64,000 nucleotides of DNA from Nocardioides jiangsuensis. GTDB lineage: Bacteria; Actinomycetota; Actinomycetes; Propionibacteriales; Nocardioidaceae. Below are positions 1-64,000 of the stretch, in pieces. The notes under the pieces are model-generated. The model saw only the letters and a list, made by a program, of their open reading frames with translations. It made no database searches and had not been told where the DNA came from. Position numbers and translations under genes: made by a program. Location: contig NZ_JAIEZQ010000001.1 in NCBI RefSeq assembly GCF_019679455.1, positions 1,426,001 through 1,490,000 of the forward strand. The letters are read 5' to 3'. Position 1 is the first letter of the stretch. Every line of letters begins with the position of its first letter.

Positions 1-1
1 G

Positions 2-994
2 ATGGAGGACGAGCTGCACAAGCGGGTCATCGGCCAGGAGGAGGCCGTCAAGGCTCTCTCCCGGGCGATCCGTCGTACCCGCGCCGGCCTGAAGGACCCG
101 AAGCGTCCCGGTGGCTCGTTCATCTTCGCCGGTCCGTCCGGCGTCGGTAAGACGTGGCTGTCCAAGACGCTCGCGGAGTTCCTCTTCGGCGACGAGGACG
201 CGCTGATCCAGCTCGACATGTCCGAGTTCAGCGAGAAGCACACCGTCTCGCGGCTGTTCGGCTCGCCTCCCGGCTACGTCGGCTACGAGGAGGGCGGCCA
301 GCTCACCGAGAAGGTGCGCCGCAAGCCGTTCTCGGTCGTGCTGTTCGACGAGGTCGAGAAGGCCCACCCGGACATCTTCAACTCGCTGCTGCAGATCCTC
401 GAGGAAGGTCGCCTGACCGACTCGCAGGGCCGGGTCGTGGACTTCAAGAACACCGTCATCATCATGACCACCAACCTCGGCACCCGCGACATCGCCAAGG
501 GCGTCAACCTCGGCTTCCAGCAGACCGGTGACACGCAGGGCTCGTACGACCGGATGAAGGCCAAGGTGTCGGAGGAGCTCAAGCAGCACTTCCGCCCCGA
601 GTTCCTGAACCGTGTCGACGAGATCATCGTGTTCCCGCCGCTGTCGCAGGAGCAGATCGTGTCGATGGTGGACAACATGATCGGTGCGGTCGAGACCCGG
701 CTCAAGGACCGGGACATGTCGATCGAGCTGACCACCGCGGCGAAGGAGCTGCTGGCCAAGCGCGGGTTCGACCCGGTGCTCGGTGCCCGGCCGCTGCGCC
801 GCACGGTCCAGCGGGAGATCGAGGACGTGCTCGCCGAGAAGATGCTGTACGGCGAGGTCGGCCCCGGTCAGATCGTCCTGGTCGACGTCGAGGGCGAGGG
901 CCCGGAGGCAGGCTTCTCCTTCCAGGGGACGCCGAAGTCCGAGCTGCCCGACCTGCCGCCGATCGAGACCGCGGGCACCGGCGAGCCGGAGTAG
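2..994 (+). CDS. clpC: ATP-dependent Clp protease ATP-binding subunit ClpC, C-terminal part
   Basis: Partial gene; its 5' part lies left of the window. The 330 visible residues are the second AAA+ module of a class I Clp/Hsp100 unfoldase, which threads proteins into the ClpP protease. Walker A GPSGVGKT is at visible residues 44-51, the pore loop GYVG at 91-94, Walker B VVLFDE at 112-117, sensor 1 TTN at 156-158, the arginine finger region FLNRVDE at 201-207 and sensor 2 GARPLRR at 261-267. The tail after about residue 300 is acidic and Pro-rich. Calling it ClpC rather than ClpB rests on the short tail and actinobacterial context; the N-terminal repeats and middle domain that would settle it are missing. 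It is convergent with mutY, with a large hairpin between them. Confidence 0.9.
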   Translation: MEDELHKRVIGQEEAVKALSRAIRRTRAGLKDPKRPGGSFIFAGPSGVGKTWLSKTLAEFLFGDEDALIQLDMSEFSEKHTVSRLFGSPPGYVGYEEGGQLTEKVRRKPFSVVLFDEVEKAHPDIFNSLLQILEEGRLTDSQGRVVDFKNTVIIMTTNLGTRDIAKGVNLGFQQTGDTQGSYDRMKAKVSEELKQHFRPEFLNRVDEIIVFPPLSQEQIVSMVDNMIGAVETRLKDRDMSIELTTAAKELLAKRGFDPVLGARPLRRTVQREIEDVLAEKMLYGEVGPGQIVLVDVEGEGPEAGFSFQGTPKSELPDLPPIETAGTGEPE

Positions 995-1033
995 GAGTAA
1001 CCCCGGACTCGCCGCGTCCCGGCGGTACGACGA

Positions 1034-1087
1034 CGCCGAGCCGTCGCATCCCGACCCTTCACAGGGGACGGGTGCGGCGGCTCGGCG
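1034..1087. terminator. Long hairpin between convergent clpC and mutY
   Basis: Ten-base arms CGCCGAGCCG (1034-1043) and CGGCTCGGCG (1078-1087) pair exactly, and further pairing continues inward (CGCA, CCCG against CGGG, GCG). It lies in the gap between the two stop codons and could end transcription from either side. There is only a weak T tract (CATTTCCC) on the clpC side. Confidence 0.55.
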
Positions 1088-1112
1088 CATTTCCCGGTCA
1101 GCGGCGGCGGGG

Positions 1113-2000
1113 TCAGGGGAGGGCGTACGTGTCGGCGGAGAGCCGCGCGACCAGGCCGTCGTGGACCAGGCTGTCCAGGCAGCGCGAGCGTTGTACGGCG
1201 TCGCTCCACACGGCCTCCAGCCGGGAGCGGTGCACCGGCTCGTGGGCGTCGCGCAGCACGCCGAGCAGCCGCCCGCGGCACTGCCGGTCGGTGCCCGCCC
1301 AGGCCTGGCCGCGCCGGGGCGGCCCGTCGTACGCCGGCATCCCGGCCCGCTGCCACGCGCACAGGTCGGACACCGGGCAGGAACCGCACCGCGGCGTGGC
1401 CGCCGTGCAGACCAGGGCGCCGAGCTCCATCACCGCGACCGCCCAGGTGGCCGCGGTCGGCTCGTCGTCGGGCAGCAGCCCGGTGGCGAGGTCCCGCTCG
1501 GCGCGGGTGACCGAGGCGCCGGGGAACTCCACGCCGGTGAGGCTGCGCGCGAGGACCCGCCGCACGTTGGTGTCGAGCACGACGTGGCGCTGCCCGAACG
1601 CGAAGGAGGCGACCGCGGCCGCGGTGTAGTCGCCGACGCCGGGCAGCGCCCGTAGCTCCTCGAGCGAGGAGGGCACCTCGCCGCCGTGCTCGGTGACGAT
1701 CGCGGTGGCGGCGCCGTGCAGACGCAGGGCCCGGCGGGGGTAGCCGAGCCGCCCCCACGCGCGTACGGCGTCCCCGGTGGAGGCCGCGGCCAGGCCGGCC
1801 GGTGTCGGCCAGGTGTCCATCCACGCGGCGAAGACGGGCAGCACCCGGGCCACCGGGGTCTGCTGGAGCATGAACTCGCTGACCATGACGGCCCACGGGG
1901 ACGCGTCCGGCTCGCGCCAGGGCAGCACGCGGGCGTGGTCGTCGTACCAGGTCAGCACCCGCTGGTGGAGGCCCGCCGGGCCCTCGGGAAGGTCGGTCAT
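1113..2000 (-). CDS. mutY: A/G-specific adenine DNA glycosylase MutY
   Basis: A 295-residue base-excision repair glycosylase that removes adenine mispaired with 8-oxoguanine. The catalytic Glu42 sits in SEFMLQQT, the helix-hairpin-helix LPGVGDYTAAAV spans about 119-130, the catalytic Asp143 is in VLDTNVRR, and the [4Fe-4S] ligands are Cys198, Cys205, Cys208 and Cys214 in the usual C-x6-C-x2-C-x5-C spacing. The C-terminal NUDIX-like 8-oxoG recognition domain of E. coli MutY is reduced to about 75 residues, as in other actinobacterial MutY proteins. The upstream sequence has TACGAT nine bases before the ATG, a possible promoter close to the start. It is convergent with clpC. Confidence 0.93.
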   Translation of the reverse strand: MTDLPEGPAGLHQRVLTWYDDHARVLPWREPDASPWAVMVSEFMLQQTPVARVLPVFAAWMDTWPTPAGLAAASTGDAVRAWGRLGYPRRALRLHGAATAIVTEHGGEVPSSLEELRALPGVGDYTAAAVASFAFGQRHVVLDTNVRRVLARSLTGVEFPGASVTRAERDLATGLLPDDEPTAATWAVAVMELGALVCTAATPRCGSCPVSDLCAWQRAGMPAYDGPPRRGQAWAGTDRQCRGRLLGVLRDAHEPVHRSRLEAVWSDAVQRSRCLDSLVHDGLVARLSADTYALP

Positions 2001-2077
2001 GGTGCCGCGATCGTAGCCAGGACGACCGTCACGCCGCGTGGCCGGTGTGCCTTCCGGGAAGCCCGTCGCCGACTCGT

Positions 2078-2083
2078 TACGGT
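2078..2083 (+). promoter_or_regulatory. -10 box of a probable leaderless transcript
   Basis: TACGGT (TANNNT) ends six bases before the ATG at 2090 and no Shine-Dalgarno is present, so the mRNA probably begins at or next to the start codon. Confidence 0.5.
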
Positions 2084-2089
2084 GTGCGC

Positions 2090-2809
2090 ATGAGCACGGT
2101 GACCAGGCCCAGAGGACCGCTCCCGCGGAGGGTCTACTGGGTGCGACGGCTGCTGGTGCTCGGCATCGCGCTGGCCCTGGTCTTCGGGATCGGTCGGCTG
2201 CTCGGCGGCGGCCCGGCGCAGGACGACGACCCCTCGGCGCAGCCCGCCGCGGCGACGGCGAGCTCGGCCACGCCGTCCATGCAGCCCTCCGCGTCCGCGG
2301 CGCCGGTCACCCGGGCCGGGAGGAACGACCGGCCGGTCAAGGTGCGCACGCCGCTCGCGGTGCCCACGGGCCCGTGCCTCGACGACGACGTCCGCGTCGT
2401 GCCCTCGGTGGACGGCACCGCCTACGCCGGGAACGACGTGACCGTGACCCTGAACCTGTCCACGAGCGACTCGCCCGCCTGCACCTGGGAGGTGTCCCCC
2501 GAGTCGGTGGTGGTGAAGCTGACCTCGGGCAGCGACCGGATCTGGTCGACCCAGGACTGCCCGGGCGCGGTGCCTCGCCAGCAGGTGACGCTGCGCCGGG
2601 AGAGCACGACCACGGTCGGGGTGGTCTGGTCGGGTCAGCGCTCGGACCCCAGCTGCTCGCGCACCACGTCGTGGGCCGAGCCCGGGTTCTACCACGCCTC
2701 CGCTGCGGCGCTCGGCTCCGAGCCGGAGGACCGCCAGTTCCAGCTGGCCGCGCCGCAGCCGGCCACGATCACACCGTCGCCCACCCCGGAGCCGACGACG
2801 AGGTCCTGA
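2090..2809 (+). CDS. Membrane-anchored extracytoplasmic protein, function unknown
   Basis: A 239-residue protein that I do not recognise. A basic N-terminus is followed by one hydrophobic helix at about residues 20-38, then a low-complexity Ala/Ser/Pro linker, then a compact domain of about 130 residues with four cysteines that look secreted and may form two disulfides, and a Pro/Thr-rich tail. This suggests a cell-envelope protein anchored by its N-terminus. An in-frame GTG lies 45 bases further upstream, but the ATG is preferred because a TANNNT box sits six bases before it. It stands alone between mutY and the radA-disA unit. Confidence 0.65.
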   Translation: MSTVTRPRGPLPRRVYWVRRLLVLGIALALVFGIGRLLGGGPAQDDDPSAQPAAATASSATPSMQPSASAAPVTRAGRNDRPVKVRTPLAVPTGPCLDDDVRVVPSVDGTAYAGNDVTVTLNLSTSDSPACTWEVSPESVVVKLTSGSDRIWSTQDCPGAVPRQQVTLRRESTTTVGVVWSGQRSDPSCSRTTSWAEPGFYHASAAALGSEPEDRQFQLAAPQPATITPSPTPEPTTRS

Positions 2810-2851
2810 CCGCACCGGGCGGCGGGACGTGGGCGAGCCCTGAGGCCGCGG

Positions 2852-3937
2852 TCAGACGTAGCGCTCGAGGATGCTGGACTCGGCGAGCCGGGACAGCCCC
2901 TCGCGCACGCTGCGGGCGCGGAGCTCGCCGACGCCCTCGACGGCCTGGAGGTCGTCGATCCCGGCGGACAGCAGCTTCTGCAGGCTGCCGAAGTGCTCGA
3001 CGAGCCGCTCGACGACCGCGCCGGGCAGGCGCGGCACCTTCGCGAGCAGCCGGTAGCCCCGGGGCGTGACCGCGCTGTCGAGGTGCTCGGTGGGGCCGAG
3101 CCCGAGCGCACGCGCCACGGCGGCCACGTCGACCAGGTCGGTGGCGTTGAGGCCCTCGAGGGCCGAGAGCACGTCCTCGGGCTTGCGGGCCCGGCGGCCC
3201 TGCGGCAGGTAGTCGCGGACCACGAGCTCGCGCTCCATGTCGACCCCGGTGACCAGCTCGTCGAGCTGGAGCGAGAGCAGCCGGCCGTCGCTGCCGAGCT
3301 CGAGCACGTAGTCCTCGATCTCGCGGGCGATCCGGGTGACCATCTCGAGCCGCTGGGCGACCACGGCCACGTCGCGCGCGGTGACCAGGTCCTCGATCTC
3401 GAGGGCGGAGAGGGTGCTGGAGACCTCGTCCAGGCGGAGCTTGTAGCGCTCCAGGGTGGCGAGGGCCTGGTTCGCGCGGGACAGGATCTGGCCGGAGTCC
3501 TCGAGCACGTAGCGGGTGGCGCCGACGTACACCGCGATGATCTGCATCGACTGCGACACCGAGATCACCGGGAAGCCGGTCTGCCGCGCGACCCGGTCGG
3601 CGGTGCGGTGCCGGGTGCCGGTCTCCTCGGAGTAGATCGTCGGGTCCGGCATCAGGTGGACCGCGGCGGTGATGATCCGCGAGGCGTCCTTGTCGAGGAT
3701 GATCGCGCCGTCCATCTTCGCCAGCTCGCGCAGGCCGGTGGCGGTGAACGGCACTTCGAGGGTGAACCCGCCAGTGGAGATGGAGTCGACGGTCTTGTCG
3801 TTGCCGAGCACGATCAGCGCGCCGGTGCGCCCGCGCAGGACGCGTTCGAGGCCGTCCCGCAGCGACGTCCCCGGCGCGATGTTGGCCAACGTCGTCCGCA
3901 AGCGGAGGTTCTCGTCCGAGCGGTCGTTCGCGGCCAC
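2852..3937 (-). CDS. disA: DNA integrity scanning diadenylate cyclase DisA
   Basis: A 361-residue enzyme that joins two ATP into the second messenger c-di-AMP while scanning DNA for branched structures. The N-terminal DAC domain has the DGA motif at residues 76-78 and the GTRHRTAD motif at about 107-114. A helical linker follows, and a C-terminal RuvA-like helix-hairpin-helix DNA-binding domain lies at about 300-350. The GTG start is preceded by AGGGGAG at good spacing. It follows radA on the same strand after 88 bases. This is the usual actinobacterial and firmicute pairing, in which RadA can bind DisA and damp its cyclase activity. Confidence 0.95.
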   Translation of the reverse strand: MAANDRSDENLRLRTTLANIAPGTSLRDGLERVLRGRTGALIVLGNDKTVDSISTGGFTLEVPFTATGLRELAKMDGAIILDKDASRIITAAVHLMPDPTIYSEETGTRHRTADRVARQTGFPVISVSQSMQIIAVYVGATRYVLEDSGQILSRANQALATLERYKLRLDEVSSTLSALEIEDLVTARDVAVVAQRLEMVTRIAREIEDYVLELGSDGRLLSLQLDELVTGVDMERELVVRDYLPQGRRARKPEDVLSALEGLNATDLVDVAAVARALGLGPTEHLDSAVTPRGYRLLAKVPRLPGAVVERLVEHFGSLQKLLSAGIDDLQAVEGVGELRARSVREGLSRLAESSILERYV

Positions 3938-3971
3938 GGTGCTCCCCTGGTAAGTGCCTCTGACGTCGGTC

Positions 3972-3977
3972 AGTGTA
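3972..3977 (-). promoter_or_regulatory. Possible internal promoter for disA
   Basis: On the minus strand TACACT (TANNNT) lies 34 bases before the disA start, with no convincing -35. It would let disA be transcribed apart from radA. A weak call. Confidence 0.3.
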
Positions 3978-4025
3978 GGCGATCGGGGGCCGTGCGGCCG
4001 CCGAGTTCCCCAGGCGTTACCAGGG

Positions 4026-5495
4026 CTACACCGAGCGGCCGCCGGGCTCCTGGACCAGCCCCAGCCGGGGGCGCTGCGGGGAGGACTCGTTGGGCCGGAT
4101 CAGCGGGGTCGCGTCGGTCTTGCTGAGGTCGAGCACCCGCAGCGCCGAGTCGATGTCCGGTACGGCGACCACCTGCATGCCCTGCACCTCGCGGACCGAG
4201 CCTCCCGCCCGCCCGGAGTCGTTGGGCACGATGGCCGAGCGGAACCCGAGCCGTGCCGCCTCGGCGAGCCGCTGCGGGAGGTCCCGGACCCGGCGCAGCT
4301 CACCGGCCAGGCCGAGCTCGCCGATCGCCACCACGTCGGTGGGGATCTCCTTGTCCTTCCAGGCGGAGGCGATCGCGATCGCGGCGGCGAGGTCGCCGGC
4401 CGGCTCGGCGATCTTGGCCCCGCCGACCGTGGACAGGAACACGTCGTGGTTGTGCAGCCGGATCCGGGCGCGCTGCGAGAGCACGGCCACGGTCATCGCC
4501 ACGCGGGCGCCGTCCACGCCCGACGTGGTCCGCCGGGGGCGCTCGGCCGCCGACGGGGTGACCAGCGCCTGCACCTCGGCGAGGATCGGGCGCCGACCCT
4601 CCAGGGTCACCGCCACGCAGGTCCCGGGCACCGGCTCGTGGTGCCGCGCGACGAACAGGCCGGCGGGGTCGGTCACCGCGACGATGCCGTCGGCGGAGAG
4701 GTCGAAGCAGCCGACCTCGTCGACGGGGCCGAACCGGTTCTTCACCGCGCGCACCATGCGCAGCCGCGAGCTGCGCTCGCCCTCGAAGTGCAGCACGACG
4801 TCGACGAGGTGCTCGAGCACCCGTGGCCCGGCGATCGAGCCGTCCTTGGTGACGTGCCCGACGAGGACGGTGGCGATGTTGCGGGTCTTGGCGACCCGGA
4901 TCAGCGCAGCGGCCACCTCCTTGACCTGGGTGACGCCGCCGGGCACCCCGTCGACGTCGGAGGCGCCGATGGTCTGGACGGAGTCGACGACGAGCAGCGC
5001 CGGCTTGACCTGGTCGATGTGGCTGAGGACCGCGCCGAGGTCCGTCTCCGCGGCCAGGAACAGCTCGTCGTGCACGCCGCCGGTGCGGTCCGCGCGCATC
5101 CGCACCTGTGAGGCGGACTCCTCGCCGGTGACGTAGAGGGTGCGGGCGCCGCCGCGGGCTGTCTTCGCGGCCACCTCCAGCAGCAGCGTGGACTTCCCGA
5201 CGCCGGGCTCGCCGGCGAGCAGCACCGCGGCACCCGGCACGAGTCCGCCGCCGAGGACCCGGTCGAGCTCGGGGACGCCGCTGGTGGTCGCGCGGGAGTC
5301 CTCGGTGGCCACCTGGCCGATCGGCACCGCCGGCGAGGTCACCGGCCCGGCCGACGTACGCCCCTGGGCAGCGCCGGCCTCGGCGACGCTGCCCCAGGCC
5401 TGGCACTCGCCGCAGCGGCCGACCCACTTGCCGGTCTCCCAGCCGCACTCGCTGCAGCGGTAGGTGGTGCGGGGACGCGCGCTCGACTTGGCCAT
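4026..5495 (-). CDS. radA: DNA repair ATPase RadA (Sms)
   Basis: A 489-residue RecA-like motor for processing recombination intermediates. A C4 zinc finger uses Cys14, Cys17, Cys28 and Cys31. Walker A GEPGVGKS is at 95-102, Walker B LLVVDS at 167-172, the RadA-specific KNRFG motif at 252-256, and a Lon-like P domain fills the C-terminus. The reading frame continues upstream, but the ATG at 5495 begins exactly at the conserved MAKSS...Cys-rich start and has TAGCGT seven bases before it, so I take that as the start. It is the first gene of radA-disA. Confidence 0.95.
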   Translation of the reverse strand: MAKSSARPRTTYRCSECGWETGKWVGRCGECQAWGSVAEAGAAQGRTSAGPVTSPAVPIGQVATEDSRATTSGVPELDRVLGGGLVPGAAVLLAGEPGVGKSTLLLEVAAKTARGGARTLYVTGEESASQVRMRADRTGGVHDELFLAAETDLGAVLSHIDQVKPALLVVDSVQTIGASDVDGVPGGVTQVKEVAAALIRVAKTRNIATVLVGHVTKDGSIAGPRVLEHLVDVVLHFEGERSSRLRMVRAVKNRFGPVDEVGCFDLSADGIVAVTDPAGLFVARHHEPVPGTCVAVTLEGRRPILAEVQALVTPSAAERPRRTTSGVDGARVAMTVAVLSQRARIRLHNHDVFLSTVGGAKIAEPAGDLAAAIAIASAWKDKEIPTDVVAIGELGLAGELRRVRDLPQRLAEAARLGFRSAIVPNDSGRAGGSVREVQGMQVVAVPDIDSALRVLDLSKTDATPLIRPNESSPQRPRLGLVQEPGGRSV

Positions 5496-5502
5496 GGCGG
5501 TG

Positions 5503-5508
5503 ACGCTA
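5503..5508 (-). promoter_or_regulatory. -10 box of a probable leaderless radA transcript
   Basis: TAGCGT on the minus strand ends seven bases before the radA ATG. There is no Shine-Dalgarno. Confidence 0.5.
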
Positions 5509-5605
5509 TGCCACCGCGCCGACAAACCCGCGCAGATGGCTTCCGGGGCGTCCCGTGAGTCCGGTTGACTCCCGCGAGAGCGGCGGAGATGATGCGAACA
5601 GGAAT

Positions 5606-5617
5606 TGGATCGATCCA
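5606..5617. promoter_or_regulatory. Perfect palindrome before a LacI-family gene, probable operator
   Basis: TGGATCGATCCA is a 12-base perfect palindrome centred on CG, the usual symmetry of LacI-family operators, 28 bases before the regulator's start. It is probably its own autorepression site. Confidence 0.45.
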
Positions 5618-5645
5618 GATGCACGAGACGGGGAAAGCGGAACCG

Positions 5646-6692
5646 ATGGCGCGACACAGCGGCCCGGCTCCCACGCTGGCCACGGTGGCCGACGTGGCAG
5701 GCGTGTCCCGGCAGACGGTCTCCAACGCGCTGAACAGCCCCCACCTGCTGCGTCCCGAGACGCTGGAGCGGGTGCAGCAGGCCATCGACAGCCTCGGCTA
5801 CTCACCCAACCGCGCGGCCCGCAACCTGCGCACCCGCTCCTCGCACCTGATCGGCCTCCGCGTCGACCCGGCGCTCGAGGGCACCGCCAACGTCACCATG
5901 GACCGGTTCCTGCACTCGCTGGTGGAGAGCTCCAAGGACGCCGGGTACCACGTGCTGCTGTTCTCCTCCGAGGGGTACGTCGACGAGGCGACCGTCCACG
6001 GCGTGGACCCGGTCGCCGGCTACGAGGACCTGCTCCGCTCCACCGCCGTCGACGCGTTCGTGGTCACCGACACCTACCGGGGCAACCCGCAGGCGGGCTG
6101 GCTGGAGTCGCGCGACGCGCCGTTCGTGGCGTTCGGCCGACCGTGGGACGTGCCGGCCGCCACCCACCCCTGGGTGGACGTGGACGGCGCCGCCGGGGTG
6201 GCGCTCGCGATCGACCACGTCGTGGAGCGCGGCCACACCCGGATCGCCTGGGTCGGCTGGCAGAAGAACTCGTTCATCGGCGAGGACCGCCGGTCGGGCT
6301 GGGTGGAGTCGATGCACGGGCACGGGCTGTCCACGAGCCGGCTCAGCGCCCGCGGCGAGGACACCGTCGCGTTCGGCCGCCGCGCCGCGCTCGCGCTGCT
6401 CGAGACCGAGCGGCCGACCGCGTTCGTGTGCGTGAGCGACACCGTGGCCATGGGCGTGCTGCACGCGCTGCAGGAGTCCGACCTCCGGCCGGGCCGCGAC
6501 ATCGCCGTGGTCGGCTTCGACGACTCGGTGGCCGCGCAGGTCGTCCCGCCCGGGCTGACCTCGGTGCGCCAGCCGCTCGAGCAGGTGGCGCGGGAGATCG
6601 TGAACCTGCTCGGCCAGCGCCTCTCGCACAAGCCGATCGAGCAGCCCGGCCGGCTGCTCTCGCCCACGCTGACCGTGCGCTCCTCCAGCTGA
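5646..6692 (+). CDS. LacI-family transcriptional regulator
   Basis: A 348-residue repressor-type protein. The N-terminal LacI helix-turn-helix (TLATVADVAGVSRQTVSNAL, residues 10-29) with hinge runs to about residue 62, followed by a periplasmic-binding-protein-like effector domain (VVGFDDS near the C-terminus). In-frame ATGs also occur at 5589, 5592 and 5619; the one at 5646 gives the canonical length before the HTH. No transporter or glycosidase lies next to it, so its sugar or nucleoside effector cannot be inferred. It diverges from radA, and the palindrome at 5606 is a likely operator. Confidence 0.88.
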   Translation: MARHSGPAPTLATVADVAGVSRQTVSNALNSPHLLRPETLERVQQAIDSLGYSPNRAARNLRTRSSHLIGLRVDPALEGTANVTMDRFLHSLVESSKDAGYHVLLFSSEGYVDEATVHGVDPVAGYEDLLRSTAVDAFVVTDTYRGNPQAGWLESRDAPFVAFGRPWDVPAATHPWVDVDGAAGVALAIDHVVERGHTRIAWVGWQKNSFIGEDRRSGWVESMHGHGLSTSRLSARGEDTVAFGRRAALALLETERPTAFVCVSDTVAMGVLHALQESDLRPGRDIAVVGFDDSVAAQVVPPGLTSVRQPLEQVAREIVNLLGQRLSHKPIEQPGRLLSPTLTVRSSS

Positions 6693-6705
6693 CTCCGGGA
6701 GACGG

Positions 6706-7401
6706 TCAGTACCGGCGCCACCACAGGTTGACCGCGTAGTCCACGGTCAGCCCCTCGTGGCCGGCGAGCGCCCGGTCGGCGACCTGAGGCGGCAGCTCGA
6801 TGCGTACGACGGACTCCAGGTCGTCCCTGCGGTCGAAGCGCCACTCGACGTCGAGCGGGACCCGAGACCACCCCTGCACCGACCAGAACCGCTCCACGGC
6901 GTCCGGGTCGTAGGTGGGGTGGGCCTGCCGGAACCAGCAGCCGAACGTGCTGCGCCCGGCGTCGTTGTCGACCACGAACCCGACGCCCCCGCGCCGTACG
7001 ACCCGGTCGAGCTCGCGGAGCCCCGGCTCGCAGCCGGGTCCGAAGAAGTAGGCCCAGCGCGCGTGGACCACGTCGACGCTCGCGTCGGCCACCGGCAGCC
7101 GCTGCGCGGCCCCCTGCTCGACCCGGACGGTGGCCAGCCGCGCGGTGCGGCGGCGGGCGAGCGCGACGAGGTCGGGGTTCGGCTCGACGCCCACGACGCC
7201 GTGGGCGTCCTCGGCCCAGCGGGGGAGGTGGAACCCGGTGCCGCAGCCGACGTCGAGCAGGTCACGGCCCGCCCAGTCCCCGATCTCCCGCATGGCGGCC
7301 TCGATGCGCCGCTCGGGGTCGACGCAGCGGTTCTCCAGCTCGTAGACCGCGGGGTGGTTCCAGATGTTGGGGCTGGGGATCGCCCCGTCAGATGCGGACA
7401 A
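6706..7401 (-). CDS. Class I SAM-dependent methyltransferase
   Basis: A 231-residue Rossmann-fold methyltransferase. Motif I LLDVGCGTG lies at residues 48-56, an acidic residue follows beta-2 (GVEPNP), and an ADASVDVVHARWAYFF segment matches motif II. The substrate is unknown. Its start codon lies inside the end of the glyoxalase-like gene upstream (14-base overlap), so the two are probably translationally coupled. It is convergent with the LacI-family gene. Confidence 0.8.
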   Translation of the reverse strand: MSASDGAIPSPNIWNHPAVYELENRCVDPERRIEAAMREIGDWAGRDLLDVGCGTGFHLPRWAEDAHGVVGVEPNPDLVALARRRTARLATVRVEQGAAQRLPVADASVDVVHARWAYFFGPGCEPGLRELDRVVRRGGVGFVVDNDAGRSTFGCWFRQAHPTYDPDAVERFWSVQGWSRVPLDVEWRFDRRDDLESVVRIELPPQVADRALAGHEGLTVDYAVNLWWRRY

Positions 7402-8023
7402 CGCCGTCCGCGGTGGCGAACTGCGCGGCCACGATGCCCGGCGTGCCGTGCGGGGCGACCCAGTCGACCTCGACGTCCTCGAGCGGGTCGGCGGTGTCGC
7501 CGAGCCACTGGCGCACGCGCGCGGGGTCGCCGGCGATCTCGAGCCGGTCGAGGTGCAGCCTGCCGCTGGCGCCGGCGCTGGGGTGCTGGTCGGCCGGGGA
7601 CTCCCACTGCACGAAGAACGGCAGCTGCGGGTCGGACTGCAGGCCGGTCACGCCGATCTGGCGCCACCGGAGCTCGACCCCGTCGGGACGGTGCCGGTTG
7701 CCCTGCGCGGACTCGCGGCCCAGCCGGGACTCGACCGGGGCGATGTCGTCGACGGCGACGACCCAGCCCATCCAGCCGCCGCCGAGCTCGGACCGCGCCC
7801 GCACGGCCTGGCCGAACGGCGCCTTGTCCGAGGCCGGGTGGTCGAGGACCTCGACGACCTCGAGGTAGGTCCCGGCGCTGAGCGGGAGCACGACGTTGCG
7901 CGTACCGAAGCGCGGGTGGATACCGCCGTCGCGGAACTCCTCGCCGAGGAGCTCACCGATGCGGCGAGCGGTGCTGACGAGTCCGTCCGGTCCGGCGGCG
8001 AACGAGAGGTGGTCCAGGCGCAT
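7388..8023 (-). CDS. Glyoxalase-like (VOC superfamily) protein
   Basis: A 211-residue protein resembling the actinobacterial glyoxalase-like family: an N-terminal MRLDHLSFAAG strand with a metal-ligand-like His, NVVLPLSAGTYLEVVEV with a Glu ligand, and a second VOC-like half. The reaction is unknown. The frame also offers an ATG at 8032 and a TTG at 8041; the ATG at 8023 fits the conserved strand best and has GGTGAG about ten bases upstream. It is the first gene of a pair with the methyltransferase and is divergent from the EF-G2-like gene. Confidence 0.75.
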   Translation of the reverse strand: MRLDHLSFAAGPDGLVSTARRIGELLGEEFRDGGIHPRFGTRNVVLPLSAGTYLEVVEVLDHPASDKAPFGQAVRARSELGGGWMGWVVAVDDIAPVESRLGRESAQGNRHRPDGVELRWRQIGVTGLQSDPQLPFFVQWESPADQHPSAGASGRLHLDRLEIAGDPARVRQWLGDTADPLEDVEVDWVAPHGTPGIVAAQFATADGVVRI

Positions 8024-8123
8024 GTCAAGCATTCTCACCAATGATCTGGGGCACCCTGACGGCGGGGTCCGATTACGGACGGTGCGGCCCGTCCGCGGCC
8101 ACGGTCCTTCGGCCCCTTGTGCG

Positions 8124-8153
8124 TGACCTCACATCGGGTGAAGGGTGAGGTCA
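8124..8153. repeat. Nine-base inverted repeat in the EF-G2 leader
   Basis: TGACCTCAC (8124-8132) and GTGAGGTCA (8145-8153) pair perfectly across 12 bases, just before the AGGAGGT ribosome binding site at about 8167. It could be an operator or an mRNA hairpin controlling access to that site. Confidence 0.45.
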
Positions 8154-8177
8154 GGCAGCATCCACGAGGAGGTAGAC

Positions 8178-10262
8178 GTGGCAGGCAGGAGCAGCGGGAA
8201 CCAGCCGAACGGAGACGCGCCCACCGCCGGCGCCAGACCAGACGCGATCCGGAACGTGGTCCTGGTGGGCCCGGCCGGGTCGGGCAAGACCACCCTCGTC
8301 GAGGCGCTGCTCGTCTCGGCCGGCGTGCTCAACAGACCCGGGTCGGTCGCCGAGGGGACCACGGTCAGCGACCACGACGACGCGGAGATCCGGCAGCAGC
8401 GGTCGGTGGGCCTCGCGCTCGCCCCCCTGGTCCACGACGGCGTGAAGGTCAACCTCCTCGACACCCCCGGCTACGCCGACTACGTGGGCGAGGTCCGGGC
8501 CGGGCTGCGGGCCGCCGACTGCGCGATGTTCGTGGTCGCCGCCAACGAGGGCGTGGACGAGGCCACCCGCCAGCTGTGGCGGGAGTGCGCCCAGGTGGCC
8601 ATGCCGCGAGTGGTCGTGGTGACCAAGCTCGACCACGCCCGCGCGGACTACGCGGCGGTCGTCGCGGGCGCGCAGCAGTCGTTCGGGGACAAGGTCCTGC
8701 CGGTCTACCTGCACGAGGGCGACGACGTGGTGGGCCTGCTCACCGGCGACGACCCGGCCCACGAGGAGGAGCGGGGCGCCCTGATCGAGGGCGTGATCGA
8801 GGAGTCCGAGGACGAGACGCTGATGGAGCGGTACGTCGGCGGGGAGGCCGTCGACCGGGACCTCCTGGTGCAGGACCTCGAGCGGGCGGTCGCGCGCGGC
8901 TCCTTCTTCCCGGTGCTGCCGGTGTGCTCCACGACCGGGGTCGGCACGCGCGAGCTGCTCGACATGGTGGTGGCCGGGTTCCCCTCGCCGCTGGAGCACC
9001 CGTTGCCGGAGGTGTTCACCCCCGAGGGCAGGCCGGGCCCGGCGCTCGCCTGCGACCCCGACGGGCCGCTGGTCGCCGAGGTGGTCAAGACGACCTCCGA
9101 CCCGTACGTCGGCAGGCTCAGCCTGGTCCGCGTCTTCTCGGGGACGGTCCGTCCCGACTCGACGGTGCACGTCTCGGGCCACTTCACCTCGTTCTTCGGG
9201 GCCGACACCACGCACGAGGACCACGACGAGGACGAGCGGGTCGGCGCGCTCTCCGCCCCGCTCGGCAAGCAGCAGCGGCCGGCGGCGCTGGCGGTGGCGG
9301 GCGACCTGTGCGCGATCGGGCGGCTGAGCCGCGCCGAGACCGGGGACACCCTCTCGGACAAGGACACCCCGCTGGTGCTGCGCCCGTGGTCGATGCCGGA
9401 GCCGCTGCTCCCGGTGGCGGTCGAGGCGCACGCGAAGGCCGACGAGGACAAGCTCTCCCAGGGCCTTCAGCGGCTCGCCGCCGAGGACCCGACGCTGCGG
9501 GTCGAGCACAACGCCGAGACCCACCAGATCGTGCTGTGGTGCATGGGGGAGGCACACGCCGACGTCCTCCTCGACCGGCTCGGGTCACGCTTCGGCGCGA
9601 CCGTGGACCAGGTGCCGCTGCGGGTGCCGCTGCGCGAGACCTTCGCCGGGCTCGCCAAGGGCCACGGCCGGCACGTGAAGCAGTCCGGCGGGCACGGGCA
9701 GTACGCGGTGTGCGACATCGAGGTGGAGCCGCTCCCCGAGGGCAGCGGCCTGGAGTTCGTGGACAAGGTGGTCGGCGGCGCCGTACCCCGGCAGTTCATC
9801 CCCAGCGTGGAGAAGGGGGTGCGCGCGCAGATGGAGCGCGGGGTGTCCCGCGGCTACCCGGTGGTGGACATCAAGGTGACGCTGACCGACGGCAAGTCGC
9901 ACAGCGTCGACTCCTCGGACATGTCCTTCCAGACCGCGGGCGCGCTGGCGCTGCGGGAGGCCGCCGCGGCGACGAAGGTGGCCCTGCTGGAGCCGGTCGA
10001 CGAGGTCGCCGTGCTCGTGCCGGACGACCTGGTCGGCTCCGTGATGAGCGACCTGTCCGGACGGCGCGGGAGGGTCCTCGGCAGCGAGCCCGCCGGGGAC
10101 GAGCGCACCCTGGTGCGCGCCGAGGTGCCGCAGGTGGAGATCGTCCGGTACGCCGTGGACCTCCGCTCGTTCTCGCACGGCGCTGCCACCTTCACCCGCC
10201 GGTTCGCGCGCTACGAGCCGATGCCCGACAACGTCGCCCAGCGGGTCCTCGCCGAGACCTGA
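8178..10262 (+). CDS. Elongation factor G-like GTPase (EF-G2 type)
   Basis: A 694-residue translational GTPase with all EF-G domains: G domain, domain II, domain III-like segment, domain IV and domain V. G1 GPAGSGKTT is at 31-39. G3 reads DTPGY at 95-99 where EF-G has DTPGH, and G4 reads TKLD at 149-152 instead of NKMD. Loss of the catalytic histidine fits the EF-G2 (FusA2) paralog found across actinobacteria, which in mycobacteria is reported to bind GTP but not replace EF-G. Its role here is unknown. The GTG start is fixed by the strong GAGGAGGT upstream; an earlier in-frame GTG at 8145 lacks this. Confidence 0.88.
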   Translation: MAGRSSGNQPNGDAPTAGARPDAIRNVVLVGPAGSGKTTLVEALLVSAGVLNRPGSVAEGTTVSDHDDAEIRQQRSVGLALAPLVHDGVKVNLLDTPGYADYVGEVRAGLRAADCAMFVVAANEGVDEATRQLWRECAQVAMPRVVVVTKLDHARADYAAVVAGAQQSFGDKVLPVYLHEGDDVVGLLTGDDPAHEEERGALIEGVIEESEDETLMERYVGGEAVDRDLLVQDLERAVARGSFFPVLPVCSTTGVGTRELLDMVVAGFPSPLEHPLPEVFTPEGRPGPALACDPDGPLVAEVVKTTSDPYVGRLSLVRVFSGTVRPDSTVHVSGHFTSFFGADTTHEDHDEDERVGALSAPLGKQQRPAALAVAGDLCAIGRLSRAETGDTLSDKDTPLVLRPWSMPEPLLPVAVEAHAKADEDKLSQGLQRLAAEDPTLRVEHNAETHQIVLWCMGEAHADVLLDRLGSRFGATVDQVPLRVPLRETFAGLAKGHGRHVKQSGGHGQYAVCDIEVEPLPEGSGLEFVDKVVGGAVPRQFIPSVEKGVRAQMERGVSRGYPVVDIKVTLTDGKSHSVDSSDMSFQTAGALALREAAAATKVALLEPVDEVAVLVPDDLVGSVMSDLSGRRGRVLGSEPAGDERTLVRAEVPQVEIVRYAVDLRSFSHGAATFTRRFARYEPMPDNVAQRVLAET

Positions 10263-10311
10263 CCGTCGCGGGCCGGACCCGCGTCACGCCGTGTCTCGTC
10301 GCGCGGCAGGG

Positions 10312-11055
10312 TCAGTGCGGGTCGGCGGGGTGGAGCGCGAGGGCGGAGCGTGAGCGCAGGTGCGCCTCGCAGTGCCGGACCAGCTCGTCGTACGCCGGCT
10401 GCCCCATCAGCTCGACGAGCTCGGGGCCGTTGGAGACGTAGACCGGCTCCGGGGCCACGTGCGCCTCGGTGTTGCCGCTGCAGTACCAGTCGAGGTCGTG
10501 CCCGCCGGGGCCCCAGCCGCGCCGGTCGTACTCGCCGATGGAGACCTCGGAGTAGGAGGTGCCGTCGGGCAGCTCCACGTCGCGGAAAGTGCGCCGGATC
10601 GGCAGCTGCCAGCACACGTCGGGCTTGGTCTCGAGCGGGTGCTTGCCGATCCGCAGCGCGAGCCCGTGCAGGGCACAGCCCTCGCCGCCCTCGAAGCCGG
10701 GGCGGTTGAGGAAGATGCAGGCACCCTCGTGGACCGCGGTCTTCCGGTCACCCTCGTCGTCGGTCTCGATCCAGGCGTTCTTGCGGCCGGCGTCGTGGAA
10801 CTGCCAGTGCTCCCGGTCGAGCATCTTCACGAACGTCCGGACGCGCTTCTCGTCGTCCTCGTCGGAGAAGTGCGCGCCGAGCGTGCAGCAGCCGTCGTCG
10901 GGCCGCTCGGCGTAGATGCCGGGGCAGCCCTGGCCGAAGATGCACATCCAGCTCGACGTGAGCCACGTCAGGTCGCAGCGGAACATCTGGTCGTCGTCGG
11001 CGGGGTCGCGGAACTCCACCCAGGCGCGGGGAAAGACAAGATCTACCTCTGGCAC
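10312..11055 (-). CDS. Cysteine-rich protein, YkgJ-like metal or Fe-S binding candidate
   Basis: A 247-residue conserved actinobacterial protein of unknown function. Nine cysteines are spread along it: Cys27, Cys38, Cys44, Cys56, Cys57, Cys113, Cys127, Cys148 and one near 193. Patterns such as [25 protein letters not shown] and KPDVCW resemble YkgJ/DUF3109-type zinc- or iron-sulfur-chelating proteins. It is divergent from the ppx-like gene with only 38 bases between start codons, and both genes appear leaderless. The GTG start is chosen because TACTGT lies six bases before it. Confidence 0.65.
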
Positions 11056-11061
11056 GGGGCA

Positions 11062-11067
11062 ACAGTA
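11062..11067 (-). promoter_or_regulatory. -10 box of a probable leaderless transcript (Cys-rich gene)
   Basis: TACTGT on the minus strand ends six bases before the GTG at 11055. No Shine-Dalgarno. Confidence 0.5.
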
Positions 11068-11080
11068 CGTGCTGGGCGGG

Positions 11081-11086
11081 TAACTT
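11081..11086 (+). promoter_or_regulatory. -10 box of a probable leaderless transcript (ppx-like gene)
   Basis: TAACTT ends seven bases before the ATG at 11094. It is back to back with the minus-strand box at 11062, so the two promoters must overlap. Confidence 0.5.
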
Positions 11087-11093
11087 CGTCCCC

Positions 11094-12029
11094 ATGAGGC
11101 TCGGAGTGCTGGACATCGGTTCGAACACCGGACACCTGCTCGTCGTCGACGCGCACGGGGGCGCCGCGCCGATGGCGGCGTACTCCTACAAGGAGCCGCT
11201 CCGGCTCGCCGAGCACCTCGACGCGGACGGGGCGGTCACCCGGGCCGGCATCGACGCCCTCACCGACTTCGTCTCCCACGCCCTGAAGGTCGCCGAGGAC
11301 AAGGGCTGCGAGGAGATCCTGGGCTTCGCGACCTCCGCGGTCCGGGACTCGGAGAACACCGACGCCGTGCTCGGGCACGTCAAGAAGCGGACCGGGGTGG
11401 ACATCGGCGTGCTGCCCGGCGAGGACGAGGCCAGGCTGACCTTCCTCGCCGTACGGCGTTGGTTCGGCTGGTCCTCGGGACGGCTCGCGGTCTTCGACAT
11501 CGGCGGCGGCTCCCTGGAGATCGCGGCGGGGTCCGACGAGGCGCCCGTCGTGGCGCAGTCCCTGCCGCTCGGCGCCGGCCGGCTGACCCGCGAGTGGCTG
11601 GCCGAGGACCCGCCGAGCGACGAGACGGTGCGCGAGCTGCGCCGCAAGATCCGCGCCGACATCGCCCGGGACGCGGGGTCGCTGCTGCGCGGCGGACGGC
11701 CGGACCACGCGGTCGCCACCTCCAAGACGTTCCGCTCGCTGGCCCGCGTGTGCGGCGCGGCGCCGTCGGGGGAGGGGCTGCTGGTACGGCGGATCCTGCC
11801 GGCCGACGTGCTCGCCAAGACGATCCCGCGGCTGGTCTCCATGCCTCGCGACAAGAAGGCCGAGCTCCCGGGCGTCTCGAACGGCCGCGCGCACCAGCTG
11901 CTCGCGGGCGCGCTGGTCGCCGACGCGGTGATGGACATCTTCGACCTCGACGAGCTCGAGATCTGCCCGTGGGCGCTGCGCGAGGGCGTCATCCTCGAGC
12001 GTCTCGACCAGATCAGCATCCTGGGCTAA
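11094..12029 (+). CDS. Ppx/GppA family phosphatase
   Basis: A 311-residue member of the exopolyphosphatase / guanosine pentaphosphate phosphohydrolase family (actin-like ASKHA fold). The phosphate-1 loop [13 protein letters not shown] is at 7-19, and the phosphate-2 loop DIGGGSLEI follows at about 136-144. The C-terminal HD-like domain of long Ppx proteins is absent, as in the two short mycobacterial Ppx paralogs. Short Ppx proteins may act on polyphosphate or on (p)ppGpp, and sequence cannot decide which. It is followed after 13 bases by the isomerase-like gene. Confidence 0.85.
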
Positions 12030-12035
12030 TACGCT
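12030..12035 (+). promoter_or_regulatory. -10 box of a probable leaderless transcript
   Basis: TACGCT ends seven bases before the GTG at 12043 and overlaps the end of the ppx-like gene. Confidence 0.45.
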
Positions 12036-12042
12036 GGGGACC

Positions 12043-12876
12043 GTGACCGACGCCAGCGCACCACGGGGGCCCCGCCCGGGAGGCCTGGTCGCGCTCTCCA
12101 CCGCGTCGGTCTACCCCGAGAGCACCGCCACCGGCTTCGCGCTCGCGGCCCGGCTCGGCTACGACGCGGTCGAGGTGATGGTCGGCATCGACCCGGTCAG
12201 CCAGGAGGTCGACGCGGTCCGGCACCTGTCGGCCTACCACGAGATCCCGATCTGCGCCGTGCACGCGCCCTGCCTGCTGATCACCCAGCGGGTGTGGGGG
12301 ACCGAGCCGTGGGCCAAGCTGGAGCGGAGCGCCGAGATGGCGCACGAGGTCGGCGCGGACGTGGTCGTGGTGCACCCGCCGTTCCGCTGGCAGCGCGACT
12401 ACGCCCGCAACTTCGTGGAGGGCATCGCCGATCTCGAACGGCGTACCGGCATCGCGTTCGCGGTGGAGAACATGTACCCCTGGCGCGCGTCCCGCCGCGA
12501 GATGCAGGTGTACGTCCCGGGCTGGAACCCCGCCCACCACGACTACGCCAACGCCACGATCGACCTGTCGCACTCCGCGACGTCGCAGTCCGACGCGGTG
12601 GAGATGGCCAGGGCGCTCGGCGACCGGCTGCGCCACATCCACATGACCGACGGCACCGGCTCCGCGAAGGACGAGCACCTGGTGCCGGGCCGCGGCAGCC
12701 AGCGGTGCGCGGAGCTGCTCGAGCACCTCGCGCAGAGGGACTTCCGCGGCCACATCGTCCTGGAGATCAACACCCGACGCTCCGGGTCCCGTGAGGCCCG
12801 CGAGCTCGACCTGATGGAGGCGCTCGCCTTCGTGCGGCTGAACTTCGCGGCCGCCGAGGACACGGTGCTCCCGTGA
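12043..12876 (+). CDS. Sugar phosphate isomerase/epimerase-like TIM barrel protein
   Basis: A 277-residue xylose-isomerase-like TIM barrel (AP endonuclease family 2 fold). Metal-site residues are visible in [34 protein letters not shown] and [10 protein letters not shown]. The same arrangement occurs in a conserved actinobacterial family found next to ppx and proC genes; the true substrate is unknown. The end overlaps the ABC ATPase start by four bases (GTGA), indicating translational coupling. Confidence 0.8.
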
Positions 12877-13586
12877 CGGGGCTGGCCGTGGAGATCCGCG
12901 ACCTCCACGTCGTACGGGGCGGCCGGCGGGCGGTCGACGGCGTCACCTTCACCGTGCCCACGGGCCAGGTGACCGGCCTTCTCGGGCCGTCCGGCTGCGG
13001 CAAGACCAGCCTGATGCGCTGCATCGTCGGCGTGCAGGTCGTCGAGGGGGGCACCGTGAGCGTCGGCGGGATCCCCGCCGGCGCCGCCGAGCTGCGCGAC
13101 CGGATCGGCTACGTCACCCAGGCACCCAGCGTGTACGACGACCTCACCGTCGAGGAGAACGTCCGGTTCTTCGCGCGGGTGCTCGGCGTGCCAGCCTCCG
13201 AGGTGGGTCGCTGCATCGAGGCGGTCGACCTCGCGGACCACCGCACCCAGGTGGCGAGCCGGCTCTCCGGTGGGCAGCTGTCGCGGGTCTCGCTGGCCGT
13301 CGCACTGCTCGGCAGCCCGGACCTGCTGGTCCTCGACGAGCCCACGGTCGGGCTCGACCCCGTGCTGCGCCGCGACCTGTGGGGGCTGTTCCACCGGCTC
13401 GCCGACGCGGGGACGACGGTGTTCGTCTCCAGCCACGTGATGGACGAGGCCGAGCGCTGCGACCGGCTGCTGCTGATGCGGCAGGGCCGGCTGCTCGCCG
13501 ACGCCGCCCCCGCGGACCTCCTCGAGAGCACCGGCGCCCGCAGCGTCGAGCACGCCTTCCTCACGATCGTGGACACCGTCTCGTGA
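12873..13586 (+). CDS. ABC transporter ATP-binding protein
   Basis: A 237-residue nucleotide-binding subunit of a DrrA/NodI-type exporter. Walker [10 protein letters not shown] is at 38-46, a Q-loop glutamine at about 83, the signature LSGGQ at 131-135, Walker B LLVLDE at 151-156, and the switch His in SSHVMDEAE near 188. The tail [15 protein letters not shown] matches the daunorubicin-resistance-type ATPase tail. It is four-base coupled both to the gene before and to the permease after (GTGA). The substrate is not inferable. Confidence 0.9.
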
Positions 13587-14335
13587 GCGCGCGGATCCTG
13601 TTCGCCGTCGCGGGCCGGGTGCTCACCCAGCTGCGGCACGACCACCGCACCGCGGCGATGCTGCTCGTGCTGCCCTGCCTGGTGCTGACGCTGCTGTGGT
13701 GGATGTTCGACGACCGCGGCTTCGGCTTCGACAACCTAGGGCCGCCGCTGCTCGCGCTGATCCCGTTCATCGTGATGTTCCTGGTCACCTCGGTCACCAC
13801 CCTGCGGGAGCGCTCCTCGGGCACGCTGGAGCGGCTGCTCGCGATGCCGACCGGGAAGCTCGACCTGCTCGGCGGCTACGCGATCGCCTTCGGGCTCGTC
13901 GCCGCGGTGCAGTCGGCGCTCGCGGTGTTCCTCTCGGTCTGGGTCCTCGGGCTCGACATCGCCGGCCCGGTGTGGATGCTCACGGTGGTCGCGGTGGCCG
14001 ACGCCGTCCTGGGCACCGCGCTCGGCCTGTTCGTCTCCGCGTTCGCGCGCACCGAGTTCCAGGCGGTGCAGTTCATGCCCGCGGTGGTGATCCCCCAGAT
14101 CCTGCTGTGCGGGCTGTTCATCGAGCGCGCGCTGATGCCGCCGGTGCTCGAGGCCGTGTCGAACGTGCTGCCGCTGTCCTACGCCGTGGACGCGATGACC
14201 ACCGTGGCCACCACCTCGTCCCCCGGCCTCGGCGGCGTCGACGGCAGCGTGTGGGGCGACCTCGCGGTGGTCGCCGGGTTCGCGGTGGTCTCGCTGGCTC
14301 TGGGGGCCGCCACGCTGCGTCGGCGTACGGCGTAG
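13583..14335 (+). CDS. ABC-2 type transporter permease
   Basis: A 250-residue integral membrane protein with about six hydrophobic helices. It contains the ABC-2 hallmark region TTLRERSSGTLERLLAMP after the second helix and a coupling segment FARTEFQAVQFMP. It starts with GTG inside the stop of the ATPase gene, so the two form one export system, probably a dimer of each. Drug or lipid export is typical for the family. Confidence 0.88.
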   Translation: MSARILFAVAGRVLTQLRHDHRTAAMLLVLPCLVLTLLWWMFDDRGFGFDNLGPPLLALIPFIVMFLVTSVTTLRERSSGTLERLLAMPTGKLDLLGGYAIAFGLVAAVQSALAVFLSVWVLGLDIAGPVWMLTVVAVADAVLGTALGLFVSAFARTEFQAVQFMPAVVIPQILLCGLFIERALMPPVLEAVSNVLPLSYAVDAMTTVATTSSPGLGGVDGSVWGDLAVVAGFAVVSLALGAATLRRRTA

Positions 14336-14391
14336 CCTGTGGATGCCGTGGGTGCGACGAGGCGCCCGAGGCGGACACGAGGAGGAGATGG

Positions 14392-15321
14392 GTGTTACGT
14401 CAGCCGCTGCTGTTGCTCGCGCGCAGCACGAAGGTGAAGGACCTGGTCAGCACGATGCCGGTCTCGAGCGGGATCGTGAACCGCTTCGTGCCCGGCGAGA
14501 CCACCGACGCCGCGGTCACGGCGACGCACGACCTGATCGAGTCGGGTCTGCACGTGACCCTCGACTTCCTCGGTGAGGACACCCTCGACCGCGAGCAGGC
14601 CGACCAGACGGTCGCGGCCTACCTCGACCTGCTCTCGTCGCTGTCCGAGCGTGGCCTGGCCCGCAACGCGGAGGTCTCGGTGAAGCTCTCCGCGATCGGG
14701 CAGGCGCTGCCCGACGAGGGCGAGAAGGTCGCCCTCGAGAACGCGCGGACGATCTGCCACGCCGCCCGCAACGCCGGCACCACGGTCACCCTCGACATGG
14801 AGGACCACACCACCACCGACTCGACGCTCGGGATCCTGCGCGAGCTGCGCAAGGACTTCCCCGAGACCGGCGCGGTGCTCCAGGCCTACCTGCGCCGCAC
14901 CGAGGCCGACTGCCGCGACCTCGCCTACGAGGGCTCGCGGGTCCGGCTGTGCAAGGGCGCCTACAAGGAGCCGGAGTCGGTCGCCTTCCAGGACCGCGCC
15001 GAGGTGGACAAGTCCTACGTGCGCTGCCTCAAGGTGCTGATGGCCGGCCAGGGCTACCCGATGGTCGCCTCGCACGACCCGCGGATGATCGACATCGCCG
15101 GCGCGCTGGCCACCCGCTACAACCGCACCCAGGGCTCCTACGAGTACCAGATGCTCTTCGGGATCCGTCCCGACGAGCAGCAGCGGCTCGCGGAGTCCGG
15201 CGAGAAGGTGCGGGTCTACCTGCCGTACGGCGGCGAGTGGTACGGCTACCTCATGCGCCGCATGGCCGAGCGCCCCTCCAACCTGCGATTCTTCCTGCGG
15301 TCGCTGGTCTCCAAGAGCTGA
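14392..15321 (+). CDS. Proline dehydrogenase
   Basis: A 309-residue flavin enzyme that oxidises proline to pyrroline-5-carboxylate and passes electrons to the quinone pool. FAD- and substrate-site segments include LQAYLRRTE, RLCKGAYKEP, the MVASHDPRMI strand and YEYQMLFGIR. It is monofunctional, lacking the P5C dehydrogenase half of PutA. The GTG start at 14392 follows GAGGAGGAG. It is followed after 13 bases by proC, which reduces the product back to proline; no P5C dehydrogenase gene is nearby. Confidence 0.92.
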   Translation: MLRQPLLLLARSTKVKDLVSTMPVSSGIVNRFVPGETTDAAVTATHDLIESGLHVTLDFLGEDTLDREQADQTVAAYLDLLSSLSERGLARNAEVSVKLSAIGQALPDEGEKVALENARTICHAARNAGTTVTLDMEDHTTTDSTLGILRELRKDFPETGAVLQAYLRRTEADCRDLAYEGSRVRLCKGAYKEPESVAFQDRAEVDKSYVRCLKVLMAGQGYPMVASHDPRMIDIAGALATRYNRTQGSYEYQMLFGIRPDEQQRLAESGEKVRVYLPYGGEWYGYLMRRMAERPSNLRFFLRSLVSKS

Positions 15322-15334
15322 CAGGAGGCGTGGC

Positions 15335-16138
15335 ATGACCCAGGTAGCCATCCTCGGCGCCGGAGTGATGGGGGAGACCCTGCTCTCCGGGCTGATCCGC
15401 GCCGGCCGCCGTACCGCCGACCTGATGGTCGGCGAGAAGCGGCCCGAGCGTGCCCGCGAGCTCGAGGAGCGGTACGGCGTCGAGGTGCTCGGCAACGTCG
15501 AGGCCGCCCGGAAGGCCGACACCCTCGCGCTCGTGGTGAAGCCGCAGGACATGGAGGACCTCCTCAAGGAGATCGCCCCGGTCGTCCGGCCCGGGCAGCT
15601 CGTCGTGTCCCTGGCCGCGGGCATCACCACCGCCTTCATCGAGGCCCACCTCCCCGAGGGCGCCGCGGTGGTCCGGGTCATGCCGAACACCCCGGCCCTG
15701 GTCGACGAGGGCATGGCGGCGATCTCGCGCGGCTCGCACTGCGACGAGGAGCACCTCGTCGAGGCCGAGTCGCTGATGGCCTCCACCGGCAAGGTGATCC
15801 GGGTGCCCGAGCGACAGCAGGACGCGGTCACCGCGATCTCGGGCTCCGGGCCGGGGTACATCTTCTTCGTCGTCGAGTCGATGATCGAGGCCGGCGTACA
15901 CCTGGGGCTGCCGCGCGCGACGGCCACCGAGCTCGTCGTGCAGACGGTGGTCGGCTCCGCGAAGCTGCTCCGCGAGACCGGGGAGCACCCGACCGTGCTC
16001 CGCGAGCGGGTCACCTCGCCCGCCGGCACGACCGCGGCCGCGATCCGCGAGCTGGAGGACCACAAGGTCCGGGCCGCCTTCCTCACCGCGATCGAGGCGG
16101 CCCGCGACCGCTCCCGCGCACTGGCCGAGGGCCTCTGA
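15335..16138 (+). CDS. proC: Pyrroline-5-carboxylate reductase
   Basis: A 267-residue NAD(P)H-dependent enzyme catalysing the last step of proline biosynthesis. The Rossmann motif ILGAGVMGETLLSG starts at residue 5, MPNTPALVDEGM is the substrate-loop region, and the C-terminal dimerisation signature AISGSGPGYIFFVVESM is intact. It has AGGAGG before the ATG. It forms an operon with proline dehydrogenase, an unusual pairing of the anabolic and the catabolic enzyme that share P5C. It is convergent with trpS. Confidence 0.95.
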   Translation: MTQVAILGAGVMGETLLSGLIRAGRRTADLMVGEKRPERARELEERYGVEVLGNVEAARKADTLALVVKPQDMEDLLKEIAPVVRPGQLVVSLAAGITTAFIEAHLPEGAAVVRVMPNTPALVDEGMAAISRGSHCDEEHLVEAESLMASTGKVIRVPERQQDAVTAISGSGPGYIFFVVESMIEAGVHLGLPRATATELVVQTVVGSAKLLRETGEHPTVLRERVTSPAGTTAAAIRELEDHKVRAAFLTAIEAARDRSRALAEGL

Positions 16139-16163
16139 GCGGGCGACCCGTCGCTTCGGCGGT

Positions 16164-17207
16164 TCAGGTGAGGCCGATCGCCTCCCGGGCCGCCGCGAGC
16201 ACCGGGGCGGTCTCCGCACGGCACCGCTCCGCGCCCTCCGCGTAGACCCGCGCCACCACGTCGGGCGAGGCCGCGAGCTCGGCGTACCGCTCCTGCAGCG
16301 GCAGCAGCACGCCGAGCACCGCCTCGGTCGCACGCTGTTTGAGGTCGCCGTACGACGTGCAGCCCGCCGCGGCCGCGTCGACGCCCACGCCCTCGCAGGC
16401 CGCGACGACCTCGAGCAGGTTCGACACCCCCGGCTTCGCCTCGCGGTCGTGGCGTACGGCGCCCGGGCCGGTGTCGGAGTCGGTGACCGCGCGGGCGATC
16501 TTGCGACGGACGGTCCGCTCGTCGTCGAGCAGGTGGACCAGCCCGGCGCCGGACTCCTGGGACTTGCCCATCTTCGACGTCGGGTCCTGGAGGTCCATGA
16601 CCCGCGCGCCGGCCGGCGGCGTGGTGACCTCGGGGACGGTGAACACCTCGCCGTAGGTGCGGTTGAAGCGCAGCGCGAGGTCGCGGGTGAGCTCGACGTG
16701 CTGGCGCTGGTCGTCGCCGACCGGGACCCGGGACGCTCGGTAGAGCAGGATGTCCGCGGCCATCAGCACCGGGTAGGTGTACAGCGACACGCGGGTCCGC
16801 GGGCGGCCCCGGCCCTTCTCCTTGAACTGGATCATCCGGTTCAGCTCGCCGGTGTAGCCGGTGCACTCGAGCAGGTAGGCCAGCTCGGCGTGCGCCGGGA
16901 CGCGGCTCTGCACGAACAGCGTGGCCCGCTCCGGGTCGAGCCCGGCGGCGAGCAGGAGCGTCGCCGTCTCGCCGGTGAGCGCGCGCAGGGTCGCCGGGTC
17001 GTGCGGCACGGTCAGGGCGTGCAGGTCGGCGATCCCGAAGAAGCAGGTGGCGTCCTCCTGCTCGGCCGCCATCGGCCGCAGGGCGCCGAGGTAGTTGCCG
17101 AGGGTCAGGTGGCCGGTCGGCTTGAGCAGGCTCAGCCGCCGGTCGCCGTACGGCGTGGTGCCCGGACCGGGCAGGGGCGTGCTCCGGAGGGTCGGGGTGG
17201 TGGTCAT
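16164..17207 (-). CDS. trpS: Tryptophanyl-tRNA synthetase
   Basis: A 347-residue class Ic synthetase that charges tRNA-Trp. The HIGH-like motif is TGHLTLGN, the KMSKS loop is KMGKS (within TSKMGKSQE), and FFGIADLHALT and YTYPVLMAADILLYRA are conserved around the Trp site. It has GAGAGGA before the ATG. An attenuator with a Trp-Trp leader peptide lies directly upstream (17320-17361 and 17259-17280), so expression should rise when charged tRNA-Trp is scarce. Confidence 0.96.
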   Translation of the reverse strand: MTTTPTLRSTPLPGPGTTPYGDRRLSLLKPTGHLTLGNYLGALRPMAAEQEDATCFFGIADLHALTVPHDPATLRALTGETATLLLAAGLDPERATLFVQSRVPAHAELAYLLECTGYTGELNRMIQFKEKGRGRPRTRVSLYTYPVLMAADILLYRASRVPVGDDQRQHVELTRDLALRFNRTYGEVFTVPEVTTPPAGARVMDLQDPTSKMGKSQESGAGLVHLLDDERTVRRKIARAVTDSDTGPGAVRHDREAKPGVSNLLEVVAACEGVGVDAAAAGCTSYGDLKQRATEAVLGVLLPLQERYAELAASPDVVARVYAEGAERCRAETAPVLAAAREAIGLT

Positions 17208-17258
17208 GCGTGGGTCCTCTCGGGGGATGAGCCCGAAGGAGCCGCAGCGGAAACGACG

Positions 17259-17280
17259 ACGGCCGCCCTCGGGCGGCCGT
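17259..17280 (-). terminator. Attenuator terminator hairpin before trpS
   Basis: On the minus strand ACGGCCGCCC and GGGCGGCCGT form a perfect ten-base stem with a GA loop, followed by CGTCGTTTCC. The U tract is weak, as is common in high-GC actinobacteria. It lies between the leader peptide stop and trpS and is the 3:4 hairpin of the proposed attenuator. Confidence 0.7.
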
Positions 17281-17309
17281 TGTCGACGTGCTCTCGCGAA
17301 GCGTCGAAG

Positions 17310-17336
17310 GGTGGTCCGCCTAGTCGGCGGGCCACC
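17310..17336 (-). promoter_or_regulatory. 1:2 hairpin of the trpS attenuator, covering the Trp codons
   Basis: On the minus strand GGTGGCCCGCC (17336-17326) pairs with GGCGGACCACC (17320-17310): ten base pairs and one C-A mismatch, with a GACTA loop. The 5' arm contains most of the two Trp codons. GGCGG of the 3' arm can instead pair with CCGCC in the 5' arm of the terminator, giving an antiterminator. Confidence 0.65.
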
Positions 17337-17361
17337 ACGAGGTCACGAGCTGCGAGCGCAT
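17320..17361 (-). CDS. trpS leader peptide MRSQLVTSWWPAD
   Basis: A 13-residue reading frame with two adjacent Trp codons (17337-17332) near its end and a TAG stop inside the 1:2 hairpin. Trp is rare, so tandem Trp codons at this exact place, before a tRNA-Trp synthetase gene and followed by competing hairpins, mark it as an attenuator leader. There is no Shine-Dalgarno, but TACCCT ends seven bases before its ATG, so the transcript probably starts at the ATG itself. A ribosome stalled on the Trp codons would hold the 5' arm and let the antiterminator form. Confidence 0.75.
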   Translation of the reverse strand: MRSQLVTSWWPAD

Positions 17362-17368
17362 GTGCAGC

Positions 17369-17374
17369 AGGGTA
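17369..17374 (-). promoter_or_regulatory. -10 box for the trpS leader transcript
   Basis: TACCCT (TANNNT) on the minus strand, seven bases before the leader peptide ATG and inside the 52-base gap after mmsA. No good -35 is visible. Confidence 0.5.
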
Positions 17375-17413
17375 CCGCCCCGGGCCGTGCGGCGCCGGGT
17401 GACAGCAGGCGGG

Positions 17414-18904
17414 TCAGCGGGTCCGGGGGAAACCCAGGTCGACCTGCGACGTGGCCGGGTCCGGCCAGCGGGAGGTGACCACCTTGCCGCGCGTGTAGAA
17501 GCTGACCCCCTCGGGGCCGTACATGTGGGTGTCCCCGAACAGGGAGGCCTTCCAGCCGCCGAACGAGTAGTAGGCCACCGGCACCGGGATCGGCACGTTG
17601 ATGCCGACCATGCCGACCTCCACGTCGAACTGGAACCGCCGGGCCGCACCGCCGTCGCGGGTGAAGATCGCGGTGCCGTTGGCGTAGGGGTTGCCGTTGA
17701 CGACCGCGAGCGCCTCGTCGTACGTCTCGGCGCGGACCACGCACAGCACGGGCCCGAAGATCTCGTCGGTGTAGACGCTCATGTCGGGAGTGACGCGATC
17801 GAGCAGCGTCGTGCCGAGGAAGAACCCCGTCCGGGGAACGTCGGCCTCGCGACCGTCGACCACGACGGTGGCGCCGGACTCCGCGCCGGCGGCGACGTAC
17901 CCGGCGACCCGGTCGCGGTGCTCGGCGGTGATCAGCGGACCCATGTCGGTGTCGGGGGAAGCGCCGTCGCCCACCCGGAGCTTGGGCAGCCGGGCGGCGA
18001 TCGCGTCGACGAGCCGGTCGCCGACGTCCCCGACCGCCACGGTCACCGAGATCGCCATGCAGCGCTCGCCGGCGGCGCCGTACGCCGCGGAGACGGCCGC
18101 GTCCGCGGCCAGGTCGACGTCAGCGTCGGGGAGTACCACCATGTGGTTCTTCGCGCCGCCGAGCGCCTGGACCCGCTTGCCGTGGGCGGTGCCGGTCTCG
18201 TAGATGGAGCGGGCGATCGGCGTGGAGCCCACGAAGCTGACCGCGGCCACGTCGGGGTGGGCCAGCAGGCCGTCGACCGCGACCTTGTCACCCTGGAGCA
18301 CGGTGAAGACCCCGTCGGGCAGCCCGGCGTGCTGCCACAGGTCGGCGAGGAACAGGGAGGCGGACGGGTCCTTCTCGCTCGGCTTGAGCACGAAGGCGTT
18401 GCCGCACGCGATCGCGTTGGCGCACATCCACAGCGGCACCATCACGGGGAAGTTGAACGGGGTGATCCCGGCGACCACGCCGAGCGGCTGGCGGATCGAG
18501 TACACGTCGACCCCGACGCTCGCCTGCTCGGAGAAGCCGCCCTTGAGGAGCTGCGGGACACCGGTCGCGAACTCCACGTTCTCCAGTCCCCGGGCCACCT
18601 CGCCCGCCGCGTCCGCGAGCACCTTGCCGTGCTCGGCGGTGACCACCGCGGCGAGCTCGTCGGCGTGCCGGTGGAGCAGCTCGCGGAAGGCGAACAGGAC
18701 CGAGGAGCGCTCGGACAGGGAGGCGTGCCGCCACTCCGCGGCGGCCCGCTTCGCGTCGGCGACCGCGGCGTCCACGTCCGCCTGGTCGGCGAGCAGGACC
18801 TCGGCGGTGCACTCGCCGGTGGCCGGGTTGTGCACGGGCGCGGTGCGGGTCGACGAGCCGGGCGTCGAGACGCCACCGATCCAGTGGTTGATGCGTGCTG
18901 TCAC
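17414..18904 (-). CDS. mmsA: CoA-acylating methylmalonate-semialdehyde dehydrogenase
   Basis: A 496-residue aldehyde dehydrogenase superfamily enzyme that turns malonate or methylmalonate semialdehyde into acetyl- or propionyl-CoA in valine, beta-alanine and inositol breakdown. The catalytic Cys282 sits in GERCMA. Other segments are TPFNFP at 148-153, LKPSEKDP at 173-180, FVGST at 224-228 and AKNHMVVLPDAD at 251-262. The catalytic Glu of ordinary aldehyde dehydrogenases is replaced by the KNHMVV segment typical of the CoA-dependent family. It has a good promoter (TTGCCA, 16 bases, TAGTAT) six bases before the GTG. Confidence 0.93.
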   Translation of the reverse strand: MTARINHWIGGVSTPGSSTRTAPVHNPATGECTAEVLLADQADVDAAVADAKRAAAEWRHASLSERSSVLFAFRELLHRHADELAAVVTAEHGKVLADAAGEVARGLENVEFATGVPQLLKGGFSEQASVGVDVYSIRQPLGVVAGITPFNFPVMVPLWMCANAIACGNAFVLKPSEKDPSASLFLADLWQHAGLPDGVFTVLQGDKVAVDGLLAHPDVAAVSFVGSTPIARSIYETGTAHGKRVQALGGAKNHMVVLPDADVDLAADAAVSAAYGAAGERCMAISVTVAVGDVGDRLVDAIAARLPKLRVGDGASPDTDMGPLITAEHRDRVAGYVAAGAESGATVVVDGREADVPRTGFFLGTTLLDRVTPDMSVYTDEIFGPVLCVVRAETYDEALAVVNGNPYANGTAIFTRDGGAARRFQFDVEVGMVGINVPIPVPVAYYSFGGWKASLFGDTHMYGPEGVSFYTRGKVVTSRWPDPATSQVDLGFPRTR

Positions 18905-18910
18905 ATGTCG

Positions 18911-18938
18911 ATACTACGCAGGGAGTCGGGCCTGGCAA
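18911..18938 (-). promoter_or_regulatory. mmsA promoter, leaderless geometry
   Basis: On the minus strand TTGCCA (18938-18933), a 16-base spacer and TAGTAT (18916-18911), ending six bases before the GTG start. One of the best sigma-A-type promoters in the window. Confidence 0.6.
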
Positions 18939-19011
18939 CCGGATCCGTTGTCATCGAGACGACACTGCGTCGTGATCGATGGCTGCCGGCCCGCGGCCCG
19001 GAGGCAGGTAG

Positions 19012-19017
19012 TAGCGT
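19012..19017 (+). promoter_or_regulatory. -10 box of a probable leaderless acuC transcript
   Basis: TAGCGT ends six bases before the ATG at 19024. No Shine-Dalgarno. Confidence 0.5.
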
Positions 19018-19023
19018 GACGAC

Positions 19024-20211
19024 ATGGCAGGCCGCGCGTGCGTCGTGTTCGACAAGACGCTCACCGACTACGACTTCGGCCCCAGCCACCCCATGTCCCC
19101 GCTCCGGGTCGACCTCACCATGCGCCTGGCCGAGAGCCTCGGCGTCGTCGGCGGCCCCCGCTCCACGCTGGACGTGGTGAACGCCCCGATGGCGACGGAC
19201 GAGCAGGTGGCCACGGTCCACACCGCCGAGCTGATCGAGGCCGTGAAGGCGATGAGCCTCGACCCCTACCAGGTCGACGAGGTGCACGGGCTGGGCACCG
19301 ACGACAACCCGGCCTTCGAGGGCATGCATACCGCCGCCTCGCACATCGTCGGCGCCTCGGTGGAGGCCGCGCGACGGGTCTGGAGCGGCGAGCACCTGCA
19401 CGCCGCCAACATCACCGGCGGGCTGCACCACGCCATGCCGGACAGGGCGAGCGGCTTCTGCATCTACAACGACGTCGCCGTCGCGATCCGCTGGCTGCTC
19501 GACAACGGGGCCGAGCGGGTGGTCTACGTGGACGTCGACGTGCACCACGGCGACGGGGTCGAGAAGGTCTTCTACGACGACCCGCGTGTGCTCACGGTGA
19601 GCCTGCACGAGACCGGGCAGATGCTCTTCCCCGGCACCGGCTTCCCCGCCGACACCGGCGGCCCCGATGCGCAGGGCAGCGCCGTCAACGTGGCGTTGCC
19701 ACCCGGGACGGCCGACGCAGGATGGCTCCGCGCCTTCCACGCCGTCGTGCCGCCGCTGGTGCGGGAGTTCAAGCCCGACGTGCTGGTCACCCAGCACGGC
19801 TGCGACTCCCACATCGACGACCCCCTGGCGCACCTGAGCCTGACGGTCGACGGTCAGCGGGCGGCGTACCTGGCGCTGCACGACCTCGCGCACGAGGTCT
19901 GCGACGGCCGGTGGGTGGTCACCGGCGGCGGGGGCTACTCCGTGGTCGACGTGGTGCCGCGAGCCTGGACGCACCTGCTGGCGATCGTGGGCGGCTCACC
20001 GCTGGACCCGCACACGGAGACGCCCGACGACTGGCGCGAGCACGTGCGGACGCTGCTCGGGCGTACGGCGCCGTTCCGGCTGACCGACGGGCGTACGCCG
20101 GCGTACCGCGACTGGGCCGAGGGCTACGACCCCTCCACCTGGCTGGACCGGGCGATCCACGCGACTCGCGAGGCGGCCTTCCCGCCGAACGGCCTGGACT
20201 ATCTGCCCTGA
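19024..20211 (+). CDS. acuC: Acetoin utilization protein AcuC / histone deacetylase family
   Basis: A 395-residue zinc-dependent deacetylase of the arginase-deacetylase fold. GGLHHAMP at 132-139 supplies the catalytic His pair, and YVDVDVHHGDG at 168-178 supplies the zinc ligands Asp172 and His174; GGGGYSV comes later. In Bacillus, AcuC deacetylates acetyl-CoA synthetase and so controls acetate and acetoin use. A similar protein-lysine deacetylase role is likely but not shown by the sequence. It diverges from mmsA with about 120 bases between them. Confidence 0.88.
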   Translation: MAGRACVVFDKTLTDYDFGPSHPMSPLRVDLTMRLAESLGVVGGPRSTLDVVNAPMATDEQVATVHTAELIEAVKAMSLDPYQVDEVHGLGTDDNPAFEGMHTAASHIVGASVEAARRVWSGEHLHAANITGGLHHAMPDRASGFCIYNDVAVAIRWLLDNGAERVVYVDVDVHHGDGVEKVFYDDPRVLTVSLHETGQMLFPGTGFPADTGGPDAQGSAVNVALPPGTADAGWLRAFHAVVPPLVREFKPDVLVTQHGCDSHIDDPLAHLSLTVDGQRAAYLALHDLAHEVCDGRWVVTGGGGYSVVDVVPRAWTHLLAIVGGSPLDPHTETPDDWREHVRTLLGRTAPFRLTDGRTPAYRDWAEGYDPSTWLDRAIHATREAAFPPNGLDYLP

Positions 20212-20308
20212 GTGGGGATCCGGCGGCGTGTTCCACTCGACACGCCGGCGATATGTAAAGGTTGTCCGAAAAGTCACCCCTTCCCCACGGGTCACTCTAG
20301 GCTCTATT

Positions 20309-20318
20309 CTCACGTGAG
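20309..20318. promoter_or_regulatory. Palindrome CTCACGTGAG overlapping a possible -10 box
   Basis: A ten-base perfect palindrome whose first two bases are the end of TATTCT (20305-20310, TANNNT). It is a plausible operator at the promoter of the small HTH gene. Confidence 0.35.
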
Positions 20319-20332
20319 CACATACGTAAGGT

Positions 20333-20352
20333 CTCCGGCGGGGAAGCCGGAG
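20333..20352 (+). promoter_or_regulatory. Hairpin in the leader of the small HTH gene
   Basis: CTCCGGC (20333-20339) pairs with GCCGGAG (20346-20352) around a six-base loop, about 30 bases before the start codon. Confidence 0.35.
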
Positions 20353-20383
20353 GGCGTCGTGTGCTGTGAAAGAGCGGTGCATC

Positions 20384-20590
20384 ATGGCCTCAAACAACCC
20401 CGGGGACATCTCCGAGGTGAAGTTCCTCACCGTGGCGGAGGTCGCCACGGTGATGCGCGTGTCCAAGATGACGGTCTACCGTCTGGTCCACTCCGGAGAG
20501 CTCCCCGCCGTGCGCGTCGGTCGCTCCTTCCGGGTCCCCGAGGACACCGTGAACGAGTACCTGCGCAAGAGCTTCTACCAGACGGGCTGA
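20384..20590 (+). CDS. Excisionase-family (MerR-like) DNA-binding protein, Rv0500A type
   Basis: A 68-residue protein made almost entirely of one winged helix-turn-helix: FLTVAEVATVMRVSKMTVYRLV followed by the wing GELPAVRVGRSFRVPEDTV. It is closely similar to mycobacterial Rv0500A, which likewise sits just before the gene for bS22, so this is a conserved actinobacterial DNA-binding protein rather than a phage excisionase. The target is unknown. The ATG at 20384 is preferred (AAAGAG about ten bases upstream); an in-frame GTG at 20366 would add six residues. It is followed by a strong terminator. Confidence 0.85.
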   Translation: MASNNPGDISEVKFLTVAEVATVMRVSKMTVYRLVHSGELPAVRVGRSFRVPEDTVNEYLRKSFYQTG

Positions 20591-20620
20591 CCGCTCGGAC
20601 CCAGAAGACGTGAACGACGA

Positions 20621-20654
20621 AAAGGTGGCGGCCCCCGCGGGGGCCGCCACCTTT
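20621..20654. terminator. Strong bidirectional terminator
   Basis: A 16-base perfect stem (AAAGGTGGCGGCCCCC at 20621-20636 with its complement at 20639-20654) and a two-base loop, flanked by A and T runs. It lies between the convergent HTH and CAP genes and should stop both. Confidence 0.85.
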
Positions 20655-20688
20655 CTCGTGTGTCCGGGTCTGCTGCTCGGCGCCGGGG

Positions 20689-21219
20689 TCAGAAGCGCAT
20701 GAAGTTCGCGGCGACCACCCAGCGGCCCGAGGAGTCCGGCGTCGCACCGACCCCGATCCGCCGGGACTTGCTGCTCAGCAGCACCGCGCGGTGGCCGTCG
20801 GAGCGCATCCACATCCGGACCAGGGTGCGCGGCGTGATCGCTCCGCGGCCCAGCGTCTCGCCGGCATAGACCGCGGCGCAGCGGTTCAGCACGTCCAGCA
20901 TCGACTGGTGGTAGAACTCGTCGGTCCTCGCGAGGTACCTGCTCCAGTCCTCGGCGACGTCGTCGGTGCAGCTGGCGAGGCGGAGCCGGCCCAGGCCGTG
21001 GCTGGCGCGCCGCTTGTTGACCAGGCGCTGCACCTTGGTCTCGTAGGTGGACGGCGTCATCGAGAGCGCCGAGGTCTCGGTCTGTGCCGCCCCGGCCGGT
21101 GCGGCCGTGGACAGCCCCGTCCCGGTGGTGACGAGGGTGACGGCGAGGCCGGCGACGAGCAAGCGGGCGGCGGCGAGCGGGCCGCGCGGGCGCTGAACGC
21201 CCAGGGTTCGTGTGTCCAT
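20689..21219 (-). CDS. Secreted CAP (SCP/PR-1) domain protein
   Basis: A 176-residue protein with a long basic N-terminus and a hydrophobic signal segment ending in an Ala-rich cleavage region (TAAPAGAA), so it is exported. The mature part is a CAP domain: VNKRRASHGLGRLRL, the central ARTDEFYHQSML segment with a His, AGETLGRG, and MWMRSDGHRAVLLSSKSRRIGVGA with the second conserved His. The biochemical activity of bacterial CAP proteins is largely unknown. The frame opens further upstream; the ATG at 21219 with GGAGGGG before it gives a normal signal peptide. Confidence 0.82.
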   Translation of the reverse strand: MDTRTLGVQRPRGPLAAARLLVAGLAVTLVTTGTGLSTAAPAGAAQTETSALSMTPSTYETKVQRLVNKRRASHGLGRLRLASCTDDVAEDWSRYLARTDEFYHQSMLDVLNRCAAVYAGETLGRGAITPRTLVRMWMRSDGHRAVLLSSKSRRIGVGATPDSSGRWVVAANFMRF

Positions 21220-21248
21220 CTCTAAGGCCCCTCCCAAGGCCTCATGGG

Positions 21249-21295
21249 CGTGGCCCGCGGCCGCCCGCGATGTGCGGGATGCGGCGTGGGCCACG
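21249..21295 (-). promoter_or_regulatory. Long hairpin in the leader of the CAP gene
   Basis: Arms CGTGGCCC (21249-21256) and GGGCCACG (21288-21295), then GCCG with CGGC, then CCCGC with GCGGG around a five-base loop: 17 pairs in 47 bases, ending 29 bases before the CAP start codon. It has no T run, so it looks like a structured 5' leader rather than a terminator. Confidence 0.5.
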
Positions 21296-21390
21296 AAAAG
21301 CGCGTTATGTGCTGCTGACGGAAGAGTTACCCAGTGTGAGGTGCGACATAAACCTTGAAACGAGTGCGGCGACGGTGCGACTTGTCGCTG

Positions 21391-21411
21391 CTTTCACAGT
21401 ATGGGTGAAAG
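21391..21411. repeat. Inverted repeat CTTTCAC-N7-GTGAAAG
   Basis: Seven-base perfect arms separated by seven bases, in the divergent promoter region. It has the size of a dimeric regulator's operator. The half sites are in the opposite order from Rex sites. Confidence 0.4.
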
Positions 21412-21615
21412 GTGGGTCTTCTGCGAACTGTTGTGAAGAAAGATGTCAAGAGGACACTCTGAGTAGGTCTCGACTACTTGGTCCATCTTCACCATGGCTT
21501 GCCCGGGAAGTCCACTTCCGGGGGACTTTGCAGCGATTCGGGACACGCGGCAGTGCGGAGCCGGGGTGACCGGTTTCATCCTGCTCGGGACTGGCGGATA
21601 GGCTGGGGGCTTCTG

Positions 21616-21645
21616 GATCGCCGTCGCGCCTGTGCGGCGGCGATC
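21616..21645 (+). promoter_or_regulatory. Hairpin in the bS22 mRNA leader
   Basis: GATCGCCG (21616-21623) pairs with CGGCGATC (21638-21645), with CGC-GCG pairing inside, 24 bases before the start codon. It could be a ribosomal-protein autoregulatory structure. Confidence 0.4.
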
Positions 21646-21669
21646 GACTCGAGGCTCGAAAGGTCCACC

Positions 21670-21771
21670 GTGGGTTCTGTCATCAAGAAGCGCCGCAAGC
21701 GTATGGCGAAGAAGAAGCACCGCAAGCTGCTCAAGAAGACGCGCATCCAGCGTCGCCGCCAGGGCAAGTAG
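21670..21771 (+). CDS. Small ribosomal subunit protein bS22
   Basis: A 33-residue, extremely basic peptide, [20 protein letters not shown] through [10 protein letters not shown]. It matches the actinobacterial bS22 protein (mycobacterial Rv0500B, AURKAIP1/COX24-like), which lies near the decoding centre in mycobacterial ribosome structures. The GTG start is placed by homology to the conserved (M)GSVIKK beginning, with AAAGG upstream. The longer open frame around it has no coding character before this point. It lies between the Rv0500A-type HTH and the epimerase, as in mycobacteria. Confidence 0.93.
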
Positions 21772-21795
21772 GCCTGAGGCCAGGGGGTCAGCAAG

Positions 21796-22818
21796 GTGGG
21801 GCGCGTCGTGCTCGTGACCGGGGTCTCGCGAGGCCTCGGTAGCCGCTTCGCGCGCCTCGTCTCCGCCGACCCCGGCGTCGACCGCGTGATCGGGGTCGAC
21901 GTCGTGCCCCCACGGGGGGACATGGGGGACGTCCGGTTCATCCGGGCCGACATCCGCAACCCGGTGATCACGAAGGTGATCGCGGGGGAGGAGGTCGACA
22001 CCGTCGTCCACCTGAGCGTGCTCGCCTCGCCGGGCAGCGCCGGGGGGCGCTCCTCGATGAAGGAGCTCAACGTCATCGGGACGATGCAGCTCCTCGCGGC
22101 CTGCCAGAAGGCGCCGGGCCTCCGCCACCTCGTCGTGAAGTCGTCGGCGGAGGTCTACGGCTCCTCGAGCCGCGATCCCGCCATGTTCCGCGAGGACATG
22201 GGACCGAAGCGGATGCCCCGGTCGGGCTTCGCCAAGGACGCGATCGAGGTCGAGGGGTACGTCCGCGGGTTCGCCCGCCGGCGCCCCGAGGTGTCCGTGA
22301 CGATGCTGCGGCCCGCGACGCTGATCGGGCCGACGGCCGGCTCGCCGATGGTGCAGTACTTCCGGCTGCCGGTGCTCCCTACCGTGCTCGGCTTCGACGC
22401 GCGGCTGCAGTTCCTGCACGAGAGCGACCTGCTCGACGCGCTGCGCCACGCCACGACCAGCGGCGTGCACGGCACCTTCAACGTGGCCGGCGAGGGCGTG
22501 CTGATGCTCTCGCAGGCCGTCCGCCGGCTCGGGAAGCCCTCGGTCTCGTTGCCCGGCTTCGCCTTCAACAGCGTCGGCCAGATGCTGCGCCGCTCGCGCG
22601 TGGCCGACTTCCCGCCGGACCAGCAGAGCTACCTGACCTTCGGCCGCGGTGTCGACACGCGGCGAATGCGCGACGTGCTCGGCTTCGTCCCCGCCTACAC
22701 GACCGAGGCCGCCTTCGAGGACCTGTGCCGCGAGCTCGGCCCCGGCCTCGTCTCGCCCGAGCGGGTCGCGACGGTCGAGGGTGCGGTCGCCCACGCTCTG
22801 GGGAGTGCCCGTGGCTGA
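21796..22818 (+). CDS. NAD-dependent epimerase/dehydratase family protein
   Basis: A 340-residue extended-SDR-like protein. The Rossmann motif TGVSRGLGSR starts at residue 8, DIRNP follows in the NAD region, and VVHLSVLASPGS and SSAEVYGSS mark the active-site strand. The YxxxK motif is altered: upstream of Lys147 the Tyr position appears to be Ser143 (RSGFAKD), so classical epimerase chemistry is doubtful. It corresponds by position to the mycobacterial galE2-type gene next to bS22. It overlaps the acyltransferase gene by eight bases, so the two are coupled and probably act in one lipid or polar-head-group pathway. Confidence 0.8.
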   Translation: MGRVVLVTGVSRGLGSRFARLVSADPGVDRVIGVDVVPPRGDMGDVRFIRADIRNPVITKVIAGEEVDTVVHLSVLASPGSAGGRSSMKELNVIGTMQLLAACQKAPGLRHLVVKSSAEVYGSSSRDPAMFREDMGPKRMPRSGFAKDAIEVEGYVRGFARRRPEVSVTMLRPATLIGPTAGSPMVQYFRLPVLPTVLGFDARLQFLHESDLLDALRHATTSGVHGTFNVAGEGVLMLSQAVRRLGKPSVSLPGFAFNSVGQMLRRSRVADFPPDQQSYLTFGRGVDTRRMRDVLGFVPAYTTEAAFEDLCRELGPGLVSPERVATVEGAVAHALGSARG

Positions 22819-24058
22819 CGCCGAGATCATCCCGCTGGGCACCCGTGGGCGCCCGGGACGCGGCACCGGAAGCAACAAGCCGTCGGCCGCGGCACGGAGC
22901 CTCGCCGGCGGCGCCGCCAAGAGGCCGGGCGATGCCCGGCCCACCCCGAAGAAGCGGACCGCGCCGCCGCGACCTGTCGACGAGCCCGCCGAGACCCCTG
23001 GTGAGGCGGCCGTCGGACCGGCGGACGAGCGCGTCGAGCAGCCGGTCAAGGAGGCGCCGGAGCCGACGTACGACGGCCTCCAGGAGGCCTCGGCAGTCGA
23101 GCCGGACCCCGGCACCGCAGGCGCGACGTCGGGCACGAGCACCCGTGACCGCGCGCCCGGTGCCGGCATCCCCGTCTCCGACTGGCTCAACGCCTTCACC
23201 CATGCGTCGAAGGAGGTGTTCGGGGAGGCCTGGGAGCCGCGCCTCGCCCAGTTCCTCGCCTTCCTGCGCCGCCGCGTCACGGGCGACTACGCCGTGGACG
23301 AGTACGGCTTCGACCGCGAGGTCACCCAGCGTTTCTTCCTGGCCGCGGTCCGGCCGATCGCCCAGAAGTGGTTCCGGGTCGAGGTGCGCGGCGCCGAGAA
23401 CATCCCGGTCGAGGGCGGCGCCCTGGTCGTCTCGAACCACTCGGGCACCCTCCCGGTCGACGGGCTGATGACCGCGGTGAGCATCCACGACCACACCGGG
23501 CGACACCTGCGCCCGCTCGGCGCCGACCTCGTGTTCCGACTCCCGCTGGTCGGGGAGATCGCCCGCAAGGGCGGGGCGACGCTGGCCTGCAACGACGACG
23601 CGGAGCGCATGCTCAGCGGCGGCGAGCTGGTCGGCGTCTGGCCCGAGGGGTTCAAGGGCATCGGCAAGCCGTACTCCGAGCGCTACAAGCTGCAGCGCTT
23701 CGGGCGGGGCGGGTTCGTCTCGGCCGCCCTGCGCACCGGCGTCCCGATCGTGCCCTGCTCGGTGGTCGGTGCCGAGGAGATCTACCCGCTCGTGGGCAAC
23801 ATCCCGTCGCTGGCGCGGCTGCTCGGCGTTCCCTACATCCCGATCACGCCGTTCTTCCCGCTGCTCGGCCCGCTGGGCCTGGTCCCGCTGCCCTCGAAGT
23901 GGCTGATCGAGTTCGGGGAGCCGATCCGCACCGACTCCTACGACGAAGGCGCGGCCGACGACCCGATGCTGGTGTTCAACGTGACCGATCAGGTCCGGGA
24001 GACCATCCAGCAGACGCTGTACTCCCTGCTGATGCAGCGCAGGTCGGTCTTCTTCTAG
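22811..24058 (+). CDS. Lysophospholipid acyltransferase (PlsC-like) family protein
   Basis: A 415-residue protein. The first 120 residues are a low-complexity Ala/Pro/Lys tail; the rest is a PlsC-like acyltransferase. The His-Asp box region is NHSGTLPVDG beginning at Asn209, a longer-spaced variant of NHX4D seen in the mycobacterial Rv0502 group, and GVWPEGFKGIGKP is the glycerol-3-phosphate-site block. It probably transfers acyl chains to a lysolipid at the membrane; the exact acceptor is unknown. The GTG start overlaps the previous gene. Confidence 0.85.
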   Translation: MADAEIIPLGTRGRPGRGTGSNKPSAAARSLAGGAAKRPGDARPTPKKRTAPPRPVDEPAETPGEAAVGPADERVEQPVKEAPEPTYDGLQEASAVEPDPGTAGATSGTSTRDRAPGAGIPVSDWLNAFTHASKEVFGEAWEPRLAQFLAFLRRRVTGDYAVDEYGFDREVTQRFFLAAVRPIAQKWFRVEVRGAENIPVEGGALVVSNHSGTLPVDGLMTAVSIHDHTGRHLRPLGADLVFRLPLVGEIARKGGATLACNDDAERMLSGGELVGVWPEGFKGIGKPYSERYKLQRFGRGGFVSAALRTGVPIVPCSVVGAEEIYPLVGNIPSLARLLGVPYIPITPFFPLLGPLGLVPLPSKWLIEFGEPIRTDSYDEGAADDPMLVFNVTDQVRETIQQTLYSLLMQRRSVFF

Positions 24059-24082
24059 GAGTACGCGCGACCGGTCTGCTGT

Positions 24083-24101
24083 GCTCGCCGCCGGGGCGAG
24101 C
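24083..24101. terminator. Short hairpin between convergent genes
   Basis: GCTCGCC and GGCGAGC with a five-base loop lie between the acyltransferase stop and the DUF5667 gene stop. No T run; weak. Confidence 0.35.
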
Positions 24102-24107
24102 CGCCCG

Positions 24108-25334
24108 TCACGGCAGAAGCGTCGGGTCGGTGTCGGGGAGGATCGTCTCCACCGCGTCCTCGAGCTCCTCCTCGACCTCGCCCACGGTGTCACCGAGGTC
24201 CCCGGTCGTCCCCCCGGAGCCGTCCGCCGTGCCGCCGCCGGTCACGCCGGGCTCGTTCGCGGTGGTGGTGTCCTGGGGGAGCACGTCCCCGGGGTCGGGC
24301 AGCAGGCCGGTGAGCCCGTCGCTATCCGGGGAGGGCAGCACGTCGGGCGCGGGGGCAGTCCCGCCGGTGGAGGACCCGGGTGCGTCGCCCGTCCCTGCAC
24401 CCTGCTGCGAGCCCGAGCCGTCGGCGCTGCCACCGCGGCTGCCGGTCACAGCCCCTTTGGGGACCACCACCGGGTGGTCGTTGTCGAGCGCGGCCGACGA
24501 CGCGCGCTGGAGAGCGCGGTCGACCTCGGCGCGGGCGAGCAGGATGCCGGGCAGCTGGAGGTCGGGAAGGTCGTCTCCACAGGTGGCGCAGAGCTCGCTC
24601 GCCTCGGCGTCGATGTCGCGCAGGGCCAGGGCCGCCGCGGTGACCTCTTCCTCGGCCTCCGGCGGAACGGAGCCGGCGAGGGCGCCGAGCTTCTCGATGC
24701 CGTCGGCGGCGAACGTGCGCACGGCGACGATGTCGTCGGGGTCGCGCGTCTCGCGGAAGGACTCGAAGAGCAGAGTCGAGCCCTCGTCGGCAGCGCCGCG
24801 GAACTCGGCGAGGGTGCCGGGAACGCGCGGCTCGCTCTGGAACGAGTCGGAGGCCAGCAGTCCCTCGACCTCGGTGAGGCGGTCGTTGGCCTGGTCCAGC
24901 AGGTCCCGGCCCTTGCCGCCCGGGCTCAGGCTGAGCCCGGCGTCGGCGAGCTCGATGCCGCGCTTGACCGGGTAGAGGGTGTCGCCGGGGAGGGCGCTCT
25001 GCGCGGCCGTGGCCATCGTCGCCGTACCGCCGACCAGCACTGCGACCGAAGCGGCCACGGCGATCCGGCGCTCGCGGGTGCCGCGGGTACGGGTGGGCAG
25101 GGTCAGCGCCGCGTTGGCGGGGGTGAGCAGCGACTCGGCCTCGGCCATGAGCCGGTCGCGCAGGTCGCGGGTGAACTCCTCGCGGGGCGCCACCGGGGCC
25201 TGGGTTCGCAGGACGGAGACCACGCCGAGCAGGTCGACGACCTCGCGGCTGCGGCCGGTGGGGCCGCTCGCGTCGCCGTCGACTGCGGTGGCGAACTCCT
25301 CCGCGCTTCGTCGCGCGGGGAAGAGGGGGGTCAT
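24108..25334 (-). CDS. DUF5667 membrane protein, RsbN-like anti-sigma factor candidate
   Basis: A 408-residue protein. The N-terminal cytoplasmic part (about 1-90) could bind a sigma factor. One membrane helix lies at about 91-110. The DUF5667 hallmark LPGDTLYPVKRGIE is at 115-128, a helical extracytoplasmic domain follows, and the last 150 residues are a Gly/Ser/Pro/Asp-rich low-complexity tail. It lies directly after a BldN-like sigma gene. In Streptomyces the protein in this position, RsbN, is the membrane-bound anti-sigma factor of BldN, so the same role is likely. The 142-base gap after the sigma gene may hold a separate promoter. Confidence 0.8.
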   Translation of the reverse strand: MTPLFPARRSAEEFATAVDGDASGPTGRSREVVDLLGVVSVLRTQAPVAPREEFTRDLRDRLMAEAESLLTPANAALTLPTRTRGTRERRIAVAASVAVLVGGTATMATAAQSALPGDTLYPVKRGIELADAGLSLSPGGKGRDLLDQANDRLTEVEGLLASDSFQSEPRVPGTLAEFRGAADEGSTLLFESFRETRDPDDIVAVRTFAADGIEKLGALAGSVPPEAEEEVTAAALALRDIDAEASELCATCGDDLPDLQLPGILLARAEVDRALQRASSAALDNDHPVVVPKGAVTGSRGGSADGSGSQQGAGTGDAPGSSTGGTAPAPDVLPSPDSDGLTGLLPDPGDVLPQDTTTANEPGVTGGGTADGSGGTTGDLGDTVGEVEEELEDAVETILPDTDPTLLP

Positions 25335-25476
25335 CGCGGGTGTCCTGTCCGTCGGTCGTGGTCCGTCAGGACTCTCAACGACCTAGCGCGCACGGAGGTT
25401 ACGGCGTGGGGTGGAGCGCACGGCGGCCGGCCCCCGGAGCGGGCGGGCCCGGAGGTCGGTGACGTCGTCGCACGCG

Positions 25477-26226
25477 TCATCGGATGCCCTCCGGAAGCAG
25501 CTTGGCCAGGTTGCGGACGCCGCGGAGCTGGAGCTGCTTGACCGCGCCGTCGCTGCGCCCGAGGACCTTCGCGGTCTCCGCGATGGAGAGGCCCTGGAGG
25601 AAGCGCATGATCAGGCACTCCTGCTGCTCGGCGGGCAGCTCGCCGAGCGCCGCGAGCAGCGACTCGTTGGTGAGCGAGGCGAGGACGGCGTTCTCCGGGC
25701 CCTCGGTCACCGAGTCGTGCGCGCTCATGTCCTCGGTGGCGAGCTCGAGCCGGGTCCGGCCGGCCTTGAAGTGGTCCGCGATCAGGTTCCGGGCGATGGT
25801 CATCAGCCAGGCGCCGAAGTCCTTGCCCTGCCACTTGAACGAGCTCATGCTGCGCAGGGCGCGGAAGAAGGTCTCCGACGTCAGGTCCTCGGCCAGGGTC
25901 ACCGAGCCGACCCGGTAGTACAGGAAGCGGTAGACCGAGGTCTGGTAGTGGTCGTAGAGCAGCCCGAACGCCTCGGAGTCGCCGCCGCGGGCGAGCTCGA
26001 CGAGCGCGATGATCCGGGTGGCCTCGGCCTCGTCGGCCTCCGAGGAGCAGGCCTGCCCGGAGTCGTCGGAGCCTCGCGGCCCGGCGCCCGGCGTCTGGTA
26101 GTCGACCGCCTCGGAGAGCAGCCAGCCGGTGGCGGGGGCCCCGGCGGTCGCCGGCTCGAGGGCGTGCAGCAGCGCGAGGCGCAGGGCGGTGAAGCCGTGC
26201 GCGAACTCAGCGTTGCGCGTGAACAT
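25477..26226 (-). CDS. ECF sigma factor, BldN-like
   Basis: A 249-residue sigma factor. An N-terminal extension of about 75 residues precedes sigma region 2 (EAFGLLYDHYQTSVYRFLYY, then DFGAWLMTIARNLIADHFK, about 84-156). Region 4 carries the helix-turn-helix LSIAETAKVLGRSDGAVKQL at 213-232. The extension is not typical of ECF factors, but Streptomyces BldN also begins with a long pro-sequence that is removed. Sequence similarity in regions 2 and 4 and the adjacent DUF5667 gene support BldN kinship. The upstream minus-strand region contains AGTTGGTGCAACT, a five-base-arm inverted repeat. Confidence 0.88.
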   Translation of the reverse strand: MFTRNAEFAHGFTALRLALLHALEPATAGAPATGWLLSEAVDYQTPGAGPRGSDDSGQACSSEADEAEATRIIALVELARGGDSEAFGLLYDHYQTSVYRFLYYRVGSVTLAEDLTSETFFRALRSMSSFKWQGKDFGAWLMTIARNLIADHFKAGRTRLELATEDMSAHDSVTEGPENAVLASLTNESLLAALGELPAEQQECLIMRFLQGLSIAETAKVLGRSDGAVKQLQLRGVRNLAKLLPEGIR

Positions 26227-26362
26227 GGAGTGTCTCCCTCCCCGGCTCCCACGGCCGGGTCCCTCATCCCCAGGCTAGGGGGGTTGGACGGAGTTGTGAA
26301 CCGGTGAGTAACTTCCAGTTGCACCAACTCTGTGTGTTCCCCCTCACACAGTTTGCCACTGT

Positions 26363-27268
26363 TCAGTGCACTTTACGCCTGATGGCCAGCGCCGCCGCGA
26401 CGCTGCCGCTGGCCGCCCCCGCGGCACCCGCCGCGAGCAGGCCGGCGCGGGCGGCCTTGCGCCCGGTGCGGTAGTCGCGGATCCGCCAGCCGTTGGCCCG
26501 GGCGTGGTCCCGCAGCCGGGAGTCGGGGTTGATGACGCAGGGGTCGCCCACCAGGCTCAGCATCGGCAGGTCGTTGAAGGAGTCGGAGTAGGCCGAGCAG
26601 CGTTCGAGGTCGAGTCCCTCGCGCTCGGCGATCGCGCGGACCGCCTCGCCCTTCGCGGGACCGTGCAGCAGGTCCCCGACCAGCCGGCCCGTGTAGACGC
26701 CGTCGACGTGCTCGGAGACCGTGCCCAGCGCCCCGGTCAGCCCGAGCCGGCGGGCGATGATCGTGGCGATCTCGATCGGCGCCGCGGTGACCAGCCACAC
26801 CCGCTGGCCCTGGTCGAGGTGCATCTGCGCGAGCGCCCGCGTGCCCGGCCAGATCCGGTGCGCCATCGCCTCGTCGAAGATCTCCTCGCCGAGCGACTCC
26901 AGCTCGGCGACGGTGTGGCCCTTGATGAAGTTGAGCGCCGACGACCGCGCCTCGGCGACGTGCTCGGGGTCCTCGACTCCGACGATCCGGAAGTAGGCCT
27001 GCTTCCACGCGGCGCCCAGGATCTCCCGGGTGGTGAAGAAGTGCCGCCGGTGCAGGCCCTTGGCCAGGTGGAAGATCGACGCGCCCTGCATGACCGTGTT
27101 GTCCACGTCGAAGAAGGCAGCGCTGGTCGGGTCCGGCGGTGTCGCCAGCGCCGACTCCACCTCCGCCGAGGACGCGGCGGCCTCGCCGGCGAGGACGGAC
27201 CGGGTGCGCAGGTCGGCGGCTCGGGGATGGCGTGGCCCCGGCCGTCTGCTGGGGTGGGCGGCATTCAC
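26363..27268 (-). CDS. HAD-superfamily IB hydrolase (SerB-like phosphatase)
   Basis: A 301-residue phosphatase. Motif I DVDNT puts the nucleophile at Asp54 and the acid/base at Asp56. Motif II lies in [11 protein letters not shown], the Lys of motif III in GPAKGEAV, and motif IV is [11 protein letters not shown]. The HAD-IB subfamily includes phosphoserine phosphatase and the mycobacterial Rv0505c protein, which has the same neighbours, so phosphoserine is only one possible substrate. A C-terminal Ala/Gly-rich hydrophobic stretch (about 275-295) may touch the membrane. The GTG start is supported by TAGGCT six bases upstream. Confidence 0.85.
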
Positions 27269-27274
27269 ACGAGC

Positions 27275-27280
27275 AGCCTA
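27275..27280 (-). promoter_or_regulatory. -10 box of a probable leaderless HAD transcript
   Basis: TAGGCT on the minus strand ends six bases before the GTG at 27268. It shares a 54-base gap with the divergent acyl-CoA ligase gene. Confidence 0.5.
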
Positions 27281-27322
27281 GTGTCGAGCCGCCCTCGAAG
27301 TGCGTATGGGAGACTCGCGCAT

Positions 27323-28930
27323 GTGAGTGACGCCGGGAATCTCGCCGACCTTGTGGTGCGCGCCGCGCGCGAGAGCCCCGACCGGGTCGCCCTCGTGGAG
27401 GCCGGGACCGGGCGCCGTACCACCTGGGCGGAGCTCGACGCCGAGGTCGACCGGGTGGCCGGAGGGCTCGCCGCGATGGGCCTGGTCGCCGGGTATCGCG
27501 TCGTCATCGTGGTGGGCAACCGGCTCGAGTTCGTCACCACCTACCTCGGGGCGCTGCGTGCGCGGCTGGTCGCCGTGCCGGTGAACCCCCGCGCCGCCAC
27601 CGGCGAGCTGGTCCGGATGGTCGCGGACTGCGGCGCCCGGGTCGTGGTCGGCGACGCCACCACCATCACCTCCGTGCGGGCCGCCGTCGCCGGGCTCCAG
27701 GACGCGCTGGAGGGGGCGGAGGAGGAGCTGCGCAGCCGCACCCCGGTGCCGCGCATCGTGGTCTGCGGCGCCCTGCCGGTCCCGGGGGAGACCGCCTACG
27801 CCGACCTCGTCGCCCGTGGGGAGCCGCCCGCCGCCGTGGCCGCGGCCACCGACCCCGAGTCGCTCGCGGTGCTGCTCTACACCAGCGGGACCTCCGGCCG
27901 GCCCCGCGCCGCGATGCTCAGCCACCGGGCCCTGCTCGCCAACGTGGAGCAGGCCTCGGCCGTCGAGCCGCCGATGGTGCGGCCCGACGACTCCGTCCTC
28001 GGCGTGCTCCCGCTGTTCCACGTCTACGGGCTCAACGCCGTGCTCGGGCAGGTCCTGCGGCAGCGTGCGCGCCTGGTCCTGGTCGCCTCCTTCGACGTCG
28101 AGGGCTCCCTCGACGTGGTCGAGGACGAGGCGGTGACCGTCGTACCGGTGGCGCCGCCCGTGCTGGCGTACTGGATGGGCGTGGACGACCTGCGCCGGCG
28201 GCTCGACGGGGTCCGGGTGGCGCTGTCGGGGTCGGCGCCGCTGTCGCCCGAGCTGGTCGACGCGTTCGTGCGGCGGACCGGGGTGCCGGTCCACCAGGGC
28301 TACGGGCTGACCGAGGCCTCCCCGGTGGTCACCTCCACCCTGTGCAGCGGCACGGTCAAGCCGGGATCGGTCGGGTCGGCGCTGCCGGGGATCGAGATCC
28401 GTCTCGTCGACGACCACGGCCACGCCCCCGACGGGGAGGACCCCGGGGAGATCCTGGTCCGCGGCGCGAACCTGTTCAGCGGGTACTGGCCAGACGGGGC
28501 CGACGGCCCGGACGCGGACGGCTGGTGGCCCACCGGCGACGTCGGCTTCCTCGACGGGGACGGCGACCTGTTCCTCGTGGACCGGCTCAAGGAGCTGGTC
28601 ATCGTGTCCGGCTTCAACGTCTACCCGAGCGAGGTGGAGGACGTGGTCGCCGAGGTCGAGGGGGTGGCCGAGGTCGCGGTGATCGGGGTCGACGACCCGC
28701 ACACCGGCGAGGCGGTCGTCGCCTACGTGAAGCCCGTCCGCGGGACGATGCTGTCCCCGGACCAGCTCGCCGACCGGGTGCGCGAGCACTGTGCCGCACG
28801 ACTGGCCCGGTTCAAGCAGCCCGGCGCGGTGAAGGTCGTCGACGACCTCCCGCACACGGTGACCGGGAAGGTGGCCAAGGGACGGCTGCGCGCCACCGAA
28901 CGCCGCCGGGCGCTGGGGCTGCTCGAATGA
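27323..28930 (+). CDS. Acyl-CoA synthetase (AMP-forming)
   Basis: A 535-residue ANL-superfamily enzyme that activates a carboxylic acid as acyl-AMP and then acyl-CoA. P-loop LLYTSGTSGRPR lies near residue 190; GYGLTEASP, WWPTGDVGFLDGDG and SGFNVYPSEVE follow; and the catalytic Lys is in the terminal VTGKVAKG. The class is long-chain or medium-chain fatty acyl ligase by general pattern; the substrate is not determined. GTG start with GGGAG ten bases upstream; a much longer open frame to the left is not coding. It is ATGA-coupled to the glutaredoxin-like gene. Confidence 0.88.
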   Translation: MSDAGNLADLVVRAARESPDRVALVEAGTGRRTTWAELDAEVDRVAGGLAAMGLVAGYRVVIVVGNRLEFVTTYLGALRARLVAVPVNPRAATGELVRMVADCGARVVVGDATTITSVRAAVAGLQDALEGAEEELRSRTPVPRIVVCGALPVPGETAYADLVARGEPPAAVAAATDPESLAVLLYTSGTSGRPRAAMLSHRALLANVEQASAVEPPMVRPDDSVLGVLPLFHVYGLNAVLGQVLRQRARLVLVASFDVEGSLDVVEDEAVTVVPVAPPVLAYWMGVDDLRRRLDGVRVALSGSAPLSPELVDAFVRRTGVPVHQGYGLTEASPVVTSTLCSGTVKPGSVGSALPGIEIRLVDDHGHAPDGEDPGEILVRGANLFSGYWPDGADGPDADGWWPTGDVGFLDGDGDLFLVDRLKELVIVSGFNVYPSEVEDVVAEVEGVAEVAVIGVDDPHTGEAVVAYVKPVRGTMLSPDQLADRVREHCAARLARFKQPGAVKVVDDLPHTVTGKVAKGRLRATERRRALGLLE

Positions 28931-29196
28931 GCGGGCCGACCGAGCTGGGCGAGACCCCGCCGCGCGTGGTGCTGTACTCCAAGCCCGGCTGCCACCTGTG
29001 CGACGACGCCCGGGCCGTCGTCGAGGCAGTCTGCGAGGAGCTCGGCGAGACGTACGACGAGATCGACATCACCACCTCGGAGGAGCTGATGCGCAGCTAC
29101 GGCGAGGAGATCCCGGTGACCTTCGTCGACGGCCGGCAGCACGACTTCTGGCGGGTCGACCCGGCGCGGCTGCGGGCGGCCCTGACCGGGCGGTGA
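28927..29196 (+). CDS. Glutaredoxin family protein
   Basis: An 89-residue thioredoxin-fold protein with a CHLC redox pair at Cys22 and Cys25, the cis-Pro in IPVTF, and a DGRQHDFWRVD segment typical of the DUF836/glutaredoxin-like family that precedes hemA in mycobacteria (Rv0508 type). It probably handles thiol redox in the cytoplasm. It overlaps the ligase stop by four bases and is followed after 167 bases by rex. Confidence 0.85.
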   Translation: MSGPTELGETPPRVVLYSKPGCHLCDDARAVVEAVCEELGETYDEIDITTSEELMRSYGEEIPVTFVDGRQHDFWRVDPARLRAALTGR

Positions 29197-29262
29197 GGCG
29201 GCTTCGGGTACCCCGAATCGGGTGAGACAAGTCACGTGTGCTAGCGGGAGCTACCGCTCAGT

Positions 29263-29280
29263 TTGTTCCCACGTTCACAA
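29263..29280. promoter_or_regulatory. Rex operator in front of rex-hemACDB
   Basis: TTGTTCCCACGTTCACAA: the right half TTCACA matches the Rex consensus TGTGAACNNNTTCACA exactly and the left half keeps TGT and C. The arms GTTTGT (29261-29266) and ACAAAC (29277-29282) are palindromic. It lies between -35 and -10 of the rex promoter, so bound Rex would block its own operon. Confidence 0.65.
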
Positions 29281-29291
29281 ACTCCTACAGT
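29263..29291 (+). promoter_or_regulatory. rex-hem promoter
   Basis: TTGTTC (29263-29268), a 17-base spacer, and TACAGT (29286-29291). It overlaps the Rex operator. Transcription would start near 29298, leaving a leader of about 65 bases with a Shine-Dalgarno AGGAGA before the GTG. Confidence 0.55.
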
Positions 29292-29363
29292 GACGTTGCT
29301 GCCGGTTGACCGCAGGGTCCCGAGAGACGGGTGTCCCGTGCCCTGGCAGCGTTCAGGAGAATC

Positions 29364-30128
29364 GTGACCTCAGGACGCAGCAGCCGCGGAGGGGCCCCCA
29401 CCACCGAGGGTGTCTCCCGGACGGCCTCTGCCAAGGCGCCGGAGCGGGGTATCCCCGAGGCGACGGTGGCCCGGCTCCCCGTCTACCTGCGGGCCCTGAT
29501 CACGCTGTCCGACCGCGAGATCGCGACCTGCTCCAGCGAGGAGCTCGCGGCCGCCGCCGGCGTGAACAGCGCCAAGCTCCGCAAGGACCTGTCCTACCTC
29601 GGCTCCTACGGGACCCGCGGCGTCGGGTACGACGTGGAGTACCTGCGCTACCAGATCGCCCGCGAGATCGGCGTGACCCAGGACTGGCCGGTCGTCATCG
29701 TCGGCATCGGAAACCTCGGCCACGCCCTCGCCAACTACTCCGGGTTCAGCTCGCGCGGCTTCCGCATCGTCGCCCTGCTCGACAGCGACCCCGCCCGGCA
29801 CGGCGAGCCGCTCGGCGACCGCTTCATCCGCGACTTCGCCGACCTCGAGACGATCGTCCGCGAGCACGACGTGGCGATCGGGGTCATCGCCACCCCCGCC
29901 CATGCCGCGCAGGACGTCTGCGACCGCCTCGTGGCCTGCGGTGTGACCAGCATCCTCAACTTCGCACCGAGCGTCCTCTCGGTGCCCGAGGGAGTCGACG
30001 TGCGCAAGGTGGACCTCTCCATCGAGCTGCAGATCCTCGCCTACCACGAGCAGCGCAAGTCCGCGGCGTACGACGCCGACGCGCTGACGGAGCCGGAGAT
30101 CGCCGCAGCGGTCGTGGAGTCCGCATGA
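29364..30128 (+). CDS. rex: Redox-sensing transcriptional repressor Rex
   Basis: A 254-residue regulator that senses the NADH/NAD+ ratio. After a flexible tail of about 30 residues comes a winged helix domain (34-88) with the recognition region GVNSAKLRKDLSYLGSYGTR. A Rossmann domain with GIGNLGHALA at 114-123 follows, and a C-terminal swap helix (IELQILAYHEQRK) completes the dimer. High NADH releases Rex from DNA. The GTG at 29364 has AGGAGA six bases upstream, better than the GTG at 29331. Its own operator and the one before menJ-nuo suggest it controls heme synthesis and complex I. Confidence 0.95.
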   Translation: MTSGRSSRGGAPTTEGVSRTASAKAPERGIPEATVARLPVYLRALITLSDREIATCSSEELAAAAGVNSAKLRKDLSYLGSYGTRGVGYDVEYLRYQIAREIGVTQDWPVVIVGIGNLGHALANYSGFSSRGFRIVALLDSDPARHGEPLGDRFIRDFADLETIVREHDVAIGVIATPAHAAQDVCDRLVACGVTSILNFAPSVLSVPEGVDVRKVDLSIELQILAYHEQRKSAAYDADALTEPEIAAAVVESA

Positions 30129-31417
30129 GCGTCCTCGTCGTGGGTGTCTCCCACAAGACCGCGCCGGTCTCGGTGCTCGAACGTCTCGCGCTCGACGCCG
30201 ACGGCGTCGCCAAGCTCGTGCGCGAGGTCATCGACTCCGACCACGTGCTCGAGGCGACCGCGCTCGCGACCTGCAACCGGATCGAGGTCTACGCCGACGT
30301 CGACCGGTTCCACGGCAGCGTCGAGACCGTCTCCCGGCTGCTCTGCGAGCGCGCCGGCGAGAAGCCCGAGGACGTCGTCCCGCACCTGTACGTCCACTAC
30401 GACGACGGCGCCGTCTCCCACCTCTTCGGGGTCGCGGCCGGCCTCGAGTCGATGGTCGTCGGCGAGGGCCAGATCCTCGGCCAGACCCGCGACGCGCTGC
30501 GCGTGGGGCAGGAGCACGGCACCATCGGCCCCTCGCTCAACCTGCTGTTCCAGCAGGCCCTGCGGGTCGGCAAGCGCGCCCACGCCGAGACCGACATCGA
30601 CCGCGCCGCGCCGTCGCTGGTCAGCGTCGCCCTCGAGCGCGCCACCGAGCACGTCGGGCCGCTGGCCGGCAAGCACGTGGTCGTGATCGGCGCCGGTGCC
30701 ATGGCGAGCCTCGCCGTGTCCACGGTCAGCCGGTTCGGCGCCGGGGACGTCGTGGTCGCCAACCGCACCGACTCCAACGCCTCGCGGCTCGCCGAGCAGT
30801 ACGGCGGCCGGGTGGTGCCGCTCGCCGACATCGACGAGGCGATCGCCGCCGCCGACGTCCTCATCTCCTGCACCGGCGCCGCCGGCGTGGTGCTCCCGCT
30901 GGCACAGATCGCCGCCGCCCGGGTGCACGCCACCGACCCGCTCGCGGTGATCGACCTGGCACTCCCGCACGACGTGGACCCGGCCGTGGCGGAGCTGCCC
31001 GGCATCTCGCTGATCGGCCTGGCCCGGCTCGCTGCGGAGGTCCACGACAGCGACACCGCGAACGACGTCACCTCCGTGCGCGACATCGTGTCCGAGGAGA
31101 TCCAGGCGTTCCTCTCCGCCCGCCGGTCCGCGAGCGTCACCCCGACCGTCGTCGCGCTGCGCACCATGGCGACCGGGGTCGTCGACGCCGAGCTGGACCG
31201 GCTCGTGAGCCGGCTGCCCGAGCTGGACCCCGACGTCCGCGCCGAGGTCGAGCTCGCGATCCGCCGCGTCGCCGACAAGCTGCTGCACCAGCCGACGGTC
31301 CGCGTGAAGGAGCTCGCCCACGAGACCGGTGCGGTCTCGTACGCCGCAGCGCTCGCCGAGCTGTTCGCGCTCGACCCCGAGGCCGTGGACGCCGTGACCC
31401 GGGCGGAGGGAGTGTGA
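30125..31417 (+). CDS. hemA: Glutamyl-tRNA reductase
   Basis: A 430-residue enzyme that reduces glutamyl-tRNA to glutamate-1-semialdehyde, the first committed step of C5-pathway heme synthesis. The catalytic Cys50 is in ATCNRIEVY, GVSHKTAPVSVLE is at 7-19, the NADP-binding VVVIGAGAMA follows, and a C-terminal dimerisation helix ends the protein. It is ATGA-coupled to rex and to hemC. Its product is taken up by hemL, which lies 6 kb away on the same strand. Confidence 0.96.
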   Translation: MSVLVVGVSHKTAPVSVLERLALDADGVAKLVREVIDSDHVLEATALATCNRIEVYADVDRFHGSVETVSRLLCERAGEKPEDVVPHLYVHYDDGAVSHLFGVAAGLESMVVGEGQILGQTRDALRVGQEHGTIGPSLNLLFQQALRVGKRAHAETDIDRAAPSLVSVALERATEHVGPLAGKHVVVIGAGAMASLAVSTVSRFGAGDVVVANRTDSNASRLAEQYGGRVVPLADIDEAIAAADVLISCTGAAGVVLPLAQIAAARVHATDPLAVIDLALPHDVDPAVAELPGISLIGLARLAAEVHDSDTANDVTSVRDIVSEEIQAFLSARRSASVTPTVVALRTMATGVVDAELDRLVSRLPELDPDVRAEVELAIRRVADKLLHQPTVRVKELAHETGAVSYAAALAELFALDPEAVDAVTRAEGV

Positions 31418-32391
31418 TGACCGAGACGACCGCCACCCCCACCACGCCGTCGCAGACCGCGGAGGTCCCGCTGCGCGTGGGCACCCGCGCCTCGCTGCTC
31501 GCCCGCACCCAGAGCGAGCAGGTCGCGGCGCTGCTGCGTGAGGCGCTCGGCCGCGAGGTCGTGCTGGTCGAGGTGACCACCGAGGGCGACATCTCCGCCG
31601 CCCCGCTCGCGTCGATGGGCGGCGCCGGGGTGTTCGTCAGCGCCCTGCGTGACGCGCTGCTCCGCGGCGACGTCGACCTCGCGGTGCACTCGCTGAAGGA
31701 CCTGCCGACCTACCCGCAGGAGGGCGTCACGCTCGCCGCCGTACCGCCGCGGGAGGACCCCCGCGACGTGGTGGTGGCACGGGACGGGCTCACCCTCGGC
31801 GAGCTGCCGGCCGGCTCGACCGTCGGCACCGGCTCGCCGCGCCGGGCCGCGCAGCTCGCGGCGCTCGGCCTCGGGCTCGACGTGGTCGACATCCGCGGCA
31901 ACGTGGACACCAGGATCCGCAAGGTGACCTCCGGGGAGCTCGACGCCGTCGTGCTCGCCCGGGCCGGGCTCGCCAGGATCGGCCGGGTCGACGAGGCCAC
32001 CGAGGTCCTCGACCCGTTGCAGATGCTTCCCGCACCCGGGCAGGGTGCACTGGCAGTGGAATGTCGCAGTGACGAGGAGTTCCTGGCCGACCAGGTGCGC
32101 CTCGCGCTCGACGACGACCGCACCCGCGCAGCCGTCACGGCTGAGCGGACCGTGCTCAACGTGCTCGAGGCCGGCTGCTCCGCGCCGGTCGGGGCGCTCG
32201 CCGAGATCGCCGAGGGCGACCACGGCGACGAGCTGTGGGTCCGCGCGGTCGCCCTGTCGTACGACGGCGCCGTCGCCGTACGACGCTCTGCCACCGGCAC
32301 ACCCGACGACGCTGTCGGAGTGGGCCAGCGCCTCGCAGCAGAGATGCTCGAAGAAGGCGCAGACACACTCATCAGTGAGCGCGTGTCATGA
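31414..32391 (+). CDS. hemC: Porphobilinogen deaminase (hydroxymethylbilane synthase)
   Basis: A 325-residue enzyme that joins four porphobilinogens into hydroxymethylbilane. The dipyrromethane cofactor attaches to Cys255 in [26 protein letters not shown] and [11 protein letters not shown] carry substrate-binding residues. Four-base overlaps on both sides place it in tight translational coupling between hemA and the cobA/hemD fusion. Confidence 0.96.
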
Positions 32392-34214
32392 CCGCACGGC
32401 CGAACCAGACCAGCAAGAAGGCGACTGTGAGCAAGACCGCTACCAAGACCGCAGCCACCCAGAGCGTCGAGACGAGCACCACCTCGCCGGCGCCGAAGAA
32501 GACAGCTGCCGCGTCGGCGGCGGGTGCGGCGACCGCTCCCACCGTGGAGAAGGCCGCGCCCAAGCCGTCGGCGCCCGTCGGCTACGTGTCGTTCGTCGGC
32601 AGCGGGCCCGGGGACCCCGAGCTGCTGACCGTGCGTGCCGTCGAGCTGCTGCGCGAGGCCGAGGTCGTCGTGACCGAGGTGCCCTCGCACATCGAGCTCG
32701 TCCGCACCCTGCTCGGCGTCCCGGCGCCGCGGGTGGTCGTCGACGAGGACGGCAACCCGGTGGGCGAGGAGCCGGCCGGCGGACCCGAGTTCGTCGACGG
32801 CGGCTTCGGCCAGGACGGCCAGCCGCTGACCCACGCCGCCCGCGCGAAGGTCGTGGTCAAGCAGGCCAAGTCCGGCCGCCGCGTGGTCCGGCTGATGGCC
32901 GGCGACCCGTTCGTCTACGCCTCCGGCCCCGAGGAGGCCCAGGCCTGCGTGAAGGCGGGCATCGCCTTCGAGATCGTGCCCGGCGTCTCGTCGGTCACCG
33001 CGGTCCCGGCGTACGCCGGCATCCCGCTGACCACCAAGAACAACCGCGAGATGGCGGTGGTGACCTGCTCCGACGCGAAGGTCGACTGGTCGCAGTACGC
33101 CGACAACCGCACCCTGGTGCTGCTGTCCGCGGTCAACTCCATCGCCGACATCGCCAAGGCGCTCGTCGACGCCGGCCGCTCCGCGGACACCCCGGTGTCG
33201 ATGACCCGCGTCGGCACCACCACCGAGCAGTCCACCGTGGTCTCCACGCTGGACCGGATCGCCGCCGACGCGCGCGCCGCGAAGATGAGCCCGCCCGCGA
33301 TCACCGTGGTCGGCGACGTGGTGGACCTGCGCGGCGCACTGTCCTGGTTCGAGACCAAGCCGCTCTTCGGCTGGCGCGTGCTGGTGCCGCGCACCAAGGA
33401 GCAGGCCGGCTCGCTCTCCTCGCGGCTGCGCGGCTACGGCTCGGTGCCCGAGGAGGTGCCGACCATCTCCGTCGAGCCGCCCCGGAACCCGCAGCAGATG
33501 GACAAGGCGATCCGCGGCCTGGTCGAGGGTCGCTACGAGTGGATCGCGTTCACCTCGGTCAACGCGGTGAAGGCGGTGCGCGAGAAGTTCGACGAGTACG
33601 GCCTCGACGCCCGTGCGTTCTCCGGCCTCAAGATCGCCGCGGTCGGCGAGAAGACCGCCGCCGCGATCGCGGCCTGGGGCCTGCGCGCCGACCTGGTGCC
33701 CGGCGGCGAGCAGTCCGCCCGCGGCCTCCTCGAGGACTGGCCGCCGTACGACGAGGTGCTCGACCCGATCAACCGGGTCTTCCTGCCCCGCGCCGACATC
33801 GCCACCGAGACCCTCGTCGCGGGTCTCCTCGAGCTGGGCTGGGAGGTCGACGACGTCACCGCCTACCGGACGGTGCGCGCGACGCCCCCGCCGGCCCCGA
33901 CCCGCGAGGCGATCAAGTCCGGCAAGTTCGACGCGGTCGTGTTCACCTCGTCCTCGACCGTGCGGAACCTGGTCGGCATCGCCGGCAAGCCGCACGCCTC
34001 GACGATCATCGCGGTGATCGGCCCCGCGACGGCGAAGACCGCCGAGGAGCACGGCCTGCGGGTCGACGTCCTCGCGCCGTCGCCGTCGGTGGAGGACCTC
34101 GTCGACGCGCTCGCGGACTTCGGCGCCTCCCGTCGCGCGGCCCTGCTCGAGGCCGGGCAGCCGGTGACCAAGCCGTCCGACCGTCGTCCCTCGGCGCGCC
34201 GCAAGGCCACCTGA
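32388..34214 (+). CDS. Fused uroporphyrinogen-III C-methyltransferase / uroporphyrinogen-III synthase
   Basis: A 608-residue fusion. Residues 1-62 are a Lys/Ala/Thr/Ser-rich tail resembling a histone H1 tail. A CobA/SUMT domain follows ([10 protein letters not shown] at 71-80, [10 protein letters not shown] at 171-180, [20 protein letters not shown] about 203-222), which methylates uroporphyrinogen III toward siroheme and cobalamin. From about 335 to 590 lies the HemD synthase, which closes and inverts ring D. The fusion puts the branch point enzyme and its substrate supplier in one chain, common in actinobacteria. A short Arg/Lys-rich tail ends it. Confidence 0.93.
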
Positions 34215-35191
34215 TGCCCTTCCCCGAGGTGCGTCCGCGCCGTCTGCGCCGGACGCCGGCCCTGCGGCGCCTGGTCGCGGAGACGAGCCTCGAGCCGCGC
34301 CGGCTGGTGCTGCCGGTGTTCGCCCGCGAGGGCGTGAGCGAGCCCATCCCGATCGGCAGCATGCCGGGCGTGGTCCAGCACAGCCGTGACTCGCTGCGCC
34401 GGGCCGCGAACGAGGCCGCCGAGCTCGGGCTGGGCGGGATCATGCTGTTCGGCGTCCCCGAGACCAAGGACGCCACGGGCAGCTGCGGGCTCGACCCCGA
34501 TGGCGTGCTCAACGTCGCCATCCGCGACGTCGTCGGCGAGGTCGGCGACGCGCTGCCGGTGATGAGCGACCTGTGCCTCGACGAGTTCACCGACCACGGC
34601 CACTGTGGCGTGCTCACGCCCGAGGGTGCGGTCGACAACGACGCGACGCTGGCCGTCTACGCCGAGATGGCGGTGGCCCAGGCCGCCGCGGGCGTCGACG
34701 TGGTCGGCCCCAGCGGGATGATGGACGGCCAGGTCGCGGTGATCCGGCAGGCGCTCGACGCCGCGGGCCACCAGGACGTGGCGATCCTCGCCTACTCCGC
34801 GAAGTACGCCTCGGCCTACTACGGCCCCTTCCGCGAGGCGGTGGACAGCTCGCTCAAGGGCGACCGCCGCACGTACCAGCAGGACCCCGCCAACGCCGAC
34901 GAGGGCGTGCGCGAGGCGCTGCTCGACGTGGACGAGGGCGCGGACATGGTCATGGTGAAGCCGGCGCTCGGCTACCTCGACGTGCTGCGCGCGGTCCGCG
35001 AGGCCGTGGACGTGCCGGTCGCCGCCTACAACGTGTCCGGCGAGTACGCCATGGTCGAGGCGGCCGCGGCGAACGGCTGGATCGACCGCGAGGCCACGAT
35101 CCTGGAGTCGCTGACCTCGATCCGCCGGGCGGGCGCGGACATCGTGCTCACCTACTGGGCGAGCGAGGCCGCGCGCCTGCTCCGCGGCTGA
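34214..35191 (+). CDS. hemB: Delta-aminolevulinic acid dehydratase (porphobilinogen synthase)
   Basis: A 325-residue enzyme that condenses two aminolevulinate molecules. The Schiff-base lysines are Lys197 (YSAKYAS) and Lys249 (MVKPALGY). The metal loop reads [14 protein letters not shown]: Cys121 and Cys131 remain, but the middle ligand of the zinc triple-Cys site is Asp123, which points to a magnesium-type or mixed site. Start and hemD stop share one base (TGATG). It ends the rex-hem operon and is convergent with the transglycosylase-like gene. Confidence 0.96.
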
Positions 35192-35221
35192 CGGACCACC
35201 CCGGCGCCGTGACGCAGGGGG

Positions 35222-36469
35222 TCAGCCCAGCTTGTCGGCGATGCAGGCGTCGAGGTTCAGCGCGAGCACGCCCTCGGCGATGCACTGGGCCTCCGCCTCG
35301 GCGTAGCTCAGCGTGCCGCCGGTGGCCTCGTCGGTCGGCTTCGTGACCTTGTCGGTCGTGTCCTCCACCGTGCCGGTGGTGTCCTTGACGGTGTCCTCCA
35401 CCGCGTCCTTCGTGGACTCCACCGGGTCCTTGGTCGGCTCTTCGGGGACCGGGTCGGGCGCCACCTCGTCGGTGCCGCCGTCCGGGGTGCTGCCGCCCCC
35501 GTCACCGCCGTTGTCGCCGACGGTGCCGCCCCCGGACCCGCCGGAGGAACCGGACGTGCTGCCGCCGCCGGCCGTGCCCTTGCCGCCCGTCTTGCCGCCG
35601 CGCGTGCCGGCCGGAGCGCCGACGGCGCTCGGGGTGCTCGGCGAGAAGACCGTGGGGGCGGCGATGCCGTTCGGGACGGAGCTGAAGTCGCCGTCGAGGT
35701 AGGCGTTCATGATCGAGATGACCAGGTCGACGTACTCGGAGCTGTGGTTGTAGCGGTACACCGCCGCCTTCTGTCCGCCGTACGTCGCGAGGTCCTCGTC
35801 GCCGGAGCACAGGTAGACCGCGGTCGCGAGCGCCGCGTCGTCGATGTCCTGGGGGTCGCGCGTGCCGTCGCCGTCGCCGTCGACGCCCACCACGGCCCAG
35901 GTGCCGGGGATGAACTGCATCGGGCCGACCGCACGGTCGTAGACCTGGTCGTCGTCGAACCGGCCGGCGTCGCTGTCGCGGATCTCGGCGGTGCCGTTGC
36001 TGCCGTCGAGCGGGATGCCGTAGATGCCGGGGGTGCTCTTGCCCTCGTCGGTCAGCGTGTTGCCGCCGTACCGGCCGTGGTCGGACTCGACCCGGCCGAT
36101 CGCGGCGACGAGCTGCCAGGACAGGTTGCAGCCGGGGTCGGCGGCGTTGATGACCTGCTCCGCGCGCTGGTAGGCGGCCAGGGCGGCGGAGGGGATGCCG
36201 TTGGTGGAGGAGCTCGCGATGATGCTCGCCCCGCCGCCCTCGGGGACGCCGGGGGCGATCGACCCGGGCTGGCTGACGCTGGCGGGGGCCTCGAGCGCCT
36301 CGGTGGGCACGGTGGTGCCGTCGGGGAGCCGGCTGGGTCCGTCGGTGGCGGCGGTCGCGCTGCTGGTGACGGCCAGGCTCGTGGTCCAGGCGCCCGACAG
36401 CAGTGCCAACGGCACGAGGGCCGTCGCCTTCTGCCAGCTGCTCAGCCGCTTGTGTGCCTTGTGAGACAT
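35222..36469 (-). CDS. Secreted lytic transglycosylase-like (SLT) protein
   Basis: A 415-residue exported protein. A basic N-terminus and hydrophobic signal segment end near the AATA region at about 38-43. The catalytic domain resembles actinobacterial membrane-bound-lytic-transglycosylase B types: a Glu128 in [14 protein letters not shown], then [13 protein letters not shown] and [14 protein letters not shown] calcium-like [12 protein letters not shown] loop lies inside. Residues about 280-385 are Gly/Ser, then Asp/Thr/Lys/Glu low complexity, probably a wall-spanning tail, closing with two cysteines ([16 protein letters not shown]). It likely cleaves peptidoglycan. It is divergent from hemL. 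Confidence 0.85.
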
Positions 36470-36709
36470 GCGGTCTCTCTCCCCATTTCCCTGATCGTGC
36501 CCGGGTCCCCAATACCCGAGATCTCCCTCACGTACACCAACGAGCGGGCGGGCCGCAGGTTACGCACCGGTAGCCGACGTGTCGCCGGGGTCCCGGCGTG
36601 TCGGGTGGAGCCGCGCGGGGGGCGCGGTGTAACGGGCTTTGAGCAGTCTCACAGGACCGGGGCGGCCCCTCGATTCGTCTGCGCGCTCCGGCTCGGGGAG
36701 AATGGCCGG

Positions 36710-38092
36710 GTGAACTCCGCCAGTCCCCAGCACCCGTCCGCCCCGCAGCCGGCCCGGTCGACGGCACAGTCGACCGCTGGGTCCGCAGCGCTCTTCGAGC
36801 GGGCGCACGCGGTCACCCCGGGAGGCGTGAACTCGCCGGTCCGGGCGTTCAACGCCGTGGGCGGCACGCCCCGCTTCATCGAGAGCGCCCGCGGCGCCTA
36901 CCTCACCGACGTCGACGGCAACGAGTACGTCGACCTCGTGTGCAGCTGGGGGCCGATGCTGCTCGGGCACGCACACCGCGACGTGCTCGCGGCCGTCGCC
37001 GAGGCCGCGGCCCGCGGGACGTCGTACGGCACCCCGACCCGGCCCGAGGTGGAGCTGGCCGAGGAGATCGTCGCCCGCACCCCGGTGGACAAGGTCCGCT
37101 TCGTGTCGTCGGGCACCGAGGCCACCATGTCCGCGATCCGGCTGGCCCGCGGCTTCACCGGTCGGGAGCTGGTCGTGAAGTTCGCCGGCTGCTACCACGG
37201 CCACGTCGACTCGCTGCTCGCCTCCGCCGGCTCGGGGCTGGCAACGTTCGCGGTGCCCGGCACCCCCGGCGTCCCCGCGGCCTCCACCGCGGCCACCCTG
37301 GTCCTGCCCTACAACGACGTCGAGGCGGTCCGTGCGGCGTTCGCCGAGCACGGCGACGACATCGCCTGCGTGATCACCGAGGCCGCCCCCGGCAACATGG
37401 GCGTCGTCCCGCCGGCGCCGGGGTTCAACGCGTTCCTCGCCGAGACCTGCGCCGCGCACGGCGCGCTGTTCGTCAGCGACGAGGTGATGACCGGCTTCCG
37501 GGTCACCCGCTCCGGCCAGTGGGGCCTCGACGGCGCCGTCGAGGGCTGGCGTCCCGACCTGGTCACCCTCGGCAAGGTGATGGGCGGCGGCTTCCCGGCC
37601 GCGGCCTTCGGCGGCCGGGCCGACGTGATGGCGATGCTCTCGCCCGAGGGGCCGGTCTACCAGGCAGGCACGCTGTCGGGGAACCCGGTCGCGACCACGG
37701 CGGGCCTCGCCACGCTGCGCCTGGCCACCGACGACGTCTACGCCCACATCGACAAGGCGTCCCTGCTGCTCCAGGAGGCGGCCTCCGCCTCCCTGCGCGA
37801 GGCGGGCGTCCCGCACCTCGTGCAGAGCACCGGGAACATGTTCAGCGTCTTCTTCGTCGAGGAGGACGTGACGTCGGTGCCGAACTTCGAGGTCGCCGGC
37901 ACGCAGCGCGTGGACCGGTTCAGGGCGTTCTTCCACGCGATGCTCGAGCAGGGCGTCTACCTCCCGCCGAGCGCCTTCGAGTCGTGGTTCCTCTCCGCGG
38001 CGCACGACGACCGCGCGCTCGACAAGATCATCTCCGCACTGCCCGCCGCCGCCCGCGCGGCCGCCGCCGTACCGACCCCCCAGGGAGCCTGA
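36710..38092 (+). CDS. hemL: Glutamate-1-semialdehyde 2,1-aminomutase
   Basis: A 460-residue PLP enzyme (class III aminotransferase fold) that converts the HemA product to 5-aminolevulinate. The PLP lysine is Lys289 in [35 protein letters not shown] and [10 protein letters not shown] are typical of HemL. GTG start with GGGAG nine bases upstream; the open frame to the left is non-coding. It is followed by the histidine phosphatase with a one-base overlap and heads a run that ends in the cytochrome c assembly genes. Confidence 0.96.
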
Positions 38093-38775
38093 TGAAGACC
38101 GTCGTCCACCTGCTGCGCCACGGTGAGGTCTACAACCCCTCCGGCGTCCTCTACGGCCGCCGGTCCGGCTACCACCTCTCCGACCTCGGAAAGCAGATGG
38201 CCCAGCGCGTGGCCGACACGGTCGGCGACCGCGACATCACCCACGTGGTCTCCTCGCCGCTGGAGCGGGCCCAGGAGACCGCGGCACCGCTCGCGGTCGC
38301 CCGGGGCGTCGACCTCGCCACCGACTCGCGCGTCATCGAGTCCACCAACGTCTTCGAGGGCGAGACCTTCGGCGTGGGAGACGGCGTGCTCCGCCAGCCG
38401 CGCGCCTGGCGCCACCTGTGGAACCCGTTCAGGCCCTCGTGGGGTGAGCCCTACAAGGAGATCGCCGCGCGGATGATGGCCGCGGTGTTCGACGCCCGCG
38501 ACGCCGCCGAGGGGCACGAGGCCGTCGTGGTCTCCCACCAGCTGCCGATCTGGATCACCCGGCTGCACGTGGAGAACCGGTCCTTCCTGCACGACCCGCG
38601 CCGGCGGCAGTGCACGCTGTGCAGCCTGACCTCGCTCACCTTCGAGGACCACAAGCTCACCACGGTGCGCTACTCCGAGCCCGCCGCCGACCTGCTCCCG
38701 CTCAAGGACCGCAAGGCGCCGTTCTCGGCAGGCGGCGCTCCCGCGGACGAGAAGCCCCCGGCCGCGGGAGCCTGA
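38092..38775 (+). CDS. Histidine phosphatase (phosphoglycerate mutase-like) family protein
   Basis: A 227-residue member of the branch-1 histidine phosphatases. The phosphohistidine motif LLRHGE has its His at residue 10, SSPLERAQETA is the second arginine block, and VVVSHQLPIW supplies the other catalytic His. Its position between hemL and the resA-ccdA-resB-ccsB genes is conserved in actinobacteria, but its substrate is not known. The tail is Pro/Ala-rich. Confidence 0.88.
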   Translation: MKTVVHLLRHGEVYNPSGVLYGRRSGYHLSDLGKQMAQRVADTVGDRDITHVVSSPLERAQETAAPLAVARGVDLATDSRVIESTNVFEGETFGVGDGVLRQPRAWRHLWNPFRPSWGEPYKEIAARMMAAVFDARDAAEGHEAVVVSHQLPIWITRLHVENRSFLHDPRRRQCTLCSLTSLTFEDHKLTTVRYSEPAADLLPLKDRKAPFSAGGAPADEKPPAAGA

Positions 38776-38777
38776 GC

Positions 38778-39362
38778 GTGACCTCTCGCTCCCGTCGTAC
38801 CGCAGCCGCCCTCGCCGCACTGGTCGCCAGTGCGGTGCTCGGCGCCTGCTCGAACGAGGTGGGCAGCTCCGGCGACGCGGGCTTCGTGTCCGGCGAGGGG
38901 ATCATCACGCGGCTGCCGGTCGACGAGCGCGCGACGCCGGGGGAGGTGTCCGGCGAGACGATCGACGGGAAGCCGATCTCGCTCGACGACTTCGCCGGTC
39001 GGACCGTCGTGGTCAACGTCTGGGGCTCGTGGTGCGCGCCCTGCCGCTCCGAGGCGCCGGACCTGGTCGCGGCGTCGAAGGAGCTCGCCGACGACGACGT
39101 GGCCTTCCTGGGCATCAACTCCCGCGACCTCGACCAGGTCGCGGCGCGGGCGTTCGTGCGCCGCTTCGAGGTGCCCTACCCGAGCATCTACGACCAGCGC
39201 GGCCGCACCCTGCTGGCCTTCCGCGACACGCTCCCGCCGAACTCCATCCCGAGCACCGTGGTCATCGACGACCAGGGCCGGGTGGCGGCCAGCGTCCTCG
39301 GTGAGGTCACCAGGAGCACGCTCGTCGGCCTGGTCGAGGACGTCCAGGCGGAACGGGGCTGA
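38778..39362 (+). CDS. resA: Thiol-disulfide oxidoreductase, ResA/TlpA-like lipoprotein
   Basis: A 194-residue lipoprotein: the lipobox LGAC puts the lipidated Cys at residue 24. The thioredoxin-like domain has WCAPC with Cys86 and Cys89 and a cis-Pro in NSIPSTVVID. It would reduce apocytochrome c heme-binding cysteines outside the membrane, with electrons from CcdA. GTG start two bases after the previous stop. It is the first gene of a System II cytochrome c maturation set. Confidence 0.92.
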   Translation: MTSRSRRTAAALAALVASAVLGACSNEVGSSGDAGFVSGEGIITRLPVDERATPGEVSGETIDGKPISLDDFAGRTVVVNVWGSWCAPCRSEAPDLVAASKELADDDVAFLGINSRDLDQVAARAFVRRFEVPYPSIYDQRGRTLLAFRDTLPPNSIPSTVVIDDQGRVAASVLGEVTRSTLVGLVEDVQAERG

Positions 39363-39367
39363 TCGCG

Positions 39368-40132
39368 GTGCCTCTTCCCCTGGAACTCGGTGACTGGTTC
39401 GCCAGCACCGCGCTCTCCGGCTCGATGCTGCTCGCCGTGCCCGTGGCGCTCGCGGCCGGGCTGGTCTCGTTCTTCTCGCCGTGCGTGGTGCCGCTGCTGC
39501 CGGGCTACCTGTCCTACGCCACCGGGCTGTCCGGGGCCGACCTGGAGTCCGCGCGCCGCGGCCGGATGGTGCTCGGCACCTCGCTGTTCGTGCTCGGGTT
39601 CTCCGCGGTCTTCGTGGCCCTCGGCACCGCCTCGGGCGCGCTGGGGGACTGGCTGATCGTCTACTCCCGCGAGATCAGCGTCGTGCTCGGCGTGCTCACG
39701 ATCCTGGTCGGTATCGCCTTCCTCGGCTTCATCCCGTGGATGCAGCGCGACGTGCGCGTGCACAAGGTGCCGTCGGTGGGTCTCGGCGCCGCGCCGCTGC
39801 TCGGCGTGCTGTTCGGCCTGGGCTGGACGCCGTGCATCGGCCCCACGCTGTCCGCGGTGCAGGTGCTCGCCTTCCAGGAGGCCACGGCGGGCCGAGGCGC
39901 GCTGCTCAGCCTCGCCTACTGCCTCGGGCTCGGCGTCCCGTTCATCCTGGCCGCGCTGGCGTTCCGCCGGATGCTGGGCGCGGTGCACTGGGTGCGCCGG
40001 CGCCAGGTCTGGGTCACCCGGCTCGGCGGGCTCATGATGGTCGCGGTCGGCGTCCTGCTCGTCACGGGCGTCTGGGACCTGTGGGTCGCCTACCTCCGCG
40101 GCTGGATCGGCTCCTACGCGGTGGCCGTGTGA
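39368..40132 (+). CDS. ccdA: Cytochrome c biogenesis protein CcdA
   Basis: A 254-residue membrane protein with about six helices. Cysteine pairs are in SPCVVPLLPGYLSY on the first helix and GWTPCIGPTL on the fourth, which relay electrons from cytoplasmic thioredoxin to ResA. It starts five bases after resA and ends one base before resB. Confidence 0.94.
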   Translation: MPLPLELGDWFASTALSGSMLLAVPVALAAGLVSFFSPCVVPLLPGYLSYATGLSGADLESARRGRMVLGTSLFVLGFSAVFVALGTASGALGDWLIVYSREISVVLGVLTILVGIAFLGFIPWMQRDVRVHKVPSVGLGAAPLLGVLFGLGWTPCIGPTLSAVQVLAFQEATAGRGALLSLAYCLGLGVPFILAALAFRRMLGAVHWVRRRQVWVTRLGGLMMVAVGVLLVTGVWDLWVAYLRGWIGSYAVAV

Positions 40133-40133
40133 C

Positions 40134-41762
40134 ATGACCGCCCCCGCCGCACCTCCCTCCTCGCCCCCTGCGCTGACCCCGGTGGAGCTCGGCCGCTGGG
40201 CGTGGCGCCAGCTGACCTCGATGCGTACGGCGCTGATCCTCCTGTTCCTGCTCGCCCTCGCCGCGGTCCCCGGGTCGATCGTGCCGCAGCGCGACATCGA
40301 CGCGATCGCGGTCGGCCGGTGGCAGGACTCCCACCCCGAGCTGACGCCGGTCTACGAGAAGCTCGGGCTGTTCTCGGTCTACGACTCGGTGTGGTTCAGC
40401 TCGATCTACATCCTGCTGATGATCTCGCTCGTCGGCTGCATCCTGCCGCGCACGCGGGTGTACTGGCGCGGCATGCGGGCCCGGCCCCCGAAGGCGCCGC
40501 GGAACCTCGGGCGGCTGCCCGAGTCCCGGTCGTTCGCGGTCGACGTACCGCCGGCGTCGGCGCTGTCCGCCGCGCGGGAGGCGCTGCGCAGCCGGCGCTA
40601 CCGGGTCGACGTGCACGAGGGCGACGCCGGGCGCGGGGGGTCGGTGGCCGCGGAGCGGGGCTACCTGCGCGAGGCCGGGAACCTGCTCTTCCACGTCTCC
40701 CTGCTCGTCGTCCTGGTCGGCTTCGCGATCGGCAGCCTGTGGGGCTACAAGGGCGGCGTCATCGTCGTGAACGGCCAGGGGTTCTCCAACTCGCTGAGCC
40801 AGTACGACGACTTCGCGCCCGGCGCGCTGTTCGGCCCCGACGACCTCTCGCCGTTCGAGTTCACCGTGGACGACTTCCGGGTGAAGTTCCTCGAGTCGGG
40901 GGAGCAGGCGGGGATGCCCACCGAGTTCTCCGCCGACCTGACCTACACCGAGCGGCCGGGCGCACCCGAGAAGAAGTACGACCTCGCGGTCAACCACCCG
41001 CTCAGCCTCGACGGCGGCTCCGTCTTCCTGGTGGGGCACGGCTACGCGCCCCGCGTGACGGTCCGGGACGGCGAGGGCAACGTCGCCTACCAGGGGCCGT
41101 CGATCTTCCTGCCCCAGGACTCGTCGTTCGCGTCGTTCGGCGTGATCAAGGTGCCCGACGCGCTCCCCGAGCAGCTCGGCTTCGAGGGCCTGTTCCTGCC
41201 GACGTACGGCTTCTCGATGGAGCGCGGGCCGTACTCGCGGTTCCCGGACGCGCTCGACCCGGTCCTGTCGCTGCTGCCCTACCGCGGCGACCTGGGCCTC
41301 GACACCGGGGAGCCGCAGTCGGTCTACGAGCTCGACAAGGACAAGCTCGACGTGTTCGAGAAGGACACCGGCGCCGACTTCCGGCTCGACATCGCCCTCG
41401 GCCAGACCAAGCAGCTCCCGAACGGCGCCGGGTCGATCACCTTCGACGGCGTGGACCGGTGGGTGAAGCTGCAGGTCAGCGACAGTCCCGGCAAGCGGAT
41501 CGCCCTCGGCGGCGTCCTGCTCGCCATCACCGGCCTGCTCGGCTCGCTGTTCATCCGCCCGCGCCGCGCCTGGGTGCGGGTGCGTGAGGAGGACGGGCGT
41601 ACCGTGGTGGAGCTGGCCGGACTGGACCGCAGCGCCGGCGGCGACCTGGGGGACGAGGTCGACGAGCTCGAGAGGCGCCTGCGGGAGCGTCTCGCGGCAG
41701 GAGCTCTCCCCGACCCCGACGCCAGTCCCGTCACCACCGGCACCAACCCCCGGAAGGAGTAG
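40134..41762 (+). CDS. resB: Cytochrome c biogenesis protein ResB
   Basis: A 542-residue membrane protein: three N-terminal helices, a large extracytoplasmic domain (about 200-440) and a last helix near 455-470, then a cytoplasmic acidic tail. FLLALAAVPGSIVPQR and LLMISLVGCILPRT are characteristic of the ResB/Ccs1 family, which binds apocytochrome and pairs with CcsB to attach heme. Confidence 0.94.
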   Translation: MTAPAAPPSSPPALTPVELGRWAWRQLTSMRTALILLFLLALAAVPGSIVPQRDIDAIAVGRWQDSHPELTPVYEKLGLFSVYDSVWFSSIYILLMISLVGCILPRTRVYWRGMRARPPKAPRNLGRLPESRSFAVDVPPASALSAAREALRSRRYRVDVHEGDAGRGGSVAAERGYLREAGNLLFHVSLLVVLVGFAIGSLWGYKGGVIVVNGQGFSNSLSQYDDFAPGALFGPDDLSPFEFTVDDFRVKFLESGEQAGMPTEFSADLTYTERPGAPEKKYDLAVNHPLSLDGGSVFLVGHGYAPRVTVRDGEGNVAYQGPSIFLPQDSSFASFGVIKVPDALPEQLGFEGLFLPTYGFSMERGPYSRFPDALDPVLSLLPYRGDLGLDTGEPQSVYELDKDKLDVFEKDTGADFRLDIALGQTKQLPNGAGSITFDGVDRWVKLQVSDSPGKRIALGGVLLAITGLLGSLFIRPRRAWVRVREEDGRTVVELAGLDRSAGGDLGDEVDELERRLRERLAAGALPDPDASPVTTGTNPRKE

Positions 41763-41764
41763 CC

Positions 41765-42850
41765 GTGAGCACGGCTGACTTTGCGGCCTTCAGCAACAAC
41801 GCCATCGCGTTCGCGTCGGTGGTCTACGTCTTCGCGTTCGTGGCCCACCTGGCCGAGTGGGCGTTCGCGCGCTCCGTACCGGTGACGGCTCCGGCGGGTT
41901 CCTCGGCGGTCGCCGCCGCGGAGCCGGTCGCGGTGGGGACGTCGGGCGCGCCGGTCACCTCCGGGGTCGACACCCCGGGCGGTGCCGCGGGTGCGTCGTA
42001 CGACAGGCGCGCCGACGAGGGCCGCGCGGAGGACGGGCGCGCCGGACGCGGGCCGGACGCCGGGGAGCTGTCCGGGCGCGCGCTGAGCGTCGAGAAGCTC
42101 GGCCGGATCGGCGTCGCGCTGACCGTGCTCGCCGCGCTGCTCCACCTCGCGGGACTCGTCACCCGCGGCCTCGGGTCGGACCCGGTCCGGGTGCCCTGGG
42201 GCAACATGTACGAGTTCTCGGTGGCCGGCGCCTTCGGCGTGACCCTGATCTACCTCGTGCTGCTGCGGAAGTACGCGCTGCGCTGGATGGGCGTCCTCGT
42301 GACCGCGTTCGAGGTCGTCGTGCTCATGCTCGCGGTGCTGCTGCTCTACGTGCCGGCCGGGCCGCTCGTGCCCGCGCTGCACTCCTACTGGCTGGTGATC
42401 CACGTGGTCGCCGCCGTGATCGGCGCCGGCGCCTTCGCCGTGGGCGCGATGGCCTCCGCGCTGTTCCTGGTGAAGGCGCGGGCGGAGGCCCGCGGCACCC
42501 TCCGGACCACCGGGTACGTCGCGCGACTGCCGGAGTCCTCGGTGCTCGACCGGATCGCGTACCGCGTGCACGCGTTCGGCTTCCCCATCTGGACGTTCGC
42601 CGCGCTCGTGGCGGGACCGATCTGGGCGGAGTACGCCTGGGGACGCTACTGGGGCTGGGACCCCAAGGAGGTCTGGGCGTTCATCACCTGGGTCGTCTAC
42701 GCGGCGTACCTGCACGCGCGGGCGACCGCCGGGTGGCGGGGCAAGGGCGCGGCGGTGATCGCGCTGATCGGGTTCGCGACGGTGCTGTTCAACTTCGTCG
42801 GGATCAACCTGTTCGGCTCAGGCCTGCACTCGTACTCCGGCCTGGACTGA
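41765..42850 (+). CDS. ccsB: Cytochrome c biogenesis protein CcsB (ResC/CcsA)
   Basis: A 361-residue heme-handling protein with about eight helices. The tryptophan-rich WWD signature is YWGWDPKEVWAFITW in the last third, and conserved heme-ligand His candidates are in LHSYWLVIHV and YLHARAT. A non-conserved insert of about 75 residues (Ala/Gly/Asp-rich) lies between helices 1 and 2. The GTG start follows GGAAGGAG. It completes the resA-ccdA-resB-ccsB unit. Confidence 0.95.
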   Translation: MSTADFAAFSNNAIAFASVVYVFAFVAHLAEWAFARSVPVTAPAGSSAVAAAEPVAVGTSGAPVTSGVDTPGGAAGASYDRRADEGRAEDGRAGRGPDAGELSGRALSVEKLGRIGVALTVLAALLHLAGLVTRGLGSDPVRVPWGNMYEFSVAGAFGVTLIYLVLLRKYALRWMGVLVTAFEVVVLMLAVLLLYVPAGPLVPALHSYWLVIHVVAAVIGAGAFAVGAMASALFLVKARAEARGTLRTTGYVARLPESSVLDRIAYRVHAFGFPIWTFAALVAGPIWAEYAWGRYWGWDPKEVWAFITWVVYAAYLHARATAGWRGKGAAVIALIGFATVLFNFVGINLFGSGLHSYSGLD

Positions 42851-42867
42851 TCCGGACCCGCAGCGGA

Positions 42868-42902
42868 GGACCGTGTGCGACGGTCCCCGTCCGAGCGGGG
42901 AC
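42868..42902. terminator. Two overlapping hairpins between convergent genes
   Basis: GGACCGT (42868-42874) with ACGGTCC (42880-42886), and GTCCCCG (42883-42889) with CGGGGAC (42896-42902). They share bases 42883-42886, so only one can form at a time, perhaps one per strand. Confidence 0.5.
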
Positions 42903-42906
42903 CTGA

Positions 42907-43242
42907 CTACTCGGGGCGGTGCTGCTGGTCCGCCTCGGAGTCGTCGGGGCGGGGCGCCTTGGGCTCCTCGGGGGCCTTGTCGGCCGGCTTCGGCGGGACC
43001 GGGCCGGGCTGACCGGGCGGCGTGGCCTCGGGGCCGGGCTGCTTCCCGCGGGACGCGCGGCGACGGCGCCGCTCGAGCTCGCGGAGGAAGTCCTCGTCGT
43101 CGTCGGGAGCGACCGCGCGCCGGGGCGGCTGGACGGTCCTCCGACCGGCGCTCCGCTTCCGGCTCCTGCGGCGCTCGAGCATCCAGAACCCGGCGTACAC
43201 GACCGCCGCGAAGAGCACGATGACCAGCAGAATCTTTCCCAC
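42907..43242 (-). CDS. Small single-helix membrane protein, function unknown
   Basis: A 111-residue protein with one N-terminal helix (about residues 3-20, ILLVIVLFAAVVYAGFW), an Arg-rich stop-transfer stretch, then a charged Pro-rich cytoplasmic tail. I know no function. The GTG start is chosen because TACTCT sits six bases before it. It is convergent with ccsB and divergent from the DUF4229 gene, again with back-to-back leaderless promoters. Confidence 0.7.
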   Translation of the reverse strand: MGKILLVIVLFAAVVYAGFWMLERRRSRKRSAGRRTVQPPRRAVAPDDDEDFLRELERRRRRASRGKQPGPEATPPGQPGPVPPKPADKAPEEPKAPRPDDSEADQQHRPE

Positions 43243-43248
43243 GGTCCA

Positions 43249-43254
43249 AGAGTA
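43249..43254 (-). promoter_or_regulatory. -10 box of a probable leaderless transcript
   Basis: TACTCT on the minus strand ends six bases before the GTG at 43242. Confidence 0.5.
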
Positions 43255-43311
43255 GGCGCACAGGCAAAGGCCTGCGCGGGGACGGCCAGATCGTCTGCGG
43301 AGCGTGACGTC

Positions 43312-43317
43312 TACCCT
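43312..43317 (+). promoter_or_regulatory. -10 box of a probable leaderless DUF4229 transcript
   Basis: TACCCT ends six bases before the GTG at 43324. No Shine-Dalgarno. Confidence 0.5.
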
Positions 43318-43323
43318 GGTGAT

Positions 43324-43599
43324 GTGAAGGAATTCGTGGTCTACACCCTGGCCAGGCTCGGGCTGTTCGTCGCGTCGTACGCGCTGGTCGTCGGGGTCTA
43401 CCTGCTCGTCACGGGTGGCGAGGCGGTGCCGCTGATCTGGCCGTTCCTGGTCGCGGTCGTGATCTCCGCGGTCGCGTCGTTCTACCTGCTCCGCGGGATG
43501 CGGGAGCGGTTCGCGCTCGTGGTCGAGGCCCGGGCGAACCGGGCGTCGCAGAAGTTCGAGGAGATGCGCGCCAAGGAGGACGGCTCCGACCGCACCTGA
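43324..43599 (+). CDS. DUF4229 small membrane protein
   Basis: A 91-residue protein with two membrane helices (about 8-28 and 36-58) joined by a short GGEAVPLIW loop, then a basic, helical cytoplasmic tail. KEFVVYTLARLGLFVASYALV matches the start of the actinobacterial DUF4229 family. Function unknown. It is often found, as here, near menaquinone or cytochrome genes. Confidence 0.8.
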   Translation: MKEFVVYTLARLGLFVASYALVVGVYLLVTGGEAVPLIWPFLVAVVISAVASFYLLRGMRERFALVVEARANRASQKFEEMRAKEDGSDRT

Positions 43600-43656
43600 G
43601 TCGGTGCCGCGGGTCGCAGGGACCGGGGGAGTAGCCTCCCGGCGGGAGGGAGAGCC

Positions 43657-44781
43657 ATGGAGTCGCACAAGGACGGATGCTGCACGGTGGCCATCCGCGC
43701 GGACCGTGGCGACCGCGCCTGGGTCAACGAGGCAGTCCGGAAGGTCGAGGCGGACAGCAACCGCTCGGCCGACACCCACCTGCACGTGTTCCCGCTGCCG
43801 GCGGAGTGGGACGTCGACCTGTACCTCAAGGACGAGTCGGTCCACCCGACCGGTTCGCTGAAGCACCGGCTCGCACGCTCGCTCTTCCTCTACTCGCTGT
43901 GCAACGGCTGGATCCACGAGGGCACCACCGTCATCGAGGCGTCCTCCGGGTCGACCGCGGTGTCCGAGGCGTACTTCGCCCGCCTGCTCGGCCTGCCCTT
44001 CGTGGCGGTGATGCCGCGGAGCACGTCGCAGGAGAAGATCGACCTCATCGAGTTCCAGGGCGGGCGGTGCCACCTCGTCGACGACCCGTCGGCGATCTAC
44101 GAGGAGTCGCGCCGGCTCGCCGCCGAGACCGGTGGGCACTACATGGACCAGTTCACCTACGCCGAGCGCGCGACGGACTGGCGGGGCAACAACAACATCG
44201 CCGAGTCGATCTACGACCAGCTCTCGCAGGAGCGTCACCCGATCCCGGACTGGGTGGTCGTGGGCGCGGGCACCGGCGGTACGTCGGCCACGATCGGGCG
44301 CTACGTCCGGTACCGCCGCCTCGACACCCGCCTGTGCGTGGTCGACCCCGAGAACTCCGCGTTCTTCCCCGGCTGGGCCGAGGACGACCCGGCGTACACC
44401 ACCGGCTGCGGGTCGCGGATCGAGGGGATCGGGCGGCCCCGTGTGGAGCCGTCGTTCATCCCGTCGGTCGTGGACGCGATGATCCGGGTCCCCGACGCGG
44501 CGTCGATCGCCGCGGCCCGGTGGTCCAGCGCGGTCACCGGCCGGCTCGTGGGCGCGTCGACGGGTACGGCGATGTGGGGATCGCTGAAGCTCGTGGCGCA
44601 GATGCGGTCCGCCGGGCGTGCCGGGAGCGTGGTGACGCTGCTGTGCGACGGTGGGGAGCGCTACGCGCACACGTACTACTCCGACGCGTGGCTCGGGGAG
44701 CAGGGCATCGACGTGGCGCCGTACCTCGCGACGCTGGAGAAGTTCGCCGAGACCGGCGAGTGGGTCGAGCCCCGGGACTGA
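43657..44781 (+). CDS. PLP-dependent cysteine synthase-like enzyme, Cds1-type L-cysteine desulfhydrase
   Basis: A 374-residue fold-type II PLP enzyme. The PLP lysine is Lys69 in [11 protein letters not shown], the Asn/Ser loop is [14 protein letters not shown], and the phosphate loop is [14 protein letters not shown]. It is strikingly similar throughout to mycobacterial Cds1 (Rv3684): [34 protein letters not shown] and [14 protein letters not shown] are the shared blocks. Cds1 breaks cysteine into H2S, pyruvate and ammonia, which supports respiration. The ATG has AGGGAG upstream. Confidence 0.85.
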
Positions 44782-44890
44782 CTGGGTGTTGTCCCTGTTG
44801 CCGTTCCGGCGGACGACACGCAGCAGGTGTTCCGGCCCATCCGACGCGACCGGCGTACCAGGAAGTGCTTGAAAGAAGTCCGGGAGGCGG

Positions 44891-44917
44891 TGTCGGATCG
44901 GGGCAGAGGTGTTCGTC
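44891..44917 (+). promoter_or_regulatory. Candidate ECF42-type promoter before the DGPF gene
   Basis: TGTCGG (44891-44896), a 17-base spacer, then CGTC (44914-44917). As I recall it, the reported ECF42 target consensus is TGTCGA at -35 and CG(A/T)C at -10. It fits autoregulation by the sigma factor encoded one gene later. Confidence 0.45.
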
Positions 44918-44974
44918 GTAGGGGTGAGCGGCCGCCCAGGAGGGGCGCCCCAAAACCACAGGAGATGATCCGAG

Positions 44975-45298
44975 ATGCAGTACCTGGTTTCCGTGATCGA
45001 CGACGGCACCGGCCTGGCCACCCCGACCGAGGAGGCCGACATCGACGCGTTCAACGACCGGCTCCGGGCCGAGGGTCACTGGGTCTTCGCGGGCGGCCTC
45101 GGGTCGCCCGACCCGGCCACCGTCATCGACAACCGGGGTGACGAGGCGGTGTTCACCGACGGCCCCTTCGTGGAGTCGAAGGAGTACCTCGCCGGCTTCT
45201 GGATCATCGAGGCCGCCGATCTCGACGTGGCGCTCGAGCTCGCCGCCGAGGGGTCGAAGAGCTGCAACCGGAAGGTCGAGGTGCGGCCGTTCCTGTGA
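44975..45298 (+). CDS. YCII-related / DGPF domain protein
   Basis: A 107-residue ferredoxin-like-fold protein. It contains the motif that names the family, FTDGPFVESKEYLAGFWII, and MQYLVSVI at the start. DGPF proteins accompany ECF42 sigma factors and are probably part of their signalling or their regulon; no enzymatic activity is established. AGGAG lies ten bases before the ATG. It overlaps the sigma gene by four bases. Confidence 0.9.
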   Translation: MQYLVSVIDDGTGLATPTEEADIDAFNDRLRAEGHWVFAGGLGSPDPATVIDNRGDEAVFTDGPFVESKEYLAGFWIIEAADLDVALELAAEGSKSCNRKVEVRPFL

Positions 45299-46527
45299 AC
45301 AGGCTCGAGGTCCGGGAGGCGATCACGCAGGCCCACCACGAGGAGTGGGCGCGGGTGGTCGCCGCCCTGACCAGGCGTTTCGGTGACCTCGACATTGCTG
45401 AAGAGGCCGCGGCCGAGGCGTTCGCGACCGCCGTCGAGCGGTGGCCGGCCGACGGCGTACCGCCCAACCCTGGCGCGTGGCTGACCACCACCGCCAACCG
45501 CAAGGCCATCGACCGGATCCGGCGCGAGAACAAGCGTGGCGACAAGCAGAAGGAGGCTCAGACGTTGTACGACGACGAGCCGCCCGAGCCTCTGGGCGCC
45601 ATCGACGACGAGCGGCTCCGGCTGATCTTCACCTGCTGTCACCCGGCGCTCGCGACGGAGACCCGCGTAGCGCTGACGCTGCGCATGGTCGGCGGTCTGA
45701 CCGTGCCCGAGATCGCCCGTGCCTTCCTGGTGCAGGAGACCACCATGGGGCAGCGGATCACCCGCGCGAAGGCCAAGATCAAGGCGGCTCGCATCCCGTA
45801 TCGGGTGCCGTCCACGGAGGACCTCCCGGCACGCGTCTCCGGCGTACTCGCCGTCCTCTTCCTCGTCTTCAACGAGGGCTACCTGGCGACCGGACCCGAC
45901 ACCGATCCCGTACGTCACGACCTGACCGCCGAGGCGATCCGGCTCACGCGCCTGGTCCGTGCCCTCATGCCGGAGGACGGTGAGGTGGCCGGGCTGCTGG
46001 CACTCATGCTCCTCACCGAGGCCCGCCGCACCGCCCGGGTTTCGCCGAGCGGCGAGCTGGTCAGCCTCGACGAGCAGGACCGCGGGGCCTGGGACGCGGC
46101 GCTGATCGCCGAGGGGCATCGGCTGGTGCGCGAGCGCCTGGCCGCCGGGGAAGCTCCGGGGCGCTACCAGATCCTCGCAGCGATCAACGCCGTGCACACC
46201 TCCGCCCGCGAGGCACGCGACACCGACTGGTCGCAGGTCGTCGCCCTCTACGACCAGCTCGTCCGCCTCGACCCCTCGCCGATCATCGTGCTCAACCGGG
46301 CCGTCGCGGTCGCCGAGCTCGACGGTCCGGAGGTGGCACTGGCGGTCGTCGACCGGCTCGAGGACAGGCTCGCCGGCTATCACGCCTACCATGCGACCCG
46401 CGCCGACCTGCTGCGCCGGCTGGGCCGCAGCCAGAAGTCACGCGCGGCGTACGACCAAGCCATCGAGCTCGCGGGCAACACCGCCGAAACCGCCTACCTG
46501 ACACGCCGCCGCGACCAGCTGGCCTGA
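45295..46527 (+). CDS. ECF42-type sigma factor with C-terminal TPR-like domain
   Basis: A 410-residue sigma factor. Region 2 is at about 10-75 (RRFGDLDIAEEAAAEAFATAVERWP, then PNPGAWLTTTANRKAIDRIRR), region 4 at about 108-165 (MVGGLTVPEIARAFLVQETTMGQRI). A C-terminal extension of about 230 residues has helical repeats (DUF6596/TPR-like; LNRAVAVAELDGPEVALAVVDRL). No anti-sigma factor is encoded; in this group the extension itself controls activity. It is translationally coupled to the DGPF gene. Confidence 0.92.
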   Translation: MNRLEVREAITQAHHEEWARVVAALTRRFGDLDIAEEAAAEAFATAVERWPADGVPPNPGAWLTTTANRKAIDRIRRENKRGDKQKEAQTLYDDEPPEPLGAIDDERLRLIFTCCHPALATETRVALTLRMVGGLTVPEIARAFLVQETTMGQRITRAKAKIKAARIPYRVPSTEDLPARVSGVLAVLFLVFNEGYLATGPDTDPVRHDLTAEAIRLTRLVRALMPEDGEVAGLLALMLLTEARRTARVSPSGELVSLDEQDRGAWDAALIAEGHRLVRERLAAGEAPGRYQILAAINAVHTSAREARDTDWSQVVALYDQLVRLDPSPIIVLNRAVAVAELDGPEVALAVVDRLEDRLAGYHAYHATRADLLRRLGRSQKSRAAYDQAIELAGNTAETAYLTRRRDQLA

Positions 46528-46738
46528 TGCCTGTGCGGAACCCCGTGCAAGGCGGCGCCCGGCGACGATGAAGTACGCCGCGCCGGGCAGACGGCGGCGT
46601 GGTAGGCCAAGTCTCACAAGCAGTCCGCGGCAGGTCAGGACGTCGGTTCGGGCACGTCGTTTTTTGGGGCGAGGCGGAGACGAAGCCCGCTTGACCGGCA
46701 TACCCTGCAGCCGAAGCCCACCAGCCAAGGACCCCGCC

Positions 46739-47032
46739 ATGACCGAGGCGAACCGCCGCACGCCCGAAGCCATCCTCGCAGCGCACCAACAGACCATTGC
46801 AGAGAACCGGCGCCTGGTCGCCCAGGTTCTGCGCTACCTCGCGGTCGTTCTCGTGGCGGTCGCCGGCACCGTCTTCGGGCTCATGATGCTCGCCTACTTG
46901 GTATCGGGCGACAGCCGGTACGACCGCGACTGGCCGGGCCGGTACTGGTTCGCGGTACTGCCGCTGCTCGTCGCCGCTGTCGGATTGAAGGCCACCGGGG
47001 ACAGGGTCAAGAACCCTTCGTCCAATTCCTGA
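46739..47032 (+). CDS. Small membrane protein, function unknown
   Basis: A 97-residue protein with a charged helical N-terminus and two membrane helices (about 36-58 and 69-85). Not recognised. The ATG at 46739 has AAGG at usable spacing; the frame extends to 46568 but without coding character. TACCCT at about 46701 could be its -10 box. Confidence 0.55.
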   Translation: MTEANRRTPEAILAAHQQTIAENRRLVAQVLRYLAVVLVAVAGTVFGLMMLAYLVSGDSRYDRDWPGRYWFAVLPLLVAAVGLKATGDRVKNPSSNS

Positions 47033-47199
47033 CCAAGGCGCGACCGTCCACAGGCACACGCCCGCGCGGATCGCGGCTGCTCCGGACGTTCGACGATGTC
47101 GCCCACACGGACAGACTCAGCCATTACCTAGTCGATGCGTCGCACTACCATGCACACTCCCGTGGCTGTCGCGTCCGAGGTGTGCGGTCACACCAAGCC

Positions 47200-47652
47200 T
47201 CACGCCACGCAGAACTCGTTTCCTTCCGGATCGTGCATCACCACGGAGTACCGCTGCAGGGTGTCGGTGTCGATCCTGACCGGATGGTCGACGGTGGCGC
47301 CGAGGTCGACCAGTTCGGCAACCTTGGCGTCGACGGTCGCGACGATCTCCTCCATCGGCGCGGAACGGTCGGCCACGAAGATGTCGAAGTGGAACCGGGT
47401 CTTGCCGGTCTTCTTCTCCGGCACCGGCTGGAACCAGATCCTCGGCCCTTCGCCTGCCGGATCGACGAGCCTGTCGATGTAGTCGTCCGGGTCCCCGCCG
47501 AGATCCTCCTCGGGCACGACGGACTGGTAGTAGGCCAGCCAGGAGTCGAAGCCGTCGGGCGGCGGCTGGGGCACATAGCCCAACAGCGGGGCCCAGAACC
47601 GCGCCATCCGCGCCGGGTCGTTCGAGTCGATCGTGAGCTGCCAGGTCACCAT
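47200..47652 (-). CDS. VOC-family (glyoxalase/bleomycin resistance-like) protein
   Basis: A 150-residue single-VOC-module protein: WQLTIDSNDPARMARFWAPLLGY at the start, RIWFQPVPEKKTGKTRFHFDIFV in the middle and MHDPEGNEFCVA at the end. It probably acts as a dimer with metal-dependent chemistry of unknown type. TAGGTT lies six bases before the ATG, again a leaderless arrangement. The last codon positions are complete at GNEFCVA. Confidence 0.82.
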   Translation of the reverse strand: MVTWQLTIDSNDPARMARFWAPLLGYVPQPPPDGFDSWLAYYQSVVPEEDLGGDPDDYIDRLVDPAGEGPRIWFQPVPEKKTGKTRFHFDIFVADRSAPMEEIVATVDAKVAELVDLGATVDHPVRIDTDTLQRYSVVMHDPEGNEFCVA

Positions 47653-47658
47653 GCTGAG

Positions 47659-47664
47659 AACCTA
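47659..47664 (-). promoter_or_regulatory. -10 box of a probable leaderless VOC transcript
   Basis: TAGGTT on the minus strand ends six bases before the ATG at 47652. Confidence 0.5.
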
Positions 47665-47884
47665 GACCGGCGCACCGACAGCGTCCGCCTCCCCGGGTCA
47701 CACCGGGCGATGAGGAGCCCCAGCGCGTTGTCAACGTTCTATCCGCGACATGAGCAACGTTGGGCGGGGTGTTCTGCGGCCACTAGGGCTACGTCGGCGG
47801 TTGAGTACGTCCACTCATTGGCATTGTCCGCTCAGCGGCTGCTCCGGGATGCTGACGGAGGGCACCACGTGCCACTCTGTCCGC

Positions 47885-48277
47885 GTGGAAGGGAATGCAC
47901 TGAACAGGGAGCCCGGCAGGCAATGGGCATGGCTGATCCCGTGGTTCTCGGGCGGCTTCGCGTCCCTGGTCAGCAACGTCACGGGTGCAGATCGTGTCAG
48001 TTTCTTCGTTGTAGGAATGACCGCCGGGACGATCTGGCAACTGTTGTTCCGGCGCGATCTCGCGTCTCGTCTGACCTTCATGGCTGTGGTCGTCACGGTC
48101 GGCGTGGTTGCCACCCTGGCATCGCGTCGGGAGTTCGTCTGGGAGGACATGAACACGGCGGGTCTCGGCGCCATCGGGATCTTGCTCGGACTTATCTACA
48201 CCGAGCACTACCTGCGCTGGCGGGATCGCACGGCGGAACGCCGTCCCACTGAAACCATCGCAGAACCGCGGCGCTGA
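47885..48277 (+). CDS. Hypothetical membrane protein
   Basis: A 130-residue protein with about four hydrophobic helices (WLIPWFSGGFASLVSNV, VSFFVVGMTAGTIWQLL, LTFMAVVVTVGVVATLA, AGLGAIGILLGLIY). Not recognised. The frame is open from 47750, but the first 45 codons look non-coding, so the GTG at 47885 is used; this start is uncertain. Its G/C content and codon use are milder than the window average, hinting at acquired DNA. Confidence 0.45.
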   Translation: MEGNALNREPGRQWAWLIPWFSGGFASLVSNVTGADRVSFFVVGMTAGTIWQLLFRRDLASRLTFMAVVVTVGVVATLASRREFVWEDMNTAGLGAIGILLGLIYTEHYLRWRDRTAERRPTETIAEPRR

Positions 48278-48491
48278 ATCGCCCTAACCGACGCCACCAC
48301 CCCGGACTGACTCGGTCCCCTGTGCGAACGCCCTGTGATCGGCTACTTGTTGACTGGACGCACGATCGGGCCGTTGCGAGGCTTGGTCGAGGTGTCCGGC
48401 GGGACGCTCTTTCTAGCGGCTGCCCACCGGTCGAGCTGGCCAGCTGGCACCGAATGGGGACACGTCCAGTGAGCACGAAGGGCGGATTGAA
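48278..48491. other. Intergenic stretch with no recognised feature
   Basis: Between the hypothetical membrane protein and the HNH gene stop. I see no gene, tRNA or strong terminator. The composition is less biased than in the core genes. Confidence 0.5.
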
Positions 48492-50606
48492 TCAGGCTGC
48501 GCCTTCGGTGATGATCAGTGAGAAGTGGGTCTCGAGCGGGGTGACCGTGGCGAGGCCGGCTTCGGTGTCGTCTCTCGCGCCGTCGGTGTGGTCGTTCTGG
48601 CCGGTGGCCGACTTGGTCCAGGGGTCGGTGACCTTGCGGGTGCCGGTGTGGTCGACGAGGTAGATGCTGCCGTGGGGTGCGCGCCAGAGGTAGATGCCCG
48701 GGAAGGGCTGTTCGACGGCCCAGTTGCCGTGGGTGCGGACCCGGTGATGGAACCGGCCAAGCGGGCCGAGGTTGTCCATCCGGGTCTGCCCGGTGCGCAG
48801 TGCGCTCTCGGTGAGCCCGTCTCCGGCGCCCGCTGGCGGGTCGTCATCGCGGGCCGAGGCGTCGCCTGCAGCGGGAACACCGTGCCGGTAGGGCCGGGTG
48901 TGGTCGAGGTCCATCCGGCGGCTGGTGTTCGACGCGTACGGGAACACGTCGGCCGGGGTGCGCAGGTGCACCGCCTCGCGGAGCCGGTCCGGGACCTCGT
49001 AGGCGTCCACGGCCGCCTGGCCGGCGAGGTCGATCACCGGCTTGATGGTGAACCGGCTGGTCGGGCCGAGGAAGTCCCGGACGTACCGCGCCGAGACCGG
49101 TCCCTCGCCCTCCCAGCGGGCGACCCCGTGGCCGGTGGCCAGGGTGTGGTCGGTCAGGTGCACGTACAGGGTCACCGTGGGCAGCAGCCGGGCCCAGTCC
49201 ACCCCCACCACGTGCCCACGCCCGGCAGCGGGTGCGGGCAGGTCGGCTGGCCGGAACCATGCCGGCTGCGTGAACGGCGACGGGTCCCCTGTCGGTGGCT
49301 GTGCGTCGCTGGCCGGTGGTGACGTCGAGCCTGCCAGCGTCGGCCTTGCTCCGCAGGTGGGGCAGGGCAGAGCTGTCCCCTGGCCGGGGTCGGGTGGGTC
49401 GTCGGCGTCGTTCTCGCCCGGGTGCAGGTCGCGTTCGCCGAGCCTCGGCGGCCCGGCATCCGGCCCAGACGTCGAGTCCGACCCTGAATCCGAGGTGGTG
49501 CTGGATGCCGGACCAGACGCCGGGCCGTCGAACGGCAGCGGCATGTCCTCGTCCTCGTCCGAACCACCGAACGTCGAGCCGCTTGCTCCGGCGTCTGCGC
49601 CGGGAGCCGGACCACCGGCAACAGGGACCGGGGCTGAACCGGGTGCGTCGTCGTCCGACGCATCGCAGCCCGGCTCGGTGCCAGCCTCAGACCTGGCTGC
49701 GCCCGGCCCGGCTGCGCCCGGCCCGGCGGCGCCCGGACCGGCGGCCTTCGGACCGGCGGTGCTCGGGTCGGACGGGTCGGAACGGGTGTGGCCGGCGCGG
49801 CTGTGGGCGTGTTTGTAGGCGGTCAGCAGCTCGACGGCCTGGAGCGGGTTGGCGAGCAGCAGCATCGCCTTGACCCGCAGCTCGTCCGCGTTCTCGGTCT
49901 CGCCGAGCGCCCGCAGCGCCTGGCACAGGTAGTCCAAGGTGGCGTCGATCCTCGTGATCACCGCCGCGGTGGACCTCACGTACAGCGTCTTCTGGCCGTG
50001 CTCGTTGGACCGGCCGACCTTCGCGAACTGCTCCGCCGCGGCCGCCGCCTCCCGCGCCGCCGCCGCCTCCGGGTCCGCCTCCACGACCCGGGCCTCCAGC
50101 ACCGTCTCGAACCTCGACCAGGACAACCGGCCGTCGGCGTACTCCGCCACCCCGGCATCGACGAACAACGCCTGCTCGAGTGTCAGGTCCCGGGTCGCCA
50201 CCGCGACCTTCCGCGCCACCCACGTCGCCACCTCACACGCCATCACGCGGGCCCACAGCCGGGGCAGCCGGTGCCGCACATCGAGGACGTCGGCCAGCAG
50301 CGCCCGCGCGGCGTAGGTGGAGATCTCCAGCTCCCCGGCCACCTCCGAGGCGGCGAACTCCCGCACCAGCGGCGTCCCCACCCCACCCAGGGACACGACC
50401 CGCTCCATCCCGGTGAACACCCCACCCGCCCCACCCGCCCGGCCCGCCTGGGCCGCGGACCTCTGCCGGGAGTCGGCGTGGCACAGGTCCGCGAAGTGCG
50501 CCACGAGCAAGAACACGTCCCGCTCCGCCTCCACCCGGACCCGACGCAACCGAGCCAGCGACGCCAGCGTCCCCGCCGCGTCCTGGTCCTCGATCACCGC
50601 CTCCAT
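48492..50606 (-). CDS. DUF222 / HNH endonuclease domain protein
   Basis: A 704-residue protein of the actinobacterial 13E12-like family. The N-terminal 260 residues are the helical DUF222 domain. Residues about 275-460 are a low-complexity Ala/Gly/Pro/Ser/Asp linker with a tandem AAGPG repeat. The C-terminus has an HNH-like core (MDLDHTRPYRHG, then DNLGPLGRFHHRVRTHG). Such genes are multicopy and variable in actinobacteria; the biological role is unknown. The ATG at 50606 is preferred over the GTG at 50609 because TAGGTT ends six bases before it. Confidence 0.85.
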   Translation of the reverse strand: MEAVIEDQDAAGTLASLARLRRVRVEAERDVFLLVAHFADLCHADSRQRSAAQAGRAGGAGGVFTGMERVVSLGGVGTPLVREFAASEVAGELEISTYAARALLADVLDVRHRLPRLWARVMACEVATWVARKVAVATRDLTLEQALFVDAGVAEYADGRLSWSRFETVLEARVVEADPEAAAAREAAAAAEQFAKVGRSNEHGQKTLYVRSTAAVITRIDATLDYLCQALRALGETENADELRVKAMLLLANPLQAVELLTAYKHAHSRAGHTRSDPSDPSTAGPKAAGPGAAGPGAAGPGAARSEAGTEPGCDASDDDAPGSAPVPVAGGPAPGADAGASGSTFGGSDEDEDMPLPFDGPASGPASSTTSDSGSDSTSGPDAGPPRLGERDLHPGENDADDPPDPGQGTALPCPTCGARPTLAGSTSPPASDAQPPTGDPSPFTQPAWFRPADLPAPAAGRGHVVGVDWARLLPTVTLYVHLTDHTLATGHGVARWEGEGPVSARYVRDFLGPTSRFTIKPVIDLAGQAAVDAYEVPDRLREAVHLRTPADVFPYASNTSRRMDLDHTRPYRHGVPAAGDASARDDDPPAGAGDGLTESALRTGQTRMDNLGPLGRFHHRVRTHGNWAVEQPFPGIYLWRAPHGSIYLVDHTGTRKVTDPWTKSATGQNDHTDGARDDTEAGLATVTPLETHFSLIITEGAA
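49685..49745 (-). repeat. Tandem GC-rich repeat coding for (AAGPG)n in the HNH protein linker
   Basis: Near-identical 15-base units read as AAGPGAAGPGAAGPG on the minus strand. A slippage-prone linker. Confidence 0.55.
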
Positions 50607-50612
50607 CACCCC

Positions 50613-50618
50613 AACCTA
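50613..50618 (-). promoter_or_regulatory. -10 box of a probable leaderless HNH transcript
   Basis: TAGGTT on the minus strand ends six bases before the ATG at 50606. Confidence 0.5.
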
Positions 50619-50825
50619 CGACCGACCACCGACACTTTCCGGCCACCGGGAAGGTCGAAGATCGTCCGACCTCCGCTGTCCGAAGAGCCCGATTCGACCC
50701 CCGACGGGCAGATGGGGAGAACCGCGCGGCGCGAGACCTCGAGGCGCCACACGGAGCGGTCGACGGCATGACGGACGGGACGAGGGGTACCTGCGGTGCG
50801 ACCCGTACCTGCACCAGGAGTGTCC

Positions 50826-51863
50826 ATGCACCTGCCCGCACCCCGTGGCCCGTTGAGCGCCCACCTCGTCGACGTACTCGCCGGCGAGGTCGTGCTCGAC
50901 GCCACGTCCGTGGCTGCCGCACGCGCGGCAGCCGGCACGTCCGCGCCGCTGACCGACGACGACCTGCACCTGTCGCTGTGGATGCTCTACGAGCTGCACT
51001 ACCGCGGGTTCGACGGGGTCGACGACGGCTGGGAGTGGGAGCCGCAGCTGCTCGCCGTCCGCCGCGAGCTCGAGACGGTCTACGAGAGAGCGCTCCGCAC
51101 CGCGTGCCGCAAGGCCGTGGACGCCGGTGTCGCCGCGGCGGGTCCCGACGCCGACCTCCCGGAGCAGCTGTTCGGACTGGTCTCCTCGTTCGACGGGCCC
51201 TCGCTCGCCAAGCACCTGCACCGCGAGGCCACGGCCGAGCAGTTCAAGGAGGTGCTGGTCCACCGCAGCATCTACCAGCTCAAGGAGGCCGACCCGCACA
51301 CCTGGACGATCCCGCGGCTGCCCGACGGTCCCAAAGTCGCCCTGGTGGAGCTGCAGTACGACGAGTACGGCGCCGGCCGCGCGCACCGGCAGCACGCTCA
51401 CCTCTTCGCCGAGGGCATGGCCACCTGCGGTCTCGACCGGACCTACGGCGCCTACGTGGACGCCGTACCCGGCCTGACCCTCGCCCTGAGCAACGCGATG
51501 AGCCTCTTCGGCCTGCACCGCCGCCTGCGTGGCGCGTCCGTCGGCCACCTCGCGGCACTGGAGGCGACCAGCTCGCTGCCGTGCAAGAAGTACGTCGGGG
51601 GCATCCGCCGGCTCGACCTGCCCGAGGAGATCGCGGAGTACTTCGACGAGCACGTCGAGGCCGACGCGGTGCACGAGCAGGTCGCGGTCCGGGACATCTG
51701 CGGGGCCCTCGTCGAGCAGCAGCCGGAGCTCCGCACGGAGGTCTTGTTCGGCGCCGCGGCGTGCCTGCTCACCGACTCCCTGCTGGCCGAGCACGTGCTC
51801 ACGAGCTGGCAGCTCGGCCTCGGGTCCCTGCGGCAGCCCCAGCAGACCGAGGCCGTCGCGTGA
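50826..51863 (+). CDS. Heme-oxygenase-like diiron enzyme (iron-containing redox enzyme family)
   Basis: A 345-residue mostly helical protein of the HDO-like family. Candidate metal ligands are Glu56 and His58 (MLYELHYRG), Glu180 (QYDEYG), the His cluster 187/190/192 (AHRQHAHLF), Glu246, and His283 with Asp290 (DAVHEQVAVRD). Relatives use two irons and O2 for N-oxygenation, desaturation or C-C cleavage; the substrate here is unknown. AGGAG lies before the ATG. It is four-base coupled to the CDGSH gene, which probably supplies electrons or an Fe-S cluster. Confidence 0.75.
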   Translation: MHLPAPRGPLSAHLVDVLAGEVVLDATSVAAARAAAGTSAPLTDDDLHLSLWMLYELHYRGFDGVDDGWEWEPQLLAVRRELETVYERALRTACRKAVDAGVAAAGPDADLPEQLFGLVSSFDGPSLAKHLHREATAEQFKEVLVHRSIYQLKEADPHTWTIPRLPDGPKVALVELQYDEYGAGRAHRQHAHLFAEGMATCGLDRTYGAYVDAVPGLTLALSNAMSLFGLHRRLRGASVGHLAALEATSSLPCKKYVGGIRRLDLPEEIAEYFDEHVEADAVHEQVAVRDICGALVEQQPELRTEVLFGAAACLLTDSLLAEHVLTSWQLGLGSLRQPQQTEAVA

Positions 51864-52105
51864 GTGCGACCGCCCGCAGCATCGCGGTCGGTGAGGGCGA
51901 GGTGACGCTCGAGTCCGCGACCGCGGAGGTCACGACGCGCGTGTGTCCGAACGGGCCGGTGCTGGTGCGGGGCGCGGACGCCGTACGCGACGAGGACGGC
52001 ACGCTGCACCCGGCGACCCGGCCGGTGGTCGCGGTGTGCGCCTGCGCGAAGTCGCAGCGGATGCCCTGGTGCGACGGCACCCACAAGGTGGTTCGGCGCG
52101 GCTGA
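51860..52105 (+). CDS. CDGSH iron-sulfur domain protein
   Basis: An 81-residue protein ending in one CDGSH motif, CACAKSQRMPWCDGTH, with the 3-Cys/1-His ligands Cys60, Cys62, Cys71 and His75 of a [2Fe-2S] cluster. The N-terminal half (GPVLVRGADAVRDEDG) is the usual partner strand region. These small proteins transfer electrons or clusters. Its GTG start lies inside the stop of the diiron enzyme gene, so the pair is made together. Confidence 0.9.
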   Translation: MSATARSIAVGEGEVTLESATAEVTTRVCPNGPVLVRGADAVRDEDGTLHPATRPVVAVCACAKSQRMPWCDGTHKVVRRG

Positions 52106-52113
52106 CCCGCCGA

Positions 52114-52171
52114 ACGAGTGACGCCTCGACACCTCACGAGTGACGCCTCAACGCCGAACGAGTGACGCCTC
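52114..52171. repeat. Three direct repeats at exact 22-base period
   Basis: ACGAGTGACGCCTC occurs at 52114-52127, 52136-52149 and 52158-52171, each 22 bases apart (about two helical turns). The third copy runs one base past the menA stop at 52170. It resembles a set of phased protein-binding sites or a dispersed intergenic repeat. Confidence 0.75.
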
Positions 52172-53045
52172 AACGAGGGAGCAGGAGGGCGAGGAACAGG
52201 ACGCCGCCGTAGACCAGCTCGGCGGTACCGGTCCGCTGCAGCACCGGGACGAGCCCACGCCCCGTCGTACCGCTCAGGACGAGCCTCAGCGCGGGCACGG
52301 CCGGCACCAGGAACACCACGGCCAGCAGCGTCAGCCACGTGGTCTCCAGGGCCACGCCGACGAGCGCGACGACGGCGAGCCCGACCAGGAACGCGTAGAG
52401 GTACCGGGTCCGCTCCTCGTCGAGCACCACGGCCAGCGTCCGCTTCCCGACCTCCCGGTCCGTGGGGATGTCGCGCAGGTTGTTCGCGACCAGGATCGCG
52501 CAGGCCAGCGCCCCGATCCCGACCGCGGCGTAGAGCGACGCCAGCGGGAACGACCCGGTCTGGACGTACGTCGTCCCGGTCACCGCGACCAGGCCGAAGA
52601 AGACGAACACCATGACCTCCCCCAGCCCCAGGTACCCGTAGGGCTTCTCGCCGCCGGTGTAGAACCAGGCCGCGACGATGCACACCGCGCCCACCAGCAC
52701 GATCCACCAGGCAGTGGTGACCGCCAGCACCAGGCCGACCACGGCCGCTACCCCGAAGGCGAGGAACGCCGCCCTCCTCACGTGCGCGGCCGTCGCCACG
52801 CCGGAGCCGACCAGCCGCAGCGGCCCGACCCGGTCCGCGTCGGTGCCGCGGATCCCGTCGGAGTAGTCGTTGGCGTAGTTGACCCCCACCTGGAGCGCCA
52901 GGGCGACCACGAGCGCGAGGGACGCCTTCCACCACACCGCCGAGTCGAGGAACGCCGCCACGCCGGTCCCGGCGAGGACGGGGGCCACGGCCGCGGGGAG
53001 GGTGCGCGGGCGCGCGCCTTCGAGCCACTGTGCAGGGGTTGCCAT
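52170..53045 (-). CDS. menA: 1,4-dihydroxy-2-naphthoate polyprenyltransferase
   Basis: A 291-residue UbiA-superfamily membrane enzyme that attaches the polyprenyl chain to dihydroxynaphthoate, giving demethylmenaquinone. The two Asp-rich motifs are [14 protein letters not shown] and [16 protein letters not shown], with about eight helices in all. The ATG at 53045 starts at the conserved [17 protein letters not shown]; the frame is open further upstream. It is divergent from menE with a 35-base gap. Confidence 0.94.
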
Positions 53046-53066
53046 AGCGGTGGATTGTGTCAGGCA

Positions 53067-53072
53067 TAGCGT
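53067..53072 (+). promoter_or_regulatory. -10 box for menE, near-leaderless
   Basis: TAGCGT ends eight bases before the GTG at 53081. Confidence 0.35.
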
Positions 53073-53080
53073 TGTCTCTC

Positions 53081-54151
53081 GTGAGCAGCCTTCGACCCGT
53101 GCGCGGCACCCCCCGTGAGGTGTACGCACTGCTCTCCGAGTGGCAGGCCGCGCCCCAGGAACCCGAGCCCCTGGTCATCGAGACCTCGGGCTCGACCGGC
53201 ACGCCCAAGCACGTCGTCCTCTCCCGCCGCGCGATGCGGGCCTCCGCGACCGCGACCGCCCTGCGGCTCGGCGGGCCCGGCCAGTGGCTGCTGAACCTGC
53301 CCGCGACGTACGTCGCCGGGGTCCAGGTGCTCTTCCGCTCGCTGCTGTCCGGCATCGACCCGGTGGTGCTCGAGGAGCACGCCGACTTCGCGGCCGCCAC
53401 CGACGCGATGACCGGCTGGCGGCGCTACGTCTCGCTGGTCCCGACCCAGCTGACCCGGATGCTCGCCTCGCCGCGCGACGTCGAGGCGCTGCGCACGTTC
53501 GACACCGTCCTGGTCGGCGGCGCCGCGGTGGAGCCCGCCCTGCGACGGGCCGCGGCCGCCGAGGACGTGCACGTCGTCGCGACGTACGGGATGAGCGAGA
53601 CCTGCGGCGGCTGCGTCTATGACGGGGTCCCGCTCGACGGGGTCGCGGTCAAGGTGGGCGGCGACGGGCGCGTCCGGATCGGCGGCCCGGTGCTCTTCGA
53701 CCGGTACAACGGGCAGCCGGGGCTGACCGCGGAGGTGATGGAGGACGGCTGCTTCCTCACCTCCGACCTCGGCCGCCTCGACGATGACGGCCGGCTGCAG
53801 GTCCTGGGTCGCGCCGACGACGTGGTGGTCTCCGGCGGCGTCAAGGTCCCCGGGCCGGCGGTCGCGCGCCGCCTCCGGGAGCACCCGCGGATCCAGGCCG
53901 CCGAGGTGGTCGGCGTGCCCGACGCCGAGTGGGGCCGGCGGGTGGTCGCGGTCGTGGTCTCCCCGTCCGGCACCCCCGCCCGCAACGTCCCGCCACTGGA
54001 CGACCTGCGCAACTGGGTCTCCCAGGTCTACCCGCGTGAGTGGGCGCCCCGCCAGCTGGTCCGGGTCGCGGAGATCCCGCTGCTGCCCAACGGCAAGGTC
54101 GACCGGCTGGCGCTCGAGCGGGTCGCCGCCGAGGGGACCGGCCGCCCGTGA
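53081..54151 (+). CDS. menE: o-Succinylbenzoate-CoA ligase
   Basis: A 356-residue short MenE of the actinobacterial type (ANL superfamily). P-loop [51 protein letters not shown] and the catalytic Lys in [12 protein letters not shown] are all present. It makes o-succinylbenzoyl-CoA. An in-frame GTG at 53057 is possible, but it would leave only 11 bases to menA. It is four-base coupled to menC. Confidence 0.92.
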
Positions 54152-55125
54152 CCGCACCCGCGGCCCGGGAGACGCACGTCTTCTCGATCCCGATGACCAC
54201 CCGCTTCCGCGGGATCACCACCCGCGAGGGCATGCTCCTGCGCGGTCCAGCCGGCTGGGGAGAGCTCAGCCCGTTCCTGGAGTACGACGCCCGGGTCGCC
54301 GCGCCCTGGCTGCGCTGTGCGCTCGAGGCCGCGGACCAGGGCTGGCCGGAGCCGCTGCGCGGCACGGTGCCCGTCAACGTCACGGTCCCCGCCGTCGGCC
54401 CCGAGCAGGCCGCCGCGATCGTCCGCGCGGGCAACGGCTGCACCACGGCGAAGGTCAAGGTCGCCGAGCCGGGGCAGACCCGCGCCGAGGAGGAGGCCAG
54501 GCTCGAGGCGGTCCGCGACGCCCTCGGGCCCGCCGGCCGGATCCGGGTCGACGCCAACGGCGGCTGGTCGGTCGACGAGGCGGTCGAGGCGGTCCGCGCA
54601 CTCGACCGCGCCGCCGGCGGCCTGGAGTACGTCGAGCAGCCCTGCGCCTCCGTGGAGGACCTGGCCCGGGTCCGCCGCCGGGTGGACGTGCCGGTCGCGG
54701 CCGACGAGTCGATCCGCCGCGCCGAGGACCCCTACCGGGTGCGCGACCTGGAGGCCGCCGACGTCGCGGTGCTCAAGGTGCAGCCGCTCGGCGGGGTCCG
54801 CGCGTGCCTGCGGATCGCCGAGGACATCGGCCTGCCGGTCGTGGTCTCCTCCGCGCTGGAGAGCTCGGTCGGGATCGCCGCCGGGGTCGCGCTCGCGGCG
54901 GCGCTGCCCGAGCTGCCCTACGCCTGCGGCCTCGCCACGGTCCAGCTGCTCACCGGCGACGTGGTCGCCCACCCCCTCCTCCCGCGCGACGGGGCGCTGC
55001 CCGTCGTACGCCCCGAGGTCGACCTCGCCGCCCTCGACCGGGTGCGCGCGAGCCGGGACCGTGCCGACGACTGGCGCGCGCGGCTGGCCGACATCGAGGC
55101 GCTCGGGCAGGATCAGTCCTCGTGA
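54148..55125 (+). CDS. menC: o-Succinylbenzoate synthase
   Basis: A 325-residue enolase-superfamily dehydratase in menaquinone synthesis. The KxK acid/base pair is Lys102-Lys104 (AKVKVAEP), metal ligands are Asp135 (VDANGGW), Glu163 (VEQP) and Asp186 (ADES), and the opposing Lys lies in VLKVQPLGG. It starts with GTG inside the menE stop and overlaps menD by four bases. Confidence 0.94.
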   Translation: MTAPAARETHVFSIPMTTRFRGITTREGMLLRGPAGWGELSPFLEYDARVAAPWLRCALEAADQGWPEPLRGTVPVNVTVPAVGPEQAAAIVRAGNGCTTAKVKVAEPGQTRAEEEARLEAVRDALGPAGRIRVDANGGWSVDEAVEAVRALDRAAGGLEYVEQPCASVEDLARVRRRVDVPVAADESIRRAEDPYRVRDLEAADVAVLKVQPLGGVRACLRIAEDIGLPVVVSSALESSVGIAAGVALAAALPELPYACGLATVQLLTGDVVAHPLLPRDGALPVVRPEVDLAALDRVRASRDRADDWRARLADIEALGQDQSS

Positions 55126-56900
55126 CCACGCACCCGGCCGCTCCCGCCAACCCGTCGACCGCCCTGGCCGCCGTGCTCGTCGACGAGCTCGTGCGCTGCG
55201 GGGTCCGCGACGTCGTGCTCGCGCCCGGCTCCCGGTCCGCCGCGCTGGCGTTCGCGCTGCACGCGGCGGCCGACGCCGGCCGGGTCCGGCTGCACGTGCG
55301 GATCGACGAGCGCTCGGCCGGCTTCCTCGCCCTCGGCATGGCCCGGACCTCGCGCAGGCCGGTGCCGGTGGTGACCACCTCGGGCACCGCCGTGGCGAAC
55401 CTGCACCCCGCCGTCCTCGAGGCCGCGCACGCCGGGCTGCCGCTGGTCGTGCTCAGCGCCGACCGGCCCGCGGGCCTGCGCGGCACCAACGCCAACCAGA
55501 CCACCGACCAGGTGAAGATCTTCGGCGGCGCGGTCCGCGCCTTCGCCGACGTCCCGCCGGCCTTCGCCGGCACGAGGGGCGTGAACGGGGTGAGCGAGGG
55601 ACACCAGGTCGCCTCCTGGCGCTCCCTGGTCGCCCGGCACCTGGTCACCGCGACCGGCCGCGGCGTGCAGCCCGCGGGGCCGGTGCACCTCAACGTGCAG
55701 TTCACCGACCCGCTGACCCCCGACGTGGACGGCGGCTGGACCGACCCCTGCCACGGCCGTCCGCACGGCCAGCCCTGGACCGAGGCCCCGGACCCGGCGC
55801 GTCCGCAGCCCGAGCCCGTCTCCGCGGGACGCCGGACCGTGGTGGTCGCCGGCGACGACGCCGGGCCGCCTGCGCGGGTGCTCGCCGAGCGTGCCGGCTG
55901 GCCGCTGCTCGCGGAGCCCACGAGCGGCTCGCGCACCGGCGGGAACGCGATCCGCACCTACCGCCTGCTGCTCGCCGACGAGGAGCTCGCCGGCCGGATC
56001 GAGCAGGTCGTGGTCTACGGACACCCCACCCTGTCCCGGCCGGTGACCCGGCTGCTGTCGCGCGGCGACGTCGAGGTGGTCGCGGTCCCCGGTCCGGCCG
56101 GCTGGACCGACCCCGGGCACCGGGTGTCCCGCGTCGTCGGCGCCGCCTGGCCCGACGACCAGCCCGAGGAGGACCTGGCCTGGACCGCGGAGCCGCGGGA
56201 GCCCCGCACCGCCCGCCCCGCCTCCGCCTGGCTCGCCGAGTGGCGGCGCCGGGACGCCGAGCTGAGCGACCGCCTCGACGCCCTCCTCGCGGCCGAGCAG
56301 GGGTTGACCCCGCACCACGTCGCGGGCGCGCTGAGCGCCGCCCTCCCGCCCCACGGACTGCTGTTCGTCGGGGCCTCCAACCCGGTGCGCGACCTCGACC
56401 TGATGGTCGCGGAGTACCCCGTCGGCGAGCACCGGATGGTCGTCGCCAACCGGGGCCTGGCCGGCATCGACGGCACGGTGTCCTCGGCGATCGGCGCGGC
56501 CCTCGCCCGGCCGCGCACCAGCCGGGCCTTCGCCCTGCTCGGCGACGTGACCTTCCTGCACGACACCAACGGGCTCGTGGCCGGGCCCGGCGAGGAGCGT
56601 CCCGACCTGATGCTCGTGGTGGTCAACGACGACGGCGGGAGCATCTTCGCCTCGCTGGAGCAGGGCGCGCCGTCGCACGCCGACTCCTTCGAGAAGCTCT
56701 TCGGCACGCCCCACGGCGTGGATCTCGCCGCCCTCTGCGCCGCCACCGGCACGCCGCACCGTCGTGTGGCCACCCGCGCGGAGCTCGCGGCGGCGCTCGA
56801 CTCCCCGGCCGGCGGTGTCGAGGTGGTGGAGGCCGTCGTACGACGCGACAACCGGCGCGACCTCGACGCCGCGATCCGGGAGCTCGTCCACCCCGTCTAG
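55122..56900 (+). CDS. menD: 2-Succinyl-5-enolpyruvyl-6-hydroxy-3-cyclohexene-1-carboxylate synthase
   Basis: A 592-residue thiamine-diphosphate enzyme that joins isochorismate and 2-oxoglutarate. The catalytic Glu is in RIDERSAGFLALGMA, ATSGTAVANLHPAV-like segments form the PYR domain, and the ThDP/metal motif runs from GDVTFLHDTNGL to VNDDGGSIF. It ends the menE-menC-menD unit; a hairpin follows the stop. Confidence 0.95.
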   Translation: MTTHPAAPANPSTALAAVLVDELVRCGVRDVVLAPGSRSAALAFALHAAADAGRVRLHVRIDERSAGFLALGMARTSRRPVPVVTTSGTAVANLHPAVLEAAHAGLPLVVLSADRPAGLRGTNANQTTDQVKIFGGAVRAFADVPPAFAGTRGVNGVSEGHQVASWRSLVARHLVTATGRGVQPAGPVHLNVQFTDPLTPDVDGGWTDPCHGRPHGQPWTEAPDPARPQPEPVSAGRRTVVVAGDDAGPPARVLAERAGWPLLAEPTSGSRTGGNAIRTYRLLLADEELAGRIEQVVVYGHPTLSRPVTRLLSRGDVEVVAVPGPAGWTDPGHRVSRVVGAAWPDDQPEEDLAWTAEPREPRTARPASAWLAEWRRRDAELSDRLDALLAAEQGLTPHHVAGALSAALPPHGLLFVGASNPVRDLDLMVAEYPVGEHRMVVANRGLAGIDGTVSSAIGAALARPRTSRAFALLGDVTFLHDTNGLVAGPGEERPDLMLVVVNDDGGSIFASLEQGAPSHADSFEKLFGTPHGVDLAALCAATGTPHRRVATRAELAAALDSPAGGVEVVEAVVRRDNRRDLDAAIRELVHPV

Positions 56901-56911
56901 CTCACGGTCGT

Positions 56912-56937
56912 CCCCGCGGTGGGGGTTGCCCGCGGGG
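56912..56937 (+). terminator. Hairpin after menD
   Basis: CCCCGCGG (56912-56919) pairs with CCGCGGGG (56930-56937) across ten bases. It sits 11 bases after the menD stop and just before the antiporter gene. Weak T run (GTTGAAT). Confidence 0.45.
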
Positions 56938-56950
56938 GTTGAATGGGCGG

Positions 56951-58834
56951 GTGCATGTCGCGCTCGCCCTCGTCCCCCTGCTGATCGTCGTCGTCGCGGT
57001 CAGCGGCCTCTGCCGCCGCTATGAGCTGCCCGCGCCGCTGGTCCTGATCGCGGTGGGCATCGTCGGGTCGCTGCTGCCGTTCCTGGGCGAGGTACGGCTG
57101 ACCGAGGAGATCGTGCTGGTCGGGCTGCTGCCGCCGCTGCTGTACGCCGCCGCGCTGCAGACGTCGCTCGTGGACTTCAACGCCAACCGCACCCCGATCC
57201 TGTTGCTCTCGGTGGGCCTGGTCGCCTTCACCACGGTCGGGGTCGCGCTGGTGGTCCACCCTCTGCTGCCCGGCCTGTCCTGGCCGGCCGCGTTCGCGAT
57301 CGGGGCGGTGGTCGCGCCGCCCGACGCGGTGGCCGCGACCGCGATCGCGCGCCGGATCGGGCTGCCGCGGCGGATCGTCACGGTCCTCGAGGGCGAGTCG
57401 CTGCTCAACGACGCCACCGCGCTGGTCGCCCTGCGCACCGCGATCGTGGGGTCCACCGGCGTGGTGGTCCTCGGCCTCGACTTCGCCCTCGCCGCGGGCG
57501 GCGGCGTCGCCGTGGGGCTCGCCGCCTACGCGCTCGTCGCCTTCGTCCGCCGACAGGTCACCGACCCGGTGCTCGACACCAGCGTCTCGCTGCTCACGCC
57601 GTTCGCGGCGTACGTGGTCGCGGAGGAGATCCACGCCTCGGGCGTGCTGGCCGTGGTGGTCGCCGGCCTGCTGCTCGGGCACAACGCGCCGGTGCTGCAG
57701 ACCGCCTCGTCGCGGATCTCCGAGCGGCTCAACTGGCGCACGATCTCGTTCCTGCTCGAGAACACCGTGTTCCTGCTGATCGGCCTGCAGGCCCGGTGGA
57801 TCTTCGCCGAGGTGGGCAACAGCACGCTCTCCCTCGGCCGGATCGTGGGCGTGTGCGCGGCCGCGATCGCCGCCACCGTCCTGCTGCGGCCGATCTGGAT
57901 CTTCGCGTTCCGGCTGGTCCTCCTCGCCCCGACCCGGGGCGAGACGAGCCGGCCGGTGCCGTCGTGGAAGACCGCGGCCATCACCTCGTGGGCGGGGATG
58001 CGCGGGGTGGTGACGCTGGCGGCCGCGTTCGTCATCCCCGAGGACGTCGAGCACCGCGAGGTGCTGCTGCTGATCGCGTTCACCGTCACGGCGGCGACCC
58101 TGTTCGGCCAGGGGCTCACCCTGCCCTGGCTGGCCCGCCGGCTCCAGGTGCCCGCGCCCGACCCCCGGCAGGACGCCCTGGCGCGCGCCACCCTGTTCCA
58201 GGACGCCTCGGCGGCCGGCCTCGCCGTGCTCGACGAGCACGCGGGGGAGGAGGACCCCTACGACACGGTCGCGGCGCTGCGCCGCCGTACCGAGCAGCGC
58301 GACTTCGCCGCCTGGGAGCGCCTCGGCCGGACCGCCCCGGACACGGAGGCGCCGAGCGAGGTCTACGCGCGGCTGCGGCTGGAGATGCTCCAGGCCGAAC
58401 GGCGCCGGGTCCTCGAGGTGCGCGACACGGGCCGGGTGCCGCACGAGGTGGTCGAGGACGTGCTGCACGCCCTCGACGTCGAGGAGTCGATGCTCGACCT
58501 GGCCGACCGGCAGGACCGCGTCCGCGAGGACCTCGTCGGCAACGCCGCCACGGGCGTGGTGGCGCCCAGCCCGACCACCGGCTGCGCGCACCTCCACGAG
58601 GCCCCGGTCGACGCCGCCGTGCCCGAGGACGCGGTCTGCACCGACTGCGTCGCGGAGGGCACCACCTGGGTGCACCTGCGGATGTGCCTGGCCTGCGGAC
58701 GGGTCGGTTGCTGCGACTCCTCGCCGCGGCGGCACTCGACGATGCACCACCAGCAGACCGGTCACCCCGTGGTCCGCTCCGCGGAGCCGGGGGAGACCTG
58801 GCGCTGGTGCTTCGTCGACCAGCTCGTCGGCTGA
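56951..58834 (+). CDS. Na+/H+ antiporter (CPA1) with C-terminal UBP-type zinc finger
   Basis: A 627-residue fusion. Residues 1-400 are a 12-13 helix CPA1 exchanger with VVAPPDAVAATAIARRIGLP, the ion-site Asn153-Asp154 in GESLLNDATALVAL, and SWAGMRGVVTLAAAF. A cytoplasmic helical part (about 400-540) follows. The last 80 residues form a ZnF-UBP module: Cys563/Cys566, Cys579/Cys582, Cys587 and His595/His599/His605. In eukaryotes this finger binds free ubiquitin C-termini; its bacterial ligand is unknown. It sits between menD and menF. The GTG start lacks a good Shine-Dalgarno. Confidence 0.85.
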   Translation: MHVALALVPLLIVVVAVSGLCRRYELPAPLVLIAVGIVGSLLPFLGEVRLTEEIVLVGLLPPLLYAAALQTSLVDFNANRTPILLLSVGLVAFTTVGVALVVHPLLPGLSWPAAFAIGAVVAPPDAVAATAIARRIGLPRRIVTVLEGESLLNDATALVALRTAIVGSTGVVVLGLDFALAAGGGVAVGLAAYALVAFVRRQVTDPVLDTSVSLLTPFAAYVVAEEIHASGVLAVVVAGLLLGHNAPVLQTASSRISERLNWRTISFLLENTVFLLIGLQARWIFAEVGNSTLSLGRIVGVCAAAIAATVLLRPIWIFAFRLVLLAPTRGETSRPVPSWKTAAITSWAGMRGVVTLAAAFVIPEDVEHREVLLLIAFTVTAATLFGQGLTLPWLARRLQVPAPDPRQDALARATLFQDASAAGLAVLDEHAGEEDPYDTVAALRRRTEQRDFAAWERLGRTAPDTEAPSEVYARLRLEMLQAERRRVLEVRDTGRVPHEVVEDVLHALDVEESMLDLADRQDRVREDLVGNAATGVVAPSPTTGCAHLHEAPVDAAVPEDAVCTDCVAEGTTWVHLRMCLACGRVGCCDSSPRRHSTMHHQQTGHPVVRSAEPGETWRWCFVDQLVG

Positions 58835-58879
58835 GCCGGCCGAGGCACCTGCGTGGGCGCCGGGACCGGCGTACGTCCT

Positions 58880-60145
58880 CTAGACGCCGGAGATCGCGTC
58901 GCGGACCGGCACGAACTTCGCCTGTGCCTCGGCCAGCTCGGCCTCCGGCTCCGACGACGCGACGATGCCGCAGCCGGCGAAGAGCCGCACGGTGCGCCCC
59001 ATGACCTCCGCGGAGCGCAGCGCGATGCCCCACTCGCCGTCGCCGGAGGCGTCCATCCAGCCCACCGGCCCGGCGTAGCGACCGCGGTCCATCCCCTCGA
59101 TCTCGGAGATCACCGCCTTCGCCACCTCGGTGGGCGTCCCTCCCACCGCGGCGGAGGGGTGCAGGGCCTCCGCGAGCTCCAGGCAGGTGGTGTCGTCGTC
59201 GATCACCCCGGCCACGTCGGTGGCCAGGTGCATCACGTTGGGCAGGTGCAGCACGAACGGCGCCTCGGGCACGTTCATCGACGTGCAGTGCGGGGCGAGC
59301 GCGTCGGCCACGGAGCGGACGGCGTACTCGTGCTCCTCGAGGTCCTTCGAGGACCGGGCCAGCGTGGCGGCCAGGGCCAGGTCGCGCGAGTCGTCGCCGG
59401 TACGGCGGATCGTCCCGGCGAGCACGCGCGAGGTGACCAGCCCGCGCTCGCGGCGGACCAGCATCTCCGGGGTGGCCCCGAACAGCCCGTCCACGTGGAA
59501 GGTCCAGCACATCGGGTAGCTCTCGGAGAGCCGCTGCAGCGGCCAGCGCACGTCGATCTCGTCGTCGGCGGTGGCCAGCAGGTCGCGGGCGAGGACCACC
59601 TTCTCCAGCTCCCCGGCGGTGATCCGGCGGACCGCCTCGGCGACGACGCGCTCCCACTCGGTGCCGCTGATCGCGCCGTCGACGAACGTGACCCCGGCCG
59701 GCGGCGCGGGGGCGTCGGCGGGCCGCACGGCGGCGGGGGAGGCGATCGTGGCGCGGCTGACCGTGGTCACCCAGGTGGTGCCGCCGCGGCGCCCGACGAC
59801 CACCTCGGGCACGACCAGCACGCTCTCGCCCGGCTCGTCGGCGAAGGCGAAGGAGCCGAACGCGACCAGGCCGGTGCCCGGCTGCGCCACCTCGTCGCGG
59901 ACGACGGCGGAGCGCGCGTGCTCCTTCCACCACTCCGAGGCGTCGCGGAAGCGCGTGGGTCCCTTGGTGCGGATCGAGGCCGCCGCACCCCAGCCGACAA
60001 GGCCCTCGCCACGCCGTACCCACGCCAGCGACTCCTCGCGCGGGACCAGCGCCAGCAGCGGGGAGTCGTCGTCCAGGGCGACGGTGCGCACGACGAGGGG
60101 AGTCGCGTCGGCCGAGCCGGACGGTCCCGACAGAACGGAGGTCAC
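58880..60145 (-). CDS. menF: Isochorismate synthase
   Basis: A 421-residue chorismate-utilising enzyme that feeds MenD. The C-terminal catalytic core has ISGTEWERVVAEAVRRITAGELEKVVLARD, VLAGTIRRTGDD, LHPSAAVGGTPTEVA and ERYAGPVGW-like GRYAGPVGWMD. MenF and EntC-type enzymes share this core; the men context decides. The GTG at 60145 is favoured because TACGCT lies eight bases before it; an in-frame ATG at 60181 would add 12 residues and leave only 15 bases to menG. Confidence 0.92.
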   Translation of the reverse strand: MTSVLSGPSGSADATPLVVRTVALDDDSPLLALVPREESLAWVRRGEGLVGWGAAASIRTKGPTRFRDASEWWKEHARSAVVRDEVAQPGTGLVAFGSFAFADEPGESVLVVPEVVVGRRGGTTWVTTVSRATIASPAAVRPADAPAPPAGVTFVDGAISGTEWERVVAEAVRRITAGELEKVVLARDLLATADDEIDVRWPLQRLSESYPMCWTFHVDGLFGATPEMLVRRERGLVTSRVLAGTIRRTGDDSRDLALAATLARSSKDLEEHEYAVRSVADALAPHCTSMNVPEAPFVLHLPNVMHLATDVAGVIDDDTTCLELAEALHPSAAVGGTPTEVAKAVISEIEGMDRGRYAGPVGWMDASGDGEWGIALRSAEVMGRTVRLFAGCGIVASSEPEAELAEAQAKFVPVRDAISGV

Positions 60146-60153
60146 AGTGGCCA

Positions 60154-60159
60154 AGCGTA
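60154..60159 (-). promoter_or_regulatory. -10 box for menF, near-leaderless
   Basis: TACGCT on the minus strand ends eight bases before the GTG at 60145. Confidence 0.35.
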
Positions 60160-60184
60160 CGGCGGCGGGCCGGAGCGCCATGAC

Positions 60185-60190
60185 TAAGGT
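60185..60190 (+). promoter_or_regulatory. -10 box of a probable leaderless menG transcript
   Basis: TAAGGT ends six bases before the GTG at 60197. No Shine-Dalgarno. Confidence 0.5.
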
Positions 60191-60196
60191 GTCTGC

Positions 60197-60886
60197 GTGA
60201 CCCGAGCAGACCTGGACAAGAAGCCCGCCGACGTCGCCGCGATGTTCGACGACGTCGCGCGCCGCTACGACCTCACCAACGACATCTTGTCCCTGGGCCA
60301 GGACCGTCGCTGGCGCCGCGACGTGATCGACGCGGTCGACCCGCAGCCGGGGGAGCGGGTCCTCGACCTCGCCGCCGGGACCGGCACGTCCAGCCAGCCG
60401 TTCGCGGACCGCGGTGCGCGGGTCGTCCCCTGCGACTTCTCCCTCGGCATGCTCCGGGTCGGCAAGCAGGCGCGACCCGCCCTGCCGTTCACCGCCGGCG
60501 ACGGGACCCGGCTCCCGTTCGCCGACGGCACCTTCGACGCGGTCACGATCTCGTTCGGGCTGCGCAACATCGTGGACACCGACGCCGGCCTGCGCGAGCT
60601 GCGCCGGGTGACCCGCCCCGGCGGCCGGCTCGTGGTGTGCGAGTTCAGCCACCCGACCTGGGCGCCGTTCCGGACCGTCTACATCGAGTACCTGATGAAG
60701 GCGCTGCCCTCGATCGCCCGGGCGGTCTCGTCCAGCCCCGACGCGTACGTGTACCTCGCGGAGTCGATCCGCGCCTGGCCCGACCAGGCCGCGCTGGCCG
60801 ACCGGATCACCGCGGCGGGGTGGACCCGGACGAAGTGGCGCAACCTGTCGGGCGGCATCGTCGCGCTGCACCACGCCACCGCGTGA
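60197..60886 (+). CDS. menG: Demethylmenaquinone methyltransferase
   Basis: A 229-residue UbiE/MenG-family SAM methyltransferase, last step of menaquinone ring synthesis. The family signature [18 protein letters not shown] opens it, motif [11 protein letters not shown] is at 55-64, and [17 protein letters not shown] with the [13 protein letters not shown] block follows. It is divergent from menF across 51 bases. Confidence 0.95.
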
Positions 60887-60987
60887 TTTAGCGCACCGCG
60901 GCGTTGCCGAAATGAGCGAGGCACGTCATGGTTTCGGCCGGTTGCGACACGGGTAGGGGCGCGTTCGCGCGATGTGACGCAGACCTC

Positions 60988-60993
60988 TAGACT
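60988..60993 (+). promoter_or_regulatory. Candidate -10 box for the menJ-nuo operon
   Basis: TAGACT, with a poor -35 (TTCGCG, 18-base spacing). Transcription would start near 61000, placing the Rex site at 61009 just downstream. Confidence 0.4.
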
Positions 60994-61008
60994 GTGCCGC
61001 AGTGGCAG

Positions 61009-61028
61009 TTAGTGAAGCTTTTCACTAA
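61009..61028. promoter_or_regulatory. Rex operator in front of menJ-nuo
   Basis: TTAGTGAAGCTTTTCACTAA, a perfect eight-base inverted repeat around four bases. Its core GTGAA-N4-TTCAC matches the Rex consensus TGTGAACNNNTTCACA at 10 of 13 fixed positions. Rex is encoded in this window, and nuo is a known Rex target in Streptomyces. Confidence 0.7.
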
Positions 61029-61072
61029 GTCACGAAGGGTCGGGAACCGGCCCGCCACACACGGAGGACGAG

Positions 61073-62383
61073 GTGCTGCACCCCATGAGCCGGACGACCG
61101 CGGACGAGCGCCAGGCGGACGTGATCGTCGTCGGTGCCGGTCCGGCGGGCGCGGCCACGGCCTACCACCTCGCCACCGCCGGGGTGGACGTGCTGCTGCT
61201 CGAGAAGAGCGCCTTCCCCCGCGACAAGATCTGCGGCGACGGGCTCACCCCGCGCGCGGTCAAGCAGCTGGTCAACCTGGGCCTGGACCTCGACGCTCCC
61301 GGCTGGCAGAGGAACAAGGGGCTGCGCATCGTCGGCGCCGGGCACCGTCTCGAGCTGCCCTGGCCCGAGCTGTCCTCCTACCCGCCGTACGGCATGGTCC
61401 GCACCCGCATGGACCTCGACGAGGTGCTCGCCCGGCACGCCGAGAAGGCCGGAGCCCGGCTGATGGAGCGCACCGCGGTCAGCGGGCCCGTCGTCGACGA
61501 GCGCACCGGTCGCGTCACCGGCGTCAGCGCCCGCCCGGTCGACGACCGTGGCCGCCGTACCGGCGACGAGGTCACCTACTCCGCCCCCGTCGTGATCGCC
61601 TGCGACGGCGTCTCCGCCCGCATCGCGGTCTCCCTCGGCCTCGAGCGCCGCGAGAACCGGCCGATGGGCGTGGCCGTGCGCGCCTACTACACCACCCCCC
61701 GCCACGACGACCCGTGGATGGAGTCCTGGCTCGAGCTGTGGGACGGCACGCCGGGGGAGAGCAACCTGCTCCCCGGCTACGGCTGGATCTTCGGCGTCGG
61801 CGACGGCACCGCGAACGTCGGGCTCGGAATCCTCAACACCTCCAAGGCCTTCCAGCACGTCGACTACAAGGACGTGCTGCGCCGCTGGCTGGCCAACACG
61901 CCCGCGGAGTGGGGCTTCCGCGACGAGAACATGGTCGGCAGGATCGGCTCGGCCGCGCTGCCCATGGGCTTCAACCGCAAGCCGCACTACACCCGCGGGG
62001 TCCTCCTCGTCGGCGACTCCGGCGGGATGGTGAACCCGTTCAACGGCGAGGGCATCGACTACGCCCTGGAGTCCGGCGAGATGGCCGCGCGCACGGTGCT
62101 CCAGGCGCTCGCCCGCCCGGAGGGTCCGCAGCGCGAGCGGGTCCTCGAGGGGTACGCCGCGGCGCTGGAGGCGGAGTACGGCGGGTACTTCACGCTCGGC
62201 CGCGTCTTCGCCAAGATGATCGGCAACCCCACCTTCATGAAGCAGGCCACGAAGTACGGCCTGCCCCGCGAGGCGCTGATGAAGTTCATGCTCAAGCTGA
62301 TGGCCAACCTCACCGACCCGCGGGACGGCGACATGGCGGACCGCGTCATCAACGCCCTGAGCAAGGCCGCACCGGCCGCCTAA
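61073..62383 (+). CDS. menJ: Geranylgeranyl reductase family protein, probable menaquinone reductase MenJ
   Basis: A 436-residue flavoprotein of the geranylgeranyl reductase family. The FAD motif GAGPAGAATA starts at residue 21, FPRDKICGDGLTPRAV carries the active-site Cys loop, and VLLVGDSGGMVNPFNGEGIDYALESG is the second FAD block. In mycobacteria, MenJ saturates one isoprene unit of menaquinone. Next to menG and nuo the same role fits, and Nocardioides make partly saturated MK-8. GTG with GGAGG upstream; ATG 61085 is an alternative. It leads the nuo operon. Confidence 0.85.
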   Translation: MLHPMSRTTADERQADVIVVGAGPAGAATAYHLATAGVDVLLLEKSAFPRDKICGDGLTPRAVKQLVNLGLDLDAPGWQRNKGLRIVGAGHRLELPWPELSSYPPYGMVRTRMDLDEVLARHAEKAGARLMERTAVSGPVVDERTGRVTGVSARPVDDRGRRTGDEVTYSAPVVIACDGVSARIAVSLGLERRENRPMGVAVRAYYTTPRHDDPWMESWLELWDGTPGESNLLPGYGWIFGVGDGTANVGLGILNTSKAFQHVDYKDVLRRWLANTPAEWGFRDENMVGRIGSAALPMGFNRKPHYTRGVLLVGDSGGMVNPFNGEGIDYALESGEMAARTVLQALARPEGPQRERVLEGYAAALEAEYGGYFTLGRVFAKMIGNPTFMKQATKYGLPREALMKFMLKLMANLTDPRDGDMADRVINALSKAAPAA

Positions 62384-62421
62384 GCACGCAAGCCACGAGA
62401 CAGACAGGAGGGTTCGTAGCG

Positions 62422-62781
62422 ATGGAGCTGTACATGCCCGTCGTGGCGCTCGGCATTATCGCGACCGGGTTCGCGGTGTTCTCGATCGTCATGAGCGCCG
62501 TCGTGGGGCCCAAGCGGTACAACCGGGCCAAGCTCGACTCGTACGAGTGCGGCATCGAGCCCACCCCGCAGCCTGTCGGCGGTGGCCGCTTCCCGGTGAA
62601 GTACTACATCACCGCGATGCTCTTCATCGTCTTCGACATCGAGATCATCTTCCTCTACCCCTGGGCCGTGGCGTTCGACAACATGGCCGTCTTCGGGCTG
62701 GTCGAGATGATCCTGTTCATCCTTACCGTCTTCGTCGCCTACGCCTACGTGTGGCGTCGTGGCGGCCTCGAGTGGGACTGA
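62422..62781 (+). CDS. nuoA: NADH-quinone oxidoreductase subunit A
   Basis: A 119-residue membrane subunit of complex I with three helices. The conserved loop YECGIEP with its Cys and Glu, and KYYITAMLFIVFDIEIIFLYPWA, are diagnostic. Begins 38 bases after menJ, with AGGAGGG eleven bases upstream. Confidence 0.96.
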   Translation: MELYMPVVALGIIATGFAVFSIVMSAVVGPKRYNRAKLDSYECGIEPTPQPVGGGRFPVKYYITAMLFIVFDIEIIFLYPWAVAFDNMAVFGLVEMILFILTVFVAYAYVWRRGGLEWD

Positions 62782-62790
62782 GAGTGACCC

Positions 62791-63341
<551 letters not shown>

Positions 63342-63345
<4 letters not shown>

Positions 63346-64000
63346 CGCCCAAGGAACCCGGCGAGTTCGACGAGGTCACCCCCGGCACCGACCCGGACGC
63401 CACCGACCTGATGCCCGAGAACACGCTGCCGGTCGAGCCCGGCGCGCTCGGCCCCGAGGTGGTCGACGTACGCACCGGCATGTTCGGCGTGCACGGCTCC
63501 GGGGACACCTCCGGGTACGGCGGCATCGTCCGGCCGGTCGCGATGCCCGGCGGCACCCCCCGGCCGTACGGCGGCTGGTTCGACGAGCTCGCGACGAGCT
63601 TCGAGTCCGCGCTCGCCACCGCCGGCTTCACCGACGCGATCGAGAAGGTGGTCGTGCACCGTGGCGAGATCACCTTCTTCATCCGCCGCCACGACCTGCT
63701 GAGGGTCGCGGAGACGCTGCGCAACGACCCGGCCCTGCGCTTCGAGTTCTGTTCTGGCGTCTCCGGCGTGCACTACCCGAACGACAAGGACCGCGAGCTG
63801 CACGCGGTCTACCACCTGCTGTCGATGACCCACAACCGCCGGATACGGCTCGAGGTCACCTGCCCCGACAGCGATCCCCACATCCCGTCGGTGGTCGCGA
63901 TCTACCCGACCAACGACTGGCACGAGCGCGAGACCTACGACTTCTTCGGCATCGTCTTCGACGGGCACCCGTCGCTGACCCGCATCGAGATGCCCGACGA
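63342..64000 (+). CDS. nuoC: NADH-quinone oxidoreductase subunit C, 5' part
   Basis: A partial gene cut by the right edge; about 219 residues are visible. GTG start inside the nuoB stop. The first 65 residues are an acidic Pro/Gly-rich extension common in actinobacteria, then the 30-kDa subunit domain: [36 protein letters not shown], and [21 protein letters not shown], the family signature. It continues the menJ-nuoABC operon, whose remaining nuo genes are expected beyond the window. Confidence 0.93.

Follow-up and report, generated by a model that had tools for sequence, protein, structure and literature searches.

A putatively leaderless Trp-Trp leader peptide and predicted transcription attenuator upstream of an auxiliary trpS gene in Nocardioides jiangsuensis and related actinobacteria

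An auxiliary tryptophanyl-tRNA synthetase (TrpRS) gene of Nocardioides jiangsuensis is very probably controlled by a leaderless ribosome-mediated transcription attenuator. The gene lies in a stretch of 64,000 nucleotides (contig NZ_JAIEZQ010000001.1, positions 1,426,001 to 1,490,000), which is called the window here and to which all coordinates refer. The attenuator is a relative of a mechanism published for Streptomyces, and it is clear and widely conserved. Its parts are listed in Table 1.

Table 1 Features of the trpS attenuator region (feature, position in the window, strand, basis)
-10-like hexamer TACCCT	17369..17374	(-)	sequence; [TC]ANNNT at 6-7 nt gap in 69/71 related elements
Leader ORF MRSQLVTSWWPAD + stop, 13 codons, no Shine-Dalgarno	17320..17361	(-)	sequence and conservation
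P0 5' arm, leader nt 2-16 (UGC.CUCGC AGC UCG)	17346..17360	(-)	MFE of free leader, duplex energy, homologous-helix covariation
Tandem Trp codons UGG UGG, codons 9-10	17332..17337	(-)	sequence; no variation in alignments A1 and A2
Segment 1, 5' arm of hairpin 1:2, UGGUGGCCCGCC	17326..17337	(-)	alignment, folding, covariation
Segment 2, GGCGGACCACC, partner of segment 1 or segment 3	17310..17320	(-)	alignment, folding, covariation
P0 3' arm, spacer between segments 2 and 3, core GCGAGAGCA at 17297-17289	17289..17306	(-)	folding, covariation
Segment 3, terminator 5' arm; GGCCGCC 17278-17272 pairs also with segment 2	17272..17280	(-)	alignment, folding, covariation
Segment 4, terminator 3' arm, then CGUCGUUUCC	17259..17267	(-)	alignment, folding, covariation
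trpS ribosome binding site GAGAGGA, 7 nt before ATG	17215..17221	(-)	sequence
Auxiliary trpS, tryptophanyl-tRNA synthetase, 347 aa	16164..17207	(-)	TIGR00233 283 bits, cut-off 176.75

The anatomy of the element can be read directly from the minus strand, where the leader starts with ATG at 17361-17359 and stops with TAG at 17322-17320. As the original prediction had it, the gap between TACCCT and the ATG is exactly 7 nt, and the leader has no ribosome binding site. The same prediction described a 13-codon frame ending in tandem Trp codons: the frame is as described, but the Trp codons do not end it, being followed by Pro-Ala-Asp, three further codons before the stop. No other short ORF with Trp-Trp in the 64-kb window had a -10-like box so spaced, and 20 shuffled versions of the window yielded two Trp-Trp short ORFs with a spaced -10, none of them with a terminator stem. 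In 71 trpS and trpE elements the motif [TC]ANNNT preceded the leader start codon with a gap of 6 nt in 49 cases and of 7 nt in 20. The strict form TANNNT was found at gaps of 6-7 nt in 46 of the elements and at none of the other gaps from 0 to 29. Just five of the 71 had an SD-like motif before the leader; it was absent from 66. A transcript start coinciding with the start codon fits both the fixed gap and the rarity of SD-like motifs, and transcription of the window leader is predicted to begin at the A of the ATG.

Three alternative hairpins were upheld by folding. Hairpin 1:2 (UGGUGGCCCGCC / GGCGGACCACC) has 10 pairs with one C.A mismatch (-20.2 kcal/mol), the antiterminator 2:3 reaches -20.9 kcal/mol, counting the hairpin in its loop, and the terminator 3:4 has -20.8 kcal/mol. 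The last two are mutually exclusive, having the arm GGCCGCC in common. This agrees with the original prediction as regards the hairpin over the Trp codons, with 10 pairs and one mismatch, and the ability of its 3' arm to pair with the 5' arm of the terminator. The perfect 10-base terminator of that prediction exists as an inverted repeat, while the stem itself can form nine core pairs, since the tenth pair would leave a loop of 2 nt, and a few more pairs beyond one mismatch. The U-tract of the terminator is weak (CGUCGUCGUUUCC), i.e. a strong GC stem is followed by just UUU after CGUCG. The whole leader of 154 nt folded better than all 200 shuffles (z = -3.9).

The first Trp codon is at nt 25 of the leader, the stop codon at nt 40 and the beginning of segment 2 at nt 42. 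When the leader was folded with a ribosome footprint of assumed size masked, a stalled ribosome masked segment 1 alone and a ribosome at the stop codon masked segment 2. With the A site on Trp codon 1 or 2, the antiterminator 2:3 was predicted with P=1.000 before the terminator 3' arm was made, and with the ribosome at the stop codon, or with no ribosome, no 2:3 pairing was obtained and the terminator had P=1.000. The ribosome-free leader folded into hairpin 1:2 and a further helix, P0, with the terminator formed. Once the complete terminator had been made, equilibrium favoured 3:4 in every state, the stalled ribosome included, and kinetic control, of the kind seen in other attenuators, is therefore required. 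The modelled states, together with the conservation in relatives, support the attenuation originally predicted.

From these features we infer a course of events that runs from transcription start through stalling to termination and gives P0 a role and the switch a physiological signal. RNA polymerase would start at the leader AUG and the ribosome would load onto the same 5' end. If Trp-tRNA is sufficient, translation would run to the stop codon, where the ribosome would cover segment 2, the 3:4 terminator would form and trpS would be off. When charged tRNA-Trp is short, either through Trp starvation or because a drug inhibits the housekeeping TrpRS, stalling on UGG-UGG would place the ribosome over segment 1, 2:3 would pair, the terminator would be blocked and trpS would be transcribed. 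With no ribosome, P0 would close around 1:2 and hold segment 2, leaving the terminator free and the gene off by default.

The gene behind the leader is the auxiliary trpS and not the housekeeping copy. The second trpS of the genome, located on another contig, is 48 % identical to the window copy and has no Trp leader upstream. The original prediction placed the control on trpS and did not recognise the gene as an auxiliary copy accompanied by a leader-free housekeeping one. All 32 genomes checked that had homologues of the auxiliary copy contained at least two trpS genes. Three other genomes of the genus lacked the auxiliary copy and had a single trpS of the housekeeping type. At housekeeping trpS loci the leader was found in none of 30. 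The window TrpRS is 55-60 % identical to the leader-linked enzymes of Streptomyces-like genomes, and judged by this identity and the shared leader, without a tree, the gene appears to be orthologous to the leader-linked Streptomyces copy. At the position corresponding to Gln9 of the B. stearothermophilus TrpRS, which presumably bears on indolmycin resistance, all 25 scorable housekeeping enzymes had Q, and each of the 46 leader-linked TrpRSs had another residue (K in 24, T in 20, V in 1, A in 1). The window enzyme has K at this position and keeps His43. KMGKS replaces KMSKS in 30 of the 46 leader-linked enzymes, and the scorable housekeeping ones have KMSKS. In this sample the attenuator goes with the spare TrpRS and never with the housekeeping one. 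Soil actinobacteria would hold the spare enzyme silent until charging of Trp-tRNA fails, plausibly as an inducible defence against TrpRS-targeting antibiotics.

For comparison with relatives, the TrpRS encoded at 16164-17207 served as the query that gave 80 named loci. In Nocardioides, Occultella and Actinopolymorpha, close trpS homologues had, with few exceptions, the leader, the hairpins and the fixed -10 spacing, and hence retained the Trp codons and hairpins on whose conservation the original prediction depended. The leaders were of the type V/M-L-T...QWWPA, were situated about 100-250 nt upstream of the TrpRS match and had GGCGG-ACC and a GC-rich terminator downstream. In five leaders, namely those of L008, L014 and three Dactylosporangium loci (L077, L082, L085), one Trp codon and an Arg codon (UGGCGG) stood in place of Trp-Trp, as in trpL2 of S. 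lividans. No leader of either kind was seen in homologues further removed, from Acidimicrobiia, Nitriliruptoraceae and Thermoactinomyces. Across the relatives, segments 1-4 hardly vary and show limited covariation for that reason; covariation of the element was higher than in all 500 shuffles.

It is improbable that the leader is mainly translational, the hairpins, or one at the trpS ribosome binding site, setting ribosome access with no termination of transcription. The trpS Shine-Dalgarno sequence does sit in a predicted hairpin, UCCUUCGGG/CCCGAGAGGA (window 17215-17241, minus strand), a GUGGGCUCUC...GGAG...CCCAUG-like motif recurs upstream of trpS in Nocardioides relatives, and the weakness of the U-tract also speaks for such control. 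However, the Shine-Dalgarno hairpins were scarcely more stable than shuffled sequences (mean z -0.49), and the 3:4 stem, which is GC-rich, near invariant and well upstream of the trpS start, has the layout of a terminator. The sequestering hairpin may form a second, translational layer that does not replace attenuation.

Even less probable is that the element is a conserved intrinsic terminator or insulator of the upstream dehydrogenase gene (TIGR01722), the short ORF being incidental. It does lie about 50 nt behind that gene, but in other genomes it stands before trpS or trpE, and the Trp codons, the reading frame, the start codon and the -10 spacing are all conserved; the conservation of the Trp codons in particular already largely refutes this explanation. 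T-boxes serve most aminoacyl-tRNA synthetase genes of Firmicutes (PMC1262725), and a T-box or another tRNA-binding leader without a translated peptide was considered here. The in-frame Trp-Trp ORF is conserved, however, and no T-box was found in a lax scan of 17150-17450, making such a leader very hard to credit. That scan gave chance-level matches only, no Rfam family matched the window at the gathering score, and the Rfam Trp_leader covariance model had no match at the gathering score nor at E values up to 5.

Ribosome-mediated attenuation thus remains the preferred reading, and to the three hairpins correctly described in the original prediction a 5'-terminal helix, which it had missed, can be added. 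In P0 the 5' end of the leader is base-paired to the spacer that separates segment 2 from segment 3, and hairpin 1:2 is enclosed. In the window UGC.CUCGC pairs with GCGAG.GCA, extended inwards, with a duplex energy of -17.9 kcal/mol, and the helix is present in the minimum-energy fold. By itself the window P0 was not significant against shuffles (P=0.06); the case for it rests on the relatives. In Nocardioides the first leader bases GUGCU... form pairs with AGCAC in the spacer. Compensatory changes were seen where the start codon AUG is accompanied by AGCAU (L010, L015, L018), GUGCA by UGCAC (L013) and GACUUCC by GGAAGUC (L068). In an alignment of 50 distinct sequences, four of the five pairs had two-sided changes and 83.6 % of the cells were paired. 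The covariation score was 0.332; shuffles gave 0.166, with 0/500 reaching the observed value, and slid versions did not exceed 0.119. These figures are to be read with the alignment having been fitted to a P0-containing model, which favours P0, and the shuffled and slid controls allowing only partly for relatedness. In an alignment-free test the mean P0 duplex energy beat all 300 swaps among relatives in each type of trpS element (Nocardioides-type, n=43; Streptomyces-like, n=9; other, n=10). In trpE elements (n=7) it did not beat all swaps, and P0 is not claimed there. The helix includes the start codon in Nocardioides and begins at about nt 6-8 in Streptomyces-like genomes.

Relative to 1:2 and 3:4, P0 is a nested helix, but it would be knotted with 2:3, and for this reason it belongs to the off state. 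We tentatively suggest, as a possibility rather than an expectation, that P0 is a fifth working element of actinobacterial trpS attenuators, which would lock the off state without prompt ribosome loading and could limit late initiation. If this is true, translation initiation on a leaderless mRNA would be part of the switch, and through P0 leaderless initiation would be tied to attenuation in a way that can be tested. P0 was not found in the literature searched, in which the main papers on the resistant TrpRS, of 2009 and 2010, were not included.

An auxiliary antibiotic-resistant TrpRS gene was reportedly found by Vecchione and Sello, in J Bacteriol in 2010, to be under ribosome-mediated transcriptional attenuation (cited in PMC4787780). 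The gene is trpRS1 of Streptomyces coelicolor, with an indolmycin-resistant product. The window resembles trpRS1 in having an auxiliary trpS besides the housekeeping copy and an attenuator, and differs in the two Trp codons of its leader and in P0, which in Nocardioides includes the start codon. The E. coli-type trp leader (Rfam Trp_leader) has the same four-segment logic and tandem Trp codons; it is SD-led, controls the trp operon and in the textbook model has no P0. In S. lividans the leader MMTRTCTQLWRAA of trpL2-trpS is leaderless by RNA-seq (PMC8079986), and like that of the window, for which a leaderless start is predicted, it is a 13-residue Trp leader before trpS, with two hairpins and no U-rich stretch, although with one Trp codon instead of two. 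A candidate attenuator of S. avermitilis trpS2 (Seliverstov et al. 2005, PMC1262725) is likewise a classical attenuator predicted before trpS, in other taxa and limited to one genome. The attenuator RNA of rnTrpL/peTrpL in Sinorhizobium meliloti also begins at the leader ATG, but this is an alphaproteobacterium and trpE(G) is controlled (PMC7298713).

Attenuators before trpS were thus predicted in Streptomyces in 2005, and a leaderless trpS leader is reported in S. lividans, so that the variant cannot be called uncommon, as the original prediction did. The P0 helix may be new, and so may the taxonomic reach of the element, by which the trpRS1-type attenuator is extended from Streptomyces to a set of Nocardioidaceae and other actinobacteria. 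The literature search gave nothing relevant on Nocardioides, the key resistant-TrpRS papers being outside it.

When 395 genomes of the class were searched with a covariance model of the element, 74 gave matches, and the best 30 of these matches were mostly before trpS or trpE. In the window genome the model matched the trpS element and the echo of this element on the reverse strand, and nothing else. An attenuator before this genome's own trpE was considered and rejected, there being no Trp-Trp leader in the 4.1 kb around trpE. Some large genomes, which are probably Streptomyces, had a trpE leader like TrpL1 of S. lividans (MFALSIQNWWWTAHPAAH compared to MFAHSTRNWWWTAHPAAH), and in these the other element preceded a TrpRS 55-60 % identical to that of the window. 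In the locus L146 (1495 onward, reverse strand) the element was present with the leader MIAYSFLWWPAS, and trpS was not found in the locus. In L134 (1501 onward) a Trp-Trp leader, VRTRIGMWWAADRRP, stood before a much more divergent TrpRS (35 % identical), which suggests that a further TrpRS lineage is under the control of the element as well.
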